A DNA stretch of 64,000 nt, from the NCBI GenBank assembly GCA_000424365.1, contig AUJT01000001.1, forward strand, positions 310,001 through 374,000, given 5' to 3'. Made by a program: the position numbers and the translations under genes. How positions within the stretch are numbered: the first letter of the stretch is position 1; every line of letters begins with the position of its first letter. This stretch comes from Lachnospiraceae bacterium NK4A144 (GTDB taxonomy: Bacteria; Bacillota; Clostridia; Lachnospirales; Lachnospiraceae). This document shows, piece after piece, positions 1 to 64,000 of the stretch. The notes under the pieces are model-generated. The model saw only the letters and a program-made list of their open reading frames with translations. It did no database searches and was not told where the DNA came from.

Positions 1-954
1 TCCACAAAGAGCACAAAAGCTGAGACCATCGAAGAAATCTCAGGATGTGCAGAAGCCATGCGTGATCTTGCGACACCGGTGCCTCATCCCGGAATGGAAG
101 TTATGGAGATCGTAGGTACAGGCGGAGACGGAGCACATACTTTTAATATCTCCACAACTTCAGCAATGGTAGTTGCTTCTGCCGGAGTTAAGGTTGCAAA
201 GCACGGTAACCGGGCTGCATCATCTATGTCAGGTACAGCTGACTGCTTAGAAGCTCTTGGAGCAAATATCAATATTGATCCTGATAAGGCATATAAGCTC
301 CTGCAGGAAGTTGGCTTCTGTTTCCTTTTCGCACAGAAATATCATAAGGCCATGAAATATGTAGGACCTATCCGTAAAGAACTAGGATTCCGTACAGTAT
401 TTAATATCCTTGGACCTATCACAAATCCTGCAAAGCCGGAAATGTTCCTCCTCGGTGTTTATGATGAATATCTTGTTGAACCCGTTGCAAAGGTACTTGC
501 ATCCCTTGGTGTAAAGAGAGCTCTGGTAGTATACGGTCAGGATAAAATGGATGAGATCTCATCAAGTGCACCTACAACTATCTGTGAGCTGAAGGACGGA
601 TACTACAGAACAAGCGTGATAAAGCCGGAAGACTTTGGATTAGAGCGCGGCACAAAGGCAGATCTTGTGGGTGGAAATCCTGATGAAAACGCACAGATCA
701 CACGTGACATCCTTGCAGGCAAGATACAGGGACCGAAGAGAACTGCCGTACTTATGAATGCCGGAGCAGCTCTTTTCGTAGCAGGAAAAGCTGATTCAAT
801 CGCATCCGGAATCACTCTTGCTGCAGAACTCATCGATAACGGCAACGCAGCAAATACGCTGAATCAGTTCATTAAGCTCTCAAATGAGCTCGAGGACGAT
901 GTAAAAGCAGATATCTGCCTTGAAAACATGGTAAGTTCTGAGCACTCAGCGTGA
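1..954 (+). CDS. trpD: Anthranilate phosphoribosyltransferase, 5'-truncated by window edge
   Basis: Transfers phosphoribosyl from PRPP to anthranilate in tryptophan synthesis (cytoplasm). The frame is open from base 1, so the start codon lies upstream; an internal ATG at 58 is not the start because in-frame upstream codons still read as TrpD ([14 protein letters not shown]). The PRPP-binding glycine loop GTGGDG and the following FNISTTSA segment are present, as are KHGNRAASS and the [13 protein letters not shown] stretch, all typical of the family. The C-terminus looks complete. It would be the end of a trp operon whose other genes lie outside the window. The next feature downstream is a decayed signalling gene, not trpC. 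Confidence 0.95.
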
Positions 955-981
955 TCTTAAATATTTAGATATATTTTAATT

Positions 982-1008
982 GTGTTTTAATGCGTAACGC
1001 ATAAACAC
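982..1008 (+). terminator. Hairpin downstream of trpD
   Basis: GTGTTT...ATGCG / CGCAT...AAACAC inverted repeat with a short loop lies 28 bases after the trpD stop. No T-run follows on the plus strand, so intrinsic termination is uncertain; it may be a 3'-end stabilising structure. Confidence 0.4.
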
Positions 1009-1069
1009 TTGTATAAACGTGTAAATAGCAGTAAGTTTATATGAAGATCTCCGAAATAAAATAAAAATT

Positions 1070-1806
1070 ATGAAATTATTACTTGTTGAAGATGAAAAGA
1101 GAATGTCTGAAGCCTTATGTGAAATCCTCAGACAGGAAAAATATGATATAGATGCATTTTCAGATGGAATAAGCGGACTCCCATATCAACGGGAAATGCA
1201 AATGCCGAACTTCTTAGACGTGAGATAGGAACTAATAAATGGCTTGATAATATTTTTTACGAAAATCAGCGTATGAAAGAGCTTGTGACAAGTCTTCTGG
1301 ATCTTTCAAGAACAGAGAACGTAGAGACTATACATACGGATGTTGATTTTTCCAGAATAGTTACAGGAGGTATACTTCCGTTTGATTCGGTTGCTTTTGA
1401 AAAGGGAATGCTTTTAGAAAGTGACATAGAAGAAAATATCCAACTGGAAGGTGATGCGAACCAGCTTGGGCAGCTGGTTTCGACACTTTTGGATAATGCA
1501 TTTTCCCATGCTGAAAAAGCACAAAATGACAATGTGGATCCGTGCAAAGTCTTGGTCACACTGTATGAGAAGAATAAAAATGCTGTGCTTAAGATATCTA
1601 ATCCGGGAAAAGAAATCCCGAAAGAGGAAAGAAACAGGATATTTGAGCGCTTTTACAGGACAGACACGTCCCGTGCGCTTAACGGACACTATGGTCTGGG
1701 CCTTGCGATAGCAAAGGCTGTTGTAATAGCCCATGAAGGTGAAATAAGCGTGGAATGTTATAAGGGTATTACAACGTTTATAGTCAGTATTCCGGTAAAA
1801 AAATGA
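1070..1806 (+). pseudogene. Two-component remnant: response-regulator N-terminus fused to histidine-kinase C-terminus
   Basis: From ATG 1070 the frame encodes an OmpR-type receiver start (MKLLLVEDEKRMSEAL) for about 39 residues, then leaves frame and stops at about 1229. From 1177 another frame reads TPIS...NAELLRREIG, which is what follows the phospho-acceptor His in HisKA kinases, and continues to 1806 through the N-box (DANQLGQLVSTLLDNA), the F-box region (FERFYR) and the G2 box (GHYGLGLAIAKAV). A single deletion, probably at about 1171-1177, therefore removed the rest of the receiver, the DNA-binding domain and the kinase sensor with its His box. The open kinase part (1273-1806, 177 aa) may still be translated as a lone ATPase domain but cannot act as a normal sensor kinase. 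Confidence 0.85.
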
Positions 1807-1905
1807 ACCGGTTATAAATTCTTTAAAAACTTCAAGCTTTCTTCAAGTTTCATTTTTTATCATATTCCTGTCAAAGATAAACAGCTTGACCGGAGGCATA
1901 TATAG

Positions 1906-4218
1906 ATGAAAATAAAGAAGATACTTGCATTATTGACAATTGCTGCGCTGACATCATCACTTATCGGGTGCAGTGGAGCAGTTTCTGAAACTAAAAAAAC
2001 TCAGGACATAGGTACCGCAACAGAAACAGAGAGTGCGGTTGAAACAGAAGAATCTTCTCAAGGATCGGAGACAGATTCAAACGACGCAGCTACATCATCA
2101 CTACAGGCGACTTCTGCAGAGGAAAGGGCATCCATAGAGGAGACACTTAATCTTGCAAATAACGAGGAAGTGACATGGAGCTATGACCGGGATGCGGATG
2201 CCTGGGTAATGAGTATCGTAACAGCAGTGGCTAATGCAGAAATCGAAGATGAAGAAGGTGTTTCGGTATGTGTTCCCGGAGCTTATATAAAGGGAATAGA
2301 TACTGATGGTGATGGAATAGAAGATATCACTGCTGACAATTATTCAGAAGATGTTCATGGACAACTTGTGATCGATCACGACGCAAAGGTAACAAGCTCA
2401 AATGGACAAATATATACAGCAGACACAGCACCGGTAATTTTGAATACAGGAGCTGCCGGATATAGTTCATCCACTAATACCAATGCTTCGACATCATACG
2501 CAGCAGAAGGCTACATCAATGTTTCCTGTGGTAACAGAGGAAAAAATGATACAGCCACAGACGAGAACGGAAACGAGTATTATACAGGAGATGCTCCATC
2601 CTGTCTGGTTGATCAGAAGGCAGCGTCACGATTTGTGAGATACAACATACTCCTGGGTAACCTTCCCGGAAGCACAGAGTACTTTGTATCCACCGGTGGA
2701 AGCGGCGGCGGAGCACATGCTGCCATGTTTGCAGCAACTTCAGACAGTTCAGATTTCTATGATTATCAGATAGCTGTCGGTGCTGTCGGAGTCTATGTCA
2801 ATGAAGATGGTACTTATGATACTACTGTTACTATAGATGGTGTGACCTATGATCTTTCTGATGGAGCATGGGGAGCGGTTGCATATTCTCCAATAACATC
2901 GCTTTATGAAGCAGACATGGCCATGGCTTTTGAGTATTACATGGATTCTGACTATGATTTCAATACTTCATTTCAGAAACAGATGGCAAAATACCTCTCA
3001 GAAGAGTACATGACATATATTAATGATCAGCACCTTTCAGTTAAAGAGGCTGATGTGGATCTCGATATTAATGGCGATGGCGATACAGATGATACAATAG
3101 AGCTTTCTATTGAATATGATGAAACAAAGTATGCTGACACTAATGGCTACGGCGGAACATACGTTGATTTTTATCTTGCAGAATTTATTTCAAATCTGCA
3201 GTGGTATCTTGATAACCTTGACTATGCAGATGGATGGACATGGTTTGATAAGGATGGAAATGCACTTTCTGACGAAGAAGTTGCATCTATGACATCTGAA
3301 GATAAAGCTCAGGCTTTCATAGAAGGCAGATACGCTAAGAGCAGCTCATCATCAGGTGGCATGGGCGGCCCTGGTGGAATGCCCGGTGGTCCGGATGGAA
3401 TGACAGATGGTCCTAAAGGTGATATGGCCGGAGGTCCCGGAGGCAACAGAAACTTTGAAAATGCAGATGTGGCCGCAAACTCGGCAGGAGACACTATGGA
3501 TGTAGGAACTCCGGATGCAGGCACAACCCAGTCAACAGGAAGCAAAACAGATTCATCTAACTATTCAACATATGAAGAAATGCTTTCAGCATATCAAAAT
3601 GATGTTGCGGAAGTTTATGAAGGTGATAAATATGGAAATGTGATAGTAGATCTTTACAATCCGCTTAATTACATAGGTGATGAAGACGGAACAGATCCCA
3701 CATGGATAAGGATGGTCTGCGGCGCATCAGAAGGTGATATTTCAATGTTCAATTCTCTTAACCTTCAGATTGCATTTCTTTCTTCAGGAGTTGATGCAGA
3801 TATTGAATGGCAGTGGGACGGTGGACATGTTCCTTCAGAGATTCTCGGTAACTCTCTTGCGTTAACTGTAGATACCATGTATGGCGAGTATGTTGATGGA
3901 GCGGAGAAGATCACTAAGGCTTCAGCAGAAAAGCAGACATCTAATGGGGATGCAGCAGAAGCATCAGGAAAAGACATAAGCAGCTGGGTAAATTATGATG
4001 ATACATCATCTGTATCATTTACATTAGCAGATGCTGTCAGCTATAGAACCGCAGGCGCCAGCAAATCTACGCCCGGATTTGATGTGATCGATTACGGACA
4101 GGAAGACTATGTCTTTGGCGATTCCGAAGCTGATGCAAGGCACTGGAGTAAATGGGTATTAAAAGTTCTTGAAGAACATGCGGAAGAACTGAAAGAATTA
4201 TTTAATAACGATAAGTAA
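1906..4218 (+). CDS. Secreted lipoprotein, tannase-like alpha/beta hydrolase
   Basis: 770 aa. A lipoprotein signal peptide ends in LIGC (Cys22), followed by an S/T/E-rich linker to about residue 70. The core resembles subtype B tannases (gallate/ester hydrolases): VSCGNRGK, GDAPSCLVDQKAASRFVRYN, then the nucleophile elbow GGSGGGAH with Ser266, then AVAYSPITSLYEADMA. A late His (WDGGHVP, His641) fits the catalytic His. A Gly/Pro/Met-rich insertion (about residues 480-515, GGPGGMPGGP) interrupts the hydrolase and is probably surface exposed. A cell-anchored esterase acting on plant phenolic esters is inferred; the substrate is not shown by the sequence. The start has clear upstream purine-rich sequence (cggaggcatatatag). 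Confidence 0.75.
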   Translation: MKIKKILALLTIAALTSSLIGCSGAVSETKKTQDIGTATETESAVETEESSQGSETDSNDAATSSLQATSAEERASIEETLNLANNEEVTWSYDRDADAWVMSIVTAVANAEIEDEEGVSVCVPGAYIKGIDTDGDGIEDITADNYSEDVHGQLVIDHDAKVTSSNGQIYTADTAPVILNTGAAGYSSSTNTNASTSYAAEGYINVSCGNRGKNDTATDENGNEYYTGDAPSCLVDQKAASRFVRYNILLGNLPGSTEYFVSTGGSGGGAHAAMFAATSDSSDFYDYQIAVGAVGVYVNEDGTYDTTVTIDGVTYDLSDGAWGAVAYSPITSLYEADMAMAFEYYMDSDYDFNTSFQKQMAKYLSEEYMTYINDQHLSVKEADVDLDINGDGDTDDTIELSIEYDETKYADTNGYGGTYVDFYLAEFISNLQWYLDNLDYADGWTWFDKDGNALSDEEVASMTSEDKAQAFIEGRYAKSSSSSGGMGGPGGMPGGPDGMTDGPKGDMAGGPGGNRNFENADVAANSAGDTMDVGTPDAGTTQSTGSKTDSSNYSTYEEMLSAYQNDVAEVYEGDKYGNVIVDLYNPLNYIGDEDGTDPTWIRMVCGASEGDISMFNSLNLQIAFLSSGVDADIEWQWDGGHVPSEILGNSLALTVDTMYGEYVDGAEKITKASAEKQTSNGDAAEASGKDISSWVNYDDTSSVSFTLADAVSYRTAGASKSTPGFDVIDYGQEDYVFGDSEADARHWSKWVLKVLEEHAEELKELFNNDK

Positions 4219-4228
4219 AAAACTAAGG

Positions 4229-4267
4229 CGCTGTTGCACAAGTATACTGTGCACAGTGCCTTTTAAC
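4229..4267 (+). terminator. Imperfect hairpin terminator after tannase-like gene
   Basis: AAGGCGCTGTTGCACA pairs with TGTGCACAGTGCCTT with a mismatch and bulge around GTATAC, followed by TTTTAAC. It lies 10 bases after the stop codon. Confidence 0.6.
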
Positions 4268-4385
4268 TTATAGAAAAATCCGGAATAGTACTTGATTTAA
4301 AAGAGATGACTGTGTTATTATGATTGCACGCAATTGAATGTAATGCAATTTTAATCACACATCAAATATACGGAGGATACAAACG

Positions 4386-4925
4386 ATGATCTACGATTAC
4401 AAAGTAACTACAGGAACCGGTGAAGAACTTAATCTTGCTGACTACAAGGGTAAAGTCATCCTTGTTGTGAACACGGCTACAGGCTGTGGATTTACGCCTC
4501 AGTACCAGCCCATTGAAGAGCTCTATAAAAACTACCATGATAAGGGACTTGAGATTTTGGATATTCCCTGCAATCAGTTTGGCGGACAGGCTCCCGGTAC
4601 AGATGCGGAGATCCATGAATTCTGCACGCTTCATTACAACACAACATTTCCTCAGATGAAAAAAGCTGATGTAAATGGTGAAAATGAACTTCCTCTTTAT
4701 ACTTATCTTAAGTCACAGAAGGGATTTGAAGGATTCCAGGAACATCCGTATAAGGACTTGCTTGAAAAGATGTTTGCAGAGGCTGATCCCGATTGGGCCA
4801 AGAAACCTGATATTAAATGGAATTTCACAAAGTTCGTAGTAGACAGAGAAGGCAATGTAGTTGCACGCTTTGAGCCCACTGCTGATGTAGCAGATGTTGA
4901 GGCATGTATAAAATCTCTTCTTTGA
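4386..4925 (+). CDS. Glutathione/thioredoxin peroxidase family (GPx)
   Basis: 179 aa, normal length for bacterial GPx (BsaA/BtuE type). It reduces hydrogen or organic peroxides, most likely with thioredoxin in this kind of organism. The peroxidatic Cys is Cys34 in NTATGCGFTPQY, followed by IPCNQFGGQAPG, with the Gln of NQFG. The late WNFTKFVVDREG matches the WNF.KFL..R.G motif. The Cys replaces selenocysteine as usual in bacteria. The start has a strong RBS (cggagg, 11 bases upstream). It appears monocistronic, between two terminators. Confidence 0.92.
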   Translation: MIYDYKVTTGTGEELNLADYKGKVILVVNTATGCGFTPQYQPIEELYKNYHDKGLEILDIPCNQFGGQAPGTDAEIHEFCTLHYNTTFPQMKKADVNGENELPLYTYLKSQKGFEGFQEHPYKDLLEKMFAEADPDWAKKPDIKWNFTKFVVDREGNVVARFEPTADVADVEACIKSLL

Positions 4926-4957
4926 TGTACAGAATTGATATGATAAAATAAGAATGA

Positions 4958-5001
4958 AGCAAAGGCGCTTACAGAAATGTCAGGCGTACTTTGCTTTTTT
5001 C
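4958..5001 (+). terminator. Intrinsic terminator after gpx
   Basis: AGCAAAGGCGC pairs with GCGTACTTTGCT (small bulge), followed by TTTTTT. Confidence 0.75.
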
Positions 5002-5118
5002 TATTCATCTCCGGAGCTTGGCGTACCTACTTCTTTCGCAGATATCAGTGAATTTGAGGCTGTATGCGAGGTGGGAATCATCTGTTGCTTAAGATGTAAT
5101 TAATAAGAAAAACGCTGG

Positions 5119-5165
5119 AAAATGCCATTTGACAGTACATAAAAATGTTAAAGGGCATTTTTTCT
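5119..5165 (+). terminator. Hairpin with T-tract upstream of small lipoprotein
   Basis: AAAATGCC pairs with GGGCATTTT, then TTTCT; loop about 26 bases. A TATAAT at 5168-5173 directly after it may be the -10 of the next gene, although I see no good -35. The stretch 4926-5215 otherwise holds no gene I can support. Confidence 0.5.
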
Positions 5166-5215
5166 GTTATAATCAGAACGTATGTTAAAAAATTTGATAA
5201 TAAAGGAGCTATCCT

Positions 5216-5722
5216 ATGAAAAGAGCAGCAATAGCCGCAATGATGTTCATCCTTGTTACAAGCATGACCGCCTGCGTTAATAATAAAGAAGCGAAAAAGG
5301 CAGAAGATAACGGTAGTTCGAGAGAATCAATAACTATCGAAGCGTCATCTGTTGAATCAACGTCTATAGAGTCAGTATCTGTCGAGACATCGTCCGAGAT
5401 ATCTACTGAAAATACAACTAATCAGGAAAGGATAACCGACGACCAGGCTCTTGAGGCGATCAAGAATTACTGTCTTCTGAACAATCCGGATTTAGAGGAA
5501 ATGTTAAATTCTGATGAGCAAACTATTTACTGGGATGTGGAATCCAGTGACGATAACCAGATCGTTGTACTGTATAGATCATATACAGCTGCATTAGTAC
5601 GCTATTATATTGATCCAACTACAGGCGAGACTTACGTAACAGAGTTCGTTCCCGGCATAACAGAAGAGGAAGAACGGACTGATGAAAGTTTTAATGTGAA
5701 GGATTATATCGTATCCAAATAA
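5216..5722 (+). CDS. Small lipoprotein of unknown function
   Basis: 168 aa. The signal peptide ends in the lipobox MTAC (Cys20). Residues 25-75 are a low-complexity Ser/Glu/Thr linker with ESTSIESVS-like repeats, typical of a cell-wall-spanning spacer. The C-terminal 90 residues form a small domain (ALEAIKNYCLLNNPDLEEML ... YYIDPTTGETYVTEFVPG) resembling a PepSY-like or small ligand-binding fold, but I do not recognise a family. Start supported by aaaggagctatcct. It is a single gene. Confidence 0.8.
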   Translation: MKRAAIAAMMFILVTSMTACVNNKEAKKAEDNGSSRESITIEASSVESTSIESVSVETSSEISTENTTNQERITDDQALEAIKNYCLLNNPDLEEMLNSDEQTIYWDVESSDDNQIVVLYRSYTAALVRYYIDPTTGETYVTEFVPGITEEEERTDESFNVKDYIVSK

Positions 5723-5834
5723 GGCGCTTAATACATAAAATCGTTGTTTTTGCCGTTTCACGTAGAATCCGACAAACTAGGAATCTTTGTTCTGAGGTAC
5801 CGGATATAATCTAAATGACTAAGGAGTATTTAAA

Positions 5835-6845
5835 ATGAAACTTGGAATAATCGGAACAGGCAAGATCGTTGCCGACGCATTATATGCGATCAAACCATTA
5901 ACTGAAATAGAATTAAAAGCAATATTTGCAAGACCTCACAGCAGAGAAAAGGGAGAGGCAATAGCATCGGAATATGGAATCTCTTCTGTATTTACGGACT
6001 ATGATGAGCTGCTTGATAATGCCGGTGTTGACACTGTCTACATTGGTCTCATAAACAGTGTTCATTATGAATATGCTAAGAGGGCTCTTGAAAAAGGCAT
6101 AAATGTTATTGTGGAGAAACCCTTTACCGGCACTTATGAAGAAGCCGAAGATCTGATCGCTCTTGCCAGAAAAAAAGGATGCTTTGTATTTGAAGCAATA
6201 ACAGTTCTTCATAATGACGTAATAGAAAAAATGAAAGCAGCTCTGTCTAAACTCGGTCCCATAAAGATGATGACAGCCAATTATTCCCAGTATTCCAGCC
6301 GCTATGACAGGTATCTTAATGGAGAGGTAGATCATTCATTTGATCCGGCTTTTCTTGGCGGAGCTCTTCGGGACATAAATGTCTATAATATCCATTATGC
6401 GGCAGCACTTTTGGGACTTCCAAAGAGCGCCCGTTATTATCCAAATAAGGGATTCAATGGTATCGATACATCAGGAACACTCATCATGAAGTACGATGGA
6501 TTTAATGCTGTCTGTACAGGAGCCAAGGATTCCGACAGCCCCGGATTCGTATGCATACAGGGCGAAAAAGGGTATATGCGTATCGACGGTAAACCCAATG
6601 TAGCTCCAAACCTGACGATCATACATGTGGATGAAGAAAATCCCGAACTCGTAAAGGATGCAGCCGGAGCTATGGTCCGTGCTACAAAAGCAGAAGAGTT
6701 TATACCACCGCAGGTTCATCATAGGATGACAACGGAATTCAGGGATTTTGCAGAAATTATAGATAAAAAAGACGCAGTCAAAGCAGAGCTGTATATGAAA
6801 GAAACACTGGATGTAATGAATATAATTTCCGAAATGGTTGATTAA
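5835..6845 (+). CDS. Gfo/Idh/MocA family NAD(P)-dependent oxidoreductase
   Basis: 336 aa, the usual length. The N-terminal Rossmann domain begins GIIGTGKIVADAL and contains VIVEKPFTGTYEEAE, the signature EKP motif whose Lys is catalytic. The C-terminal alpha/beta domain begins around residue 125 (GGALRDINVYNIHYAAALLG). Such enzymes oxidise or reduce sugars, inositols or related cyclic substrates; the substrate cannot be told here. RBS aaggag precedes the ATG. Convergent with the lipoprotein gene at 6921, separated by a shared terminator. Confidence 0.9.
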   Translation: MKLGIIGTGKIVADALYAIKPLTEIELKAIFARPHSREKGEAIASEYGISSVFTDYDELLDNAGVDTVYIGLINSVHYEYAKRALEKGINVIVEKPFTGTYEEAEDLIALARKKGCFVFEAITVLHNDVIEKMKAALSKLGPIKMMTANYSQYSSRYDRYLNGEVDHSFDPAFLGGALRDINVYNIHYAAALLGLPKSARYYPNKGFNGIDTSGTLIMKYDGFNAVCTGAKDSDSPGFVCIQGEKGYMRIDGKPNVAPNLTIIHVDEENPELVKDAAGAMVRATKAEEFIPPQVHHRMTTEFRDFAEIIDKKDAVKAELYMKETLDVMNIISEMVD

Positions 6846-6873
6846 TACCATGCAAAATTAAGTTAAGAAAGTG

Positions 6874-6919
6874 AAAAAGAGAAAGAATGACCAGGTTTAT
6901 GGCCATTCTTCCTCTTTTT
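6874..6919. terminator. Bidirectional terminator between convergent genes
   Basis: AAAAAGAG-AAAGAATG-ACC pairs with GGCCATTCTTCCTCTTTTT, giving an A-rich arm on one side and a T-run on the other, so it can serve both the oxidoreductase (+) and the beta-helix lipoprotein (-). Confidence 0.8.
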
Positions 6920-6920
6920 G

Positions 6921-8429
6921 TTAATTAACTGCTTTACCGTTTACATACAGTGTATAGCCATTACTTACTATATTTGAAACATCTCCGTCAAAGGAAGTGA
7001 TATAAGTATCTGCTGTCAGAGTCCAGGTGCTGTTCTCATCAAGAGTTACATTGACCTCGCCGACTTCTGTGGAAACAGATTCACCTTTAGCATTTGTGAT
7101 CTCACCGCTGATAGAACCGGTAAACTCAGATCCGTCTGTAAGATTAAGCGTAAGTGTTGAATTGCTGCCTACAAGAATTGTTCCTTCAAGAGTCTGCTTT
7201 ACGGCATTAACAGTTGCGATGTTGTCAGCTCCGTTCCATCCATCATCGCAGACAGAAAGCAGAATGTTCTCAGAATCCGTATTTGTGATCTTTACATTAT
7301 TCAAATTGATAACAGAGTTTGTATTTGTTACGTGGAATACGTGACCACTCTTACTTGTAAGGCTGCCGCCTGTCATGTCGAAAGTAGATGTACCGCTGTC
7401 TGCATCTCCTGACATGGACTGATAGATCATGATCGAGTCAAGAAATGTAGCATTGCCGTTCATCGCTGTATTATTAGCTGTCATATCACAGTCTTTAAGA
7501 GTTATAGAGTTCATTCCTTCAATACACACGCCTTCTGAAAGATTTGAAGTGAGTGTCGCATTTGAAACAGAAATATCTGCAGTTGAGTAGATCGCAGGTG
7601 AGCCGAGACCGTTTGTTGTATAAGTTCCGCCGTCAACTGTAACCGTTCCACCGCCGCGATCTGTACGGATAGAAGCTGATGACCGTCCACTTGTTTCAAC
7701 TGTGAGATTTGAAGCCTTTGTGATTCCGCCTCCGGTTGTCATGATACCGCCGGAACCATCACCTGTCGTTGTGATCGTCGAATCAGAGATCACTACTGTA
7801 GTTCCATCTCCGGAAGCTCCGTTCTGACCTCCATTTCCACCATATGAAAATACACCATTGGCGCCATCAGCATCAGATGAGATATCAGCACCGGTAATAG
7901 TGGTTGTAGAGCCATCTTTTACTAATAATGCTGCATTCAGTCCATAGAAATTGCAGTTGTCTCCACCATCAGAATCACCGGTCTTACTTACAGTTGCATT
8001 TGAAATCGTTACATCGTCAGAGGTAGATATCAAAAGAGCACTTTCATCTGAAGTAGTGCTTTCATAGCTTTGTCCATCCTGAGAGTCGCTGCTTGTGATC
8101 TCTACCGCACCTGAGTAATCAATGTCAGCGCTGCTCATTCCGCCGCCGCCAAATCCGCCGCCCGGAGCACCGCCCGGAGCACCGCCCGGAGCTCCATCAG
8201 GTTTATCTCCACTGGGTGGTTCGCCCGGAGCTTCGTTATTTACCTCCTCACCATCAGCATTCTCAGGATTGTCGTTTTGAACCTGTTCCTCTGATGCGAC
8301 AGTGGAAACAGCGGCTTCTGCTGCAGTCTCTGTTGTGATCGATGCGCTTTGTCCGCAAGCTGATAGCGACAAACACATAAGTACTATAGCTGCAGAAGGA
8401 ATTAATTTCTTTAATTCGATTCTCTTCAT
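6921..8429 (-). CDS. Beta-helix repeat lipoprotein with collagen-like Gly/Pro segment
   Basis: 502 aa. Lipobox LSAC with Cys25. Residues about 68-98 are Gly/Ala/Pro triplets (GAPGGAPGGAPGG) ending in GGFGGGGM. The rest (about residues 105-500) is Ser/Thr/Asp/Asn-rich with short beta-strand-turn repeats of the type DVTISNATVSKTGD and TTVVISDSTITTTGDGSGG, as in right-handed parallel beta-helices. The best guess is a surface adhesin or carbohydrate-binding protein; no catalytic residues are evident. The start is preceded by a good RBS (gaggagc on the minus strand). It is one of many related Lachnospiraceae lipoproteins; no specific function can be assigned. Confidence 0.8.
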   Translation of the reverse strand: MKRIELKKLIPSAAIVLMCLSLSACGQSASITTETAAEAAVSTVASEEQVQNDNPENADGEEVNNEAPGEPPSGDKPDGAPGGAPGGAPGGGFGGGGMSSADIDYSGAVEITSSDSQDGQSYESTTSDESALLISTSDDVTISNATVSKTGDSDGGDNCNFYGLNAALLVKDGSTTTITGADISSDADGANGVFSYGGNGGQNGASGDGTTVVISDSTITTTGDGSGGIMTTGGGITKASNLTVETSGRSSASIRTDRGGGTVTVDGGTYTTNGLGSPAIYSTADISVSNATLTSNLSEGVCIEGMNSITLKDCDMTANNTAMNGNATFLDSIMIYQSMSGDADSGTSTFDMTGGSLTSKSGHVFHVTNTNSVINLNNVKITNTDSENILLSVCDDGWNGADNIATVNAVKQTLEGTILVGSNSTLTLNLTDGSEFTGSISGEITNAKGESVSTEVGEVNVTLDENSTWTLTADTYITSFDGDVSNIVSNGYTLYVNGKAVN

Positions 8430-8572
8430 AATTTTTGCTCCTCGTCTAAAAACTCAATGACTTTTGACCAAAACATCATATATACAGAACCTTAAATTAA
8501 ACTTAGAAGCATTTGTATACGATATACATTTAAGAGAATTTTCAAAAATCCGATTTGGAAAGGTTGAAACTG

Positions 8573-10588
8573 ATGTACTATGCAAGTTTTGGAATTCTGG
8601 CAGTAATACTTCATTTAATAATTAATAATAGAATACTTAATGGCAAAAAGAAGTGGCATTTACAGGGCTCTTATTTTCGATATGGTCAGTTTCTTAATGC
8701 AATTCTCGTTTTTTATGTATCAGATCTGTTGTGGGGGTTCATTTACGATGCAAAATTAAGGTTTTTGGCTTACGTAGATACATCTCTGTTTTTTGCTGCT
8801 ATGGCTGCTTCTGTTCTTTTATGGACAAGATTTGTCGTGGCTTATGTAGATGCGCATGGAGTCCGCGCCAATATCTTTAGCGCAGCAGGATGGCTGATCT
8901 TTGGCTTTGTGCTGGTTCATCTTGTCGTAAATATCTTCAATCCTATATTCTTTTGGTTCTCGGAAGACATGAATTATTATCCGAGAATCATCAGATATAT
9001 AATATTAGCGGCACAGGTTATCCTTTTTATTACATCATCAGTTTATTTATTCTATATTTCGAAAAATAGATCAGGCATACAGAAAAGACACTATTTTACT
9101 ATCTGTCTGTCAGGCCTTGTAATAGCGTTATTCATAATACTTCAATCTTTCAATCCCTTTGCGCCATTTTATACAATAGGATGTCTATTGGCTAACTGTC
9201 TCATTCATATTTTTATCGAGGAAGACGAAAAAAACGAACTGTACAGAATAGCGAAGGAAAGCAGCAAAGAAAAAGAGAGATACAGCCAGATAGCAAATAG
9301 TCTCGCAAGAGATTATGATGCGATTTACTATATTTCGATAGACAGCGGAAAATATTACGAACTGTCCGTTAGTGATATGTATGAATCTATGAAGGTTCCA
9401 CAAAAGGGCAGTGATTTTTATGAAGAGACGAGGGAGAATGCACGAAGATATGCGCATCCGGACGATAGAAACTTTGCAGAAAGTTTCTATTACAAAGAAG
9501 TAATGCTTGAAAAACTCAAGGGGCAGAAATCATACTCCTATCGATACAGAATCATGGTCGGAGGACACCCTAGATATTTCCAATTTATTGTAATGCTTTC
9601 CAGTGACGGCAAGCATTTCATCCTATGTGATAAAGATATAAGCGACACAATAACTGCTGAAACAGCATTTCTCGAGAAGCAGAAGACTCAGATAACATTT
9701 TCAAATATTGCAGAAAGCCTTGCTGCAAACTACGATATGCTATTCTACGTTGATATCAGAAATAACAGTTATGCAGGATATAATTCCAATAATAGTTTGG
9801 GAAAATTGAATTTAGAGCAGCTCGGTGAGGATTTCTTTGAAGACACCATGAAAAATATGGGGCATTTCATTCATCCTCAAGACCGCGAAAAGCTTGTCAT
9901 GACTCTTGATAAAGATCTATTTTTAACAACTCTCGAAGACAGAAAACAGTTGAATCTGGAATATAGTTTTCTTGTAAATGAAAAGATACAGTATATCAGG
10001 ATGTCAGTCAGAAAAATAAGTGATGGACATCATCTGATCATCTGTATCGAAAATATTGATGATGAGATCAAAAAGGAAGCCGAAATAGCCAGAGCACTGC
10101 AAACAGAAAAAGATATGGCAAGACGTGATGAGCTTACAAGAGTAAAAAACAAGCTGGCTTTTGATGAATTTGAAAAAAATATTCAGAACAGCCTTGATAA
10201 AGGTGGAGAAACGCAAGCTTTTGCCATTGTAGTATGTGACCTGAACGACTTAAAAAAGATCAATGATACGCAGGGTCATAAAGCCGGAGATGAGTACATC
10301 AAAACATCCGCAAAGCTTCTGTGCAATGTTTTCGATCACAGCCCTGTATTCCGCATAGGCGGGGATGAATTTGCTATTTTCTTAAGCGGCGAAGACTACT
10401 CAGCAAGGCATCAGCTCGTAGAAGAAATACAAAAACACTCGCTTGCAAATATAGCAAGGCACGAAGGCCCAGTAATCGCGATCGGTATGGCAGAATTCAT
10501 ACCGGAAACCGACAAGAATGTAACAGAAATCTTTGAACGCGCTGATCAATTGATGTATAAGGTGAAGAAAGAGTTGAAGAGTCTTTAA
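8573..10588 (+). CDS. Membrane diguanylate cyclase (7TM-like sensor, PAS-like regions, GGDEF)
   Basis: 671 aa from ATG 8573, chosen because GGAAAGG lies 9 bases upstream; a TTG at 8555 would extend it by six residues but lacks an RBS. The N-terminal ~215 residues contain about seven hydrophobic helices, then two similar PAS-like modules (about 245-370 and 385-500, both with a conserved S.A..YD....D.....Y layout), a short coiled coil, and a GGDEF domain. The active site is canonical: CDLNDLKKINDTQGHKAGDE and RIGGDEF at 596-600. No RxxD inhibitory site is seen at the usual position, so product inhibition through an I-site is not expected. It makes c-di-GMP from GTP, possibly feeding the pel operon in this window (inference). 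Confidence 0.9.
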   Translation: MYYASFGILAVILHLIINNRILNGKKKWHLQGSYFRYGQFLNAILVFYVSDLLWGFIYDAKLRFLAYVDTSLFFAAMAASVLLWTRFVVAYVDAHGVRANIFSAAGWLIFGFVLVHLVVNIFNPIFFWFSEDMNYYPRIIRYIILAAQVILFITSSVYLFYISKNRSGIQKRHYFTICLSGLVIALFIILQSFNPFAPFYTIGCLLANCLIHIFIEEDEKNELYRIAKESSKEKERYSQIANSLARDYDAIYYISIDSGKYYELSVSDMYESMKVPQKGSDFYEETRENARRYAHPDDRNFAESFYYKEVMLEKLKGQKSYSYRYRIMVGGHPRYFQFIVMLSSDGKHFILCDKDISDTITAETAFLEKQKTQITFSNIAESLAANYDMLFYVDIRNNSYAGYNSNNSLGKLNLEQLGEDFFEDTMKNMGHFIHPQDREKLVMTLDKDLFLTTLEDRKQLNLEYSFLVNEKIQYIRMSVRKISDGHHLIICIENIDDEIKKEAEIARALQTEKDMARRDELTRVKNKLAFDEFEKNIQNSLDKGGETQAFAIVVCDLNDLKKINDTQGHKAGDEYIKTSAKLLCNVFDHSPVFRIGGDEFAIFLSGEDYSARHQLVEEIQKHSLANIARHEGPVIAIGMAEFIPETDKNVTEIFERADQLMYKVKKELKSL

Positions 10589-10670
10589 TTGCCAGAAAAA
10601 ATAGTAAGTCAGGCGTTTTTCCTATATAATTTCATGGATGTTATTTTAGTAAATCAATAGGGAGTTTTGA

Positions 10671-11097
10671 ATGATCATGGCAGCTCAAATGAAAAAGGCA
10701 ATAATTGCAATTATGGTTATGGCATCATTTTCCATATTTAACAGACAGTTTTTCTATGCAGATGATAAATGATATAGATAAAGCTGATGTAATTGAACCA
10801 GGGGTGATTGGTAGTCCATTGTGGGGATCCATTCCGGTCGAAAGATTGTCCAGAGGAGTAAAAACACTGATCCTTATGAATAAGGATTCAAAGCATATTT
10901 TTAATGCTTCAATGTGTGGAGATAATTGTGCAAAATGGTTCTTGAAAATTTCAGAGAAAAAAGATCTGGTCATAAGACTTGGATATTTAATGGATTTTGG
11001 AAAAGAAGATTTTGAAATCGAAATTCTGAACCTTGGAAAAATAGTTCATAATGGACTAGAACTTGCTGAAGCAGTATTGAATAATCATTTAATATAA
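10671..11097 (+). pseudogene. Chimeric remnant: signal peptide joined out of frame to DUF4869-like protein
   Basis: ATG 10671 begins a typical export signal (MKKAIIAIMVMASFSIF) that stops at 10772. Overlapping it in another frame, 10705-11097 reads LTDSFSMQMINDIDKADVIEP, then SPLWGSIPVERLSRGVKTLILM and HIFNASMCGDNCAKW, which I recognise as the body of DUF4869 proteins; their normal N-terminal ~30 residues are missing. The only start in that frame is a TTG without an RBS. The simplest reading is a deletion joining the 5' end of a secreted-protein gene to the middle of a DUF4869 gene, with loss of function. DUF4869 has no known role; the family name is from memory. Confidence 0.6.
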
Positions 11098-11221
11098 AAG
11101 TACTTGTACATAAATACTCTTTCACGATGACGATATAAATTGAAAAAGACTGATTTTATAATACGTTAAGTGATTGAGTTACATACAAGAATAAAATCCT
11201 CAAAAATTGATTCAAGAATAT

Positions 11222-11262
11222 GCCCGTTGTTGTCTATGAAAGTGGATAGCAACGGGCTTTTT
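11222..11262 (+). terminator. Strong intrinsic terminator
   Basis: GCCCGTTGTTGTCTA pairs with TGGATAGCAACGGGC (one mismatch) around a 6-base loop, followed by TTTTT. Besides this and the inverted repeat at 11371-11387, the stretch 11098-11411 has no gene. Confidence 0.85.
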
Positions 11263-11370
11263 GTCGGCTATTTTTCAGTTAAAAGTGCGACGATATATAT
11301 TTAGATGGTCTTGGCATTTTTTATATGCAGTATGGATAGTTGGATGATAAGAAGCGTTAGTCTTCGTGTC

Positions 11371-11387
11371 CGTATACAACGTATACG
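11371..11387. promoter_or_regulatory. Perfect inverted repeat, candidate operator of the Gly-zipper/TerB cassette
   Basis: CGTATAC-aac-GTATACG, 7-bp arms and 3-base centre, placed 24 bases before the chosen start of the first cassette gene. The position suits a repressor site, but the regulator is unknown. Confidence 0.45.
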
Positions 11388-11411
11388 ATGATCATAGGTG
11401 GTGATATAGAT

Positions 11412-12971
11412 ATGGACGAAAAGAAGAAAAAGCAACGTGACAAAGATTTGTTAAATGCAGGTATCGCCGGAGCGGCATATGAAACAGTTCAGAGATTTGG
11501 ATCAGCAGCGAAACAACATTATGTTGCATATACCGGTAAGGACAATGAAACTGGAAAAAATCTTGTTAAAGGTCTAAAGCAAATATCAGAAGAGAAAGTT
11601 AATCCTAATTATGAGTTTCAGAACATACATCAACAAGCAGGTTTCTCTGCTGAAGTAAAAGATGTTGCACGTTCAAATGCCGAAAAGATCATAAATGGTG
11701 ATTCTACTAGAAAAATAAGAACGGACGATCTTGGAAGGGTAAATGATCCTCTGTTTGATACAGTAACAGTAGATGCAAATGGAAATGTTATAGCGGGCTC
11801 AGGAGCTCAAATGAAGTTTTTGGGTGCTTCAGAGAAAGATCCAACCGGTAAGGGAAATGCATCACGAGCTCTTGAAAAGCTTCAGTCAAAAAAGTTTCAA
11901 AAGTATTTAGATGCTGATTCAAAGATAGATGTTCCTAAAAACCAATATGATGAAATTATTCAAGAAGCCAATACAAAAATAAAAAATTTAACTAAACAGC
12001 TGGAGAATCAAAAAGCAACGGAAAATACAGAGCAGGTTACTAAGCTTCAAGAGCAAATCGATAAACTTGAAAAAATAAAAAGAAATTTGAGACAGAGTAC
12101 ATTATCAAGTGATGAAGCAGTTTTTGCAAGGCAACATCCTGGACTATCTACAGCTATTGATGTTACAAAAATTTCACATAGGGCTGGTGTTGAAACAGCT
12201 AAAACATCAGCAATTATTGGAGGAAGTGTTTCTATTGTTAGGAATCTAGTCGCTGTATGTAAGGGTGATGTAGAACCGGAAGATGCCGTTAAGTATGTAG
12301 CCAAAGATACAGCAACGACGGCTGCAGTAGGATACGGTACCGGCTTTGCAGGATCAGCCTTAAAAGGTGCTATGCAGAATTCCGGATCTGAATATATTCA
12401 AGTTCTTTCTAAAACCAATGTTGCTGGAACTTTGGTTGCTGTTACTGTTTCGGCAACAAAAACGCTTATCCGCTATTTTAATGGTGAAATAGACGGAGTA
12501 GAGTGTCTAGAAACTTTAGGAGAGCAAGGAACAGGAATGATTTCATCTGCAATGTTTGCTGCAATTGGACAAGTTGCAATTCCTATTCCTGTAGTTGGAG
12601 GTTTGATAGGAGGCATGGTCGGATATGCATTGTCTTCTGCAACATATGGTGTTTTGATAGATTCCCTTAAAGAAGCGAAGCTTGCAAGAGAAGAACGCGA
12701 GCAGATTGAAAAAATATGCGAAGAGCATATAAAAATGATCCGCGAATACAGAGCTGAAATTGAAAAGATAATTAACAAATATCTTATCGATTCGATGGAT
12801 GTTTTCCGAGATTCTTTCGTAGGAATAAAGAACGCTCTTGCAATAGGTGATGTAGACTGGTTTATAGAAAGTGCAAATGCTATTACAGAGAATTTTGGTG
12901 GACAAACATCTTTTTCAAGTATGGATGATTTTAATGAGAAAATGCTGTCAGGAAATACTTTTACAATTTAG
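11412..12971 (+). CDS. Large Gly-zipper protein, first gene of a three-gene cassette, function unknown
   Basis: 519 aa from ATG 11412, chosen because AGGTGG lies 10 bases upstream; an ATG at 11388 would add eight residues but overlaps the palindrome. Layout: Lys-rich N-terminus; a soluble segment (about 60-150) with RTDDLGRVNDPLFDTVTV and a Q-M-K-F that loosely recalls the D...QxK spacing of PD-(D/E)XK nucleases (weak inference); a coiled coil (about 180-220); two Ala/Gly-rich hydrophobic stretches (about 265-345 and 375-425, IPIPVVGGLIGGMVGYALSS) that could insert in a membrane; and a charged C-terminal coiled coil. I do not recognise a named family. Eleven bases separate it from the TerB-like gene, so they are co-transcribed. 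Confidence 0.75.
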   Translation: MDEKKKKQRDKDLLNAGIAGAAYETVQRFGSAAKQHYVAYTGKDNETGKNLVKGLKQISEEKVNPNYEFQNIHQQAGFSAEVKDVARSNAEKIINGDSTRKIRTDDLGRVNDPLFDTVTVDANGNVIAGSGAQMKFLGASEKDPTGKGNASRALEKLQSKKFQKYLDADSKIDVPKNQYDEIIQEANTKIKNLTKQLENQKATENTEQVTKLQEQIDKLEKIKRNLRQSTLSSDEAVFARQHPGLSTAIDVTKISHRAGVETAKTSAIIGGSVSIVRNLVAVCKGDVEPEDAVKYVAKDTATTAAVGYGTGFAGSALKGAMQNSGSEYIQVLSKTNVAGTLVAVTVSATKTLIRYFNGEIDGVECLETLGEQGTGMISSAMFAAIGQVAIPIPVVGGLIGGMVGYALSSATYGVLIDSLKEAKLAREEREQIEKICEEHIKMIREYRAEIEKIINKYLIDSMDVFRDSFVGIKNALAIGDVDWFIESANAITENFGGQTSFSSMDDFNEKMLSGNTFTI

Positions 12972-12982
12972 GAGGTGGGCGG

Positions 12983-13537
12983 ATGTTTGGAACAGGTCAA
13001 AAAGAAGAAGCGATGCTGTATTATCTCTATATGATGTCGGATGGAGAGGTTTCATATAGCGAGGAAAAGCTTTTTGCTGAAATATGCAAGGGAATGAATA
13101 TGAATGAGGAGGATAAACAGGATGCTATAGACAAGTGCAGAGAAATAGCACCAAATCCTAAATCCGCTTTTAATGTAATTATGAACGAAAAACTTGATGA
13201 TCAAGTAGAGAAAGACTGGTTTGGATTAAAAAATCCGTCAACACTTGCCAGAATCATTTGGAATCTTGTCAATCTAGGGTATGCGGATACTAATTACTCT
13301 GAAGAAGAAAAGGAAATAGTTAATCATCTTATCAATAAATGGGAGATCAGACCGGAAATATACCACGAAATGGTGGATACAGCGGATACAATACTTGCTT
13401 TGATAAGGCAAAAAGAGTGGATTGCCTCAACTTTTGATAAAGGCAGTTTAAGAGATGAAAAAGAAAGAAGGATAGATTCAGAGATTAGTATGATGCTCTC
13501 AGATATAAAGATTACAATAGACGAGTTGACAATGTGA
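12983..13537 (+). CDS. TerB-like domain protein, second gene of cassette
   Basis: 184 aa, all-helical and acidic. The N-terminal part (AMLYYLYMMSDGEVSYSEEKLFAEICKGM) has the form of a TerB/DjlA-N domain: a helix, then a D-G-x-(V)-(S) turn and an E-rich helix, and a similar motif recurs around LVNLGYADTNYSEEEKEIV. TerB-like domains occur in tellurite-resistance and phage-defence type operons, often at membranes. Strong RBS (aggaggtgggcgg). It lies between two Gly-zipper genes with gaps of 11 and 16 bases, which suggests that the three products form one complex. Confidence 0.75.
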   Translation: MFGTGQKEEAMLYYLYMMSDGEVSYSEEKLFAEICKGMNMNEEDKQDAIDKCREIAPNPKSAFNVIMNEKLDDQVEKDWFGLKNPSTLARIIWNLVNLGYADTNYSEEEKEIVNHLINKWEIRPEIYHEMVDTADTILALIRQKEWIASTFDKGSLRDEKERRIDSEISMMLSDIKITIDELTM

Positions 13538-13553
13538 TTAAGGGGGATTTGAT

Positions 13554-14558
13554 ATGCCTATACCTTTATTGTTTATTGGAGCTGCTGTTGCAACAGGTGT
13601 TTTTGGGGTTGGAAAATCAATAAAAGCCAGCGTAGATCAAAAAGAAGCAAATGATACAAATGAACGTGCTGATAATATCGTAAAATATGCCGCTAACAAA
13701 ATAGATTCGTGTAGAAAAAACTGTGGAACAGCTATAGATAATCTCGGCACATGCAAAATCAATATTCTGGATAATAGCATCAAGCCATTTATTGCTGAAT
13801 TTGAAAAATTAAATCATGTCGAATTGACAGCATCTAAGGGGCTGAACGAACTTCAGAAGATGGTTTTGGATAAGAAGAATTTTACTGAACTAAAAGAACT
13901 TCAGTCTATGGCAACATCGATGGTGGGGGGGATTGCATCAGGTGCTATGGCTGGAGCCATAACGGCTTTTGGTGCTTATGGAGCTGCAGGAGCGCTTGCG
14001 ACAGCATCTACGGGGACTGCTATAGCGTCATTAAGTGGTGCAGCAGCAACAAATGCAACACTTGCTTTTTTTGGTGGTGGATCTCTAGCTGCAGGTGGTT
14101 TGGGAATGGCAGGAGGAACGGCAGTTTTGGGAGGACTTGTTGCCGGACCGGCATTAGCTGTACTAGGCATTGTAGTGGGAGCGAAAGCATCTGCCAATAA
14201 AGACAAAGCATATTCAAATCTTGCAAAAGCGAAAGAGTTTAAAGAGGAGATGGATGCTGCATCATCATTGTGTATAGCAATTAGAAAAAGAGCAAACATG
14301 TTTAACCGATTCCTTCTTTCATTAAATTCTGTATTTGAACCATTGATTTATGAAATGGGTGAGATTATCAAAAAGAATGGAACGGACTTCAGAAAGTTTA
14401 GTGATAATGAAAAAAAGACAGTAGCAGAGGCTATGGCCATGGCGGGGGCAATTAAATCAATATTGGATACTCCGATATTGGATGATGATGGAAATCTTAC
14501 TCAAGAATCTGAAATGATTGTTGAAGCAACTAAAGCAAAGTTGGAAAGTTCAACATAA
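13554..14558 (+). CDS. Gly/Ala-zipper membrane protein, third gene of cassette
   Basis: 334 aa. The N-terminus is hydrophobic (PIPLLFIGAAVATGVFGVGK) and followed by a long amphipathic/coiled-coil region (about 30-120). A very Gly/Ala-rich stretch (about 122-225; GGSLAAGGLGMAGGTAVLGG) contains tandem GxxxG zippers, as in pore-forming or membrane-remodelling proteins. The C-terminal ~110 residues are helical. There is no homologue I can name. RBS aggggg precedes the ATG. The pairing with the 519-aa gene, which has the same kind of zipper, is notable. Confidence 0.75.
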   Translation: MPIPLLFIGAAVATGVFGVGKSIKASVDQKEANDTNERADNIVKYAANKIDSCRKNCGTAIDNLGTCKINILDNSIKPFIAEFEKLNHVELTASKGLNELQKMVLDKKNFTELKELQSMATSMVGGIASGAMAGAITAFGAYGAAGALATASTGTAIASLSGAAATNATLAFFGGGSLAAGGLGMAGGTAVLGGLVAGPALAVLGIVVGAKASANKDKAYSNLAKAKEFKEEMDAASSLCIAIRKRANMFNRFLLSLNSVFEPLIYEMGEIIKKNGTDFRKFSDNEKKTVAEAMAMAGAIKSILDTPILDDDGNLTQESEMIVEATKAKLESST

Positions 14559-14585
14559 GGTATCGAAATAAGTCCTTTTCATTTG

Positions 14586-14614
14586 CTGACAGTTTTTTTC
14601 CGGAATAGTATAAT
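14586..14614 (+). promoter_or_regulatory. Sigma-A-type promoter of AAA-ATPase pseudogene
   Basis: CTGACA, 17-base spacer, TATAAT. A short inverted sequence (AATTG...CAATT) follows. It sits 75 bases before the ATG at 14689. Confidence 0.6.
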
Positions 14615-14688
14615 TGTTTTAACTATTTAGCACAATTCGAAGCATTATCTACCTAAGACTGTGAGAAAATGACGAGGAACCCAGATAT

Positions 14689-16358
14689 ATGGACTTTAAG
14701 GTTGGAGTTGGCAAATCTGATTTCAGAGATATGAGAGAATCCGGCGATTATTATGTTGATAAGACTGAAATTCTATATGAGTTAGTACATGATACAGATA
14801 ATGCAGTCAGCGTATTTACCAGACCAAGACGCTTTGGAAAAACTCTGATGATGAGTATGATGGAGAATTTCTTTAACATAAGGAAAGATAGTAACGAAAT
14901 CTTCGCAGGTCTTGATATCACTGATCATAAGGAATTCTGCAATACGTGGATGAACAAATATCCTGTCCTTTTTGTTTCATTTAAGGATGCTGAAGCTGAC
15001 AATTTTGAAGATGCATACAGCATGCTGAAAACACAGATTGCTGAATTATGTAAAAACATAGATGACATCTCAGAACATAAAGCGATAAATGATGCCGACC
15101 GACAGATTTTCCAGCGACTGATGGAAAACGATGCAAATAAAACGGAGATAAAATTTTCGTTAAAAACATTGATGCGTATAATGCATTCGGTGTATGAAAA
15201 AAAGTCGTGCTTCTTATTGATGAGTATGATGTTCCGTTGGCAAAGGCGAGCGAGAAAGATACGTCAGAAAACGGTTATTATGGGAAAATGCTGGACGTGA
15301 TCAAGGGGATTATGAGCACAGCACTTAAGGATAACGAATTTCTTCAGTTTGCTGTGATCACAGGCTGTCTTCGTATAGCAAAAGAAAGCATTTTTACAGG
15401 CACAAATAATTTTGCATCGTATTCTGTTCTCGATGATGGATTTTCCAAGTATTTCGGTTTCATGGAAAATGATGTAAATACCATTCTTTCCGCAGCAGGA
15501 AGAACGGACAGAAAAGATGTTGTCAAACAGTGGTACGACGGATATTTGTTCGGAAAAAATCACCTCTATTGTCCGTGGGATGTGATCAACTATCTTTCTG
15601 AGTTAAAGAAGGATACGGATCTTGCACCCAAGAATTACTGGAAAAATACAAGTCACAATGGCATTCTTCTCACTTTTGTAAAAAGAACAGATTTCGATGT
15701 TTCCGATAAGTTTGAGACTCTGCTTAATGGTGGAAGCGTATCAGCGACCATAACAGATCAGCTTACATATGACACGCTTCATTCCTCTGAGGACAATCTG
15801 TGGAGTGTCCTCCTCATGACAGGGTATATAACGAAAGCTGAAACAGATGAGAATAGCAGTGCAGTGAACTTGAAGATTCCGAACAAGGAGATATCATCAA
15901 TATTCCAGGATACTGTTGTTCAATTTTTTGAAGAAACCGCAGATACAGAAACTATTTCGGCTCTGATAAATGCATTCTGGCAGAGTGATGAGACAGTTGC
16001 AACTAAGCTCATATCAGATCTTTTATGGAATACTATCAGCTTTAATGATTATCACGAAGACTACTATCATGCATTTTTGACCGGGATATTTGTTGGTCGC
16101 GGCTACAATGTCGAATCCAATAAGGAAAAAGGCCTTGGCAGACCCGATATCTACCTTAAAGACAAAAAGAACCGAAGAGCGCTCATAATAGAAGCTAAGA
16201 AATCTGAGACCGAAGCTGATCTTGAAAAAGACTGTGACAAGGCTATTAAGCAGATTACAGAAAAGAAATATGCAGAGGGTTTATACGGATACGAACAGGT
16301 TCTTTGCTATGGAGTAGCTTTTTACCAAAAGCAGGCTGTGGTGAAGAAGATGAAGTGA
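14689..16358 (+). pseudogene. AAA-ATPase-like / PD-(D/E)XK nuclease-superfamily gene, frameshifted
   Basis: Two overlapping frames (14689-15300 and 15207-16358) together give a full ~556-aa protein of the PF09820-type family, like the intact 583-aa gene at 56372. Part one has VGKSDFRDM...YYVDKTEIL and the ATPase motif FTRPRRFGKT. Part two has the Walker B-like LLIDEYDVPLAKA, and a C-terminal nuclease core with GRPDIYL and LIIEAKK. The break is a run of seven A at 15197-15203: one more A would restore EKKVVLLIDEYDVP. It could be a true pseudogene, a sequencing error in a homopolymer, or a slippage site. Such proteins are common and of unknown function, possibly in host defence or mobile-element biology. 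Confidence 0.85.
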
Positions 16359-16386
16359 GAGTTAAAGTTAAATGGAGGTTGCTCAA

Positions 16387-16569
16387 ATGTGCAATTTAAG
16401 TGATCTTATTGCTGAAGATAGACTTGCTAAACAGAGAGAAGAGATTGTTGCTGAAAAAGACGCCGAATACAAGGTGATAATTGCTGAAAAGGACAATACT
16501 ATTGCCGCTAAAGATGCTTTAATAGCACAGCTTCAGGCACAGCTTGCGGCAAAGAATGATGCGAAATAA
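16387..16569 (+). CDS. Short coiled-coil protein
   Basis: 60 aa from ATG 16387, chosen because GGAGG lies 8 bases upstream; an ATG at 16372 overlaps that RBS. The sequence is almost entirely one charged heptad-like helix with repeats of AEKD and AAKDALIAQLQAQ. Lies 28 bases after the ATPase-like pseudogene and probably belongs to its transcript. Similar short tails occur as the C-terminus of transposase/nuclease-like (Rpn) proteins, so it may be a fragment. Function unknown. Confidence 0.5.
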   Translation: MCNLSDLIAEDRLAKQREEIVAEKDAEYKVIIAEKDNTIAAKDALIAQLQAQLAAKNDAK

Positions 16570-16595
16570 TTCTGTTTTTACAATAAAAGATAAAC

Positions 16596-16631
16596 AAACC
16601 GCAAGCTACAAACGCTGTTAGCTTGGTTTTT
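16596..16631 (+). terminator. Intrinsic terminator
   Basis: AAACC-gc-AAGCTA pairs with TAGCTT-GGTTT, T-run included, after the coiled-coil gene. Confidence 0.75.
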
Positions 16632-16639
16632 AGAATTCC

Positions 16640-16697
16640 AAAAAATCTGTGATATACTGCTCGTACAAGACGGTGAGTAAGGTATCACAGATTTTTT
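16640..16697. repeat. Perfect 15-bp inverted repeat with 28-base loop
   Basis: AAAAAATCTGTGATA at 16640-16654 is exactly repeated in inverse at 16683-16697. Located between a plus-strand terminator and the 3' end of the minus-strand glycosyltransferase gene, it can act as that gene's terminator, but the loop is unusually long. Confidence 0.7.
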
Positions 16698-16778
16698 GTC
16701 GTTTTGAGAAAACTGCATTTTGTATAATCCAAGGCATCAAATCCGAAAAGGATCAAAGCAATAAAGTTTGATAAAATC

Positions 16779-17987
16779 CTACGCTAACTTAAACATCTTC
16801 TCCAACTCAACTGCGCGGTGCTGCCAGGTATGCGCTTTCTTTGCCTCTTCGTACCCTGCCAGTGCGATATCTTTTGCTTCTGCAGGGTGATCCATGATCC
16901 AGGCATACCGCTCAACGAGCTTATCTATATTTTTTAAGTCATAAAAGACTATATTTTTTCCGTCTACAAAGTAATCATCCAGAGCTCTTGAATGATCGGA
17001 GAGTGAGATCGCTCCGTTCAGCATAGTATTAAATACTCTGTCATGGGCTCCGTCCTTAAACCAAGGCATCACATTTAGAGAAACCCTCGCCTGAGCGATG
17101 GCTTCCAGACATTTTAGGGAATTAACATTCCCTTTATTTATGATATTTTCCGGATGTTTGCACGGCAGATCTTCGTATCCAGCGCCATAAACTGTGATCT
17201 TGTATCCGGCGTCAGCAATAGCAGCTACCGCCTGCCCGCGAAACTGATGCCGTATCTGCAGATCCAGAAAGATCATGTTTTCAAAGCAGTCTCGCAGGTA
17301 TTCGTCCGTAACCTTATCTCCAAAAACTTCACGAATACGCTTCTCAGCGTGATCTTCCAGTGTTTCATCGGGGTTTTCTCTAAGTTCACGGAAAAGAGAG
17401 TGATAGAAATCGATTACAGGCTGATCGCAGCCTTTCAAAAACTTCTCATAGCTTTCCGGCAGGATATAATTTCCGGTAAAAATAATGTCATCCGGGCGCT
17501 TTTCATACGGAATCAGGTCATCTGTCGAAAGTTCCCACTGCATTTTTCCACTGTCAGCGCTCAGCTGAGTGCCTGCAAGCTCCATGTAATGATCTGAATC
17601 AATATGAGGAAAATATCTCTTCATATAGCGAATATGATTACGGTCTATGCAGATCTGAACATATTGGGGAGGGATATGAAGAAATTCCTGGTGATAATAG
17701 TAGGGGTGATCCACGATCATATTATAATAGGGGATGCCTGTTTTCTTTAACCAGACCGGATCCCTGCCCTTACAAAGACATGGATCGTTGATCATTCCAT
17801 TAAAATTGAACGCGAAAACAACAGTATTTCCGGGTTCTACGAAATTTTCAAGCTTGCTGAAACTCATGAAAGGCTCATTACAGTCATAAATATAGACTTC
17901 ATGTCCCATATTTTCAAAAGCATATGCCAATTCAAAAGAAAAAAATTCCTGACTCTCTACAGTATTCTTAAATAATACAATCTTCAT
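16779..17987 (-). CDS. CgeB-like glycosyltransferase (GT-B fold)
   Basis: 402 aa. The N-terminal half (MKIVLFKNT...ELAYAFENMGHEVYIYD) is the acceptor-side Rossmann-like domain; the C-terminal half holds VSLNVMPWFKDGAHDRVFNTMLNGAISLSD, the nucleotide-sugar binding region of the Glyco_trans_1_2/CgeB group. Likely cytoplasmic, glycosylating a surface protein or polymer; the acceptor is unknown. Start supported by agggggaa on the minus strand. Single gene, convergent with the plus-strand island. Confidence 0.8.
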   Translation of the reverse strand: MKIVLFKNTVESQEFFSFELAYAFENMGHEVYIYDCNEPFMSFSKLENFVEPGNTVVFAFNFNGMINDPCLCKGRDPVWLKKTGIPYYNMIVDHPYYYHQEFLHIPPQYVQICIDRNHIRYMKRYFPHIDSDHYMELAGTQLSADSGKMQWELSTDDLIPYEKRPDDIIFTGNYILPESYEKFLKGCDQPVIDFYHSLFRELRENPDETLEDHAEKRIREVFGDKVTDEYLRDCFENMIFLDLQIRHQFRGQAVAAIADAGYKITVYGAGYEDLPCKHPENIINKGNVNSLKCLEAIAQARVSLNVMPWFKDGAHDRVFNTMLNGAISLSDHSRALDDYFVDGKNIVFYDLKNIDKLVERYAWIMDHPAEAKDIALAGYEEAKKAHTWQHRAVELEKMFKLA

Positions 17988-18207
17988 GATTTTTCCCCCT
18001 GCATTTACTCTTTGATAACTACATCGTCAAAGTACAAAAAATTCAACATGAAAATTGGTCAAAAAAATTTTTAAAATTTCTGCGAATATACGTTCGTAAA
18101 ATCCTTGTTTTTTTGACGCTGTTATGTTATTGTAAACCATACTGGCAAAAATCAAGGTGTGAGATTTTGCCCATTTGTATCTAAAAATTATCGGAGTGAG
18201 TACATTT

Positions 18208-20130
18208 ATGGAAGAAAAAGAAAACTATGGCGCCAGTTCGATCCAGGTCTTAGAAGGACTCGAACCCGTCCGGCTGCGTCCGGGCATGTACATCGGCAGT
18301 ACAGGTGTCAGAGGATTAAATCACCTTATATATGAAATAGTTGACAACTCTGTCGATGAGCATCTGGCAGGCTTTTGCAGCAATATCTGGGTAACACTTA
18401 ATGAAGACGGATCCGCTACGGTAACGGATGACGGCCGAGGAATCCCGGTCGGTATGCATGAAAAAGGCGTATCTGCAGAACGAGTAGTTCTTACAACTCT
18501 CCATGCCGGCGGTAAATTTGATGACACCGTATATAAGACAAGCGGTGGTCTGCACGGTGTTGGTTCGTCCGTTGTAAACGCCCTTTCATCATGGCTTGAT
18601 ATCAATGTCAGCAGAGAAGGTCTCATTCATCACGACAGATACGAAAAGGGACGTCCCGTAGTGGAGCTTATTAACGGACTCCTGCCTACTGTCGGACGTA
18701 CCAGAAAGACCGGTACAAGCATCAGTTTTCTCCCTGATCCGGAGATATTTGATACGACACGTTTCAAGGCTGATGATATTAAGAGCCGTCTTCACGAGAC
18801 CGCATACCTTAATCCAAACCTTCAGATCCACTACGAGGACAAACGCCCCGGAACTGAGGAAACACAGGATTTCCACGAACCGGACGGAATAAACGGCTTC
18901 GTTCGTGATATGAACGAGAATAAAGAAATTCTGACTCCTGTTATCTACTTTAAGGGCGAATCCGAAGGAATACAGGTTGAATGTGCTTTCCAGTACGTTA
19001 ATGAATTTCATGAGGATGTTCTCGGATTTTGTAACAATATCTACAATTCCGAGGGTGGTACACATATTACAGGTTTCAAGTCAACCTTTACAACTATCAT
19101 GAACAGTTATGCCCGAGAGATCGGAATTCTTAAAGAAAAGGATTCTAACTTCAACGGTGCTGATATCCGAAACGGCATGACCGGTATCATATCTGTAAAG
19201 CATCCTGATCCGCGATTTGAGGGCCAGACAAAGACAAAGCTCGATAATCAGGACGCTTCACGTGCTGTAGGTAAAGTCACGAACGAAGAGATCCAGCTTT
19301 ACTTCGACCGAAATCTTGACGTATTAAAAACCGTTATCGGATGTGCTGAAAAAGCCGCAAAGATACGTAAATCAGAGGAAAAGGCAAAGACAAACCTCTT
19401 AACAAAGCAGAAATATTCCTTTGACTCAAACGGAAAGCTCGCTAACTGCGTAAGCAAAGATGCTTCCAAGTGTGAGATTTTCATCGTAGAGGGAGATTCT
19501 GCCGGTGGTTCTGCAAAAACTGCACGAAACAGGATGTATCAGGCTATCCTTCCTATCCGCGGAAAGATTCTCAATGTAGAAAAGGCCTCCATTGATAAGG
19601 TTCTTGCAAATGCAGAGATCAAAGCCATGATAAATGCGTTTGGATGCGGTTTTTCCGAAGGATATGGTCAGGACTTTGATATTACAAAGTTAAGATATGA
19701 CAAGATCATCATCATGGCAGATGCCGACGTTGACGGTGCGCATATCGCTACACTGCTTTTGACACTGTTTTACCGCTTTATGCCTCAGCTTATTTTTGAA
19801 GGTCATGTTTATGTAGCTATGCCGCCTCTTTACAAGGCTCAGCCGTCAAGAGGTGAGGAAGAGTACCTGTACGATGACCATGCTCTCGCAGAGTATCGTA
19901 AAAAGCACAAGGGCAATTTTACCTTACAGAGATACAAGGGTCTTGGTGAGATGGACGCAGAGCAGCTGTGGGAAACTACACTTGATCCGGAGCACAGGAG
20001 ACTTAAGCAGGTAAGTATCGACGATGCCCGCATGGCATCCAGTACGACGGCACTTCTCATGGGTAATGACGTACCGCCGAGAAAAGAATTTATCTATCAG
20101 CATGCACGTGATGCAGAGCTTGATATCTGA
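18208..20130 (+). CDS. parE: Type IIA topoisomerase ATPase subunit (ParE/GyrB)
   Basis: 640 aa from ATG 18208 (GGAGTGAG 7 bases upstream); the longer frame from 18175 has no RBS. GHKL ATPase motifs: EIVDNSVDEHLAG, TDDGRGIPVGMHE, GGLHGVGSSVVNALS. Toprim: EGDSAGGSAK and DADVDGAHI. It opens the energy-using half of the heterotetramer that passes DNA duplexes. I favour topoisomerase IV, the second pair of this lineage, because the partner lacks a canonical GyrA box; gyrB is the alternative. The partner gene starts 110 bases downstream, after a palindromic repeat. Confidence 0.88.
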   Translation: MEEKENYGASSIQVLEGLEPVRLRPGMYIGSTGVRGLNHLIYEIVDNSVDEHLAGFCSNIWVTLNEDGSATVTDDGRGIPVGMHEKGVSAERVVLTTLHAGGKFDDTVYKTSGGLHGVGSSVVNALSSWLDINVSREGLIHHDRYEKGRPVVELINGLLPTVGRTRKTGTSISFLPDPEIFDTTRFKADDIKSRLHETAYLNPNLQIHYEDKRPGTEETQDFHEPDGINGFVRDMNENKEILTPVIYFKGESEGIQVECAFQYVNEFHEDVLGFCNNIYNSEGGTHITGFKSTFTTIMNSYAREIGILKEKDSNFNGADIRNGMTGIISVKHPDPRFEGQTKTKLDNQDASRAVGKVTNEEIQLYFDRNLDVLKTVIGCAEKAAKIRKSEEKAKTNLLTKQKYSFDSNGKLANCVSKDASKCEIFIVEGDSAGGSAKTARNRMYQAILPIRGKILNVEKASIDKVLANAEIKAMINAFGCGFSEGYGQDFDITKLRYDKIIIMADADVDGAHIATLLLTLFYRFMPQLIFEGHVYVAMPPLYKAQPSRGEEEYLYDDHALAEYRKKHKGNFTLQRYKGLGEMDAEQLWETTLDPEHRRLKQVSIDDARMASSTTALLMGNDVPPRKEFIYQHARDAELDI

Positions 20131-20138
20131 TACAAATA

Positions 20139-20216
20139 TGATGTCAGGGTCCCAAGGTCTCAATCCTCTTTGTGCAAGCACAATTGGATTTTTTACTTTT
20201 GACCCTGTCATTATCA
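20139..20216 (+). repeat. Palindromic intergenic repeat, copy 1 (between parE and parC)
   Basis: About 75 bp forming an imperfect hairpin: ends GTCAGGGTC / GACCCTGTC, middle AATCC / GGATT, centre TTGTGC-aa-GCACAA. Near-identical to the inverse complement of 22529-22592. Resembles a REP/MITE-type element inserted within the operon. Confidence 0.8.
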
Positions 20217-20240
20217 AAATATTAACGGAGTGCAGATAAA

Positions 20241-22493
20241 ATGCCATCAAATACAGAAGAATATATTATTAGTACCGAATATAGCGACATTATGCAGCAG
20301 AACTATATCGACTACGCTATGTCGGTCATTGTTTCAAGAGCGCTGCCTGATATACGAGACGGTCTGAAACCTGTTCAGCGCCGTACCCTTTATGATATGA
20401 GCGAGCTCGGTATCAGACACGACCGCCCATACCGTAAATGTGCCCGTATCGTCGGCGATACCATGGGTAAATATCATCCTCATGGAGACAGCTCCATCTA
20501 CGATTCCCTCGTAGTAATGGCGCAGGATTTCAAAAAGGGACTTGCTCTGATCGACGGTCACGGAAACTTTGGTTCCATCGAGGGTGATGGCGCTGCTGCC
20601 ATGCGATACACCGAGGCAAGACTGCAGAAGATCACAGAAGAAGCATTTTTGGCAGATCTGGATAAAGACACTGTCGATTTTGTTCCTAATTTCGATGAGA
20701 CAGAGAAAGAGCCCTCAGTTCTTCCTGTACGTGTTCCTAATTTCCTGATCAACGGTTCTGAGGGTATCGCAGTTGGTATGGCTACATCCACACCGCCGCA
20801 CAATATTTCCGAAGTAATAGAAGCCGAAAAGGCATATATGAAGAACCGCGACATTACTACAGAAGAACTCATGCAGATAATGCCGGGTCCGGATTTCCCT
20901 ACAGGCGGAATCGTTGTAAATAAGGATGATCTCCAGAAAATCTATGAGACAGGAGAGGGAAAGATCCGAATCCGTGGTCGTGTAGAAGTGGAACCATTAA
21001 AGGGCGGAAAGAAAAATCTCGTCATTACAGAGATTCCTTATACCATGATCGGGGCAGGTATCGGAAAATTCATGTCTGATGTCGCAGGACTCGTTGAGTC
21101 AAAAAAGACAACAGATATCACCGATATCTCAAACCAGTCAAATAAAGACGGTATCCGTATCGTGATAGAGTTAAAAAAGGATGCTGATGTAGAAAATATC
21201 AAGAACCTTCTCTATACAAAGACAAAACTCGAGGATACTTTCGGCGTAAATATGCTCGCTGTTGTAAACAAACGTCCGGAAACACTGGGACTTCGCCAGA
21301 TCCTTGCTAACCATGTCGGTTTCCTTTATGAAGTAAATACCAGAAAATACACCACACTCCTTGCAAAAGAGAGCGAAAAGAGTGAGGTTCAGGAAGGTCT
21401 CATCCGTGCCTGTGACTGCATCGACCTTATAATCGCGATCCTTCGCGGTTCAAAGAGCAGAGCACAGGCTATGGACTGCCTTGTAAAAGGTATTACAGAA
21501 GGCATCTATTTTAAGCATCCTGAAGATAAAAAATATGCAGCCGATCTTAAATTTACAGAGCGTCAGGCAACAGCTATTCTGGACATGCGTCTTTACAAGC
21601 TGATAGGTCTCGAGATCGACCAGCTGAAAAAAGAGCATGATGAAACTCTTAAGAGAATAGCTGATTATCAGACACTTCTTTCTGATCCTAAGGCAATGGG
21701 CAAGGCTATCATGAAAGACCTTGACCGCTACAAGAAAGAATTTGGACGTGAGAGAAGAACATCTATCGAAAATGCAAAGGCAACAGTATTTGAAGAAAAA
21801 CCTATTGAAGAGATGGATGTATGGTTCTTGATGGATCGCTTTGGTTATGCAAAGCTCATAGATACCAACACCTATGAAAGAAACAAGGAAACTGTGCTTT
21901 CCGAAAACCGCTTTGTGATCCCTGTAAAGAATACCGGTAGGATCGGTCTTTTCACCACCGACGGTACTTTCCACGTTGTAAAGTGTCAGGATCTTCCGTT
22001 CGGAAGACTGCGTGATAAGGGAACACCTATCGACAACATCAGTAATTTCGACAGTTCAAAGGAGAATTATATCCTTGTAGATTCTCTGGAACACATCATC
22101 CATTCAAAGCTTCTTTTCATGACAAAGAATGCTATGGCAAAGATGGTAGACGGTTCTGAATTTGATGTTCTTAAGAGAACAGTAGCAGCTACAAAGCTTT
22201 CCGACGGAGATGAACTTTTACTCTTGAAACCTGTTACTGATGAGACAAGGCAGATACTCCTGCAGACTGAACATGGCTTCTTCCTGCGATTCAATCTGGA
22301 CGAGATCCCGGAAAAGAAAAAGATCGCAGTAGGCGTACGATGCATGAAGCTTGAAAGGGATGATAGCCTTGAGGAAGCATATCTCATGAATTATGCCGAT
22401 GAGCGGACGATCGATTACAAGGGTCAGGAAATGCCCATGACTTATGTAAAAACTGCTCACAGGGATACCAAAGGAACCAAAATCAGAGTATAA
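20241..22493 (+). CDS. parC: Type IIA topoisomerase cleavage subunit (ParC/GyrA)
   Basis: 750 aa. N-terminal breakage-reunion core: YAMSVIVSRALPDIRDGLKPVQRR, the quinolone-region stretch KYHPHGDSSIYDSLV, and the catalytic Tyr in AAMRYTEARL (about residue 123). The coiled-coil tower and a C-terminal beta-pinwheel follow. The GyrA-box position reads GRLRDKGTPID rather than QRRGGKG, so DNA wrapping and supercoiling are unlikely and decatenation (topo IV) is preferred. RBS ggag is 11 bases from the ATG. Enclosed by two inverted copies of the same palindromic repeat. Confidence 0.88.
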   Translation: MPSNTEEYIISTEYSDIMQQNYIDYAMSVIVSRALPDIRDGLKPVQRRTLYDMSELGIRHDRPYRKCARIVGDTMGKYHPHGDSSIYDSLVVMAQDFKKGLALIDGHGNFGSIEGDGAAAMRYTEARLQKITEEAFLADLDKDTVDFVPNFDETEKEPSVLPVRVPNFLINGSEGIAVGMATSTPPHNISEVIEAEKAYMKNRDITTEELMQIMPGPDFPTGGIVVNKDDLQKIYETGEGKIRIRGRVEVEPLKGGKKNLVITEIPYTMIGAGIGKFMSDVAGLVESKKTTDITDISNQSNKDGIRIVIELKKDADVENIKNLLYTKTKLEDTFGVNMLAVVNKRPETLGLRQILANHVGFLYEVNTRKYTTLLAKESEKSEVQEGLIRACDCIDLIIAILRGSKSRAQAMDCLVKGITEGIYFKHPEDKKYAADLKFTERQATAILDMRLYKLIGLEIDQLKKEHDETLKRIADYQTLLSDPKAMGKAIMKDLDRYKKEFGRERRTSIENAKATVFEEKPIEEMDVWFLMDRFGYAKLIDTNTYERNKETVLSENRFVIPVKNTGRIGLFTTDGTFHVVKCQDLPFGRLRDKGTPIDNISNFDSSKENYILVDSLEHIIHSKLLFMTKNAMAKMVDGSEFDVLKRTVAATKLSDGDELLLLKPVTDETRQILLQTEHGFFLRFNLDEIPEKKKIAVGVRCMKLERDDSLEEAYLMNYADERTIDYKGQEMPMTYVKTAHRDTKGTKIRV

Positions 22494-22528
22494 TCGTTAT
22501 CGTTAAATTTTTATCCATATGATGATGA

Positions 22529-22592
22529 TGTCAGGGTCAAAAGGTCAAAATCCGATTGTGCTTGCACAAAGAGGATTGAGACCTTGGGACCC
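22529..22592 (-). repeat. Palindromic intergenic repeat, copy 2 (downstream of parC)
   Basis: Inverse complement of the repeat at 20139-20216, with only a few differences over ~65 bp. It can fold into the same hairpin (arms AAGGTC...AATCC / GGATTTTGACC). Confidence 0.8.
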
Positions 22593-22715
22593 GCAAAACA
22601 CGAGCAAGTAGCGTTATTACGCGGAATGCGAGTGTTTTAGGATTGCGGGAATTGCGTAGCAATGAAGCAATCCGTGACATCAGTAAGGGGCAAAGGTAGA
22701 CTTGTCCCTTACATC
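22593..22715. repeat. Compound hairpin-rich intergenic sequence
   Basis: Directly adjoining the palindrome are further inverted repeats: AAAACAC / GTGTTTT (22596-22638), GGATTGC / GCAATCC enclosing ATTGC-gta-GCAAT (about 22640-22672), and TAAGGGGCAA / TTGTCCCTTA (22684-22711). Such runs look like clustered REP-type elements; no coding frame is evident. Confidence 0.55.
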
Positions 22716-22743
22716 ATATCCATACAGAAATGAGAGTAAGAAT

Positions 22744-23298
22744 ATGAGAGTTATTGCAGGCACTGCCAGACGTCTGAGGCTCAAGACGCTGGATAGCATG
22801 GACACACGTCCGACCCAGGACATTATAAAAGAGACACTTTTTAACGTTATCCAGGTAGATGTGCCCGGAAGCCGTTTCCTCGATCTTTTCGCCGGAAGCG
22901 GAGCTATCGGTATCGAGGCTCTTTCAAGAGGTGCAGAAGAGGCTGTATTCATTGAGAACAACCGTAAGGCTGTATCTATCATCAATGATAATCTGGCATT
23001 TACACATCTCGCAGACCGCGCGGAAGTCATCACCGGTGATGTAATGATCGGCATGCAGCAGATCGAGAAAAAGGGAGTATTCCATATAATCCATATGGAT
23101 CCGCCATATAACAAAGATCTGGAAAAGAATGTGCTGATGTACCTTAAGAATTCAAAGTTAGCTGATGAAGAAACACTTATCATCATAGAGGCATCACAGG
23201 AAACAGATTTCAGCTACCTTGAGGAGCTGGGCTATACGATCGTAAAAGATAAGATTTATCGTCATAATCGTCATCTTTTCCTCAAGAAAAAAGACTAA
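22744..23298 (+). CDS. rsmD: 16S rRNA (guanine(966)-N2)-methyltransferase
   Basis: 184 aa from ATG 22744 ([10 protein letters not shown] is the usual N-terminus; gagag RBS 7 bases upstream). It methylates G966 of 16S rRNA on the assembled 30S subunit using SAM. Motifs: [19 protein letters not shown] (SAM loop) and DPPYNK (N6/N2-amine methylase motif IV). Pairing with coaD directly downstream is the standard arrangement in Firmicutes. Confidence 0.93.
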
Positions 23299-23321
23299 AA
23301 AGAAAGGCACTTAGTAAAAAA

Positions 23322-23834
23322 ATGGCTTGTGCGATCTATCCCGGATCATTTGATCCGGTCACAAAAGGACACATTGATATTATCCGCAGAGCAGCAAAAA
23401 TGTTTGATGTTCTGACCGTTGCTGTACTCAATAATTCCGAGAAAACTCCGTTGTTTTCTGTAGATGAACGTGTTAATATGTTACGTGAGGTTTGTAAGGA
23501 AATTCCTAACGTAAAGGTTGATGCATTTTCCGGTCTTACTGCTGATTATTCAAAGCAGCAGGGCACTGATGTCATCATCCGTGGTCTCAGAGCTATCACT
23601 GACTTTGAATATGAACTTCAGATGGCTCAGACAAACAGGAAGATTCTTCCGTCGGTTGATACCGTATTCTTAACAACCAGCCTTGAATATGCATATCTTT
23701 CATCATCTATCGTAAGAGAGGTAGCCGCATACGGCGGTGATATTCATGAATTTGTACCATCTTACGTTGCACAAAAAGTTTATGCAAAATTGGAGACAAA
23801 AAAGCATGGCCAGTCAGGTAGAACATATCAGTAG
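23322..23834 (+). CDS. coaD: Phosphopantetheine adenylyltransferase
   Basis: 170 aa. Catalyses the fourth step of coenzyme A synthesis: 4'-phosphopantetheine + ATP to dephospho-CoA. Nucleotidyltransferase motif [29 protein letters not shown], and the [14 protein letters not shown] motif are all present. RBS agaaagg. The 3' end overlaps the coiled-coil gene by 29 bases. Confidence 0.96.
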
Positions 23835-24519
23835 GATCGAACAGATCATTGAAGAAATCGAAGATTACATCGAAGAGTGTAAATATGCAACTTTTTCCTC
23901 AAGAAATATCCTTGTGGATAAAGAGGTATTTTTAGAGCTTCTTCATGATCTAAAGAAAAACACACCGGAAGAAATCAAGCGTTATCAGAAAGTTATCAGC
24001 AATAAAGAAGCTATCATGAATAACGCACAGCAGAAGGCAAACGAGCTTGTTGCACAGGCGCAGACTTATTCTGATCAGATGATAAATAATCATGAGATCA
24101 TGAAAAAGGCGTACGAACAGGCTGATGAAGTAGTTACGCAGGCAAGACAGCAGGCACTTTCAATCCTTGAGACAGCAAATGCGCAGGCTCAGGAGATCAC
24201 GATGTCCGCTATTCAGTATACAGATGATTCGCTTGCTACTATTCAGAATCTGCTTTCACATTCTATTACTGAAACCCAGGAACACGATGCAGCATTTATC
24301 AATTCATTGAATCAGATGCTCATGACTGTAAATGCAAATCGTGCCGAGCTTCATCCGGAAGATGAGCTTGCACAGGACGAAGCGATCGCTGATCGTGCAG
24401 AAGCAGAAAAAGCGGCTCGCGGTTTTGATCCTGCAAAAACAGAACCAGTTCAGGATGTTTCAGGCGCAGACACCACAAATGAAGTTGCTGGCGATGAAAC
24501 TTTGAATATAATCAGATAA
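23806..24519 (+). CDS. Coiled-coil protein linked to coaD (ATP synthase subunit B/H-like)
   Basis: 237 aa from ATG 23806 (ggag 10 bases upstream), overlapping coaD by 29 bases; the longer frame would lie further inside coaD. Nearly all helical: an N-terminal ~60 residues ([21 protein letters not shown]) that are well ordered, then Ala/Gln-rich heptads ([29 protein letters not shown]) resembling V/F-ATPase stalk subunits or DivIVA-like proteins, and an acidic disordered tail. In Lachnospiraceae this gene regularly follows coaD; a role in cell-division or envelope scaffolding is only a guess. Confidence 0.8.
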
Positions 24520-24528
24520 ATCTAATTT

Positions 24529-24557
24529 AGCCGTCATAGAAATATGACGGCTTTTAT
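24529..24557 (+). terminator. Intrinsic terminator of the rsmD-coaD operon
   Basis: AGCCGTCAT / ATGACGGCT perfect 9-bp stem, loop of 6 bases, then TTTATTT. Confidence 0.9.
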
Positions 24558-24632
24558 TTCTAAGACCATCAGGTGCCAATGGTATTTGTGTTCCGAAGGT
24601 ATCTGATGTGATCGTGTATGGGGGGGATTTTC

Positions 24633-26099
24633 ATGAGTAAAGTACTTTCAGGTCTTGAGCCCGAAAAGGTATTTCATTTTTTTGAAGAAATCTGTAATAT
24701 TCCGCACGGTACAGGTAATACCGCTGCACTTAGAGAGTATATAGCAGAGTTCGCAAAAGAAAAGGGCCTTGAATCAAGAACAGACGAAGCCGGAAATATT
24801 GTCATTCATGTGCCGGCATCAAAGGGTGCAGAAAATGCAGCTACCGTTCTTCTCCAGGCTCATCTTGATATGGTTTGTGAGAAAAATGATGACAGCAGAC
24901 ACAATTTCAGAAATGATCCTCTGGATCTGAATGTCATGGATGATGATATCTACGCCAGAGGAACTACGCTTGGCGCAGAAGGCGGAGCCGGTGTCGCAAT
25001 ATGTCTTGCGCTTTTGGATTCATCCGATATCATCCATCCGGCACTGGAAATAGTTTTTACAGCGAATGAAGCATTTGGCATGAAAGGTGTACAGGAACTG
25101 GACATGTCTGGTCTGCACGCTAAGTACATGATAGGCTTTGATTCCGATGATGACGGAACTATTCTCACAAGTTCAGCGGGTGTCCTTCTCGGCAATATGT
25201 ACGTTCCCGTAAAATATACGACCAAGAGCGGCCTTAAGTATAAGATCATTGTCGGTGGACTGCATGGCGGTCATGCCGGAACAGCTATCGACTCTTATCA
25301 GGCAAATGCAAACATCATTATGGGACGGCTTTTGCATTTCCTTGGAAAAAGTGTTGATTTTCATATGGCATTTCTGTCAGGAGGACTTGCACAAAACGCC
25401 ATCCCACGTGAAGCAGATTGCCGTGTACTCATTGACAAGAAAGATGCCGAGAGATTTGAAAGTCTGATATCCGATTTTGAAAAGACAATTCAAAATGAAT
25501 ATCGCGCAAATGAGCATAATCTAATGATCTACAGTGATTTTCTGGAAGAAGCAGAAAATGAGCCTGTACTTTTCAAAAAGACTCAGGAACGCGTGATCTT
25601 TCTCTTAAATACTGTGCCTGACGGAGTGCAGAAGACCAGTCAGGAGTCTGATACAAAGGGAATGACCGAAACATCGATCAATGTATCGATGATGCGCTGC
25701 GGTGAATCAGAGTTCTTTCTGCAGGGATCAATCAGAAGTTCAATATCATCTGCCAAATATGCTCTTTCAGAGAAACTTCGCTACCTGACTGAGATGATCG
25801 GCGGACGCTACGAAGAAACAGGAGATTATCCGGCATGGGAGTATAACGAAAATTCCCATCTGATGGCGATCATGAAAGATACCTATAAAGAGGAATTCGA
25901 GAACGCACTTAAGGTAAAGGGCGTACACGCAGGACGTGAAGAAGGAGCCTTTTCTCAGGGAATCCCGGGCATAGATATCGTATCTATAGGTCCGGAAGTA
26001 CAAAAAAGCCGTACTCCTGCCGAAAAGCTGAGCATTTCCTCAACTCTTCGCACTTGGAAGTTCCTGCAGTCTGTACTTAAGCGTTTGGCATCCGAATGA
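24633..26099 (+). CDS. PepD-like (M20C) aminoacyl-histidine dipeptidase homologue with altered metal site
   Basis: 488 aa, the full family length; ATG 24633 chosen because the GGGGGG tract lies just upstream and an earlier ATG (24618) overlaps it. Overall it matches PepD dipeptidases: HLDMVCEKN (His77, Asp79), GTTLGAEGG, TANEAFGM, GFDSDDDG (Asp170), HAGREEG, SIGPEV. Compared with PepD, three zinc ligands are replaced: the bridging Asp is Glu116, the second Glu of the EE pair is Ala147, and the late His is Arg460. The catalytic-base Glu146 remains. It is either an inactive regulator/binder or an enzyme with a changed metal centre. Monocistronic or with the HAD gene 38 bases downstream. Confidence 0.85.
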   Translation: MSKVLSGLEPEKVFHFFEEICNIPHGTGNTAALREYIAEFAKEKGLESRTDEAGNIVIHVPASKGAENAATVLLQAHLDMVCEKNDDSRHNFRNDPLDLNVMDDDIYARGTTLGAEGGAGVAICLALLDSSDIIHPALEIVFTANEAFGMKGVQELDMSGLHAKYMIGFDSDDDGTILTSSAGVLLGNMYVPVKYTTKSGLKYKIIVGGLHGGHAGTAIDSYQANANIIMGRLLHFLGKSVDFHMAFLSGGLAQNAIPREADCRVLIDKKDAERFESLISDFEKTIQNEYRANEHNLMIYSDFLEEAENEPVLFKKTQERVIFLLNTVPDGVQKTSQESDTKGMTETSINVSMMRCGESEFFLQGSIRSSISSAKYALSEKLRYLTEMIGGRYEETGDYPAWEYNENSHLMAIMKDTYKEEFENALKVKGVHAGREEGAFSQGIPGIDIVSIGPEVQKSRTPAEKLSISSTLRTWKFLQSVLKRLASE

Positions 26100-26137
26100 T
26101 CATCGAATGAATTAGTATTAAAGGAACAAGTTTTATA

Positions 26138-26797
26138 ATGAGATTTAAGAACGAAAAGCCCGAAGCAGTACTTTTTGATATGGACGGAAGTCTTGTTGAT
26201 TCCATGTGGATGTGGAACAAGATCGACACAGAATTTTTAGAGGCAAGAGGGCTTAAATATACACCGGAGTTTCAGCAGGAGATCGAGGGATTATCTTATC
26301 TTGAGACGATCCGTTATTTCAAGAAAAAGTTTAATCCTGAAGAGTCGGAAGAAGAGCTTGCCGATATCCTGAACAATATGGCGATGGACAAGTACGAATC
26401 AGAGGTAACATGGAAACCCGGAGCAAAAGAGTTTCTGGAGTGCTGCAGAGAACACAATATCCCGTGTGGTATCGCTACAAGTAACTCTAGAGAACTGGTA
26501 GAAGCCTGCGATCGTAACTTAAATCTCAAAAAATGGGTAAAGTCTATCAGGACAGCAGATGAAGTAAAAAAGAGTAAGCCTTTTCCGGACATTTACCTTC
26601 GTGTAGCAGAAGATCTAAATGTTGATCCCGCAAAATGTATCGTTTTTGAAGATGTCCTGCCCGGAATACAGGCTGGAAAAAACGCCGGTATGAAAGTATA
26701 TGCTGTACAGGACGAATACTCAAAAGACGCAGAACAGGAAAAGCGTGAAGCTGCTGACGGCTTTATAACGGATTACAGAGAATTATTGACCGACTGA
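26138..26797 (+). CDS. HAD superfamily phosphatase / phosphoglucomutase-like
   Basis: 219 aa, subfamily IA. Motif I FDMDGSLVDS (nucleophile Asp and acid Asp), motif II IATSNS, motif III Lys in KKSKPFPD, motif IV FEDVLPGIQAG. The helical cap (residues ~20-85) is of the beta-phosphoglucomutase type. Ser instead of Thr after G in motif I (DGSLVD) is a common variant. Substrate unknown: a sugar phosphate is likely. RBS aaagga. Confidence 0.88.
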   Translation: MRFKNEKPEAVLFDMDGSLVDSMWMWNKIDTEFLEARGLKYTPEFQQEIEGLSYLETIRYFKKKFNPEESEEELADILNNMAMDKYESEVTWKPGAKEFLECCREHNIPCGIATSNSRELVEACDRNLNLKKWVKSIRTADEVKKSKPFPDIYLRVAEDLNVDPAKCIVFEDVLPGIQAGKNAGMKVYAVQDEYSKDAEQEKREAADGFITDYRELLTD

Positions 26798-26836
26798 TGA
26801 ACAGCTGTCGTAGCAATATAAAAAAGGAGGCCGCCA

Positions 26837-27604
26837 GTGAAAATAGCGATCGTTACCGGAGCAAGTTCCGGTATGGGTTCTGAGTTTATTCGAAACATCA
26901 TCCGACGACACAAAGAATTTAATGAAGTGTGGGCTATAGCCAGACATCGGGATAAACTTCTTTCACTGGTAAGTAAATACGGGATGAAAGTTCGCCCCAT
27001 TCCTGTCGATCTCACAAAGGAAAAAGATATTGCTTACCTAAAGCAGACTCTTGAAGCTGAAAAGCCGGTTGTAGGACTTCTCATTAATTCTGCAGGTATG
27101 GGAATCATCGGAAATGTTTCAGATGTGCCTGCAGAAGATACTCTGAGCATGATCGACTTGAATATAACGGCTCTTACGTCTTTCACTTTAACAGTACTTC
27201 CATTCATAAAAAAAGGTGGACGCATAATCAATCTGTCATCCGGTTCTGCTTTTTTTCCACAACCGGGTTTTGCGGTTTACGTTGCATCTAAATCCTATGT
27301 GCTCAGTTTCTCCCGTGCATTAAATCAGGAACTTAGATCCCGTGGCATTTCTGTTACAGCAGTATGTCCCGGTCCTGTAAAGACCCCATTCTTTTCCATA
27401 GCCGAAAAACACAATAAACGTCCGGACTGGAAAAATATGTTCATGGCTGATCCGGCTGCAGTCGTCAATCTTGCCATGCATGATGCTCTTCATCGAAAAG
27501 AGCTTTCTGTGTATTCTCTGCCGATGAAAGCAGGTGTGCTCTGCATGAAGCTGCTTCCGCACAGTCTGCTGCTTCGACTGATGGGGCTAATAAAGAAAAA
27601 ATAA
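26837..27604 (+). CDS. Short-chain dehydrogenase/reductase
   Basis: 255 aa, classical SDR. It uses a GTG start with a perfect AAGGAGG 6 bases upstream. Cofactor loop TGASSGMGSEF, INSAGMG (NNAG equivalent), catalytic Ser in LSSGSAFFPQPG, and YVASKSYV (YxxxK). NADP(H) use is suggested by the His/Arg after the second strand (ARHRDK). The C-terminus ends in a hydrophobic stretch (LCMKLLPHSLLLRLMGLIKKK), suggesting membrane association. Substrate unknown. 22 bases before the membrane-protein gene. Confidence 0.88.
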   Translation: MKIAIVTGASSGMGSEFIRNIIRRHKEFNEVWAIARHRDKLLSLVSKYGMKVRPIPVDLTKEKDIAYLKQTLEAEKPVVGLLINSAGMGIIGNVSDVPAEDTLSMIDLNITALTSFTLTVLPFIKKGGRIINLSSGSAFFPQPGFAVYVASKSYVLSFSRALNQELRSRGISVTAVCPGPVKTPFFSIAEKHNKRPDWKNMFMADPAAVVNLAMHDALHRKELSVYSLPMKAGVLCMKLLPHSLLLRLMGLIKKK

Positions 27605-27626
27605 AATAGAGAGGCCTAATATTATC

Positions 27627-28208
27627 ATGAATCAATTTTTTGCATTTAGAGCAAAAAAAGGAACATACGGATATCTTAACAGCATGCATACGTTTTCGAC
27701 TATACGAGCTGTTTTATTCTGCGGTTTTTCCCTGTTGTTAGTACTGTTCGGGAGAGTATTTTTTACCAGATTCGCAGGTTTATTTGTATTGCTCGCGATC
27801 ATATCTGCTGTACCGGCAGCGATGTCTGCAGTGTCTCTCATCATGTACGCCAGATTTAAGACCGGCCGCAAAGAAGTTTACACTACGGTCGAGAAGCTTC
27901 GTGGAACAGCACCGGTTTTTTATGATTCCGTCATCACAACGCCCGATAAGTCTTATGGCGTAAACTGCTTTGTGACACTAAATAAAAATCTTTTAGCGTA
28001 TTCAGAATATGAGAAGGTCGACGTAAAGACCTTAGAAAAGTATCTCTCTAACATGGCAAAAAAGAACGGTTATAAAGACTGGACTGTTAAAGTCTTTACA
28101 GATTTCAGTTCCTATACAGACAGACTCAGGTATCTTGATGAGAAAAATGTTAAACCGTTAAATAAAGACTACGATATGATGCATCTCATAGAAGCTTTGT
28201 CTCTTTAA
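27627..28208 (+). CDS. Small membrane protein of unknown function
   Basis: 193 aa. Two adjacent transmembrane helices (about 28-46 and 49-72) follow a short basic N-terminus (FRAKKGTYGYLNS). The remaining ~115 residues are a soluble domain, with short charged helices, most likely on the cytoplasmic side. I do not recognise the family. It sits in a co-directional run between the SDR and the pseudouridine synthase, with gaps of 22 and 28 bases. Confidence 0.75.
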   Translation: MNQFFAFRAKKGTYGYLNSMHTFSTIRAVLFCGFSLLLVLFGRVFFTRFAGLFVLLAIISAVPAAMSAVSLIMYARFKTGRKEVYTTVEKLRGTAPVFYDSVITTPDKSYGVNCFVTLNKNLLAYSEYEKVDVKTLEKYLSNMAKKNGYKDWTVKVFTDFSSYTDRLRYLDEKNVKPLNKDYDMMHLIEALSL

Positions 28209-28236
28209 CGTGATAATTTAAGGAATTTTTACAGTA

Positions 28237-29232
28237 ATGAAAGAATTTAAGGTTAATACAACTGATGAGGGACAGACACTCCTTAGATATGTGTCAAAAA
28301 TCCTTCAAAAAGCACCTTCAAGTGTTATCCGTAAGGCACTCCGAAAGAAAAATATCGACCTGAACGGAAAGAAAGCCACCGGATCAGAATCGTTAAAAAA
28401 CGGCGATTCCGTAAAAATATGGTTTTCCGATGAAACCTTTGAAAAATTCATGGCTGATGCAGGCCGAAAGACAGGCCCTGCTATAAAAATACCTAAAGAA
28501 GCTCTTACCCGTTTCAAAAAGTCCATCATCTACGAAGACAGAAATATCGCTATCGTGAACAAACCAGCGAATCTCTTGTCTCAGTCTGACGATTCCGGTG
28601 AGGTATCCCTTAATGATGAATTACGGGCTTATTACAGCGATCTCACAAAAATGCAGACATTCAAGCCATCCATCTGCAATCGTCTTGACCGGAACACCAG
28701 CGGACTGGTTCTCTGCGGACTTACCACAAAAGGACTTCAGCAGATGAATGCCGTGTTAAAAGATCGATCGATCCATAAGTATTACACAACGATCGTTTAC
28801 GGAAAAGTTAATGAACCAATGAATTTACACGGTTTTCTTACTAAAGATCACAAAACAAATGAGGTCCGTGTAACAGAGAGTAAAATATCCGAGGATTCTG
28901 TACCGATCGAGACAGATCTGACACCTGTATCATCAATAAAGATCGATGGAACAGATCTCACGGTTTTGGAAATACTTTTGGTAACAGGACGTTCCCATCA
29001 GATAAGAGCGCATCTCACCTCCATCGGCCATCCGATAATCGGTGATCCAAAGTACTTTACTCCTGAGAGTAGATCATTCTCCGATAAGCAAAAGGTTAAA
29101 AGGCAGCTCTTACATTCTACGAGAGTAAAGATGCCAAAGATCAGTGGTGATCTATCAATGCTTTCAGGGAAAGAATTTGAAGCGCCGCTGCCGGAAGATA
29201 TGAATAAATTACTCAAATACAGGGTTAGATAA
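28237..29232 (+). CDS. RluA-family pseudouridine synthase
   Basis: 331 aa. An N-terminal S4 RNA-binding domain (residues ~1-65, RYVSKILQKAPSSVIRKALRKKNIDLNG) and the catalytic domain with RLDRNTSGLVL, whose first Asp is the nucleophile (NRLDRNTSG). GRSHQIRAHL, GHPIIGDPKY complete the family motifs. It isomerises uridine in rRNA (RluC/RluD group) or tRNA; the site cannot be assigned from sequence. Start has aagga upstream. Confidence 0.92.
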   Translation: MKEFKVNTTDEGQTLLRYVSKILQKAPSSVIRKALRKKNIDLNGKKATGSESLKNGDSVKIWFSDETFEKFMADAGRKTGPAIKIPKEALTRFKKSIIYEDRNIAIVNKPANLLSQSDDSGEVSLNDELRAYYSDLTKMQTFKPSICNRLDRNTSGLVLCGLTTKGLQQMNAVLKDRSIHKYYTTIVYGKVNEPMNLHGFLTKDHKTNEVRVTESKISEDSVPIETDLTPVSSIKIDGTDLTVLEILLVTGRSHQIRAHLTSIGHPIIGDPKYFTPESRSFSDKQKVKRQLLHSTRVKMPKISGDLSMLSGKEFEAPLPEDMNKLLKYRVR

Positions 29233-29290
29233 CAACTCGGTTGACATAACCCGATTATGTTAACTGATTTCGGATTAGAAGAGAAAATAT

Positions 29291-29821
29291 ATGTCAGCAT
29301 GGAAAACAAGAGGACTTCGAGGCTCAGGTCTCGAAGAACTCATTAACTACACAAATGAAAAATATCTGGAGAGCCATCTTGCTCTGATCCAGAAAATACC
29401 GACACCGATAACACCGATTGAATTTGATAAATCCAGTCGAACAATTAAACTTGCCTATTTTGAACAGAAAAGTACGGTTGATTACATCGGCGCAGTACAG
29501 GGGATTCCTGTGTGTTTTGATGCCAAAGAATGCGCCGTTGACACATTTACGTTAAGAAATATTCATGAACATCAGGTCCGCTTTATGGAAGAATTTGAAA
29601 GGCAGGGCGGTATAGCCTTCTTTCTTATCCAGTACACAAAGAAGGATCTTTTTTATTACCTGACATTCAGAAAACTTCATGATTTTTGGAAACGATGGGA
29701 AAACGGCGGCAGACGTTCGTTTCGATTTGAAGAGATAGATGAGAGGTATATCATCCATCCGGAAGCCGGTGTACCGATTCCTTACCTAAACGCACTTCAA
29801 ACCGACCTTTCTGAAAGGTAG
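29291..29821 (+). CDS. recU: Holliday junction resolvase RecU
   Basis: 176 aa. It cleaves four-way junctions in homologous recombination and chromosome segregation in Firmicutes. The N-terminus GLRGSGLEELINYTNEKY, the nuclease core STVDYIGAVQGIPVCFDAKEC (Asp, Asp and Glu-Lys metal ligands) and YLTFRKLHDFWKRW are typical. Often beside penicillin-binding genes; here it stands alone before the his promoter. Confidence 0.93.
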   Translation: MSAWKTRGLRGSGLEELINYTNEKYLESHLALIQKIPTPITPIEFDKSSRTIKLAYFEQKSTVDYIGAVQGIPVCFDAKECAVDTFTLRNIHEHQVRFMEEFERQGGIAFFLIQYTKKDLFYYLTFRKLHDFWKRWENGGRRSFRFEEIDERYIIHPEAGVPIPYLNALQTDLSER

Positions 29822-29834
29822 GTAAAACATACAC

Positions 29835-29864
29835 TTGACAGGAAAGACAGCAACTTAGTATAAT
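29835..29864 (+). promoter_or_regulatory. Sigma-A promoter of the his operon
   Basis: TTGACA, 18-base spacer, TATAAT. A small hairpin (GTGCTA / TAGCAC, 29874-29891) follows in the short leader, about 35 bases before the hisZ start. No T-box or his leader peptide is apparent. Confidence 0.8.
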
Positions 29865-29926
29865 TCTTTTATCGTGCTACCATGATAGCACTTCACAGCA
29901 CTAAAGCAAATATAGAAAGGACTACT

Positions 29927-31141
29927 ATGGATAACAGACTTCTGCATACTCCTGAGGGAGTCCGTGATATTTACGGTGATGAACTTCAAAAGAAATTAAA
30001 GCTCGAAAGAATTTTACATAAAAAAGTTGCTTCTTTCGGTTATCACGACATTGAAACCCCTTCTTTTGAGTATTTTGATATATTTTCACGCGAGATCGGC
30101 ACAACACCTTCACGTGAGATCTACAAGTTTTTCGACAGTGAGAACAACACTCTGGCTCTCAGACCGGACTTTACTCCGGGAGTTGCCAGAGCAACAAATA
30201 AATACTTCATGGAAGATATCCATCCGATCCGTTTATGTTATATGGGAAACACTTTCTCAAACCGTTCGGATCTGCAGGGCAAGCTCAAGGAAGTAACCGA
30301 GCTCGGTGTGGAATACATGCGTGAACCGTCTGTGGATGCTGACGCAGAGATGATCGATATGACCGTTGAGTTGTTAAAAACCGCGGGACTCGACGAATTT
30401 CAGATCTGTATCGGCACAGTAGAGTATTTCCGTGGCCTCTGTGAAGCTGCAGGACTTGACCGTGAGACAGAAGAGGCTCTTTCGGATCACATCCGAAATA
30501 AAAACTATTTTGGTATCCAGGATGTATTAAATGACGTAAAGATGCCTGCTGATATCAAGAAAACACTCACATCATTTTCTGATTACTTCGGTAACGTTGA
30601 TGTACTCGATGAAGCTGCAGAAAGAGTAAAGAAAGTACCTCGCTCTCTGGCAGCAATAGACAGACTGAAAGCACTCTACGAAAAGCTTAAGATATACGGT
30701 GTCCAGAATTATCTGACCTTTGATCTCGGAATGATCTCACAGCATGACTACTATACAGGAATTCTTTTCCAGGCATATACCTTTGGAACAGGAGAGCCTA
30801 TCGTACGCGGAGGACGCTATGATAATCTCCTCGGCAGATTCGGAAAGCCCGGTGCAGCTGTCGGATTTACGGTAGTCGTAGATCAGCTCTTAAATACACT
30901 GAATCAGCAGCATATCGTTATCGACAGGGATTGCAATAATGCTCTTGTAGTCTATGACCGCGACTCCTTTGAAGCCGCGGTTCGCGAGTCCGGTTCCTTA
31001 AGACTTGATGGCGTTCATGCGGAGATGATACTTAATTCTCCCGATATGACACAGGCATCCATCAATGCCTATGCACAGGAGATCCATGCAGCAAAAATAT
31101 ACAGAATACGCGGCGGCAAGACGGAGGTACAGAAAATATGA
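29927..31141 (+). CDS. hisZ: ATP phosphoribosyltransferase regulatory subunit
   Basis: 404 aa from ATG 29927 (MDNRLLHTPEGVRDIYGDE; gaaagg RBS); the longer frame from 29882 lies in the leader. A catalytically inactive HisRS-like subunit that forms a complex with the short HisG and gives it histidine feedback control. Class II motifs are recognisable (ALRPDFTPGVARA; GGRYDNLLGRFG), but the tRNA anticodon-binding domain is missing, which separates it from HisS. Overlaps hisG by 4 bases (ATGA), implying translational coupling. Confidence 0.94.
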   Translation: MDNRLLHTPEGVRDIYGDELQKKLKLERILHKKVASFGYHDIETPSFEYFDIFSREIGTTPSREIYKFFDSENNTLALRPDFTPGVARATNKYFMEDIHPIRLCYMGNTFSNRSDLQGKLKEVTELGVEYMREPSVDADAEMIDMTVELLKTAGLDEFQICIGTVEYFRGLCEAAGLDRETEEALSDHIRNKNYFGIQDVLNDVKMPADIKKTLTSFSDYFGNVDVLDEAAERVKKVPRSLAAIDRLKALYEKLKIYGVQNYLTFDLGMISQHDYYTGILFQAYTFGTGEPIVRGGRYDNLLGRFGKPGAAVGFTVVVDQLLNTLNQQHIVIDRDCNNALVVYDRDSFEAAVRESGSLRLDGVHAEMILNSPDMTQASINAYAQEIHAAKIYRIRGGKTEVQKI

Positions 31142-31776
31142 GATATCTGACATTTGCTCTTACCAAGGGCCGTCTTGCAGACAAGACTCTGGAGGCTCTT
31201 GAAAAAATCGGCATCGGCTGTGAAGAGATGCATGATAAAACATCAAGGAAACTGATTTTTGTAAACGAAGAGAAGAAGCTGAAATTTTTCCTAGCAAAAG
31301 GTCCTGACGTACCTACATATGTAGAGCACGGCGCCGCTGACATCGGTGTTACAGGCAAGGACATCATCATGGAAGAAAACCGGCAGATATACGAAGTTCT
31401 GGACCTGGGATTCGGAAAATGCCGTATGTGCGTATGCGGACCCGCAGAGGCAGGAAGTCTCCTGAAGCATCAGGAAATGATAAAGGTCGCAAGTAAATAC
31501 CCGCGCATTGCAAGAGATTATTTCCACAATAAAAAACATCAAACTGTCGACATCATCAAACTTAACGGTTCGATCGAGCTCGCGCCTATCGTAGGTCTCA
31601 CAGATGTGATCGTCGATATCGTAGAAACCGGAACAACACTCAAAGAAAACGGTCTTCAGGTTTTAGAAGAAGTGTGTCCTCTTTCTGCAAGAATGGTAGT
31701 TAATCAGGTCTCAATGCGTATGGAAACAGAACGTATACGCTGGATCATAAATGAATTAAAGAAGAATCTAAACTAG
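31138..31776 (+). CDS. hisG: ATP phosphoribosyltransferase catalytic subunit (short form)
   Basis: 212 aa, short-form HisG, which needs HisZ. First step of histidine synthesis: ATP + PRPP to phosphoribosyl-ATP. FALTKGRLADKTLEAL at the N-terminus, DVPTYVEHGAADIGVTGKD, and the PRPP loop DVIVDIVETGTTLKENGL are diagnostic. Confidence 0.97.
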   Translation: MRYLTFALTKGRLADKTLEALEKIGIGCEEMHDKTSRKLIFVNEEKKLKFFLAKGPDVPTYVEHGAADIGVTGKDIIMEENRQIYEVLDLGFGKCRMCVCGPAEAGSLLKHQEMIKVASKYPRIARDYFHNKKHQTVDIIKLNGSIELAPIVGLTDVIVDIVETGTTLKENGLQVLEEVCPLSARMVVNQVSMRMETERIRWIINELKKNLN

Positions 31777-31796
31777 GAAAGAGAGAATAGACATTC

Positions 31797-33086
31797 ATGA
31801 GAATCGTAAACCTGACAGAGGAAACAAAAAAGGATCTTCTCGGAAGCCTGCTTAAAAGAAGTCCTTCAAGTTATCCCGAATTTGAAAAGACCGTAGCGGA
31901 TATTTTGGAAAATGTCCGGGAAAACGGAGATAAAGCAATCTTTGAATACTCACAAAAATTTGATCACTGCGAGCTGGATACTGCTTCTCTGAAAGTTACT
32001 GAAAGCGAGATAGAAGAAGCGTGCAGGGAAGTAGGCGATGAACTGCTCGGCATCATGCAGAGATCAATGGACAATATCAGATCCTACCATGAATGTCAGA
32101 AAAGGCAGAGCTTTTTCACTACACGTCCCGACGGCGTGATCCTGGGGCAGCGTATCACTCCTATAGAAACCGTAGGTGTATATGTTCCCGGCGGAAAGGC
32201 CGTATACCCGAGTTCCGTACTTATGAATGTCGTTCCTGCCATCGTTGCGGGAGTACCTCGTATAATCATGTGTACTCCATGTAAAGCCGATGGAAAAGTA
32301 AATCCTCAGGTTCTGGCTGCTGCAAAACTTCTCGGAATAACTGAGATTTTCAAGACAGGCGGTGCTCAGGCGATCGGTGCCATGGCTTACGGTACAGAAT
32401 CTGTTCCAAAAGTCGATAAAATAGTTGGACCCGGTAATATTTTTGTAGCGCTTGCAAAACGTGCAGTTTATGGTCACGTAAGTATTGATTCTATCGCCGG
32501 TCCGTCCGAAATAATGGTGTTAGCAGATGAAACTGCCAATCCGCGTTTCGTAGCAGCTGACCTTCTGAGTCAGGCAGAACACGACGAGATGGCTTCTGCT
32601 ATCCTGGTTACCACCTCCCGTGAGATCGCTGAAAAAGTATCTGAAGAAATCGATAAATTCATACCGACCCTCTCAAGGAGCGAGATCATTCAGAAATCCC
32701 TTGATAACTACGGATACGCACTTGTAGCTGAAAATATGGATGATGCCATCGATGCAGTAAATGATATTGCTTCAGAGCACCTCGAGCTCGTAACTGCCGA
32801 TCCATGGAACACGATGACAAAGGTAAAAAATGCCGGAGCTATATTTGTCGGTCCTTATTCATCAGAACCTCTCGGTGATTATTTTGCAGGTCCTGATCAC
32901 GTACTTCCCACTAACGGTACGGCAAAGTTTTTCTCACCTCTGTCGGTAGATGATTTCATCAAGAAGTCATCTGTGATCTCATACTCAAGAGAAGCGCTGG
33001 CAAAAGTTCACGAAGATATCGAAGCATTTGCAAAAGCAGAAAAACTCACGGCTCACGCAAATTCGATCGCAGTAAGATTTGAATAA
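31797..33086 (+). CDS. hisD: Histidinol dehydrogenase
   Basis: 429 aa. Oxidises L-histidinol to L-histidine in two NAD-dependent steps with one zinc per subunit. VGVYVPGGKAVYPSSVLMNVVPA, KTGGAQAIGAMAYGT, VDKIVGPGNIFVALAKR, the zinc/catalytic region LSQAEHDEMA, and the HVLPTNGTAKF motif are intact. 20 bases after hisG. Confidence 0.97.
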   Translation: MRIVNLTEETKKDLLGSLLKRSPSSYPEFEKTVADILENVRENGDKAIFEYSQKFDHCELDTASLKVTESEIEEACREVGDELLGIMQRSMDNIRSYHECQKRQSFFTTRPDGVILGQRITPIETVGVYVPGGKAVYPSSVLMNVVPAIVAGVPRIIMCTPCKADGKVNPQVLAAAKLLGITEIFKTGGAQAIGAMAYGTESVPKVDKIVGPGNIFVALAKRAVYGHVSIDSIAGPSEIMVLADETANPRFVAADLLSQAEHDEMASAILVTTSREIAEKVSEEIDKFIPTLSRSEIIQKSLDNYGYALVAENMDDAIDAVNDIASEHLELVTADPWNTMTKVKNAGAIFVGPYSSEPLGDYFAGPDHVLPTNGTAKFFSPLSVDDFIKKSSVISYSREALAKVHEDIEAFAKAEKLTAHANSIAVRFE

Positions 33087-33112
33087 AATAATGTAACCCG
33101 GAGGGTATATTA

Positions 33113-33706
33113 ATGGCAGAACCACGCATCGTGACCTGTTCCAGAGAGACAAAAGAGACAGGCATCACCGTAACACTGAACTTAGACGGATCAGGTAAAA
33201 ATGAGATTAATTCCGGCATAGGTTTTTTTGACCATATGCTTGATGGATTTGCACGTCACGGTTTCTTTGATCTGTCACTTACCTGCAAGGGAGATCTGCA
33301 TGTAGATGACCACCATACCATCGAAGACTGCGGTATCGTCCTTGGTACTGCGATCAAAGAAGCTATCGGCGATAAAGCAGGAATCACGCGTTTCGGTCAC
33401 TTTATCCTGCCTATGGATGATGCGCTGATCCTGTCAGCCGTAGACCTGTCCGGGCGGCCTTATTTCTCATATGATCTACAATTTACAGGTGAAAAATGCG
33501 GTGAAATGGAAACACAGATGTGCAGAGAGTTTTTCTATGCAGTTTCCTACTCAGCAGCGATGAATCTGCACTTAAAACAGATAAGCGGCATAAATGATCA
33601 TCACATCATGGAAGGTGCTTTTAAGGCATTTGGAAAAGCTCTTGACATGGCAACTTCGTTTGACGCACGCATAAATGGCGTTCTTTCTACGAAAGGATCA
33701 CTCTAA
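33113..33706 (+). CDS. hisB: Imidazoleglycerol-phosphate dehydratase
   Basis: 197 aa, monofunctional form. Dehydrates IGP to imidazole acetol-phosphate using two Mn ions. Metal motifs: [27 protein letters not shown], and [17 protein letters not shown]. Stop overlaps the start of the next gene by one base (TAATG). RBS cggagg. Confidence 0.97.
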
Positions 33707-35031
33707 TGAGCACAAATTATAAACGACTTTTACCTTCTATCTTTCTAAAAAACGGCGAGGGAGTTGCATGGTTCGATGGAAGTTCGGTCACTGTAACTGA
33801 TCCGATCACAGCTGCCGAAGATTTTAATAATTACGGCGCGGACGGGATCATTGTCTTTGACCTGTCGGAAGAAGATGATGAACACGACGTAAATATGCTC
33901 ATGATCCGAAAAATCTGTCAGGCTGTAGATATCCCTGTATACGGTGCCGGACGGATACGCCGTCTTGATGACATTAAAAAGCTGATCTATGCCGGCTGCC
34001 ACAAAGCCTGCCTGAATTTTGCGAGAGAGGATAATGTAGATCTGGCAACAGGTGTCGGCGCACGTTTCGGAAGAGACCAACTTGCGATTTGTGTTGACAA
34101 TGTATCCCAGCTCGAAGATAATCAGAATCTGATAAAGAATTACGTAAGCGAGATCATTCTCGTCAATAATGTTTCTCTGCCGGCCTGTGCTGAGTGGATC
34201 ATGTCATCCTGCAATCGTAATGCAAATCCGATAAGTTTGTCTCTGGACTGCGTATTTAAGGATATCACTCTCCACGATGCAGCTGCGTCCCTCAGGGCAT
34301 TTCCGGCACTCACCGGTATCTCCGGCGGAGAACTGAATGTTTCATGCAAGACTTTTATGGATTTTAAGCGCCAGTGCAAGAGCCTTAATATACCCATAAA
34401 TACCTTTGAAAGCTCCATAGCATGGAGTGAGCTGAAACTTAATAATGACGGAATGGTACCTGTTATCGTGCAGGATTACAAGACAGATGAAGTCCTGATG
34501 CTTGCGTATATGAATGAAGAATCATTTAATCATACGATCAAAACAGGACTCATGACCTACTGGAGCCGCAGCCGCAATGAGCTTTGGGAAAAAGGCGATA
34601 CAAGCGGTCATTTCCAGTATGTAAAAAGTCTGTCCTGTGACTGCGACAAGGATACGATCCTCGCAAAGGTGCTCCAGATCGGAGCTGCCTGCCATACAGG
34701 AAAACGAAGCTGCTTTTTCAACACAATGATGAAAAAGGAATATGATGACACAAATCCTTTGAAAGTTTTTGAAAAAGAGTATAATGTAATTCTCGATCGT
34801 AAGGAGCACCCTACAGATGGCTCATATACCACATACCTCTTTGAAAGCGGACTGGACAAGATACTAAAGAAAGTCGGAGAGGAATGTACCGAACTCATAA
34901 TCGCAGCTAAAAATCCAAATCCGGAAGAGCTGAAGTATGAGATGGCTGATTTCTTATATCACGCAATGGTACTGATGGTCGAAAAGGGTGTGACCTGGAA
35001 CGAAATTATAAAGGAGATTTCACACCGATAA
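33706..35031 (+). CDS. hisIE: Fusion of HisA/HisF-like barrel with HisI and HisE
   Basis: 441 aa. Residues ~1-225 are a HisA/HisF-type TIM barrel ([41 protein letters not shown]-like [24 protein letters not shown]). The first catalytic Asp of HisA/HisF is replaced by Phe13, so this part is probably not a working isomerase or cyclase. Residues ~230-340 are HisI (phosphoribosyl-AMP cyclohydrolase; [19 protein letters not shown], Cys-rich CDCDKD and ACHTGKRSC for zinc). Residues ~345-441 are HisE (phosphoribosyl-ATP pyrophosphohydrolase; [15 protein letters not shown]). It catalyses steps two and three; the barrel may be structural. hisA, hisF, hisH and hisC are not in the window. Confidence 0.9.
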
Positions 35032-35034
35032 TTT

Positions 35035-36906
35035 ATGAAAAAAACTGCCTTAAGCGATGAGATTTTATTAAAGATCGAGAAGCCGGAACGTTATATCGGC
35101 AACGAGATCAACGCTGTAATAAAGGACAAAGAAAAGGTGGACATCCGGTATGCCATGTGTTTCCCGGATGTCTACGAGATCGGAATGTCACATCTCGGCA
35201 TTCAGATTCTCTATGATATGTTCAATAAGCGGGACGATGTCTGGTGCGAACGCGTCTATTCACCATGGGTGGATCTGGATCGTGTTATGCGCGAGAAAAA
35301 TATCCCGCTTTTTGCGCTGGAAAGCCAGGATCCTATTAAAGACTTTGATTTTCTGGGAATCACTATCCAGTATGAGATGTGCTACACAAATATACTGCAG
35401 GTGCTCGATCTCGCACAGATACCGCTCACAGCTACAGACCGTACAGAAGAGCATCCTATCGTCATCGGCGGAGGTCCCTGCACCTACAATCCTGAACCTA
35501 TCGCAGAATTTTTCGATATGTTCTACATCGGCGAAGGTGAGATAAGCTACGATCCGCTTTTTGACCTGTATAAAGAAATGAAGAAAAACGGTGCCTCCCG
35601 TAAAGACTTCCTGAAAGAAGCCGCAAAAATACCGGGAATCTACGTACCGTCTCTTTATGATGCCGAATATAATGCAGACGGAACTCTTGCGTCATTTACG
35701 CCAAATGTTCCTGAAGCTCCTGCGCGTGTAAAAAAGCAGATCGTAATGGATATGAACGATGTATCATATCCCGACAAGCCGATCGTACCCTTTATCCGTG
35801 TTACCCAGGACAGAGTAGTACTGGAAGTAATGCGTGGCTGTATCAGAGGCTGCCGTTTCTGTCAGGCGGGCGAGATCTACCGTCCGGTCAGAGAACGCTC
35901 CCTTGATTTCCTTAAGAAAAAAGCAAAAGCAATGCTCGATTCCACAGGACAGGATGAGATAACGTTAAGTTCTCTCAGTACCTCTGACTACTCTCAGCTC
36001 GGAGAACTGGTTCACTGGCTTATCGACAATTACCGTGATAAGTATGTAAATATATCACTTCCATCACTGCGTATAGATGCATTTTCTCTTGATATCATGA
36101 GCCGTGTGCAGGATATCAAAAAAAGCAGCCTGACTTTTGCATCAGAAGCAGGCTCCCAGAGACTCAGAAATGTAATCAATAAGGGAATAACAGAAGAGAA
36201 TATCATGCAGGGCTCTGCCGAAGCCTTTAAGGGCGGTTGGAACAAGGTAAAGCTCTACTTTATGCTGGGACTTCCTACTGAAACCGACGAGGATGTAAAG
36301 GCAATCGCACATCTTTCCGATGCTGTTGCAATGAATTACTTTGATACGATCCCGAAAGAAAACCGTAAGGGTGTTCGTGTTCAGGTAACAAGTTCTGCTT
36401 CATTCTTTATTCCGAAGCCGTTTACTGCATTCCAGTGGGCCCCTATGAACTCAGCGGATGAATTTCTGCGTAAGGCTCATCTCTGCAGTGATGAATTTAG
36501 GCAGATGCTTAACCACAAGTCTCTGCGTTTCATGTACCACGAGAACGAGCTTTCAGAGCTTGAGGGCGTATTAGCACGAGGCGACAGAAAGCTTTCAAAG
36601 GTAATCCGCTCAGCATACGAAAACGGCGCTCTTTATGATTCCTGGGGCGAAATGTTTGATAAAAAGAGATGGACGGATGCCTTTGCTTCAAATGGAATAA
36701 GCATTGATTTTTATACCCTTAGAGAAAGACCCGAAGACGAGCTTTTCCCTTGGGACTTTATAGATGCCGGCGTCACAAAAAAATTCCTGCTGGATGAATG
36801 GCATCAGGCATTAAAGGGCGAAGTAACGCCTAACTGCCGTCAGAAATGCTCAGGCTGCGGTGCTGCAGTCTTTGGAGGAGGTGTTTGCTTTGAAAGCAGG
36901 AAATAA
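35035..36906 (+). CDS. TIGR03960-type B12-binding radical SAM protein
   Basis: 623 aa. The N-terminal domain resembles cobalamin-binding domains (MCFPDVYEIGMSHLGIQILYDMFN, IVIGGGPCTYNPEPIAEFFD). The radical SAM core has CIRGCRFCQAGEIYRP (CxxxCxxC). The C-terminus has a Cys cluster (CRQKCSGCGAAVFGGGVC). Always found with the next gene; in some lineages the two are fused. The modification it makes is unknown; proximity to RNase G, rplU and rpmA suggests RNA or ribosome. It begins three bases after hisIE, so it is co-transcribed with the his genes. Confidence 0.9.
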   Translation: MKKTALSDEILLKIEKPERYIGNEINAVIKDKEKVDIRYAMCFPDVYEIGMSHLGIQILYDMFNKRDDVWCERVYSPWVDLDRVMREKNIPLFALESQDPIKDFDFLGITIQYEMCYTNILQVLDLAQIPLTATDRTEEHPIVIGGGPCTYNPEPIAEFFDMFYIGEGEISYDPLFDLYKEMKKNGASRKDFLKEAAKIPGIYVPSLYDAEYNADGTLASFTPNVPEAPARVKKQIVMDMNDVSYPDKPIVPFIRVTQDRVVLEVMRGCIRGCRFCQAGEIYRPVRERSLDFLKKKAKAMLDSTGQDEITLSSLSTSDYSQLGELVHWLIDNYRDKYVNISLPSLRIDAFSLDIMSRVQDIKKSSLTFASEAGSQRLRNVINKGITEENIMQGSAEAFKGGWNKVKLYFMLGLPTETDEDVKAIAHLSDAVAMNYFDTIPKENRKGVRVQVTSSASFFIPKPFTAFQWAPMNSADEFLRKAHLCSDEFRQMLNHKSLRFMYHENELSELEGVLARGDRKLSKVIRSAYENGALYDSWGEMFDKKRWTDAFASNGISIDFYTLRERPEDELFPWDFIDAGVTKKFLLDEWHQALKGEVTPNCRQKCSGCGAAVFGGGVCFESRK

Positions 36907-37696
36907 AATGATCCGGCTGAAATTCAGCAAGCACGGACTTATGAAATATATCGGACATCTGGACGTAATGCGTGCTTTCCAGAAAGTAATGCGCCGCTCA
37001 GGCGTTGATATCGCATATTCCGACGGTTATTCTCCGCACCAGATAATGAGCTTTGCACAGCCCCTTGGTGTGGGTCTTGAAAGCAACGGAGAATACTTTG
37101 ATATAGAAGTACAGTCCGTAGGAACAGCTGCAGAGCTTATTGATGCACTGAACGCACAGTGTCCGGAAGGTATACGTATCCTGGATGCCGTCCAGCTGCC
37201 CGAGAAATCAGCTAATGCCATGGCAAGCGTAAATCAGGCATCTTATACTGTACGTTTTCGTGATGGCCGTATACCGGCATTTGATCTTAATAAGGCCGTT
37301 TCAGACTTCCTTAACGCTGAAACAGTCACAGTAACAAAGAAGACTAAGAAATCAACGAGAGAAATCGATATCCGGTCTCTGGTCTATGACATCCGTGTTC
37401 TGAATAACGCTGATGAATTAAAAGACTACGAAGAGAAAAACGAAATTTCCATTTCCGATAGCATCTCTGATGAAGACCGTGATACAACAATAGATTTTGG
37501 CGCATCTGCTTTTCCTGTTATAAAGATGCATGTAACAGCTTCAAGCGGTGATAACGTAAAACCCGGTCTTCTGATGCAGGCACTTTCAGATATGAATGGC
37601 GGTGGAGAGATAGGAGATACCGATCTCATGGTGATCCGTGAAGACCTCTATGATGAATCAGGGAAATCCCTTATCGATGCAGGTGAGAGGTTCTGA
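36890..37696 (+). CDS. TIGR03936 family partner of the radical SAM protein
   Basis: 268 aa using TTG 36890, chosen because GGAGGAGG lies 8 bases upstream; ATG 36908 is the next option and six codons shorter. The conserved N-terminus IRLKFSKHGLMKYIGHLDVMR and YSDGYSPHQIMSFAQPLGVG are diagnostic of the DUF2344/TIGR03936 family. Overlaps the radical SAM gene by 17 bases. Likely a substrate-handling subunit. Confidence 0.88.
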   Translation: MKAGNKMIRLKFSKHGLMKYIGHLDVMRAFQKVMRRSGVDIAYSDGYSPHQIMSFAQPLGVGLESNGEYFDIEVQSVGTAAELIDALNAQCPEGIRILDAVQLPEKSANAMASVNQASYTVRFRDGRIPAFDLNKAVSDFLNAETVTVTKKTKKSTREIDIRSLVYDIRVLNNADELKDYEEKNEISISDSISDEDRDTTIDFGASAFPVIKMHVTASSGDNVKPGLLMQALSDMNGGGEIGDTDLMVIREDLYDESGKSLIDAGERF

Positions 37697-37697
37697 G

Positions 37698-38879
37698 ATG
37701 GGTACTCGTTTCGTAATAACCGAAGAACAGGGCAATATAATGACCGCTGTTTTTAACGGCGATAAATGCGATGACGTGCTGATTTCTGCAAATACATCAG
37801 ATAAAACGCCCGTACTCGGTGATATATGGCTCGGACATGTAAAAAGGGTCATGCCGAATATAAAGGCTGCCTTTGTAGACATTCTTCCGGGAGTTACCGG
37901 ATATTTACCGCTGTCAGGGCACGATGAGATCAAGGCAGAACAGGATATACCTGTCCAGATCATAAAGGATGCTGTTAAAACTAAAGACATGATGCTTTCC
38001 GCCGACTTCTCCATAAGCGGTCGATTCTGTGCCATGACAGCAGGTAAAAAGGGTATCGGTATCTCAAAAAAGATCACAGATACCGAGATCCGCAGTCGTT
38101 TAACCGAGCGCGCGCACGAAGTATTGGGATCATCTATTGCTTCATCTGCAGAAACGAGGATTGGAACAGTAATACGTACAAATGCAGCAGATGCATCAGA
38201 TCAGGCTTTCTTACTGGATCTCTTGAACACAAAAGAGGCAATAGATAACGTTATTTCATCCTCAAATTATCGCACTCCTTATTCGAGGCTGTATCATGCA
38301 CCTGATGCTGAGATACGTCTTATCCGCGATCATCATGGAGAGATTGACAGGATCGTGACGGATATTTCTGAGGAAGAAGCAAAGATCCGTTCTTTTTTTG
38401 CAGATTCAGAAAAGATCACATCGGTACTTTCGTTGTATGAAGACGAGTCTCTGGCTTTACGCAAGCTATACAAGCTGGATTCCCTGCTTGACGAAGCACT
38501 TAAAAAGACAGTTTGGCTTCCGTCTGGAGGTTCAATAGTCCTGGAAGTCACAGAAGCCCTGACAGTCATCGATGTAAACACCGGTAAAACCGATAAAAAA
38601 AGGTCAAAAGAAGAAAACTTTCTTCAGACAAATATAGAAGCCGCAAAAGAAGCGGCACGTCAGATGAGAATAAGAAATTATTCCGGAATGATAATGATCG
38701 ACTTTATAAATATGCGTGAAAAGAGCAGTCTTAAACTACTTGAGCAGGAATTGATAAAGGCGCTTTCGAAAGACAGAGTCACCTGCAGATTCTTTGGTTT
38801 CACTCATCTCGGTCTCGCAGAGATCACACGGGAAAAGACAACACAGCCTCTTCACGAAATAATTAGAAAAAAGTCTTGA
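37698..38879 (+). CDS. rng: Ribonuclease E/G family
   Basis: 393 aa from ATG 37698 (AGGTGAGAGG upstream, one base after the previous stop); the frame opens earlier without an RBS. Endoribonuclease for rRNA and mRNA processing. S1 domain (GDIWLGHVKRVMPNIKAAFVDI), the catalytic Asp pair in TVIDVNTGK and MIMIDFINM, and GLAEITREKT near the end. It is short, without the Zn-link or degradosome scaffold, so RNase G-like. Its stop codon overlaps the -35 of the rplU promoter. Confidence 0.9.
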   Translation: MGTRFVITEEQGNIMTAVFNGDKCDDVLISANTSDKTPVLGDIWLGHVKRVMPNIKAAFVDILPGVTGYLPLSGHDEIKAEQDIPVQIIKDAVKTKDMMLSADFSISGRFCAMTAGKKGIGISKKITDTEIRSRLTERAHEVLGSSIASSAETRIGTVIRTNAADASDQAFLLDLLNTKEAIDNVISSSNYRTPYSRLYHAPDAEIRLIRDHHGEIDRIVTDISEEEAKIRSFFADSEKITSVLSLYEDESLALRKLYKLDSLLDEALKKTVWLPSGGSIVLEVTEALTVIDVNTGKTDKKRSKEENFLQTNIEAAKEAARQMRIRNYSGMIMIDFINMREKSSLKLLEQELIKALSKDRVTCRFFGFTHLGLAEITREKTTQPLHEIIRKKS

Positions 38880-38904
38880 CGCTATAAAACACATGTGCTA
38901 ACTT
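38876..38904 (+). promoter_or_regulatory. Promoter of rplU operon, extended -10
   Basis: TTGACG, 17-base spacer, TAACTT with TG one base before it. The -35 shares bases with the rng stop codon. Confidence 0.6.
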
Positions 38905-38907
38905 ATA

Positions 38908-38985
38908 TGAGTATGCCGCATGCTCAGGTTAATAAGTCTGCAGAATAACTTTGCAGCACCGCAGGCAGCGAGTAATGAATTAGGA
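38908..38985 (+). ncRNA. Candidate ribosomal protein L21 leader
   Basis: The ~85-base 5' UTR of rplU holds GCATGC-type and CTGCAG...CTTTGCAG pairings and an ACCGCAGGCAGCGAG stretch close to the RBS, the place and style of the Firmicutes L21 leader, which allows autoregulation by L21. Identified by position and appearance, not by a model score. Confidence 0.5.
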
Positions 38986-38993
38986 GGTGTCCT

Positions 38994-39299
38994 ATGTACG
39001 CAATTATTGCAACAGGCGGAAAACAGTACAAGGTTTCGGAGGGCGATGTAATCTACGTTGAGAAGCTCGCCGCTGAAAAGGATAGCGCTGTTACGTTCGA
39101 CCAGGTTCTTGCAATTGGCGGTGACAAGCTTGCAGTAGGTGATGAAGTTGCTAACGCTTCTGTATCCGGAAAAGTTCTGGATCAGGTTAAGGGTAGCAAG
39201 GTTATCGTTTACCACTACAAGAGAAAGACCGGCTATCACAAGAAGAATGGTCACAGACAAGCATACACAAAAGTACAGATTGAAAAGATCAACGCTTAA
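38994..39299 (+). CDS. rplU: 50S ribosomal protein L21
   Basis: 101 aa. [25 protein letters not shown] at the start and [18 protein letters not shown] at the end are characteristic. RBS aggaggtg. First gene of the conserved rplU-prp-rpmA set. Confidence 0.98.
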
Positions 39300-39308
39300 T
39301 CTTTTTGT

Positions 39309-39632
39309 ATGATCAGTGTAAAGATTTATAAGTCAAAAGATAATAACATACGAGGATTCAAATGTCTCGGCCACGCAGGCTATGCAGAACATGGTGAAGA
39401 TGTCGTATGTGCTGCAGTTTCTATGCTCGTTATCAACACCTTAAATTCTTTGGAAACTTTCGTTCCGGAAGATAAATTTACGGTGAATACTGATGAAGAG
39501 CAGGGTTTGATCGAGTGTGTATTCAACGATAAACCTTCCGAAAAGGCAAAGCTTCTTTTGGATTCAATGCTTTTGGGACTCAAGAGTGTTGAAAAGGACT
39601 ATCAGGGAGAATACCTGAAGTTAATTATTTGA
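39309..39632 (+). CDS. prp: Ribosomal-processing cysteine protease Prp
   Basis: 107 aa. Removes the N-terminal extension of L27 in Firmicutes. Catalytic His22 in GHAGYAEHGEDVVC and Cys34 are present. It is located between rplU and rpmA, and the L27 encoded next has the matching cleavage site. Confidence 0.95.
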   Translation: MISVKIYKSKDNNIRGFKCLGHAGYAEHGEDVVCAAVSMLVINTLNSLETFVPEDKFTVNTDEEQGLIECVFNDKPSEKAKLLLDSMLLGLKSVEKDYQGEYLKLII

Positions 39633-39659
39633 TGAATGATTGAAAAGGAGGAAAAGGTC

Positions 39660-39953
39660 ATGTTAAATCTGAACCTTCAGTTCTTCGCTCATAAAAAGGG
39701 AGTAGGATCAACCAAGAACGGTCGTGATTCCGAGTCCAAGAGATTAGGCGCGAAGAGAGCCGACGGACAGTTCGTAAAGGCCGGCAATATTCTTTACAGA
39801 CAGCGTGGAACCCATATCCACCCTGGTAAGAACGTTGGTATTGGCGGAGATGATACACTTTTCGCTAAGGTTAGCGGCGTACTCAGATTCGAGAGAGTTG
39901 GTAAGTATCGCAAGCAGGCTAGCGTTTACGAGGTAGAGGAGAAGGCTGAATAA
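39660..39953 (+). CDS. rpmA: 50S ribosomal protein L27 with Prp-cleaved N-terminus
   Basis: 97 aa from ATG 39660 (AAGGAGG 8 bases upstream); the frame from 39636 covers the RBS. Begins [14 protein letters not shown]: the Prp site lies after FFA, exposing HKKG that reaches the peptidyl-transferase centre. [16 protein letters not shown] and [15 protein letters not shown] are diagnostic. Confidence 0.97.
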
Positions 39954-39978
39954 TTTCAGTTTTGTTCTGTAATTTCGG

Positions 39979-40017
39979 GGCTTCAGATGTCTACATCTGA
40001 AGCCGTTATTTTTTTAT
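39979..40017 (+). terminator. Intrinsic terminator after rpmA
   Basis: GGCTTCAGATG / CATCTGAAGCC perfect 11-bp stem, loop of four, then GTTATTTTTTT. Confidence 0.93.
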
Positions 40018-40086
40018 AGGAATATTCGGTTATCCCGTTTATACGTTTTAACTTCAACGTCAGGAAATCACTGAAGAAAGGTGTAT

Positions 40087-41421
40087 ATGTTCACAGATAG
40101 AGCTAAAATTATAATCAGATCAGGAAAAGGCGGAGACGGTCATGTAAGTTTTCGTCGTGAAAAGTACGTTCCGAATGGAGGACCTGACGGCGGAGATGGC
40201 GGTAACGGCGGTTCTGTAATATTTAAGGTCGATACCGGTATGACGACCCTTACCGATTACAGATTTCGTAGAAAATTCTCTGCAGAAGACGGAGAGCAGG
40301 GCGGAAAGAAGCGTTGTCATGGAAAAGACGGTAAGGATCTTATCCTCAAAGTTCCTGCAGGTACCGTTGTCCGTGAATTTGAAACCGGAAAAGTAATCGT
40401 TGATATGTCCGGTGATAATACAGAAGTTGTTGTCCTCAAAGGAGGACGCGGCGGACGCGGAAACCAGCACTTTGCAACAAGTACCATGCAGGCTCCCAAA
40501 TATGCCCAGCCCGGTCAGGACGCTCAGGAAGTTACAGTTCAGCTTGAGTTAAAGACTATCGCTGATGTAGGTCTCGTTGGTTTCCCCAATGTAGGTAAAT
40601 CAACTTTGATCTCTATGGTCACAAACGCAAAGCCTGAGATCGCTAATTACCATTTTACGACACTTCAGCCGCATCTTGGTGTAGTTGATCTCCCGGAAGG
40701 AGACGGCGGTTTTGTTATCGCAGATATACCCGGACTCATCGAAGGTGCATCAGAGGGTATTGGTCTTGGTCATGAGTTTCTTCGTCATATTGAGCGCTGC
40801 CGTGTACTTATCCATATCGTAGATGCCGCAGGCGTAGAGGGCAGAGACCCCGTAGACGACATCTATGCAATTAATAAGGAACTCGCAGCCTACAATGTAG
40901 ATCTTTCAAAGAAACCTCAGATCATCGCTGCGAATAAGACCGATGTCATTCAGACAGCAGAAGGTGAAGAAGATCCTATTAAGCGGATTGAAAACGAATT
41001 TGGTCCTAAGGGAATAAAGATCTTCCCTATTTCCGCTGCTACAAAGACAGGCTTAAAAGAGCTTATCTACTATGTTAACGATATGTTGAAAAAGATGGAC
41101 AATACTCCTGTTGTTTATGAACAGGAATACTTCCCTGAAGAACATATCGGTGAGAAACTGCCATATACTGTTTCTTATGATGAAAAAGAGCAGATGTATA
41201 TCCTCGAAGGTCCACGAATCGAAAAGATGCTTGGATATACTAATCTTGATTCAGAGAAGGGCTTCCGTTTCTTCCAGAAATTTATCAAAGAGATCGGCGC
41301 TACCGATCAAATGGAAGCACTTGGCATTCAGGATGGAGATACAGTAAAGATGTACGGTTTCCATTTCGATTATTATAAGGATACAGATTCACCGGAGCTT
41401 CCGGAAGGAGAAAATGAATAA
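40087..41421 (+). CDS. obgE: GTPase Obg
   Basis: 444 aa from ATG 40087 (AAAGG just upstream; a GTG at 40081 is possible). Ribosome-assembly and stress GTPase. Obg fold with Gly-rich loops (GKGGDGHVSFRREKYVPNGGPDGGDGG), G domain with GFPNVGKSTL, DIPGLIEGAS, NKTD, and the C-terminal OCT domain (about residues 345-425, KMYGFHFDYY). Followed immediately by yhbY. Confidence 0.97.
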   Translation: MFTDRAKIIIRSGKGGDGHVSFRREKYVPNGGPDGGDGGNGGSVIFKVDTGMTTLTDYRFRRKFSAEDGEQGGKKRCHGKDGKDLILKVPAGTVVREFETGKVIVDMSGDNTEVVVLKGGRGGRGNQHFATSTMQAPKYAQPGQDAQEVTVQLELKTIADVGLVGFPNVGKSTLISMVTNAKPEIANYHFTTLQPHLGVVDLPEGDGGFVIADIPGLIEGASEGIGLGHEFLRHIERCRVLIHIVDAAGVEGRDPVDDIYAINKELAAYNVDLSKKPQIIAANKTDVIQTAEGEEDPIKRIENEFGPKGIKIFPISAATKTGLKELIYYVNDMLKKMDNTPVVYEQEYFPEEHIGEKLPYTVSYDEKEQMYILEGPRIEKMLGYTNLDSEKGFRFFQKFIKEIGATDQMEALGIQDGDTVKMYGFHFDYYKDTDSPELPEGENE

Positions 41422-41718
41422 ATGACTATCACTACTAAACAGCGTGCATATCTTAGAAGTCTTGCAATGACTCTGGATCCGATCTTTCAGATCGGCAAGT
41501 CCAGCCTCACACCGGAAGTCTGCACTTCTGTATCAGAGGCACTTGCAAAGAGAGAACTAGTAAAAATCTCTGTTCTCAAGAACTGCGATGATGATCCGAA
41601 GGCTATCGCTGAGGCACTTGCAGGCAGAACACAGTCCCTTCTCGTACAGGTAGTTGGACGTAAAATCACACTTTACAAGCCTGCTAAAGAACCTAAGATC
41701 GAACTTCCTCGTAAGTAA
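41422..41718 (+). CDS. yhbY: CRS1/YhbY-type RNA-binding protein
   Basis: 98 aa. Binds pre-50S ribosomal particles. TTKQRAYLRSLAMTLDPIFQIGKSSLTPE and VVGRKITLYKPAKEPK are typical. Start directly abuts the obgE stop, so translation is coupled. Confidence 0.95.
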   Translation: MTITTKQRAYLRSLAMTLDPIFQIGKSSLTPEVCTSVSEALAKRELVKISVLKNCDDDPKAIAEALAGRTQSLLVQVVGRKITLYKPAKEPKIELPRK

Positions 41719-41745
41719 AACGAATTTTTCGAAAGAAGGGACCAT

Positions 41746-42393
41746 ATGTCTGAGCGCATTTCAAATGACAAACAGAAAATCGGAATCCTGGGTGGCACAT
41801 TTAATCCAATACACATAGGTCACCTGATACTTGCAGAACAGGCAAGGTCCGAGTTTTCTCTTGATAAAGTCATTCTCATGCCAAGCGGTGTGTCATATTT
41901 CAAAAAGGATCTGAAGGTTCTTCCTGCAGAGACCAGATATGAAATGACTGCTATCGCATGCAAGGATAATCCCTATTTTTGCGTTTCAGATATGGAAATC
42001 CGACGAAAAGGAAATACATATACTGCAGATACTATTCAGGAATTGAAAAAGCAGTCTCCGGATACACATTATTACTTCATTATCGGGGCAGATACACTGC
42101 TGCAGATGGAAACATGGTATCATCCTGAGCTGATCTTTGACTCATGTACAGTATTATGCGCTGTTCGTGATAAACTAACGCCTGAAGAACTGCAAGCTAA
42201 AAAAAAGGAACTTGTCACCAAATACAATGCCGATATAGAGTTCCTTCATACAACAAACCTTGAAATTTCATCAAAAATGCTTCGAAATATGGTGCTTTCC
42301 GGTCATTCTATCCGATATTATGTTACAGATGAAGTTTTACAGTATATCGAAGAGCATGGTCTTTATCAACAATCCGATAAATACGGACTATGA
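41746..42393 (+). CDS. nadD: Nicotinate-nucleotide adenylyltransferase
   Basis: 215 aa. Makes deamido-NAD from NaMN and ATP. Nucleotidyltransferase motif GILGGTFNPIHIGHL, IIGADTLLQMETWYHPE, and ISSKMLRNM in place of ISST.(I/V)R. Good RBS gaaggga. Normally with yqeK and rsfS, as here. Confidence 0.96.
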   Translation: MSERISNDKQKIGILGGTFNPIHIGHLILAEQARSEFSLDKVILMPSGVSYFKKDLKVLPAETRYEMTAIACKDNPYFCVSDMEIRRKGNTYTADTIQELKKQSPDTHYYFIIGADTLLQMETWYHPELIFDSCTVLCAVRDKLTPEELQAKKKELVTKYNADIEFLHTTNLEISSKMLRNMVLSGHSIRYYVTDEVLQYIEEHGLYQQSDKYGL

Positions 42394-42478
42394 CGTGGAT
42401 ATAAAGCAAATTTCAGAGTTCATATACCAACAAAGGATAATAGAAAGAGCAATCTTTCGGAAAGAAGAAGGATCTTCA

Positions 42479-43054
42479 ATGAACGAAAAGACTATCGAGA
42501 TCAAGCACAAGATGAAAAAGGTTTTGGATAAGGACAGATATCAGCATACCTTAGGAGTTGCTTATACCGCATCATGTCTCGCAATGAGATATGAACTTGA
42601 CCCTGAGCGACTGTTTCTCGCAGGACTTCTGCATGACTGTGCGAAAAACATACCGAACGGAGAGAAATACGCTCTTTGTAAAAAATACAAGATCGTACTG
42701 AATGAAATCGAGAAAAAGGCACCGTCTCTCGTTCATGCAAAGCTTGGGGCATATCTCACTGAGCATACTTATGGTGTTAAGGATCCTGAAATCATCAACG
42801 CTGTACGTAATCATACAACCGGCAGACCGGGCATGAGTCTCTTTGAAAAGATCATTTTCACTGCTGACTACATAGAACTGCATAGAGATCAGGCACCAAA
42901 TCTTCCTGAGATTCGACATATGGCATTTACAGATCTTGACGATGCCGTTAGAAAAATCCTTAGTGATACTTTGGATTTCCTTGGTTCAAAAGATCGTCCA
43001 GTAGATCCTATGACCAAGCAGACCTATGATTACTATATGGCACATAAACACTGA
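42479..43054 (+). CDS. yqeK: HD-domain Ap4A hydrolase-like protein YqeK
   Basis: 191 aa from ATG 42479 (aagaagga upstream); the open frame extends back into nadD without an RBS. Symmetrical Ap4A hydrolase family of Gram-positives. HD residues: YQHTLGVA, LLHDCAKN, HAKLGAYL, RNHTTGRPGMS. Sits 85 bases after nadD in the standard nadD-yqeK-rsfS order. Confidence 0.94.
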   Translation: MNEKTIEIKHKMKKVLDKDRYQHTLGVAYTASCLAMRYELDPERLFLAGLLHDCAKNIPNGEKYALCKKYKIVLNEIEKKAPSLVHAKLGAYLTEHTYGVKDPEIINAVRNHTTGRPGMSLFEKIIFTADYIELHRDQAPNLPEIRHMAFTDLDDAVRKILSDTLDFLGSKDRPVDPMTKQTYDYYMAHKH

Positions 43055-43111
43055 CAGGCATTTAATTTATTTTTATACACTGATCAAAAAGATTTAAAAA
43101 GGCGGAAATAA

Positions 43112-43462
43112 ATGAAAGACAGCAGAGAACTCGCAGCAGACGTAGTACGTGCACTTGAGGATAAAAAAGGCGAAGATGTGATTGTTATCGACCTTAGAGA
43201 CATCACATCATTCACTGATTACTTTGTAATTGCAACCGGCAACAATGTACCGCAGGTACAGGCTATGAGCGATGCAGCCGAAGAGGCAATGGCAAAGAAC
43301 GGAGTATCCGTAACAAATATAGAAGGATATCAGTCAGCAAACTGGATCCTCATGGATTACAACGATGTAATCGTACATATTTTTGACAAAGAAAGCAGAT
43401 CTTTCTATGATCTCGAGAGACTTTGGAAAGACGGTAAATTCATAAAAGCTGAAGAAATCTAA
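43112..43462 (+). CDS. rsfS: Ribosomal silencing factor
   Basis: 116 aa. Binds L14 and blocks subunit joining under nutrient limitation. DLRDITSFTDYFVIATGNNVPQVQAM and YQSANWILMDYNDVIVHIFDKESRSFYDLERLW are diagnostic. Last gene of the operon, followed by a strong terminator shared with lexA. Confidence 0.97.
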   Translation: MKDSRELAADVVRALEDKKGEDVIVIDLRDITSFTDYFVIATGNNVPQVQAMSDAAEEAMAKNGVSVTNIEGYQSANWILMDYNDVIVHIFDKESRSFYDLERLWKDGKFIKAEEI

Positions 43463-43508
43463 AAAATTCGCTGTGAATGCAATGATCTTGCTTCACAGCG
43501 AATTTTTT
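43461..43508. terminator. Bidirectional terminator between rsfS and lexA
   Basis: AAAAAATTCGCTGTGAA / TTCACAGCGAATTTTTT: a 17-bp near-perfect stem with A-rich and T-rich outer arms, so it works for both convergent genes. Confidence 0.93.
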
Positions 43509-43538
43509 ACGTATTTTACAGAAATTCTTTACTTAAAA

Positions 43539-44174
43539 TTACTTATTATCCAATGAACGGAATACAGCAAATACTTTTCCAAGAATCTTGCAATCCTTAA
43601 CGATAATCGGATCCATGCTGTCATTTTCAGGCTGAAGTCTGATATGATCTTTTTCTTTATAGAAAGTCTTTACTGTAGCACTGTCATCTACAAGTGCTAC
43701 GATCACATCACCATTCTTTGCTGTCGAACACTCACGAATAAATACAAAATCTCCATCCATGATACCGATATTAATCATGCTGGTTCCTTTAACACGAAGC
43801 ACATAAGAATCAGATGCTCCTGCATTAGACGGAAGATAATCTGTAGGAAGAGGGAAGTATCCATCAATGTTCTGCTCAGCAAGTATCGGCTGACCTGCAG
43901 CAACCTGTCCAATGATCGGAATACTTGTCATTTCCTTACGAACCATCTCAAAACCATCATCAAGAATCTCTATAGTACGCGGCTTGGTCGGATCACGGCG
44001 GATATATCCATTCTTTTCAAGTGTTTCAAGATGTGAATGAACAGAAGATGTAGACTTAAGACTAACTGCCTCACAGATTTCTCTTACTGAAGGCGGAAAA
44101 CCGCGGTCTAAGATCTGCTGCTTGATAAAGTCGAGAATTTCCTGCTGTTTCGGACTGATTTTGCCTGTTGCCAT
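43539..44174 (-). CDS. lexA: SOS repressor LexA
   Basis: 211 aa from the ATG at 44174 (AGAGAGG upstream); the longer frame runs through the promoter. N-terminal winged helix-turn-helix (SPKQQEILDFIKQQI, PPSVREICEAVSLKSTSSVHSHL), self-cleavage site Ala93-Gly94 (QVAAGQP), catalytic Ser132 (KGTSM) and Lys169 (ATVKTF). Its promoter and the divergent LysM gene lie among LexA-box-like sites, so it is probably autoregulated. Confidence 0.97.
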   Translation of the reverse strand: MATGKISPKQQEILDFIKQQILDRGFPPSVREICEAVSLKSTSSVHSHLETLEKNGYIRRDPTKPRTIEILDDGFEMVRKEMTSIPIIGQVAAGQPILAEQNIDGYFPLPTDYLPSNAGASDSYVLRVKGTSMINIGIMDGDFVFIRECSTAKNGDVIVALVDDSATVKTFYKEKDHIRLQPENDSMDPIIVKDCKILGKVFAVFRSLDNK

Positions 44175-44202
44175 ATTAATAACCTCTCTTTCGGATAAAG
44201 GT

Positions 44203-44231
44203 ATTATATAACAAACAAATAAATATTGCAA
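44203..44231 (-). promoter_or_regulatory. lexA promoter
   Basis: On the minus strand TTGCAA, 17-base spacer, TATAAT, 29 bases from the lexA start. A LexA-box-like half-site (GCAAACG) overlaps the -35. Confidence 0.7.
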
Positions 44232-44241
44232 ACGTGTATTC

Positions 44242-44339
44242 TGAATTTTTGTTCGATTTTTTTCATTCAACTAGTTGACGAATAAACAACTGTTCGATAT
44301 AATCATCTTTGCAAACGAACGTTTGCGAACTATTGTTTA
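44242..44339. promoter_or_regulatory. Cluster of LexA (SOS) box-like sites
   Basis: Against the Firmicutes box CGAAC-N4-GTTCG, four 14-mers match 8 of 10 positions: TGAATTTTTGTTCG (44242), TAAACAACTGTTCG (44283, inside the LysM-gene promoter spacer), CAAACGAACGTTTG (44312, a perfect palindrome extended by G/C) and CGAACTATTGTTTA (44326). They would let LexA repress both divergent genes. Inference from consensus matching only. Confidence 0.65.
44275..44303 (+). promoter_or_regulatory. Promoter of LysM gene
   Basis: TTGACG, exactly 17 bases, TATAAT; overlapped by one LexA-box-like site and followed by two more near the expected transcription start. Confidence 0.85.
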
Positions 44340-44405
44340 CTCCCATCATAATAAGAGTACTAATTTTTTCATTGAGAAGTATCCATTAATCGGAGGTCGT
44401 CAGCT

Positions 44406-44792
44406 ATGTGCAGTGATAGGATCAGTTCCAATATACAGAATCGAGCAGGTAGTCTAAATAAAAAATCTGTCAGGATAAGACGTGAACGTCGAATAAAGAG
44501 AAGACTCGCTCGTTTTCTTGTAATACTGTCAATCCTGATCCCCGTCGCTATATCCTTTGGTGCTATACGTTCCTATGCCGATCCTTCAGCATCTGTCACA
44601 GCCGAAAACAAATATTATAAAAGTATCGTTGTAATGCCGGGTGATACACTTCAAGAAATCGCAGAACTCAATCTGTCGCCAGAGTATTCTTCTTCAGAAG
44701 AATACATGGAAGAAGTCCGTCAGATGAATCATCTTGATTTTGACTACAACATACACACAGGCGAATATCTGCTCGTACCATACTATAGATAG
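44406..44792 (+). CDS. Membrane-anchored LysM protein, YneA-like candidate SOS division inhibitor
   Basis: 128 aa. A basic N-terminus (VRIRRERRIKRRLARF) and one membrane helix (about 37-57) are followed by an extracellular LysM-like domain (VVMPGDTLQEIAELNL ... NIHTGEYLLVPYY). Size, topology and divergent position beside lexA match YneA of Bacillus subtilis, which halts division during the SOS response. Sequence similarity is limited to the LysM, so the call rests on architecture, context and the LexA-box-like sites. RBS ggagg, 9-10 bases from ATG. Confidence 0.75.
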   Translation: MCSDRISSNIQNRAGSLNKKSVRIRRERRIKRRLARFLVILSILIPVAISFGAIRSYADPSASVTAENKYYKSIVVMPGDTLQEIAELNLSPEYSSSEEYMEEVRQMNHLDFDYNIHTGEYLLVPYYR

Positions 44793-44991
44793 AATCCACT
44801 GTATTCTGAACAATTACGATTAATTTTACTATTAATATTTATATCCATTACTTCGATATACATTTCAGAGAAATAGATACTGTATACAGTTTTTGGCACG
44901 TTCTGACGTGCTATTCGCAAACTCTGTTACAAAGATGAGAAGAAAGCTGGTATACAGTTACCTGACGTGTAACGGGGTAAAGGGTGTAGAT

Positions 44992-47088
44992 ATGAATACA
45001 TTGATAATCGGAAATGTTGGATACTGGACTGAGGAAACCTTAAAAAGGGCTTTTCCCGAAGACTCCATTATTTTATGCGGAACAAACTGCGAAGATAAAA
45101 AATCAGGAAATATAAAATGGTTTAAGATTGGTCTGGATGGAAGAAAGGCTCGTTACGTGTTCGAAACATTTAATTTCGAACGTGTTATTTATATGTCTGA
45201 ATATCTCACATATCACACCGTTGCCGAAGATGAATTGGAAAAAGTGCGCAGATTATTACGACTTTGCAGAAATTCAAATATTTCCCAGTTAATATATTTC
45301 ACTTCTGATGTTGTATGCACCACTGAAGATAATTCAAAGAAAATGATCCTGGAAGCCGGAGAGGGGCTTTTTACATACTATGCAAATCAATTCAGGGTTG
45401 ATTTCAAGATTGTAAGATGCCCGTTTTTGATTTCTCCCATAGTTAAAAACGACTATCTATATCAGCTGTTTCATGTTGCTTATAGAGGTAAGGATGAAAT
45501 CGAACTCGATGCTCCCGCGGAAGAGTTCAACCACTTCATAGATATGCGAGATGTCGCGAACTTTTTCTACAGACTTCAGGACAACTGGGAAATTGGTGAA
45601 AAGGTTTTACGTCTTTTCCCCATGTCAAAATGTCAGTTTAAGACCTTAGGAGATTTCCTCAAAAAAATCAGTTCGAACATGCTTGTTGTATATGCAGATA
45701 ATTCAACAATACGACCGAAATTCAGCAAAGAAGAAAATACTGTTCGGGAAAAGTTTGGATGGGTCCCTATGTATGATCCTTTGGAGATCCTGGATGAGTA
45801 TTATGCAGAATACCTGACTCTCAACGAGCAAAAACCGAGTTTACGTGAACGTATCAAGAGAAAATTGCATCTAAAAAGCTGGACAATGATGGTTATTGAG
45901 ATAATCGTCGGTTCATTCTTTGTAGAATACCTGAATAAAATCTCCGGAAATTCAGTTCAATTCCGCATGATTGATTACAGGCTTCTTTTTGTTGTCATCA
46001 TTTCCACTATATACGGCACAAATGTCGGCTTTATCGCTGCCGTCATAGAATCAATATCTCTAATTGCAGCATACTATCAGAGAGGCAGTAACTGGCTCAT
46101 GCTTTTCTATGATCCCGGTAACTGGATGCCGTTCATTTTGCTGTTCGCCGTTGCTGCTGTATGTGGTTATATAAAACAAAAGAAAGACGAAGACATTCAT
46201 TTTGTATATGAAGAAAATAAATCTGTCAGAGAGCAGAACAATTTTATAACACAACTGTATGAACAGGTTTTAGACTATAAAAATCAGTATAGAAAAGACC
46301 TTATCGGAAGCAGAGATGGTTTCGGACGAATTTTTGAAGTTGTTCAGAGACTTAACAATACTATCCCTGAAAAAATATTTTCTGAGTCCATCCCCGTTAT
46401 GGAGGATGTTCTTGAAAATGATTCCATCGCAATTTATTCAATAAATGACCCAACTGCAAGATTTGCACGACTTGAAGTATGTTCAACAAACCTTACTTCG
46501 GAGTTAAAAAAATCGTTCCAGCTTGACGGATATGAAAACATAATAGAAACCGTAAAAAAAGGAGAGGTTTGGTTTAATAAGGATCTGGCGGAATCTCTTC
46601 CGATGTATGCTTCCGGTATTCTTTCGGAAGGTGAATTATCCGTGCTTATCATGGTATATCATGCCGGGTTCGGACAAACGAATAATTATTATTCAAATCT
46701 AATACGTATTCTTAGCGGTCTCATGGAGAACTTTATCGTAAAGGCATGGGATTACAGGAAAGCTATAGAAGAAAGGATTTTTATATCCGGAACAAATATT
46801 TCACATTGGGATTATTTCAAAGAACAGCTTGAAATTGAAAAACAGGCTGCTTCAAACCAGCTTGTTTCATTTAGATTGTTCAAACTGGATCCTGCTGGAA
46901 AGAGCATAGTTGATATGGATTCTCTACTTCAGTCAAAGATACGAAATAACGACCTCCTGGGACAGCATCCCGATGGTTTTGTGTTTGTCATGGCATCTCA
47001 GGTGGATGAAAGCAGTGAGCAGATAGTACTAAAGAGATTTTTAGATCTTGGTCTTAAATGTGAGATCGTTGACCCTGCCTCAATTTAA
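44992..47088 (+). CDS. pelD: PelD-like c-di-GMP receptor with N-terminal SDR/epimerase-like domain
   Basis: 698 aa from ATG 44992 (aaaggg upstream; begins MNTLIIGNVGYW, a Rossmann strand); an open TTG at 44893 lacks an RBS. Residues ~1-285 resemble NAD-dependent epimerases (VIYMSEYL, YFTSDVVCTTED, HFIDMRDVANFFYRL) though the GxxGxxG loop and YxxxK are not clear. About 300-425: four membrane helices. About 450-590: GAF domain. About 600-698: degenerate GGDEF with RNND at 651-654 exactly four residues before HPDGF, i.e. an RxxD I-site next to a dead active site. This is how PelD senses c-di-GMP. First gene of the pel operon. Confidence 0.85.
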   Translation: MNTLIIGNVGYWTEETLKRAFPEDSIILCGTNCEDKKSGNIKWFKIGLDGRKARYVFETFNFERVIYMSEYLTYHTVAEDELEKVRRLLRLCRNSNISQLIYFTSDVVCTTEDNSKKMILEAGEGLFTYYANQFRVDFKIVRCPFLISPIVKNDYLYQLFHVAYRGKDEIELDAPAEEFNHFIDMRDVANFFYRLQDNWEIGEKVLRLFPMSKCQFKTLGDFLKKISSNMLVVYADNSTIRPKFSKEENTVREKFGWVPMYDPLEILDEYYAEYLTLNEQKPSLRERIKRKLHLKSWTMMVIEIIVGSFFVEYLNKISGNSVQFRMIDYRLLFVVIISTIYGTNVGFIAAVIESISLIAAYYQRGSNWLMLFYDPGNWMPFILLFAVAAVCGYIKQKKDEDIHFVYEENKSVREQNNFITQLYEQVLDYKNQYRKDLIGSRDGFGRIFEVVQRLNNTIPEKIFSESIPVMEDVLENDSIAIYSINDPTARFARLEVCSTNLTSELKKSFQLDGYENIIETVKKGEVWFNKDLAESLPMYASGILSEGELSVLIMVYHAGFGQTNNYYSNLIRILSGLMENFIVKAWDYRKAIEERIFISGTNISHWDYFKEQLEIEKQAASNQLVSFRLFKLDPAGKSIVDMDSLLQSKIRNNDLLGQHPDGFVFVMASQVDESSEQIVLKRFLDLGLKCEIVDPASI

Positions 47089-47146
47089 TAAAGAATCCGA
47101 CTTTGTCGAATTCTCCGCACAACGAATCCAATGCCCGGAGGTAGAA

Positions 47147-48028
47147 ATGGTTAAGTTATTTTTACTGATACATTTGTTATTACTGTTATCAATAGTATAT
47201 CTGCGGATGATATGCCGATTAAAGCTTAGTATGACTACGATCCCGCTAGTTTTATTCGTACCTGTATGGGGAAGCATCTCTGTATTGGTCGAGTACTATC
47301 TCAGAAAAACGCACCGGATTGGAACTGCTGCCGAGAATCTGGAGGTAATGAAAGCAAGTCTGGTAAGTATGGACGAAATGCCGACTCCGGAGGACGAAGA
47401 GGGTGGTTCTGTACCCCTTCAGGATGCACTCTTGATCGATAATTCGCAGATGAAACGTTCGGTGATCCTCAATGTTTTGATGCAGGATGCAAACAGTTAT
47501 ATAAAAGTCCTGAACGAAGCCCGCATGAACGAAGACGCTGAAGTCGTTCACTACGCAACAACCGCCATGATGGAGCTGTCCAAAGAATATGAATTCAGGC
47601 TACAAAAATTTGCAGAGATGTACGCCGATGACCCTGATAACGATGTACTTTTAACAGAATACAGAAACTATATCGAGCAATATGTTTATTCCGGCATGGT
47701 CGAGGGACAAATGCTTGAACTACATATGAACACCTATAAACAGCTTCTTTTGGACTGTATCAAAAGATTTGATGCCAAACAAGACTATTGTTCGTTGGTT
47801 AACTGTCTCTTTGAGAGCGGAGAGCTTGCGCTTGTCAGATCGTATATTTCTAAGATAGAAGAAAAATGGCCAAATGAAGAGAATGTCTGGTTATTCAAAT
47901 TTAGGCTGGCATATGAAACAAACGACACTGATGAAATACATAGTCTTATAAATGAGACAAAAGAGGACGGAAAATTTTTCTCTAAAGATGTCAGAAATAT
48001 GGTTGCATTCTGGGAAAAGAAACAATGA
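47147..48028 (+). CDS. pelE: PelE-like membrane/helical-repeat protein
   Basis: 293 aa from ATG 47147 (ggagg 7 bases upstream). Two hydrophobic helices at the N-terminus (about 2-18 and 25-42), then a soluble helical part resembling tetratricopeptide repeats (KRSVILNVLMQDANSYIKVLNEARMNEDAEVVHYATTAM split across the domain). PelE pairs with PelD in the inner-membrane synthase complex. Its stop overlaps the next start (ATGA). Confidence 0.8.
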   Translation: MVKLFLLIHLLLLLSIVYLRMICRLKLSMTTIPLVLFVPVWGSISVLVEYYLRKTHRIGTAAENLEVMKASLVSMDEMPTPEDEEGGSVPLQDALLIDNSQMKRSVILNVLMQDANSYIKVLNEARMNEDAEVVHYATTAMMELSKEYEFRLQKFAEMYADDPDNDVLLTEYRNYIEQYVYSGMVEGQMLELHMNTYKQLLLDCIKRFDAKQDYCSLVNCLFESGELALVRSYISKIEEKWPNEENVWLFKFRLAYETNDTDEIHSLINETKEDGKFFSKDVRNMVAFWEKKQ

Positions 48029-49869
48029 GCATATTTAAAAAAAGATCAAAACAAAACAATCACAGATTTTATATTACGCTCAGGGTTTTTGTGGGATTCT
48101 GCGCTTTCTTCATACTGCTCCTTTTAGAAAGGATAGGAATCATATATGAATATCCGCATCCTGTTATAAATCTGGTTTCGACAGAAGGAGCTTCTAATAA
48201 AGAAGCCATCGGAGACACAACATGTCTGCTTATCATTGATACCAATAATGAAACAAGCCGTGCAGACATGAAAGAATTTGAACAGATCTTAAAGGACATG
48301 AGGATCGCATATGATCTTGAAGATCTCGCAAAACAAAAAGGTTATCTTGAAGATCTTGGGAAATATAAGACCATAGTATTTGCATCTACTGATGTTGCTG
48401 TCATGGGCAATACCCTTCTTAATCTGGTCGACTGGGTAGCTGATGGCGGTTCCATGCTTTTTGCCCTTCCGCTTCAAAAAACAAATGAGTTGAACGTCAT
48501 TGGTCCAAATATTGGTATCACAGAAAGTGGATATGAATATTCCATGGTAGATACTTTCCTGCCTGATAAGGATTTTATGCTTGGTGGCGGTCAGGTTTAC
48601 AACATACAGGACGGATATGAATCTTCGCTTACCGTCGGACTTAGTGACCAATGTAAAGTCTATGCGACGACAGCAGACGGAAGTGTTCCCATCATTTGGG
48701 AAAAGGATTACAAAGACGGTAAATTTGTTGTATGTAATTTTGCATATTGCCAAAAAGCATACAGAGGCGTATATGCAGCCGCATATTCCCTGCTTGGGGA
48801 TTCATGCGTTTATCCGGTGATCAATGGTTCTACTTACTATCTGGATGATTTCCCTTCACCTGTACCTCAGGGAGACGGAACATACATAGAACGCGACTAT
48901 CATATGCAGACTGCAGACTTCTATTCATCTGTATGGTGGCCGGATATGCTGACTCTTGCAGAAAAACATAACATCCAGTATACAGGTCTCATTATTGAAA
49001 CTTACGAAGATAATACAAGTGAAAAATTAAAGCCAAACCTAAGTACCGCAGATTTTTATTATTACGGAAACATGCTCTTAAATCGCGGCGGTGCTCTTGG
49101 TTATCACGGATATAACCATCAGCCTTTATGCGGACCAAATTACACATACGAAGAAGATCACGGTTACAAAGTATGGGAAACCTTCGGCGCAATGAACGGT
49201 GCTATGGATGAGTTAGAGAGATTTTCAAAATCCATATTCTCGGGAGCTGAATTTACCGTATATGTTCCGCCTTCAAATATATTGTCTACTGAAGGAAGAT
49301 ATATGCTCGGACACGATTATCCTGACATCCGCTGCATAGCAAGTACATATTTTGAAGGTAATGATGCATACACTCAGGAATTTGAAGTGGCTGAAGACGG
49401 CATAATAGAAACTCCGCGTATCATATCCGGAGGTATTCTTGATGACTATATGAAGTTTTCCGCCTTTTCTGAATTAAATTTTCACTTTGTAAATTCGCAT
49501 TTCATCCATCCCGATGATCTGCTGGATGCCGACCGTGGCGCAGCTTTAGGATGGGAAAAACTTAAGGGCAATCTTTCAAATTATATGACATGGCTTGACG
49601 AAAGCGCACCTGATATACGCCATGTCACAGGAAACAGCATGGCAGGAGCTGTACAGCGATATAGCATGATCTCATGCGAAAAAGAAGAGGATGACAACAA
49701 GATGATCCTGGATTTCAAAGGTTTTACTGACGAAGCATATTGCTTTATCCGCTTAAATAACGGAAAAGCAGGCGAAGTTACCGGCGGTTCCATCAAGAAT
49801 CTTGTTGGGAATCTGTACCTTCTGAAGATCAACAATGATAAAGTGACGATTACGATCGATCAGAAATAA
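48025..49869 (+). CDS. pelA: PelA-like polysaccharide deacetylase (DUF2194)
   Basis: 614 aa. One N-terminal membrane helix (about 14-34) anchors an extracellular protein. Residues ~60-240 look like the DUF2194/flavodoxin-like domain (CLLIIDTNNETSRADMKEFEQIL). The deacetylase part has DDFPSPVP (Asp274/275) and YHGYNHQ (His361, His365), the metal-binding residues of NodB-type enzymes. It would partially deacetylate the Pel GalNAc-rich polymer. It lacks the glycoside hydrolase domain of Gram-negative PelA, as in Gram-positive clusters. Confidence 0.8.
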   Translation: MSIFKKRSKQNNHRFYITLRVFVGFCAFFILLLLERIGIIYEYPHPVINLVSTEGASNKEAIGDTTCLLIIDTNNETSRADMKEFEQILKDMRIAYDLEDLAKQKGYLEDLGKYKTIVFASTDVAVMGNTLLNLVDWVADGGSMLFALPLQKTNELNVIGPNIGITESGYEYSMVDTFLPDKDFMLGGGQVYNIQDGYESSLTVGLSDQCKVYATTADGSVPIIWEKDYKDGKFVVCNFAYCQKAYRGVYAAAYSLLGDSCVYPVINGSTYYLDDFPSPVPQGDGTYIERDYHMQTADFYSSVWWPDMLTLAEKHNIQYTGLIIETYEDNTSEKLKPNLSTADFYYYGNMLLNRGGALGYHGYNHQPLCGPNYTYEEDHGYKVWETFGAMNGAMDELERFSKSIFSGAEFTVYVPPSNILSTEGRYMLGHDYPDIRCIASTYFEGNDAYTQEFEVAEDGIIETPRIISGGILDDYMKFSAFSELNFHFVNSHFIHPDDLLDADRGAALGWEKLKGNLSNYMTWLDESAPDIRHVTGNSMAGAVQRYSMISCEKEEDDNKMILDFKGFTDEAYCFIRLNNGKAGEVTGGSIKNLVGNLYLLKINNDKVTITIDQK

Positions 49870-49907
49870 AATTTTTTCTGTGCAATGTAGATAGAAAGGT
49901 TTTAAAT

Positions 49908-51311
49908 ATGAGAATCTGCCTCGTATTGGAAGGAAGTTACCCGTACGTTCACGGTGGAGTTTCCACTTGGATGCACAGCTATATACAGAATATGAAAGAG
50001 CATGAGTTCGTTCTCTGGGTGATCGGAGCTAAATCCGCAGACAGGGGACACTATGCCTATGAACTCCCTGAAAATGTGGTTGAGATTCAAGAAGTATTTC
50101 TTGATGATGCACTTTCTATAAAACCAAATAAGAAACCATGCCCGTCATTGAAACCGGAGGAAAAGCTGGCCTGCAGAGAATTAATGAAATGCGAAAGGCC
50201 TGATTGGGATGTTGTCATACGAATGTTTCAGGATAAGGGAATTAATCCGCAGAATTTCCTCATGGGAGAGGACTTTCTCGAAATCATTTCTACACTATGT
50301 ATGGAAGAATATCCTTATGTGCCTTTTGCAGAAACATTCCATACGATAAGGTCTATGCTTCTTCCGGTACTTTATCTACTCGGAACAGATGTACCGAAAG
50401 CAGATATGTATCATGCTATATGTACCGGATACGGAGGACTTCTGGCAGTTTTAGGAGCTTACAAATACAAAAAGCCCATTGCTCTGTCGGAACATGGAAT
50501 ATACAGCAGAGAACGCGAAGAGGAGATCATCCGTGCAAAATGGGTAGTTCCGTCATTTAAGAAGCAGTGGATAAAATTCTTTTATATGTTATCAGATGCA
50601 ATTTATAAAAGAGCCTCTGCCGTAAGCTGTCTTTTTGTAAGGGCATCCCTTACTCAAAAAGAACTCGGTGTTCCTGATGATGTGAGCTACGTTATACCAA
50701 ACGGTATAGACTATGACAGATTCTCTTCAATCCCGGAAAAACCCGATGACGGATTCGTAGATATAGGCGCTGTCATACGAATGGCTCAGATTAAAGACGT
50801 AAAAACCCTTATATACGCTTTTTATGAATTACAGAGTATGCGTGACAATGTAAGACTCCACATTCTGGGCGGAGTAGATGACGATGAATACGCCGAGGAG
50901 TGTTATGACATTGTAAAACAGCTAAACATCAAAAATCTTTTCTTTGTAGGACGTGTTGACGTGGTGAAATACATGGAAAAGCTTGATTTTACCATCCTGA
51001 CAAGTCTTTCAGAAGGTCAGCCGTTATCAGTTTTGGAGTCACTTGCCGCTGGACGACCATGTGTCACGACTGAGGTTGGATGCTGCAGAGAGCTTCTTGA
51101 AGGCATGGATAACGACAATTTCGGTGTAACAGGTTATCTTGCACCTCCGATGCATAGAAAAGCCATTGCGCTCGCAATGAATAAAATGTGCGAAAGCAGG
51201 CAAAAACGCCTTGAAATGGGAGAGCTCGGAAAGCTCAGAGTTAAGAGCTTTTATAAGACGGAAATGATGATGGAAAAGTACAGACGCTTTTATGATCGTG
51301 TCATGAATTGA
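49908..51311 (+). CDS. pelF: Pel polysaccharide glycosyltransferase PelF
   Basis: 467 aa, GT4 family. MRICLVLEGSYPYVHGGVSTWMHSYI is the PelF N-terminus; YVIPNGIDYDRFSSI and LTSLSEGQPLSVLESLAAGRPCVTTEVG form the donor-binding site with the EX7E motif. Cytoplasmic enzyme that polymerises the Pel chain from UDP-GalNAc/GlcNAc. RBS gaaagg. Confidence 0.93.
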   Translation: MRICLVLEGSYPYVHGGVSTWMHSYIQNMKEHEFVLWVIGAKSADRGHYAYELPENVVEIQEVFLDDALSIKPNKKPCPSLKPEEKLACRELMKCERPDWDVVIRMFQDKGINPQNFLMGEDFLEIISTLCMEEYPYVPFAETFHTIRSMLLPVLYLLGTDVPKADMYHAICTGYGGLLAVLGAYKYKKPIALSEHGIYSREREEEIIRAKWVVPSFKKQWIKFFYMLSDAIYKRASAVSCLFVRASLTQKELGVPDDVSYVIPNGIDYDRFSSIPEKPDDGFVDIGAVIRMAQIKDVKTLIYAFYELQSMRDNVRLHILGGVDDDEYAEECYDIVKQLNIKNLFFVGRVDVVKYMEKLDFTILTSLSEGQPLSVLESLAAGRPCVTTEVGCCRELLEGMDNDNFGVTGYLAPPMHRKAIALAMNKMCESRQKRLEMGELGKLRVKSFYKTEMMMEKYRRFYDRVMN

Positions 51312-51363
51312 AATAAAGAATCCGGCGAATAACCGCAACAATGGAAGCTATCGGGTATGAAAT

Positions 51364-52815
51364 ATGGCAGGAATAGGATTTGAATTAAAAAAATTATTTC
51401 GCTCAACAGGTGTCTTTGCGATATTAAAAGCATATGGATATACAGGAATGGTCACTGCCGGACCTATGCTTCTTGGCGTGATCTTTCTTCTCAGCGTTTC
51501 ATATCTTGGAAGATATTTCGGGCTCGTAAAAACAGATCAGGATCTGCTGGTCTCCATGATAACATATGCGCTTCTTGCATCCCTGTTACTCACAAGCCTA
51601 TTTTCCATGGGAACTACACGATATGTGGCAGATATGCTTTATCAGGAGCTTGACGACAGGATACTGCCATCTCTGGACGGTGTCATCTGCATAACCGTTC
51701 CTCTCGGCGGATTATTATATGGCATATTCCTGCTCTTTTCAGGACTCCCCTTAGGGCTTGGCATACTTAATTTCCTGTTTTTTACAGAACTCGTTGTTGT
51801 TTGGATGCAGATGAACTATTTGTCCGCATTAAAGGACTATAAGGGCATCATGTTCGGCTACGTGATCGCGATCATTTTTTCAATAACTATCGCCATTACG
51901 CTATGTACATTGATCGAAGTATCACTTATAAGCCTTATGATCTCCGTTACATCCGGCTATGGTATCATGGTTGTTTTTCATTACTACCTCCTTTACAGAT
52001 ACTTTGATAATCCAAAGAAAAAGAGTTTTGAATTTTTGAAATGGTTCGACGAATACGGTGAGCTGTGCGTCATCGGATTCTGCATGAATATGGGTTTGTT
52101 TTCACACTTGGTAATAGGCTGGTTTTCAAATGTCGGTTATCAGATACGAGGGCTGTTTTACAGCGCTCCTCAGTACGATGTTCCGGCTTTGTATGCCTTC
52201 ATTACGATACTGATCACCACAATAAATTTTGTTGCTTCTGTTGAGGTAAATTTTTATCCCAAATACAGACGTTACTATGATCTTTTCAATGGTAAGGGCT
52301 CTATCACTGAGATCAGAAAGGCAGAAGAGGAGATGCTTACGGTTCTTGATCACGAGATCACGTATACCGCAAGAAAGCAGTTTTACGGAACAGCTCTTAT
52401 GCTTTCGTTTGGGCTTCTCATATTAAACAGGCTTCCTCTCGGCTTTGATTCTCTGATGGAAGGCTACTTCAGGATCTTATGTGTTGGATACGGTGTATAC
52501 GCCATTGCCAATGTCATGATGATGATCCTCATGTATTTTGCGGACTATGAAGGTGCGAAAAATACTGCTGTGATCTTTGCTGTATTAAGCACGACATTGA
52601 GCCTGCTTTCTCTTTTCATAAACGTAAAATTCTACGGATTTGCTTTCTGCCTCGGAAGCATGATCTACTATTTGGCGTGTTTTAAGAGACTTAGATATTT
52701 TACCCAGAGACTTCCGTATCATATTTTAAGTAAACAGCCAATGGTATACGTAAGGAAAGATGGTCTTGGTGTAAAAGTAAGCAAAAAAATGACCAATATG
52801 GAAGAAAGATTTTAG
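51364..52815 (+). CDS. pelG: Pel exporter PelG
   Basis: 483 aa with about 12 membrane helices; MAGIGFELKKLFRSTGVFAILKAYGYTGMVTAGPML is diagnostic for PelG, a MOP-superfamily (flippase-like) protein that moves the chain across the membrane together with PelF, D and E. Confidence 0.93.
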   Translation: MAGIGFELKKLFRSTGVFAILKAYGYTGMVTAGPMLLGVIFLLSVSYLGRYFGLVKTDQDLLVSMITYALLASLLLTSLFSMGTTRYVADMLYQELDDRILPSLDGVICITVPLGGLLYGIFLLFSGLPLGLGILNFLFFTELVVVWMQMNYLSALKDYKGIMFGYVIAIIFSITIAITLCTLIEVSLISLMISVTSGYGIMVVFHYYLLYRYFDNPKKKSFEFLKWFDEYGELCVIGFCMNMGLFSHLVIGWFSNVGYQIRGLFYSAPQYDVPALYAFITILITTINFVASVEVNFYPKYRRYYDLFNGKGSITEIRKAEEEMLTVLDHEITYTARKQFYGTALMLSFGLLILNRLPLGFDSLMEGYFRILCVGYGVYAIANVMMMILMYFADYEGAKNTAVIFAVLSTTLSLLSLFINVKFYGFAFCLGSMIYYLACFKRLRYFTQRLPYHILSKQPMVYVRKDGLGVKVSKKMTNMEERF

Positions 52816-52840
52816 GGGCTGGCGGAAAAGAGGGACACGG

Positions 52841-54667
52841 ATGAAGAAGGAATCTCTTAAGTTTTTAAGCGTTGTTTTAGCATTGTGTATGGTTATGGTG
52901 ATCTCATGGCAATATGGTCGTTTTTCGAGCAGCTCACCGAAAACCAACTCACCGGGAGAAATAAGTGAAACCATTGATTTTGATAAAACAGGCGACAATG
53001 AAACGCCCATCACATCAGATGAAATAAAGTTTGATACATCAGATGATAAGCATATATCGGATATTCCTGAGCTTTATGAGGACAATGGTGATTCGTATGT
53101 GACCATGTACCTCACGGTGCGTAAAGGAAACAAAACAGAGGGAACAGATCACACCTGGGAAGAAGTGAATACTCATTCTGCTTATTATTACGATGAAAAT
53201 AATATTGACCGTTACAAGATAGAAGGACTCCTGCAGGTCGGAGATGAAAGCGGACCGCTTCCCGGACTTTTGGGATATGGTAAAAAAGTGCCCAATGCCA
53301 TTGTTCAGATCAGAGGACAGAGTTCAAGCACATATCATCAAAAAAACTATAAGATTGAAATTAAACCAAATCAGGGCTCATGGAATGGACAAACAACGAT
53401 CGCTCTTAATAAACACGTATTTGATGGTCTAAGATTCAGAAATAAGATGGGATTTGACCTGCTTTCAGGGATTGATGAACTGATGAGCCTCAGAACTACA
53501 TTTGTTCATCTGTACGTTAATGACCTCACAGATGAGGAAAACGACGGTTTCCGCGATTACGGCCTTTATACTCAGGTTGAGCAGTTAAATAAAACAGCAT
53601 TAAAGGCACATGGGCTGGATAAAACTGGTAATTTATACAAAGTAAACTTTTTTGAATTCTACAGATATGAGGATGTCATAAAACCGGCGACTGATCCTGA
53701 TTATGATGTTAAAAAATTTGAAACGTATCTCGAAATAAAGGGATCTAATGATCATACCAAGCTCATAGAAATGCTTAAAGATGTGAATGACTATACTATT
53801 CCTATTGAGGATGTAATAGACAAGCATTTTGATATGGAAAATCTGACCTACTGGCTTGCATTTAATATTTTGACCGGAAACGCAGACACCCAGAGTAGAA
53901 ATTTTTATCTGTACAGTGCTCAAAATGAAAAGACATGGTACATCTATTCATGGGATCTGGATGGAATGTTCCGGTATGATGAAAATCAATTAACAGATAT
54001 AAACGATTTTGAGAGTTGGCAGCGTGGGGTTAGTAACTATTGGGGAAATGTTTTATTCCGCAGATGTCTTCAGTCCTCGAAATTCAGGGGTCAGCTGGAT
54101 GATGCGGTTAAAGATATTAAAAATTATCTTTCCAAAGAAAAATTATCCGGAATGATAAACAAGTATTGTAAGATAACAAAACATTTTTCTTATTCTAAAC
54201 CTGATATCACTTATATGAAGATCACAGAAGATACTTATGATGAAATAACATCAAAGCTTCCGGATCTGCCGGAAACATATTATGGATTTTATATAGACTC
54301 GCTGCAAAAACCAATGCCGTTCTTTATCGGTACTCCGGTTATTGAGGGCGACAAGCTGAAAGTCAGCTGGGACGCATCTTACGACTTACAGGAAGAAGAC
54401 ATTTCATATACTGCGCGTCTGTCAAGAAATCCTGATGGGACAGACGTTATCGACGAATATAACGGAAAGTGGAATGAGGCAGCTTTTAATCTTCCTTCAA
54501 GCGGTGAGTACTTCATTAAAGTTTATGTCACGGATGAAAGTGGGAACACTCAGGATGCCTTTGATAGTTATGCAACAACAGAAAACGTAAAATACTATGG
54601 CGTTATCTGTTTCTACATTAACAGTGACGGTACGATCGGCAAATACCAGAACTTGACAGAGGAATGA
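52841..54667 (+). CDS. CotH kinase-family protein, secreted/membrane anchored
   Basis: 608 aa. An N-terminal hydrophobic helix (about 8-25) exports it. The CotH core has VQIRGQSSSTYHQKNYKIEI, LRNKMGFDLL-like RFRNKMGFDLLS, the YGLYTQVEQLN stretch, NILTGNADTQSRNFYLY and SWDLDGMFRYDE, the last containing the metal-binding Asp. CotH proteins are atypical surface kinases. A C-terminal fibronectin-like domain is likely (about 495-600). Its genes often follow pel genes in Gram-positives. A partly deleted copy of this gene lies at 59870. Confidence 0.88.
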   Translation: MKKESLKFLSVVLALCMVMVISWQYGRFSSSSPKTNSPGEISETIDFDKTGDNETPITSDEIKFDTSDDKHISDIPELYEDNGDSYVTMYLTVRKGNKTEGTDHTWEEVNTHSAYYYDENNIDRYKIEGLLQVGDESGPLPGLLGYGKKVPNAIVQIRGQSSSTYHQKNYKIEIKPNQGSWNGQTTIALNKHVFDGLRFRNKMGFDLLSGIDELMSLRTTFVHLYVNDLTDEENDGFRDYGLYTQVEQLNKTALKAHGLDKTGNLYKVNFFEFYRYEDVIKPATDPDYDVKKFETYLEIKGSNDHTKLIEMLKDVNDYTIPIEDVIDKHFDMENLTYWLAFNILTGNADTQSRNFYLYSAQNEKTWYIYSWDLDGMFRYDENQLTDINDFESWQRGVSNYWGNVLFRRCLQSSKFRGQLDDAVKDIKNYLSKEKLSGMINKYCKITKHFSYSKPDITYMKITEDTYDEITSKLPDLPETYYGFYIDSLQKPMPFFIGTPVIEGDKLKVSWDASYDLQEEDISYTARLSRNPDGTDVIDEYNGKWNEAAFNLPSSGEYFIKVYVTDESGNTQDAFDSYATTENVKYYGVICFYINSDGTIGKYQNLTEE

Positions 54668-54669
54668 CT

Positions 54670-55395
54670 ATGAAGCGTTTTCGTCATGAATGTAAATACC
54701 TCATTAATTACGGTGATCTGGGAGAACTCAGGATCCGTATGAAACCATATTTCAAAACAGATCCGCATACCGTAAACGGTGAGTATATGATACGAAGCCT
54801 GTATTTTGATGATATCTATAATAGCGCTTACGATGATAAGGAGAGCGGTATCTTCTTCAGAACCAAATATCGTATAAGGATATACAACTGCTCAGACTCA
54901 AGTATAAAGCTGGAACGCAAGATAAAACAGGGAAATTATATTTATAAAGAATCCGCAGCACTTACAAAAGAAGAAGTCTATAAGATAATTGAAGGTGATT
55001 TCGATTTTCTTTTACACCACGAAAATAACCTATGCAGAGAATTTTATATCGAGTGTATGTCGAAATTTATGAGGCCGAGAGTCATCGTCGATTATGAAAG
55101 AGAACCGTATATTTTAGATGAAGGCACGGTTCGTGTTACTTTTGACAAAAGAGTGCGTGCAACTTCCTTTGGCTTCGACATCTTTGATAAAGAACTTCCA
55201 ACCCTTCCTGCAATGACCTACGATAAGCTGATCATGGAAGTAAAATATACGGAGTTTCTGCCAAAGATCGTCAAGGATATGATCCCTGTAAAGGCCACAG
55301 AGTTTACAGCTGCATCAAAATACGTGATCTGCTGTGATCAGACGAAATATCTGAACGGAAGCGACTATTATATTGATGAGAGGAGTGCGTTATGA
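54670..55395 (+). CDS. VTC-domain (polyphosphate polymerase-like) protein
   Basis: 241 aa from ATG 54670 (gagga 7 bases upstream); ATG 54664 overlaps the cotH stop and adds two residues. MKRFRHECKYLINYGDL, YMIRSLYFDD, KYRIRIYN, KLERKIKQGNYIYKES, RPRVIVDYEREPYI and MEVKYTEFLP form the basic tunnel of triphosphate-tunnel/VTC enzymes. In eukaryotes VTC makes polyphosphate; here a soluble bacterial version. Strictly between cotH and DUF4956. Confidence 0.88.
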   Translation: MKRFRHECKYLINYGDLGELRIRMKPYFKTDPHTVNGEYMIRSLYFDDIYNSAYDDKESGIFFRTKYRIRIYNCSDSSIKLERKIKQGNYIYKESAALTKEEVYKIIEGDFDFLLHHENNLCREFYIECMSKFMRPRVIVDYEREPYILDEGTVRVTFDKRVRATSFGFDIFDKELPTLPAMTYDKLIMEVKYTEFLPKIVKDMIPVKATEFTAASKYVICCDQTKYLNGSDYYIDERSAL

Positions 55396-56063
55396 GCGTA
55401 AGGGATGTAATAAAAAAATCAATCATAAATTCAGAGGCGTTCACAACCTATGATATAGGCAATATAGCTCTCAAGATTTTAATAGCCGTGCTGCTGGGCG
55501 TTATAATCTTTCTAATATATAAAAAATTCTATTCTGGAGTTATCTATTCAAGAAACTTCGCAGTAACACTCATCGGAATGACTGTAATGACCGCAATGAT
55601 CACAGTAGCGATCAGTACCAATGTCGTTATCTCCCTTGGTATGGTCGGTGCACTCTCGATCGTACGATTCAGGACAGCGGTAAAAGATCCACTGGATCTG
55701 CTGTATTTATTCTGGGCAATATCAAGCGGTATAACCATAGGCGCAGGAATGAATCTGCTGGCTCTTATCGTTGCCGTCGTGATGTTTACATTGATCTGGA
55801 TTTTCTATGCGAAACAAAGCACAAATCAGGTGTATATGGCAGTGATACACTATACAGGTGATGATACCGGAGACGAGATACTTCGTGAATTAAATAAAAC
55901 CAGATATCACGTAAAATCCAGAACATTCAGAGGGACAAAGACAGAACTGGCAGTTGAAGTATATGTGAAAAATAATGATTTCTTCTTTGAAGAAAAAATA
56001 CGAAATATGCCTGAAGTTGCTGATATAACGCTCATTCAGTACAGCGGCGAATATCATGGATGA
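55392..56063 (+). CDS. DUF4956 membrane protein
   Basis: 223 aa, with three to four membrane helices in the first 140 residues (ALKILIAVLLGVIIFLIY; AVTLIGMTVMTAMITVAI; MNLLALIVAVVMFTLIWIFY) and the conserved VISLGMVGALSIVRFRTAVKDPLDLLYLFWAI. The C-terminal ~80 residues are cytoplasmic. This family regularly accompanies VTC and CotH genes. Starts with an ATGA overlap. Confidence 0.9.
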   Translation: MSVRDVIKKSIINSEAFTTYDIGNIALKILIAVLLGVIIFLIYKKFYSGVIYSRNFAVTLIGMTVMTAMITVAISTNVVISLGMVGALSIVRFRTAVKDPLDLLYLFWAISSGITIGAGMNLLALIVAVVMFTLIWIFYAKQSTNQVYMAVIHYTGDDTGDEILRELNKTRYHVKSRTFRGTKTELAVEVYVKNNDFFFEEKIRNMPEVADITLIQYSGEYHG

Positions 56064-56070
56064 CGTGCAT

Positions 56071-56143
56071 ATTTAATGATATAAGAAAGACAGTTGATGT
56101 GCACAAAAATGGACATTGGCTGTCTTTTATACTATCATTAAAT
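56071..56143. terminator. Long inverted repeat ending the pel operon
   Basis: ATTTAATGATAtaAGAAAGACAG pairs with CTGTCTTTTataCTATCATTAAAT with small bulges; the T-rich arms make it a likely terminator. Confidence 0.7.
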
Positions 56144-56175
56144 GATAAAATGAAGCCTATCTATAATTTCAAAGC

Positions 56176-56330
56176 AGCGCAGTAGCGCTGATGATTCACG
56201 TAATAACAAATCGTAATTGAGCCTGCGGGTAACGTGGTGATTCCTGAAAGTTATATTCAAGAAAGATGAAAAGCCATTGGATTTTGCCCATCGCCGGAGG
56301 CGATTTAATTGGCAAAATCCGTTACGTGAG
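56176..56330. repeat. Structured intergenic sequence with nested hairpins
   Basis: Outer TCACGTAA (56196) / TTACGTGA (56322) encloses a strong GGATTTTGCC / GGCAAAATCC stem (56279-56320) with an inner ATCGCC / GGCGAT. A small AGCGC...GCGCT palindrome precedes. No coding frame in 56144-56371. Either a genome repeat or the 3' structure of the minus-strand gene. Confidence 0.5.
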
Positions 56331-56371
56331 CGAGCTGGAAGCGAGTGAACAGTAACCAGGGGTAGCCTAAA

Positions 56372-58123
56372 TCACTCCATTAATCGTACGATACAGCTTT
56401 TCCTGCAAAAACATATTCCATAAGACACTGCACCTGCGTAACCGTCTTCGAGAACGCCGTCTACGTATCTTTTTTCTCTTATCTGATCAAAGGCTTCCTG
56501 AATACCGTCATCCATTTCGTTGAATTTTTTTCGGACCTTAAACTCAAAAATATATGCAGGATCCTTAGGCCGGTTTGGATAAAGGACAATATCGGGGCGT
56601 CCATCGCCTGCTTCACGGTTGGACTTTGGAACATATCTTGGAACTCCGTAAAGGAGTGAAAGCATCAGACCGTGATAAAAGCTTTCGGAACTGTCAAAGG
56701 TACTTATGCTTTTTTCCATCAGGTCTGATAAATAGTCCTCCATTGTTTCAGTGTCTTTATTCAGAACCGCCTGACGAAAAGAACTGTGGTCTGTATTTCT
56801 CACGATATCTTCAAACCAAAATCGTATCTGATGGTCGTAAATAGATGCAATTTCTTCATTTGGAATACGCATGGTCAGGAATATATCCCTGCCTGTTTTT
56901 CTTTCAGATACTTTTCTCATGTACCCTGTAAAGAAAAGAAAATTCCAAAGGTTATCCGGTTCAGTGTAAATATCATCATAAGTAATATCTTCATGTATAC
57001 GCTTTTCAACAGTCCCGCCATTTATTAGAAGATCCAGTTCTTCCTTAGTGGTTTCATCGGATTTGCGTATTAGATCCTTTATTATTGAATTGGACGATGT
57101 ATTTGACCAATATGGCTCTGCAAGGCGATTCGGAGCATTAACGTGTTCATAAATATAATGGGTAACGCTCCAGGGATTGTAAACCTCACAATCTCCAAAG
57201 AGAAATCCGTCATACCAATCTTTGACTATTTCATGATTCTTCTCAAGATGATAATGGGTAAGCATATCAAGCGTCTCTTCCGGAGTAAAACCGAAATACT
57301 CACCAAAATCCGTACTTCTGACTGAATTTACGACGAAATTATTGAGTCCTGTAAAAATACTTTCTTTACTGATTCTGAGACACCCGGTCACAACAGCAAA
57401 TTCAAGTGAATCATTGGTTTTTAAGGCCGACTCGAAAAGAGAGCGGATAAAGTCAACCATCTCTTTGTAAAAACCATTATAGTAAGCATTTTCAAGTGGA
57501 ACATCGTATTCATCTAATAAAATAATGGTCTTTTTACCATGATGTTTTTCCAAAAGCTGAGACAGATATTTTAGAGAATTCGAGAATTTACCGACTTCTG
57601 AGGTCAGAATTTTTGTGTATTCTGAATCACTGTGAGTATTATTTACTTTTTCGTACCAGATAGATTTTCCGTTAAGGATTTCAGTAAATACGCTTTTTTC
57701 TCCATTATCTAAAACAGCAGAATCTTTGAGATATGAATGTCTGTTGTATTCTTCAATAATATTATCACGCAGTGCCAGGAATGAATTCTGAAAATCCAAA
57801 TGTTTAGCTGCTTTTAATGATAAGGTTATCACAGGATAACACCCCATTTTTGAGATGATCTTATCATCGCACTGCATTATTTTCTTTTCAGAAAAATACC
57901 TTTGTTTATCAATGACATTTCCATCACGGTCATATTCTAGTTCAAAGAAGGTCCGGAGCATTGAAAGAGCAAGTGTTTTTCCGAAGCGTCTTGGACGGGT
58001 GAAAAGAGTTACTTTACCGCCTTTTTCTATAATGTCACGGATCAAAAGTGATTTATCGACATAATAAAGTTTGTTATCGATGAAATCTTTATAGTTTTCA
58101 TATCCAATACCTATCTTTTGCAT
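56372..58123 (-). CDS. AAA-ATPase-like / PD-(D/E)XK nuclease superfamily protein (intact)
   Basis: 583 aa. N-terminal GIGYENYKDFIDNKLYYVDKSLLI, ATPase motif FTRPRRFGKTLALSM (P-loop lacking the first Gly, as usual for the family), Walker B-like LLDEYDVPLENAYY, SIFTGLNNF, and the C-terminal nuclease core GRPDIVLYPNRPKDPAYIFEFKV. RBS aggagg on the minus strand. Same family as the frameshifted gene at 14689. Function is not established; such genes are multicopy in rumen and gut Firmicutes. Confidence 0.85.
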   Translation of the reverse strand: MQKIGIGYENYKDFIDNKLYYVDKSLLIRDIIEKGGKVTLFTRPRRFGKTLALSMLRTFFELEYDRDGNVIDKQRYFSEKKIMQCDDKIISKMGCYPVITLSLKAAKHLDFQNSFLALRDNIIEEYNRHSYLKDSAVLDNGEKSVFTEILNGKSIWYEKVNNTHSDSEYTKILTSEVGKFSNSLKYLSQLLEKHHGKKTIILLDEYDVPLENAYYNGFYKEMVDFIRSLFESALKTNDSLEFAVVTGCLRISKESIFTGLNNFVVNSVRSTDFGEYFGFTPEETLDMLTHYHLEKNHEIVKDWYDGFLFGDCEVYNPWSVTHYIYEHVNAPNRLAEPYWSNTSSNSIIKDLIRKSDETTKEELDLLINGGTVEKRIHEDITYDDIYTEPDNLWNFLFFTGYMRKVSERKTGRDIFLTMRIPNEEIASIYDHQIRFWFEDIVRNTDHSSFRQAVLNKDTETMEDYLSDLMEKSISTFDSSESFYHGLMLSLLYGVPRYVPKSNREAGDGRPDIVLYPNRPKDPAYIFEFKVRKKFNEMDDGIQEAFDQIREKRYVDGVLEDGYAGAVSYGICFCRKSCIVRLME

Positions 58124-58434
58124 CTTAACAGCCTCCTGACTATCAATTTAACACAACAAGAAGTTTTTTTACAGCGTTATAAAGCCTGTATTAAAGACAG
58201 ATTTCCAGACGACTCCTTGAGTTTCTGATCTTTGTCGTAATCTACTTCAAGGTGAAGCCTGAGTTCGTGATCCATGTGACAAGAGTTTTTAGAGTCGACG
58301 TGAAATTATTTAAGATGATCCTTAGTAAGGGTGCTCTCATGTTGGAGCGTTGGCTCAATAACCTTGCGGGCAAGCGCATATCGCCGGAGCGGGGATAAAA
58401 GTACTTTTATCAAAGGGCAGTTGCTTTTTGACAT

Positions 58435-58851
58435 TTATTTTCGAAAAAAAAGTACCCAAAGTATGAGAATTGCTAAGACAAAAAATTGTATCCCGAAAAG
58501 AAAGAACAGTATCCTGGAAACACAATTATGTGAGCCATTAAGACCTTCTTCGATTAATGCAAGTGCGGCGGACAGTATGTATAATAAACAAATTAAAGGA
58601 GGAAAATATTTTTCTGCATAGCCGGTGTTAAATCTGGTTACGATCATGGTTATTATAACAATGATAAAAAAGAGATTGCTGAAAAGAGTGAGAAAAAGGT
58701 CAATTGGGCGACAGCTATAGTTTGAGTCAGAGAAATAGACCAATCTGCTGAGAAATTTAGAAATTGTAACATGGCGATCATTTATTTTGTCAAGTCGTCC
58801 AACAACATGTATCAGAACTGCGAATGCTAAAAATTTAAGATATACCAACAA
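58435..58851 (-). CDS. Small multi-helix membrane protein
   Basis: 138 aa, TTG start with GGAGG 9 bases upstream. About four hydrophobic helices (residues ~5-18, 52-75, 88-102, 115-135) and a cytoplasmic basic loop. No family recognised. Sequence upstream of the ATPase (58124-58434) shows only a 32-codon open frame on the minus strand (58177-58275) that I do not trust as a gene. Confidence 0.5.
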   Translation of the reverse strand: MLVYLKFLAFAVLIHVVGRLDKINDRHVTISKFLSRLVYFSDSNYSCRPIDLFLTLFSNLFFIIVIITMIVTRFNTGYAEKYFPPLICLLYILSAALALIEEGLNGSHNCVSRILFFLFGIQFFVLAILILWVLFFRK

Positions 58852-58886
58852 GTATAAAATCCTCCAACGATCTATCTACTGACAAG

Positions 58887-59057
58887 ATGCAGCAGATGGT
58901 GATGAACTCGGTTAAAAACGACTTTTGCGTGTTGTCAATGCTCTCTATATCCAATGCACCAAAAGTAACAGCCCGGTTAGTTAATGTCTGGAACAAGTCA
59001 GAGAATCCTCATAAAACCAAAATAGGTTATGCCGGTTCCGCGATTGATCACAAATAA
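58887..59057 (+). CDS. Possible gene fragment, 56 aa
   Basis: Frame open from about 58857 without a good start or RBS, reading MQQMVMNSVKNDFCVLSML and later SENPHKTKIGYAGSAIDHK, ending in TAA. The composition is protein-like, perhaps the C-terminal end of a deleted gene. No family recognised. The stretch 59058-59344 holds nothing I can support. Confidence 0.3.
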   Translation: MQQMVMNSVKNDFCVLSMLSISNAPKVTARLVNVWNKSENPHKTKIGYAGSAIDHK

Positions 59058-59344
59058 GCTTTTGGCTCCTCTTATAACCCCGAGCTGTGTTTTTAACCCG
59101 GAAAGTAGACTCTATCATAAATAATCTCGCTGTAGAGTCCATCATCCAGTTTATAAACATACCTGCTCATCTGCAGGTAAAAAGAAGCACCAAGAAATCA
59201 GTACATACTGACATCTGGATGCTTCTGTGTTTAGTGGTAAGAAAAAAGGTCAGGGGGCAACTCCTGATCATTTTTGCGTGTTGCAATGAGCATCACATAA
59301 TCTCATTTTTGTTTCTGAGATGATCATAACATTTTTTGATGGTA

Positions 59345-59584
59345 TTATTTCCACGAAATGTTTAATTCTCTGTGATTCTGAACGCAATCAAGGAGATACA
59401 TATTTATCAATGTCTGGTATGGTATCCCGGAAGTTTTCGATTGATTCTTGAAATAGTCATATACACTATTATCAATATTTATAGTAATAGTTCGCTTCAC
59501 TCTGTTTGCGTACGGATTTCTTACAGCTTTGCTAAAATCAAATTCCTTTTCTAAAAATTCCTCATCAGATATATCTTTTTTCAT
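59345..59584 (-). CDS. brnA: BrnA-like antitoxin
   Basis: 79 aa from ATG 59584 (gaaaggag upstream). SKAVRNPYANRVKRTITINIDNSVYDYFKNQSKTSGIPYQTLI is shared by BrnA ribbon-helix-helix antitoxins (split: RNPYA, TITINID, GIPYQTLIN). Overlaps the upstream brnT stop by ATGA. BrnA binds BrnT and represses the operon. Confidence 0.75.
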   Translation of the reverse strand: MKKDISDEEFLEKEFDFSKAVRNPYANRVKRTITINIDNSVYDYFKNQSKTSGIPYQTLINMYLLDCVQNHRELNISWK

Positions 59585-59754
59585 AATAAACTCCTTTCGT
59601 ACCCTCTGCACTCAGTTGGTGTTGCTTTTCTTGAAGAAATTATTCGAATTCTGTTTTCTTCACGGATACAGTGAACAACGTCAAAAGATACATGATGCTT
59701 AATCTGATTGATTTGGTTTTTGTATTCATCCCATTCAAAATATAAATCGTCCAT
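59581..59754 (-). pseudogene. brnT: BrnT-like toxin with internal deletion
   Basis: 57 aa. Reads MDDLYFEWDEYKNQINQIKH then HVSFD, jumping directly to VVHCIREENRIRIISSRKAT. In normal BrnT (~90 aa) about 35 residues with part of the RNase core separate these. The frame is preserved across the junction. Missing central strands should abolish RNase activity, leaving an antitoxin without toxin. Confidence 0.7.
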
Positions 59755-59823
59755 ATTTATATTATATTTAACACATAAATATAAATCTAGTAATATTTCA
59801 GAAGTTTAAAAAAAATTTTTCAC

Positions 59824-59837
59824 AATTGTATACAATT
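59824..59837. promoter_or_regulatory. Perfect 14-bp palindrome upstream of brnTA
   Basis: AATTGTATACAATT, about 70 bases before the brnT start. The position and symmetry suit a BrnA operator. Confidence 0.4.
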
Positions 59838-59869
59838 TAGATTTAATATGTTTAAGACAACTTATTAAC

Positions 59870-60345
59870 AAAAGGAAGGGATCTTCTGATCATAGAAAGC
59901 TAATAGAAATGCTTGAAGATGTAAATGATTATACGATCCCGATAGTTGGGAACGAGGCGTTAGTAATTACTGGGGAAATGTTTTATTCCAAAAATGTCTG
60001 AAATCTTCAAAATTCAGGGATCAATTAGATGCTGCTGTTAATGATCTGAAAGATTATCTTTCTAAGGAAAGAATTTCCGGTATGATCGATAAATACCGCA
60101 AAGTAACGGAGCACTTTGCCTATGCCGAACCCGATCTTGAATTTATGAAGATAACAAAAGAGAACTATAATGAGATAGCAGCAAAAATACCTGTTTTGGG
60201 CAATATCCAGCGGCATAACCGTTGGTGCAGGGATGAATGTGCTGGCTCTTATCGTCGCAGCTGTCATGCTGGCATTGATATGGTTCTTCTATGCAAAGCG
60301 CTGATATAACGCTAATTCAGTACAGTGGCGAGTATCATGGTTGAT
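59870..60345 (+). pseudogene. Decayed second copy of the cotH-(VTC)-DUF4956 tail
   Basis: Reads as pieces of the genes at 52841-56063 joined by deletions. 59873-59942 matches CotH (KGSSDHRKLIEMLEDVNDYT); 59945-60190 matches a later CotH part (SWERGVSNYWGNVLF ... MKITKENYNEIAAKIP); about 60195-60300 matches DUF4956 (FWAISSGITVGAGMN, IWFFYAKR) in another frame; 60302-60345 matches its last residues (ITLIQYSGEYHG). The VTC gene is entirely lost. Divergence from the intact copy shows it is a paralogue, not a recent duplication. Confidence 0.85.
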
Positions 60346-60462
60346 TTATGCCATATGTTTCAACTAGCAGTTAAATGACAATTCTGTCGTCTGATTGTAA
60401 AATTAGAATATGCCTTGTCCTAAAAGGGCAGGGCATAAACTTTTATTTAAGGAGAAGTCATA

Positions 60463-60843
60463 ATGAAGATCAGAACAGATTTTGTCACAAACTCAAGCAG
60501 CAGTAGTTTTGTAATCGCCAGAAAAGGGGAGCTTAGCAAAGAGCAGAAAGAAAAAATAATCGAATATGTTGAGAGGATGTATCTTGGCAAAAAAATTCTT
60601 TCACCTGACAGTACTGAGGAAGAAATAACAGCTTTTTTTGATGACGATTATGAATTTCATGATGAAGAAAAGCAGGCTGAAGTAAGAGAAGCTCTGAAAA
60701 AGGGTATGACCATTTATGGCGGATATGTGAGCTTTGAAGAATGTGAGTATTATTATCAGGATATGTATCAAGATATTTGGAAAATTCTGGAAAAAACCGA
60801 TCCGGATAGTTTCTGTGGTATCAGCACTGATCTTGATTATTGA
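60463..60843 (+). CDS. Small acidic protein with Ser-rich N-terminal motif
   Basis: 126 aa. Starts MKIRTDFVTNSSSSSFVIA: five consecutive Ser at 11-15. The remainder is acidic and Tyr-rich (FEECEYYYQDMYQDI), without membrane helices. The N-terminal motif recurs in Clostridia proteins as I recall, often near radical SAM genes, but has no described function that I know. The next gene, 21 bases downstream, is a radical SAM protein, so this may be its substrate or partner. RBS aaggag. Confidence 0.75.
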   Translation: MKIRTDFVTNSSSSSFVIARKGELSKEQKEKIIEYVERMYLGKKILSPDSTEEEITAFFDDDYEFHDEEKQAEVREALKKGMTIYGGYVSFEECEYYYQDMYQDIWKILEKTDPDSFCGISTDLDY

Positions 60844-60864
60844 TAAATATGGAGAAGTAAAACG

Positions 60865-61935
60865 ATGAAGTTCAGAAAAGAAAAAGATTTTTTCTCCATG
60901 TTTGATGAAAAAACCGGCACGTATATTCGAAGTGGAGTCATCTGCAATGGAAAAGACACTGGAAAAGATCCCTTTATGACATCGTTCCCGGAATTACTGG
61001 ATATAGGAATTATGGGACACTGTATTCACGGCAAAAAGGGGCTGTGTATAAAAGCAGGAGTTGAATGCTATCAGGATGGTCTAAATTCCACAGCAGAAAA
61101 TATGCATCTGGAAGATTTCGAGAATATCGCAACCCAATGCAAAGGAAAAACCTATCAGTTTGCATTAGGCGGATGCGGTGATCCGGATCAGCATGAAAAT
61201 TTTGAGGATATTTTAAAAATATGCAGAAAGAACGGGATTGTACCGAATTTCACAACATCCGGTCTTGGCATGAATGATAGAATTGCAAAATTGTGCAAGG
61301 AATATTGCGGTGCCGTTGCAGTCAGTTGGTACAGAAGCCAGTATACGGTTAATGCAATTAATATTCTTCTACAAAATCATGTAAAAACAAATATTCATTA
61401 CGTATTGAGTAAAAATACGATTTATGAAGCATTGGAGCTTTTAAATAATAATGGATTTCCTAACGGTATAAATGCTGTTGTTTTCCTTCTTCATAAACCA
61501 ATAGGATTGGGAAGAACGGAGAACAATGTTGCCGTAACAGATAAGGCTTTTCATGATATCATGCAAATTATTGCAAAGAAAAAATTTCCTTATAAGATTG
61601 GCTTTGATTCATGTACCGTTCCTGCAATAATAAACATGTCGGACGACTTTGATCTGGATTCCGTTGACACCTGCGAAGGTGGAAGGTGGTCAGCGTATAT
61701 CTCATCCGATATGAAGATAATGCCGTGCAGTTTCGATAATCAGCAAAAAAAATGGTCTGTCGATCTTAGGACATTCTCGATTGAAGAAGCATGGAACAGT
61801 CCCAAATTTGATGATTTCCGAAATCATTTCAAGACATCTTGCCCTAACTGCGCCCAAAAAGATCATTGCATGGGAGGCTGTCCAATAGTTCCGGAAATAG
61901 TATTATGTAATCGAAGTGAGAGGATAGTTTCCTAA
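60865..61935 (+). CDS. Atypical radical SAM protein with SPASM-like C-terminus
   Basis: 356 aa. FPELLDIGIMGHCIHGKKGLC continues to a third Cys: Cys53, Cys61, Cys68 (CX7CX6C) in place of the usual CX3CX2C. The barrel continues with FALGGCGDPDQHENF and TTSGLGM, and VAVSWYRSQYTVNAI. The C-terminus has a SPASM/twitch-like Cys group (CSFDN; CPNCAQKDHCMGGCP; VLCN). This layout suggests a peptide- or protein-modifying enzyme with more than one iron-sulfur cluster. Target unknown; the preceding Ser-rich protein is the prime candidate. RBS ggagaag. Confidence 0.8.
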   Translation: MKFRKEKDFFSMFDEKTGTYIRSGVICNGKDTGKDPFMTSFPELLDIGIMGHCIHGKKGLCIKAGVECYQDGLNSTAENMHLEDFENIATQCKGKTYQFALGGCGDPDQHENFEDILKICRKNGIVPNFTTSGLGMNDRIAKLCKEYCGAVAVSWYRSQYTVNAINILLQNHVKTNIHYVLSKNTIYEALELLNNNGFPNGINAVVFLLHKPIGLGRTENNVAVTDKAFHDIMQIIAKKKFPYKIGFDSCTVPAIINMSDDFDLDSVDTCEGGRWSAYISSDMKIMPCSFDNQQKKWSVDLRTFSIEEAWNSPKFDDFRNHFKTSCPNCAQKDHCMGGCPIVPEIVLCNRSERIVS

Positions 61936-61981
61936 CAGTAGCAAATAAATGTCCATTAACGACTAATACTACAAAGATAAT

Positions 61982-62026
61982 AAAAACACTTACGTTACCG
62001 TAGAAATGCGAAACGTAAGTGTTTTT
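61982..62026 (+). terminator. Strong terminator after the radical SAM gene
   Basis: AAAAACACTTACGTT / AACGTAAGTGTTTTT, perfect 15-bp stem ending in T5. Confidence 0.93.
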
Positions 62027-62064
62027 ATACTACACGTTGTCTCATTCAAAGGAGCTATTTTATA

Positions 62065-62237
62065 ATGGAATGGAAATATAATGGAAAATTTTCAAAAAAA
62101 ATAAAAGAATACACTGAAATTGCTACGGAACTCTTTGGATCAAAGTCAAAGGACACATGACCTGACTTATAATTGCAGCCGTATGGTAGAAATGTTCAAG
62201 AATCGTGTAACCCTCATTATCAAGAAAGCTGGAATAA
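62065..62237 (+). pseudogene. Short frameshifted reading frame before casA
   Basis: ATG 62065 with a good RBS (aaaggag) encodes MEWKYNGKFSKKIKEYTEIA ... SKSKDT and stops at 62160. Skipping one base resumes DLTYNCSRMVEMFKNRVTLIIKKAGI up to and past the casA start. Together they would make a ~60-aa basic helical protein. Family not recognised; a broken small gene or chance. Confidence 0.35.
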
Positions 62238-63836
62238 ATGAAAAAAACTTACAATGTATTAGACGAACCGTGGATACCTGTTAAGTATCTTAATGGCAAG
62301 AAATCAATCCTAAGTCTTATTGATGTTTTGGAACAGGCAGACAAAATAGAAGATATTCTTCCGCCGGTATTCAGAAATGACACTGTTTATATCTACTATG
62401 TGGGCATGATCCGACTGCTGACTACCATAATTGAGGCAGCGTATTACAAAAAGGAGACAAAGTATGCTTCAAAAAATCTGAAATACCTTGATGTTTTGAA
62501 TGAACAGGGGCTGAATTCCGAAGTTGTCAAAAACTATCTTGAAAAGTATCATGACCGCTTTGATGTACTTTCGGAAACTCACCCATTCCTACAAAATATT
62601 AACCTTAAGCCGGAGCTTGAGACTGCTGATCATTCAAATAATGCTTTTCTAACATGGAACCCTATGGCACCGTCCGAAAACAACTTCATTTTCGGACGTA
62701 CAAGGCGACAAATCGAAGGGTCAAAGAACAATACGTCTATTCTTTCTCAGTATCAGATAGTAAAAGAAGAATTCGTACATATACTTATCTATCTAGCGAC
62801 TATGGGAAATTATCCGGCCGCTACAGTATCATTAGAAAGTTCTCTAGGAAAGAAGATAAGCATTTTTGCTGTAATAAAGGGTAGAAATCTTAAAGAAACT
62901 ATTCTTGCAAACATTCTTCCTCTCGATGAAAGCTCAAGACCTTTGGAAGATGACGAAATTCCGGATATGCCGGTATGGGAAATGGAAAACATCCATGATA
63001 TCGAGAAATACGATAAAGATCAGTTCGTTCATAACCTTCTTTGTAGAGCGTTTTTTCCAGGCATATCAGTTTTAGGGGCAGGTTTTAATGAGGATGGTCA
63101 GCTTACGGGAATGGTTCGTAATCGTATAACCAAACGTATCGACCCAAAATATGGTCCTTCTTATGAAATGACGAACTCCATATCCGATCTTGTAGCAGAC
63201 CCATTTGCAATAGTGTCATATAAAGGTGATGATGGAAAGTTCGTAACGATTCCTTTTGATCCGATAAGGAATACTGCTCATGGCATTTGCATAATGGCTA
63301 CAAAGCATACTGATAAATGGAACAACTGTAAAATAATAAATAACCGAAAGATAGATAATGAATATAAGGTCCAAATATATTATCGGGAACTAGACGGAAT
63401 GAATGTTACTTTACGCAGTTGTGGCGCATTAAATAATTGTAATGGGGATATATGGGAAAAGCTAAAGGATACTGATAATCATATTCAGGCAGTAAAGTAT
63501 CAGGAAAACTACAGTAAAGCGAGAAGTCATCTTAAAAGAACACTTTCTACTGCACTGGCAGGATCAACTGTAATTTGTTCATCAGCAGAAAAAGAACTGT
63601 CTGACTGGATGGAACACGATTTCTTTACAAAGTTTTCAGAAGATCTTTCAAAAGAAGTCAGTAGTGCTGCATTAACGGCAACAGATCGGTTGGTTAAAGA
63701 GACAGTACATATTTTTGATAAATATACAGAAACTTCTGATTCCTTTTTTACTGTTGTAAGTGAAAGACGGGCTCTTGCTAGTCATCTTAAGAAAATAGCG
63801 CAGATCAAGGAGAAGGATAAAAATGGAAGAAAGTAA
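62238..63836 (+). CDS. casA: Type I-E CRISPR Cascade large subunit CasA/Cse1
   Basis: 532 aa. YNVLDEPWIPVKYLNGKKSILSLIDVL is the Cse1 N-terminus; FLQNI, GNYPAATVSLESSLG, the GRTRRQIEG loop and the C-terminal four-helix bundle follow. In Cascade it recognises the PAM and recruits Cas3. No cas3 gene precedes it in the window; it may lie elsewhere or downstream. casB overlaps its 3' end. Confidence 0.93.
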   Translation: MKKTYNVLDEPWIPVKYLNGKKSILSLIDVLEQADKIEDILPPVFRNDTVYIYYVGMIRLLTTIIEAAYYKKETKYASKNLKYLDVLNEQGLNSEVVKNYLEKYHDRFDVLSETHPFLQNINLKPELETADHSNNAFLTWNPMAPSENNFIFGRTRRQIEGSKNNTSILSQYQIVKEEFVHILIYLATMGNYPAATVSLESSLGKKISIFAVIKGRNLKETILANILPLDESSRPLEDDEIPDMPVWEMENIHDIEKYDKDQFVHNLLCRAFFPGISVLGAGFNEDGQLTGMVRNRITKRIDPKYGPSYEMTNSISDLVADPFAIVSYKGDDGKFVTIPFDPIRNTAHGICIMATKHTDKWNNCKIINNRKIDNEYKVQIYYRELDGMNVTLRSCGALNNCNGDIWEKLKDTDNHIQAVKYQENYSKARSHLKRTLSTALAGSTVICSSAEKELSDWMEHDFFTKFSEDLSKEVSSAALTATDRLVKETVHIFDKYTETSDSFFTVVSERRALASHLKKIAQIKEKDKNGRK

Positions 63837-64000
63837 AAACACTGATATCGAATTTATAAAAGCACTGAGAACCAACCTCAACAAAGGACATCCGGCAGTA
63901 CATACGTTAAAAAGAGCCTTTGGGACAGGGTGTACAGATGACCTGCATAATTATATTTCTTTTTTAAGCCTTATACGTGAAGCTGATCTTCAGGATATCA
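63823..64000 (+). CDS. casB: Type I-E CRISPR small subunit CasB/Cse2, 3'-truncated by window edge
   Basis: The first 59 codons are visible: MEESKNTDIEFIKALRTNLN then HPAVHTLKRAFG and LHNYISFLSLIREADL, in keeping with Cse2 helices. Overlaps casA by 14 bases with RBS aaggagaagg. The rest lies beyond the window. Confidence 0.85.
   Translation, partial: MEESKNTDIEFIKALRTNLNKGHPAVHTLKRAFGTGCTDDLHNYISFLSLIREADLQDI

Follow-up and report, generated by a model that had tools for sequence, protein, structure and literature searches.

Radical SAM enzymes with a SPASM domain each modify, as far as is known, a single peptide or a single protein family. Where such enzymes mature RiPPs, the substrate gene usually lies beside that of the enzyme. 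Sulfatase maturases (anSME) and QhpD-like modifiers are SPASM enzymes with proteins instead of short peptides as substrates, again one protein family each, the substrate motif of anSME being C/S-x-P-x-R. Leaders of the Nif11 and nitrile-hydratase types combine one N-terminal leader family with many cores, in RiPP precursors whose leaders are cleaved. In the FxsB/FxSxx systems of conflict islands, as described in PMC7159879, a SPASM radical SAM enzyme is accompanied by a neighbour in which a short motif is conserved. Compared to these systems, the enzyme analysed here, found in a window of 64,000 nucleotides (the whole stretch of DNA under study), belongs to one family that, in nearly all loci and genomes examined, goes together with a short N-terminal tag. 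This tag is found on at least 40 body groups and occurs in plasmids, phages and bacteria assigned by record title to several phyla. The association of enzyme and tag is near-obligate, the tag is N-terminal in position and modular in its attachment, its conservation is at the protein level, and enzyme and tag covary. The two genes of the window probably encode a substrate and its dedicated enzyme, the tag being recognised whatever the body behind it and oxidatively modified within residues F7-S13, a reading to which we give a probability of about 0.8.

The two-gene locus and its enzyme

An earlier note on this DNA had described an acidic protein of 126 residues encoded 21 bases upstream of a radical SAM protein of 356 residues, and both open reading frames lie where it placed them, separated by the gap 60844-60864. 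The N-terminus of the small protein (ORF checked on the sequence) is MKIRTDFVTNSSSSSF, also given as MKIRTDFVTNSSSSSFVI, with the opening residues MKIRTDFVTNSSSSSFVIARK. The features of the unit are:

60449-60454, plus strand: ribosome-binding site AAGGAG (GGAG type) of the tagged gene, from the sequence.
60463-60510, plus strand: 16-residue N-terminal tag MKIRTDFVTNSSSSSF, from the sequence, the profile of 178 unique tags and low AlphaFold2 confidence (pLDDT below 50 at residues 1-4 and 7-11).
60463-60843, plus strand: 126-residue tagged acidic protein, tag plus predicted folded alpha/beta body; body group of 42 members among the fetched loci.
60851-60857, plus strand: ribosome-binding site GGAGAAG (GGAG type) of the enzyme gene, from the sequence.
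60865-61935, plus strand: 356-residue radical SAM/SPASM enzyme, a relative of PHROG 7293 (domain hits, AlphaFold2, Foldseek).
61021-61068, plus strand: codons of the putative cluster cysteines C53 (61021-61023), C61 (61045-61047) and C68 (61066-61068), from the sequence; C53 and C68 are invariant in the 55-row alignment A6.
61612-61908, plus strand: auxiliary/SPASM cysteines C250, C270, C288, C326, C329, C335, C339 and C348 (55-row alignment).
61980-62028, plus strand: terminator-like hairpin at the end of the two-gene unit (-23.5 kcal/mol, z -7.8).

The decayed region and the strong terminator that were said to flank the unit are both recognisable. On the 5' side (about 60188-60341) lie pieces of a decayed DUF4956 gene, a duplicate of the intact copy at 55392-56063 to which they are piecewise 76% and 88% identical. 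On the 3' side the hairpin 61980-62028, absent from the terminator-scan list despite its energy and z score, is followed by a CRISPR Cse1 gene (62238-63836). A further terminator-like hairpin (60409-60437) is located immediately 5' of the tagged gene and follows closely on a promoter-like site (60375-60403); it is possibly a leader attenuator or the end of an upstream unit. The source genome contains one enzyme and one tag by profile search. In a search of 61 genomes of relatives, the enzyme is present in 2 of the 37 genomes of the genus, its own and a 60% identical one (G015), and three genomes outside the genus give weak partial matches, which shows the two-gene unit to be patchy in distribution. 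The same pair of tagged gene and enzyme is found in a sibling of the same genus (L003).

The SPASM-like group of cysteines previously seen at the C-terminus of the enzyme corresponds to PF13186 (E 5.5e-7) and TIGR04085 (27.8 bits, with the cut-off at 27). SPASM is the sole match above a curated cut-off in Pfam and NCBIfam, the enzyme falls far below every equivalog cut-off listed, and no Pfam or NCBIfam family matches the small protein above cut-off, in agreement with the view that the genes do not represent a named class. Rejected families include TIGR04317, the tungsten cofactor oxidoreductase maturase (41 bits against a cut-off of 380), and the NirJ2, PqqE and mycofactocin families, for which the scores are far below the cut-offs or weak. 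Prokaryotic viperins were likewise rejected: the pVip model gives 13.4 bits (E 0.009) with the window enzyme and 49 bits (E 1e-13, over 108 residues) with a plasmid relative (L010), the C-terminus being of the SPASM type in both. The AlphaFold2 model of the enzyme (pLDDT 95, pTM 0.92) has as its nearest solved folds by Foldseek SuiB (E 5e-13), PqqE, anSMEcpe, SkfB, CteB, TigE and ChlB, with BtrN and viperins as more distant neighbours; these neighbours are mostly peptide- or protein-modifying SPASM enzymes. A sequence search of the PDB with the enzyme returned only a pentatricopeptide chain (E 5e-4).

The window enzyme is predicted to have a radical SAM fold with three cysteines (53, 61 and 68) for a putative cluster, in the atypical spacing CX7CX6C that had been reported for it. 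Related loci (n=122) were taken from a profile scan, as the best 80 of 180 relatives on genome contigs together with 42 on viral contigs. The triad is conserved among them: the spacing is CX7CX6C in 110 (107 plain, two with one extra Cys and one in an interrupted frame) and the canonical CX3CX2C in 12. With CX7CX2C in the enzyme of phage RB16, the unusual spacing resembles the canonical motif with two insertions of four residues each. At the C-terminus, C250, C270, C288 and C329 are invariant, and C326, C335, C339 and C348 are present in at least 90% of the rows of the 55-row alignment. The enzyme ORF of one phage locus (L132:1728-3317) carries a long N-terminal stretch with putative repeats, which we take to be NUMOD3-like, as if a homing-endonuclease segment had been fused to or inserted at the gene.

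The tag and the proteins that carry it

The consensus of the first 16 residues is MK-[IVF]-[RK]-x-[DG]-[FY]-V-[TS]-N-S-S-S-S-S-[FY]. As the relaxed regular expression used for tags presets residues 2, 4 and 6-12, conservation is quoted from an HMM scan across the 122 loci (13,857 stop-to-stop segments), which gave 178 unique tags (each counted once) and favours tags resembling its 38 training rows. Variants such as NSSDSS are caught by the relaxed motif scan and missed by a narrower one. Among the 178 tags the counts are K2 177, [RK]4 178, D6 166, [FY]7 178, V8 171, T9 174, N10 178, S11 177, S12 178, S13 173, S14 162, S15 166 and [FY]16 176. Positions 14 and 15 also accept T, A, C, N and other residues, so that the constant part of the tag is F7-S13. 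The Ser-rich motif had been put forward as a recognition tag or modification site; its role as a tag is supported, and its modification would follow only under the mechanism proposed below. AlphaFold2 models the window protein with pLDDT of at least 90 at 88 of its 126 residues and below 50 at residues 1-4 and 7-11, the most conserved stretch being the one predicted to be disordered. Within its body group (42 members) identity is 0.91 in the tag versus 0.44 in the rest of the protein.

A start codon is found at tag position 1 in 176 of 177 cases (160 ATG, eight TTG and eight GTG, the remaining one being ATA), and an SD-like site precedes 166 of 177 unique tags in the related loci versus 23% for any ATG of the same loci. 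A chance low-complexity Ser run was ruled out by the fixed place, the start codon, the ribosome site and the HMM. This location, at a start codon behind a ribosome-like site in 166 of 177 cases, would also suit a DNA or RNA element, such as a translation start enhancer or regulatory site, that is translated by accident. However, the seven codons of N10-[FY]16 have 154 DNA spellings among the 178 unique proteins (126 loci), some of them arising from amino-acid variants at positions 14 and 16, and both AGY and TCN codons are used at every Ser position. This indicates that selection on the tag acts at the protein level; the accidental element is already contradicted, and we give it next to no credence.

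The bodies behind the tag are diverse. When 172 tagged proteins (at least 60 residues, none cut by a contig end) were grouped by blastp at 1e-4 with single linkage, their bodies fell into 40 groups without detectable similarity, the proteins being 61-919 residues long. As judged from these sequences, the tag is a portable N-terminal motif on at least 40 body groups, common to bacteria, plasmids and phages. The suggestion of a candidate modification pair is borne out as to the association of tagged protein and enzyme, but the term 'pair' is too narrow for a tag of such range. All but one of the 172 proteins are net negative (median -11 per 100 residues; 1086 other ORFs from these loci have -1.2), and a single one has a membrane-like stretch; proteins so strikingly acidic invite comparison with DNA-mimic proteins. 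A Pfam scan of 12 tagged proteins from related loci identified one PQQ-type beta-propeller and three BspA-type leucine-rich-repeat proteins. On beta-propeller/BspA-type proteins the tag stands in place of a signal peptide (L059:7056-9815, L064:7063-8547, L069:7063-9210, L079:7076-9724). The window protein found no match in a PDB fold search (best E 3.3) and one weak match in a PDB sequence search (E 0.14), a tagged phage protein searched against phage records gave one irrelevant match, and a search of E. coli genomes for near DNA matches gave none.

The tag may be thought of as a docking or delivery motif only, the enzyme modifying the body or a third molecule and leaving the tag unmodified, as in leader peptides. 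SPASM peptide maturases as a rule recognise their substrates through a leader, the model of the window protein shows its N-terminal tag as disordered, and the enzyme has a fold like that of SuiB, which was solved with its precursor. However, no common reactive site is evident in the bodies, because the 40 groups share no detectable similarity, and the tag is conserved residue by residue over its Ser run. Docking alone is in our judgement unlikely, and modification within the tag is preferred.

Association of enzyme and tag in genomes, phages and plasmids

In a six-frame scan at least one tagged ORF was found at 117 of the 122 enzyme loci, namely 78 of 80 genome loci and 39 of 42 viral loci, the latter figure counting near-identical viral contigs (e.g. 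L101/L103/L106/L113; L119/L120, equal to L007/L008) as separate loci. The other five (L028, L057, L094, L099, L128) are cut by contig ends 323, 54, 338, 482 and 77 bases from the enzyme match. The neighbourhood of the two genes, noticed at first in the window only, is thus the rule, and their being kept together in 117 of 122 loci indicates that the pairing is not due to chance; in part, enzyme and tags might travel together by descent. All tags but one lie on the strand of the enzyme, and in 96 of 117 loci no more than 500 bases separate the enzyme match from the nearest tag start; for a limit of 2 kb the number is 114. By record title the genome loci belong to Lachnospiraceae, Selenomonadaceae, Erysipelotrichaceae, Synergistaceae, Bacteroidales, Anaerolineaceae and others, many being metagenome bins, and the 27 genomes for which tags per genome are given (of the 80 behind loci L014-L093) have one to five tags each.

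The reverse comparison, with a 24-column profile of 38 tags (E at most 1e-3) and an enzyme profile (E at most 1e-40) run on the same genomes, gave a similar result. In the class sample (391 genomes) the enzyme is present in six genomes and the tag in seven, and in the phylum sample (398 genomes) in ten and 11, respectively, one genome (G000) being common to both samples. Every enzyme genome has a tag (6/6 and 10/10), on the same contig and within 2 kb; in one (G725) two contigs each hold a part of the enzyme, one part lying next to the tag. The lone tag match without an enzyme, which turns up in both samples (G123, E 1.7e-4), lies in a 58-residue frame that has neither a start codon nor MKxR and is most likely there by chance. 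Even when this match is counted against the association, Fisher p values for co-occurrence are 1.5e-12 (class) and 4.5e-19 (phylum).

Phage arrays contain up to eight tagged genes at one locus. Of 50,697 phage records, 172 encode a distant enzyme, which is 26-28% identical in the 20 rows listed; 164 of the 172 bear the name of Klebsiella, Enterobacter, Cronobacter, Citrobacter or Escherichia. No tag lies within 4 kb of the enzyme in RB16, and the tag profile identifies two tagged proteins about 20 kb away, RB16p106 (155 residues, N-terminus MKIRSGFVSNSSSSSFIIGIG) and RB16p111 (170 residues, N-terminus MKIRSGFVSNSSSSSFIVRFP), whose sequences differ after the tag. Relatives of the two are present in 174 and 175 phage records, with counts per genus (the level of this comparison) nearly equal to those of the enzyme. 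Seven T4-like phages were searched whole: RB16, RB43, phT4A and KP15 have the enzyme and two tagged proteins, and T4, RB69 and RB49 have neither enzyme nor tag. Whole-record searches found no tag in three virus records that encode the enzyme (5, 18 and 67 kb, with ends near the enzyme) and may be fragments. The same holds for the record of LR756500, an uncultured phage of 462 kb whose radical SAM protein is 23% identical. A VWA-type protein, RB16p109 (HM134276.1, 67920-70139), is encoded between the two tagged genes of RB16, and a DUF2828/DUF7788 (VWA-type) protein upstream of the enzyme in eight loci, five of them identical (L106:2432-3982 and seven more).

Eight records of a plasmid collection match the enzyme, and four were examined. 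The Agrobacterium pAt (conjugative), Rhizobium and Rhodobacter plasmids encode a 32-34% identical enzyme with an MK[IL]KMDFVSNSSSTSF protein directly upstream, and a Vagococcus plasmid with a partial, 28% identical relative has no tag in the whole record. The tagless relatives in LR756500 and Vagococcus, neither of them among the 122 loci, suggest that the association ends somewhere in the superfamily. On the former three plasmids (L010:1559-4972; also L011 and L012) a SMEK-domain gene and a gene for a protein of 120-121 residues precede the tagged gene and enzyme, PADLOC labelling the SMEK-domain protein of L010, the Agrobacterium version, as Aga REase-PNTD and Avs2-like; this gene set looks like a defence operon. 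An XRE-type (helix-turn-helix) regulator is present in 18 of the 80 genome loci (L014-L093), ten times just before the tagged gene and eight times just after the enzyme. Taken together, the phage arrays, the Avs2-like SMEK NTPase, the XRE-type regulator and the VWA-type neighbours suggest a role in phage-host conflict or in the assembly of complexes.

The tag also varies with the class of enzyme. At CX7CX6C loci all 146 unique tags have Arg at position 4, and 13 of the 14 at CX3CX2C loci have Lys there; Thr occupies position 14 in one of 146 and nine of 14, respectively, the counts excluding 18 unique tags of 12 loci with unparsed spacing and two of one misparsed locus. Shared descent may be partly behind this covariation. 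It bears on a further explanation, by which the tag would be a targeting or assembly signal for another factor (cell position, phage particle or VWA complex) and the enzyme would merely co-travel with a separate function. The recurrence of VWA-type neighbours in phages (RB16p109 and the eight DUF2828/DUF7788 loci, five identical) and the acidic, soluble nature of the tagged proteins (171/172 net negative, 1/172 with a membrane-like stretch) are consistent with such a signal. Against it, the enzyme class covaries with tag position 4, the link between enzyme and tag persists in phages whose genes are 20 kb apart, and, apart from the enzyme and tagged-protein groups, the 70 commonest neighbour groups listed each occur in at most 18 of the 122 loci. 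We consider it a poor candidate, less probable still than docking alone.

Proposed modification and comparison with known systems

From the association in sequence data we infer that the enzyme acts on the tag. It would bind the free, disordered N-terminus of an otherwise folded acidic protein, independently of the body behind the tag, and oxidatively modify one residue within F7-S13 on the intact protein. The departure of most enzymes from CX3CX2C, the two tagless distant relatives and the three tagless virus records count against this reading, as would partial co-travel by descent. The modified tag would probably not be removed, and may give its carrier proteins a shared property, e.g. docking, stability or activation. 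The nature of the modification can be guessed at. Our first choice, tentative and somewhat short of an even bet, is an intrapeptide cross-link of Phe/Tyr7 to residue 9 or 10, [FY]7-V-[TS]9-N10 fitting the aromatic-x-x pattern known from cyclophane-forming SPASM enzymes. A Ser/Thr side chain oxidised as by anSME comes second as a rather unlikely guess, and epimerisation or other changes would rank after both. We see about an equal chance for and against a general N-terminal 'radical tag' in bacteria, plasmids and phages, in which dozens of unrelated full-size proteins would receive the same carbon-based modification from one enzyme, as a protein-marking system and not a RiPP pathway. If the tag is modified, the system would be a portable one for marking proteins, with an unusual spacing of the cluster motif and probably new chemistry, and the tag could be used as a genetic handle. 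It would also provide the first function for PHROG 7293 and PHROG 7397.

In searches of the open-licence PMC literature, judged by titles and the starts of abstracts, no paper found describes a tag-enzyme system of this kind, and the main texts of PMC9062424 and PMC10352776 contain no SSSS string. Two phage families annotated as of unknown function are related to the system. PHROG 7293 is the phage family of the enzyme (E 1e-26), and the first 25 residues of PHROG 7397 resemble the tag, with weak matches to several tagged N-termini (E 8.5e-5 to 0.08; window protein 0.043).

FxsB/FxSxx systems are similar in that tag residues 7-9, [FY]-V-[TS], formally constitute an F-x-S/T triplet. However, the motif is here N-terminal on large proteins, whereas FxSxx is located at the C-terminus of a short peptide. 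Membership in FxsB was rejected, no FxsB model being among the NCBIfam matches at E up to 1. As to anSME, anSMEcpe is among the top folds of the enzyme; membership was rejected, as C/S-x-P-x-R is missing from the tag profile and no anSME model is among the NCBIfam matches.

A classical RiPP precursor was rejected as a description of the tagged proteins, which are too large (61-919 residues), the window protein being folded in its model and the conserved part being the first 16 residues. In contrast to proteins with Nif11- or nitrile-hydratase-type leaders, those carrying the tag reach 919 residues and include beta-propeller and leucine-rich-repeat proteins. The closest solved folds are those of SuiB (streptide synthase; E 5e-13), CteB, SkfB, TigE and ChlB, which like the present enzyme combine radical SAM and SPASM domains. 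Unlike the substrates of SuiB-type maturases, those proposed here are full-size and folded, are conserved at the extreme N-terminus and comprise many unrelated proteins for one enzyme, and the tag is without a Lys-Trp pair and, in nearly all cases, without Cys. The system would belong with the modification of genetically encoded substrates by radical SAM enzymes, and the chance that it represents a separate kind is real.
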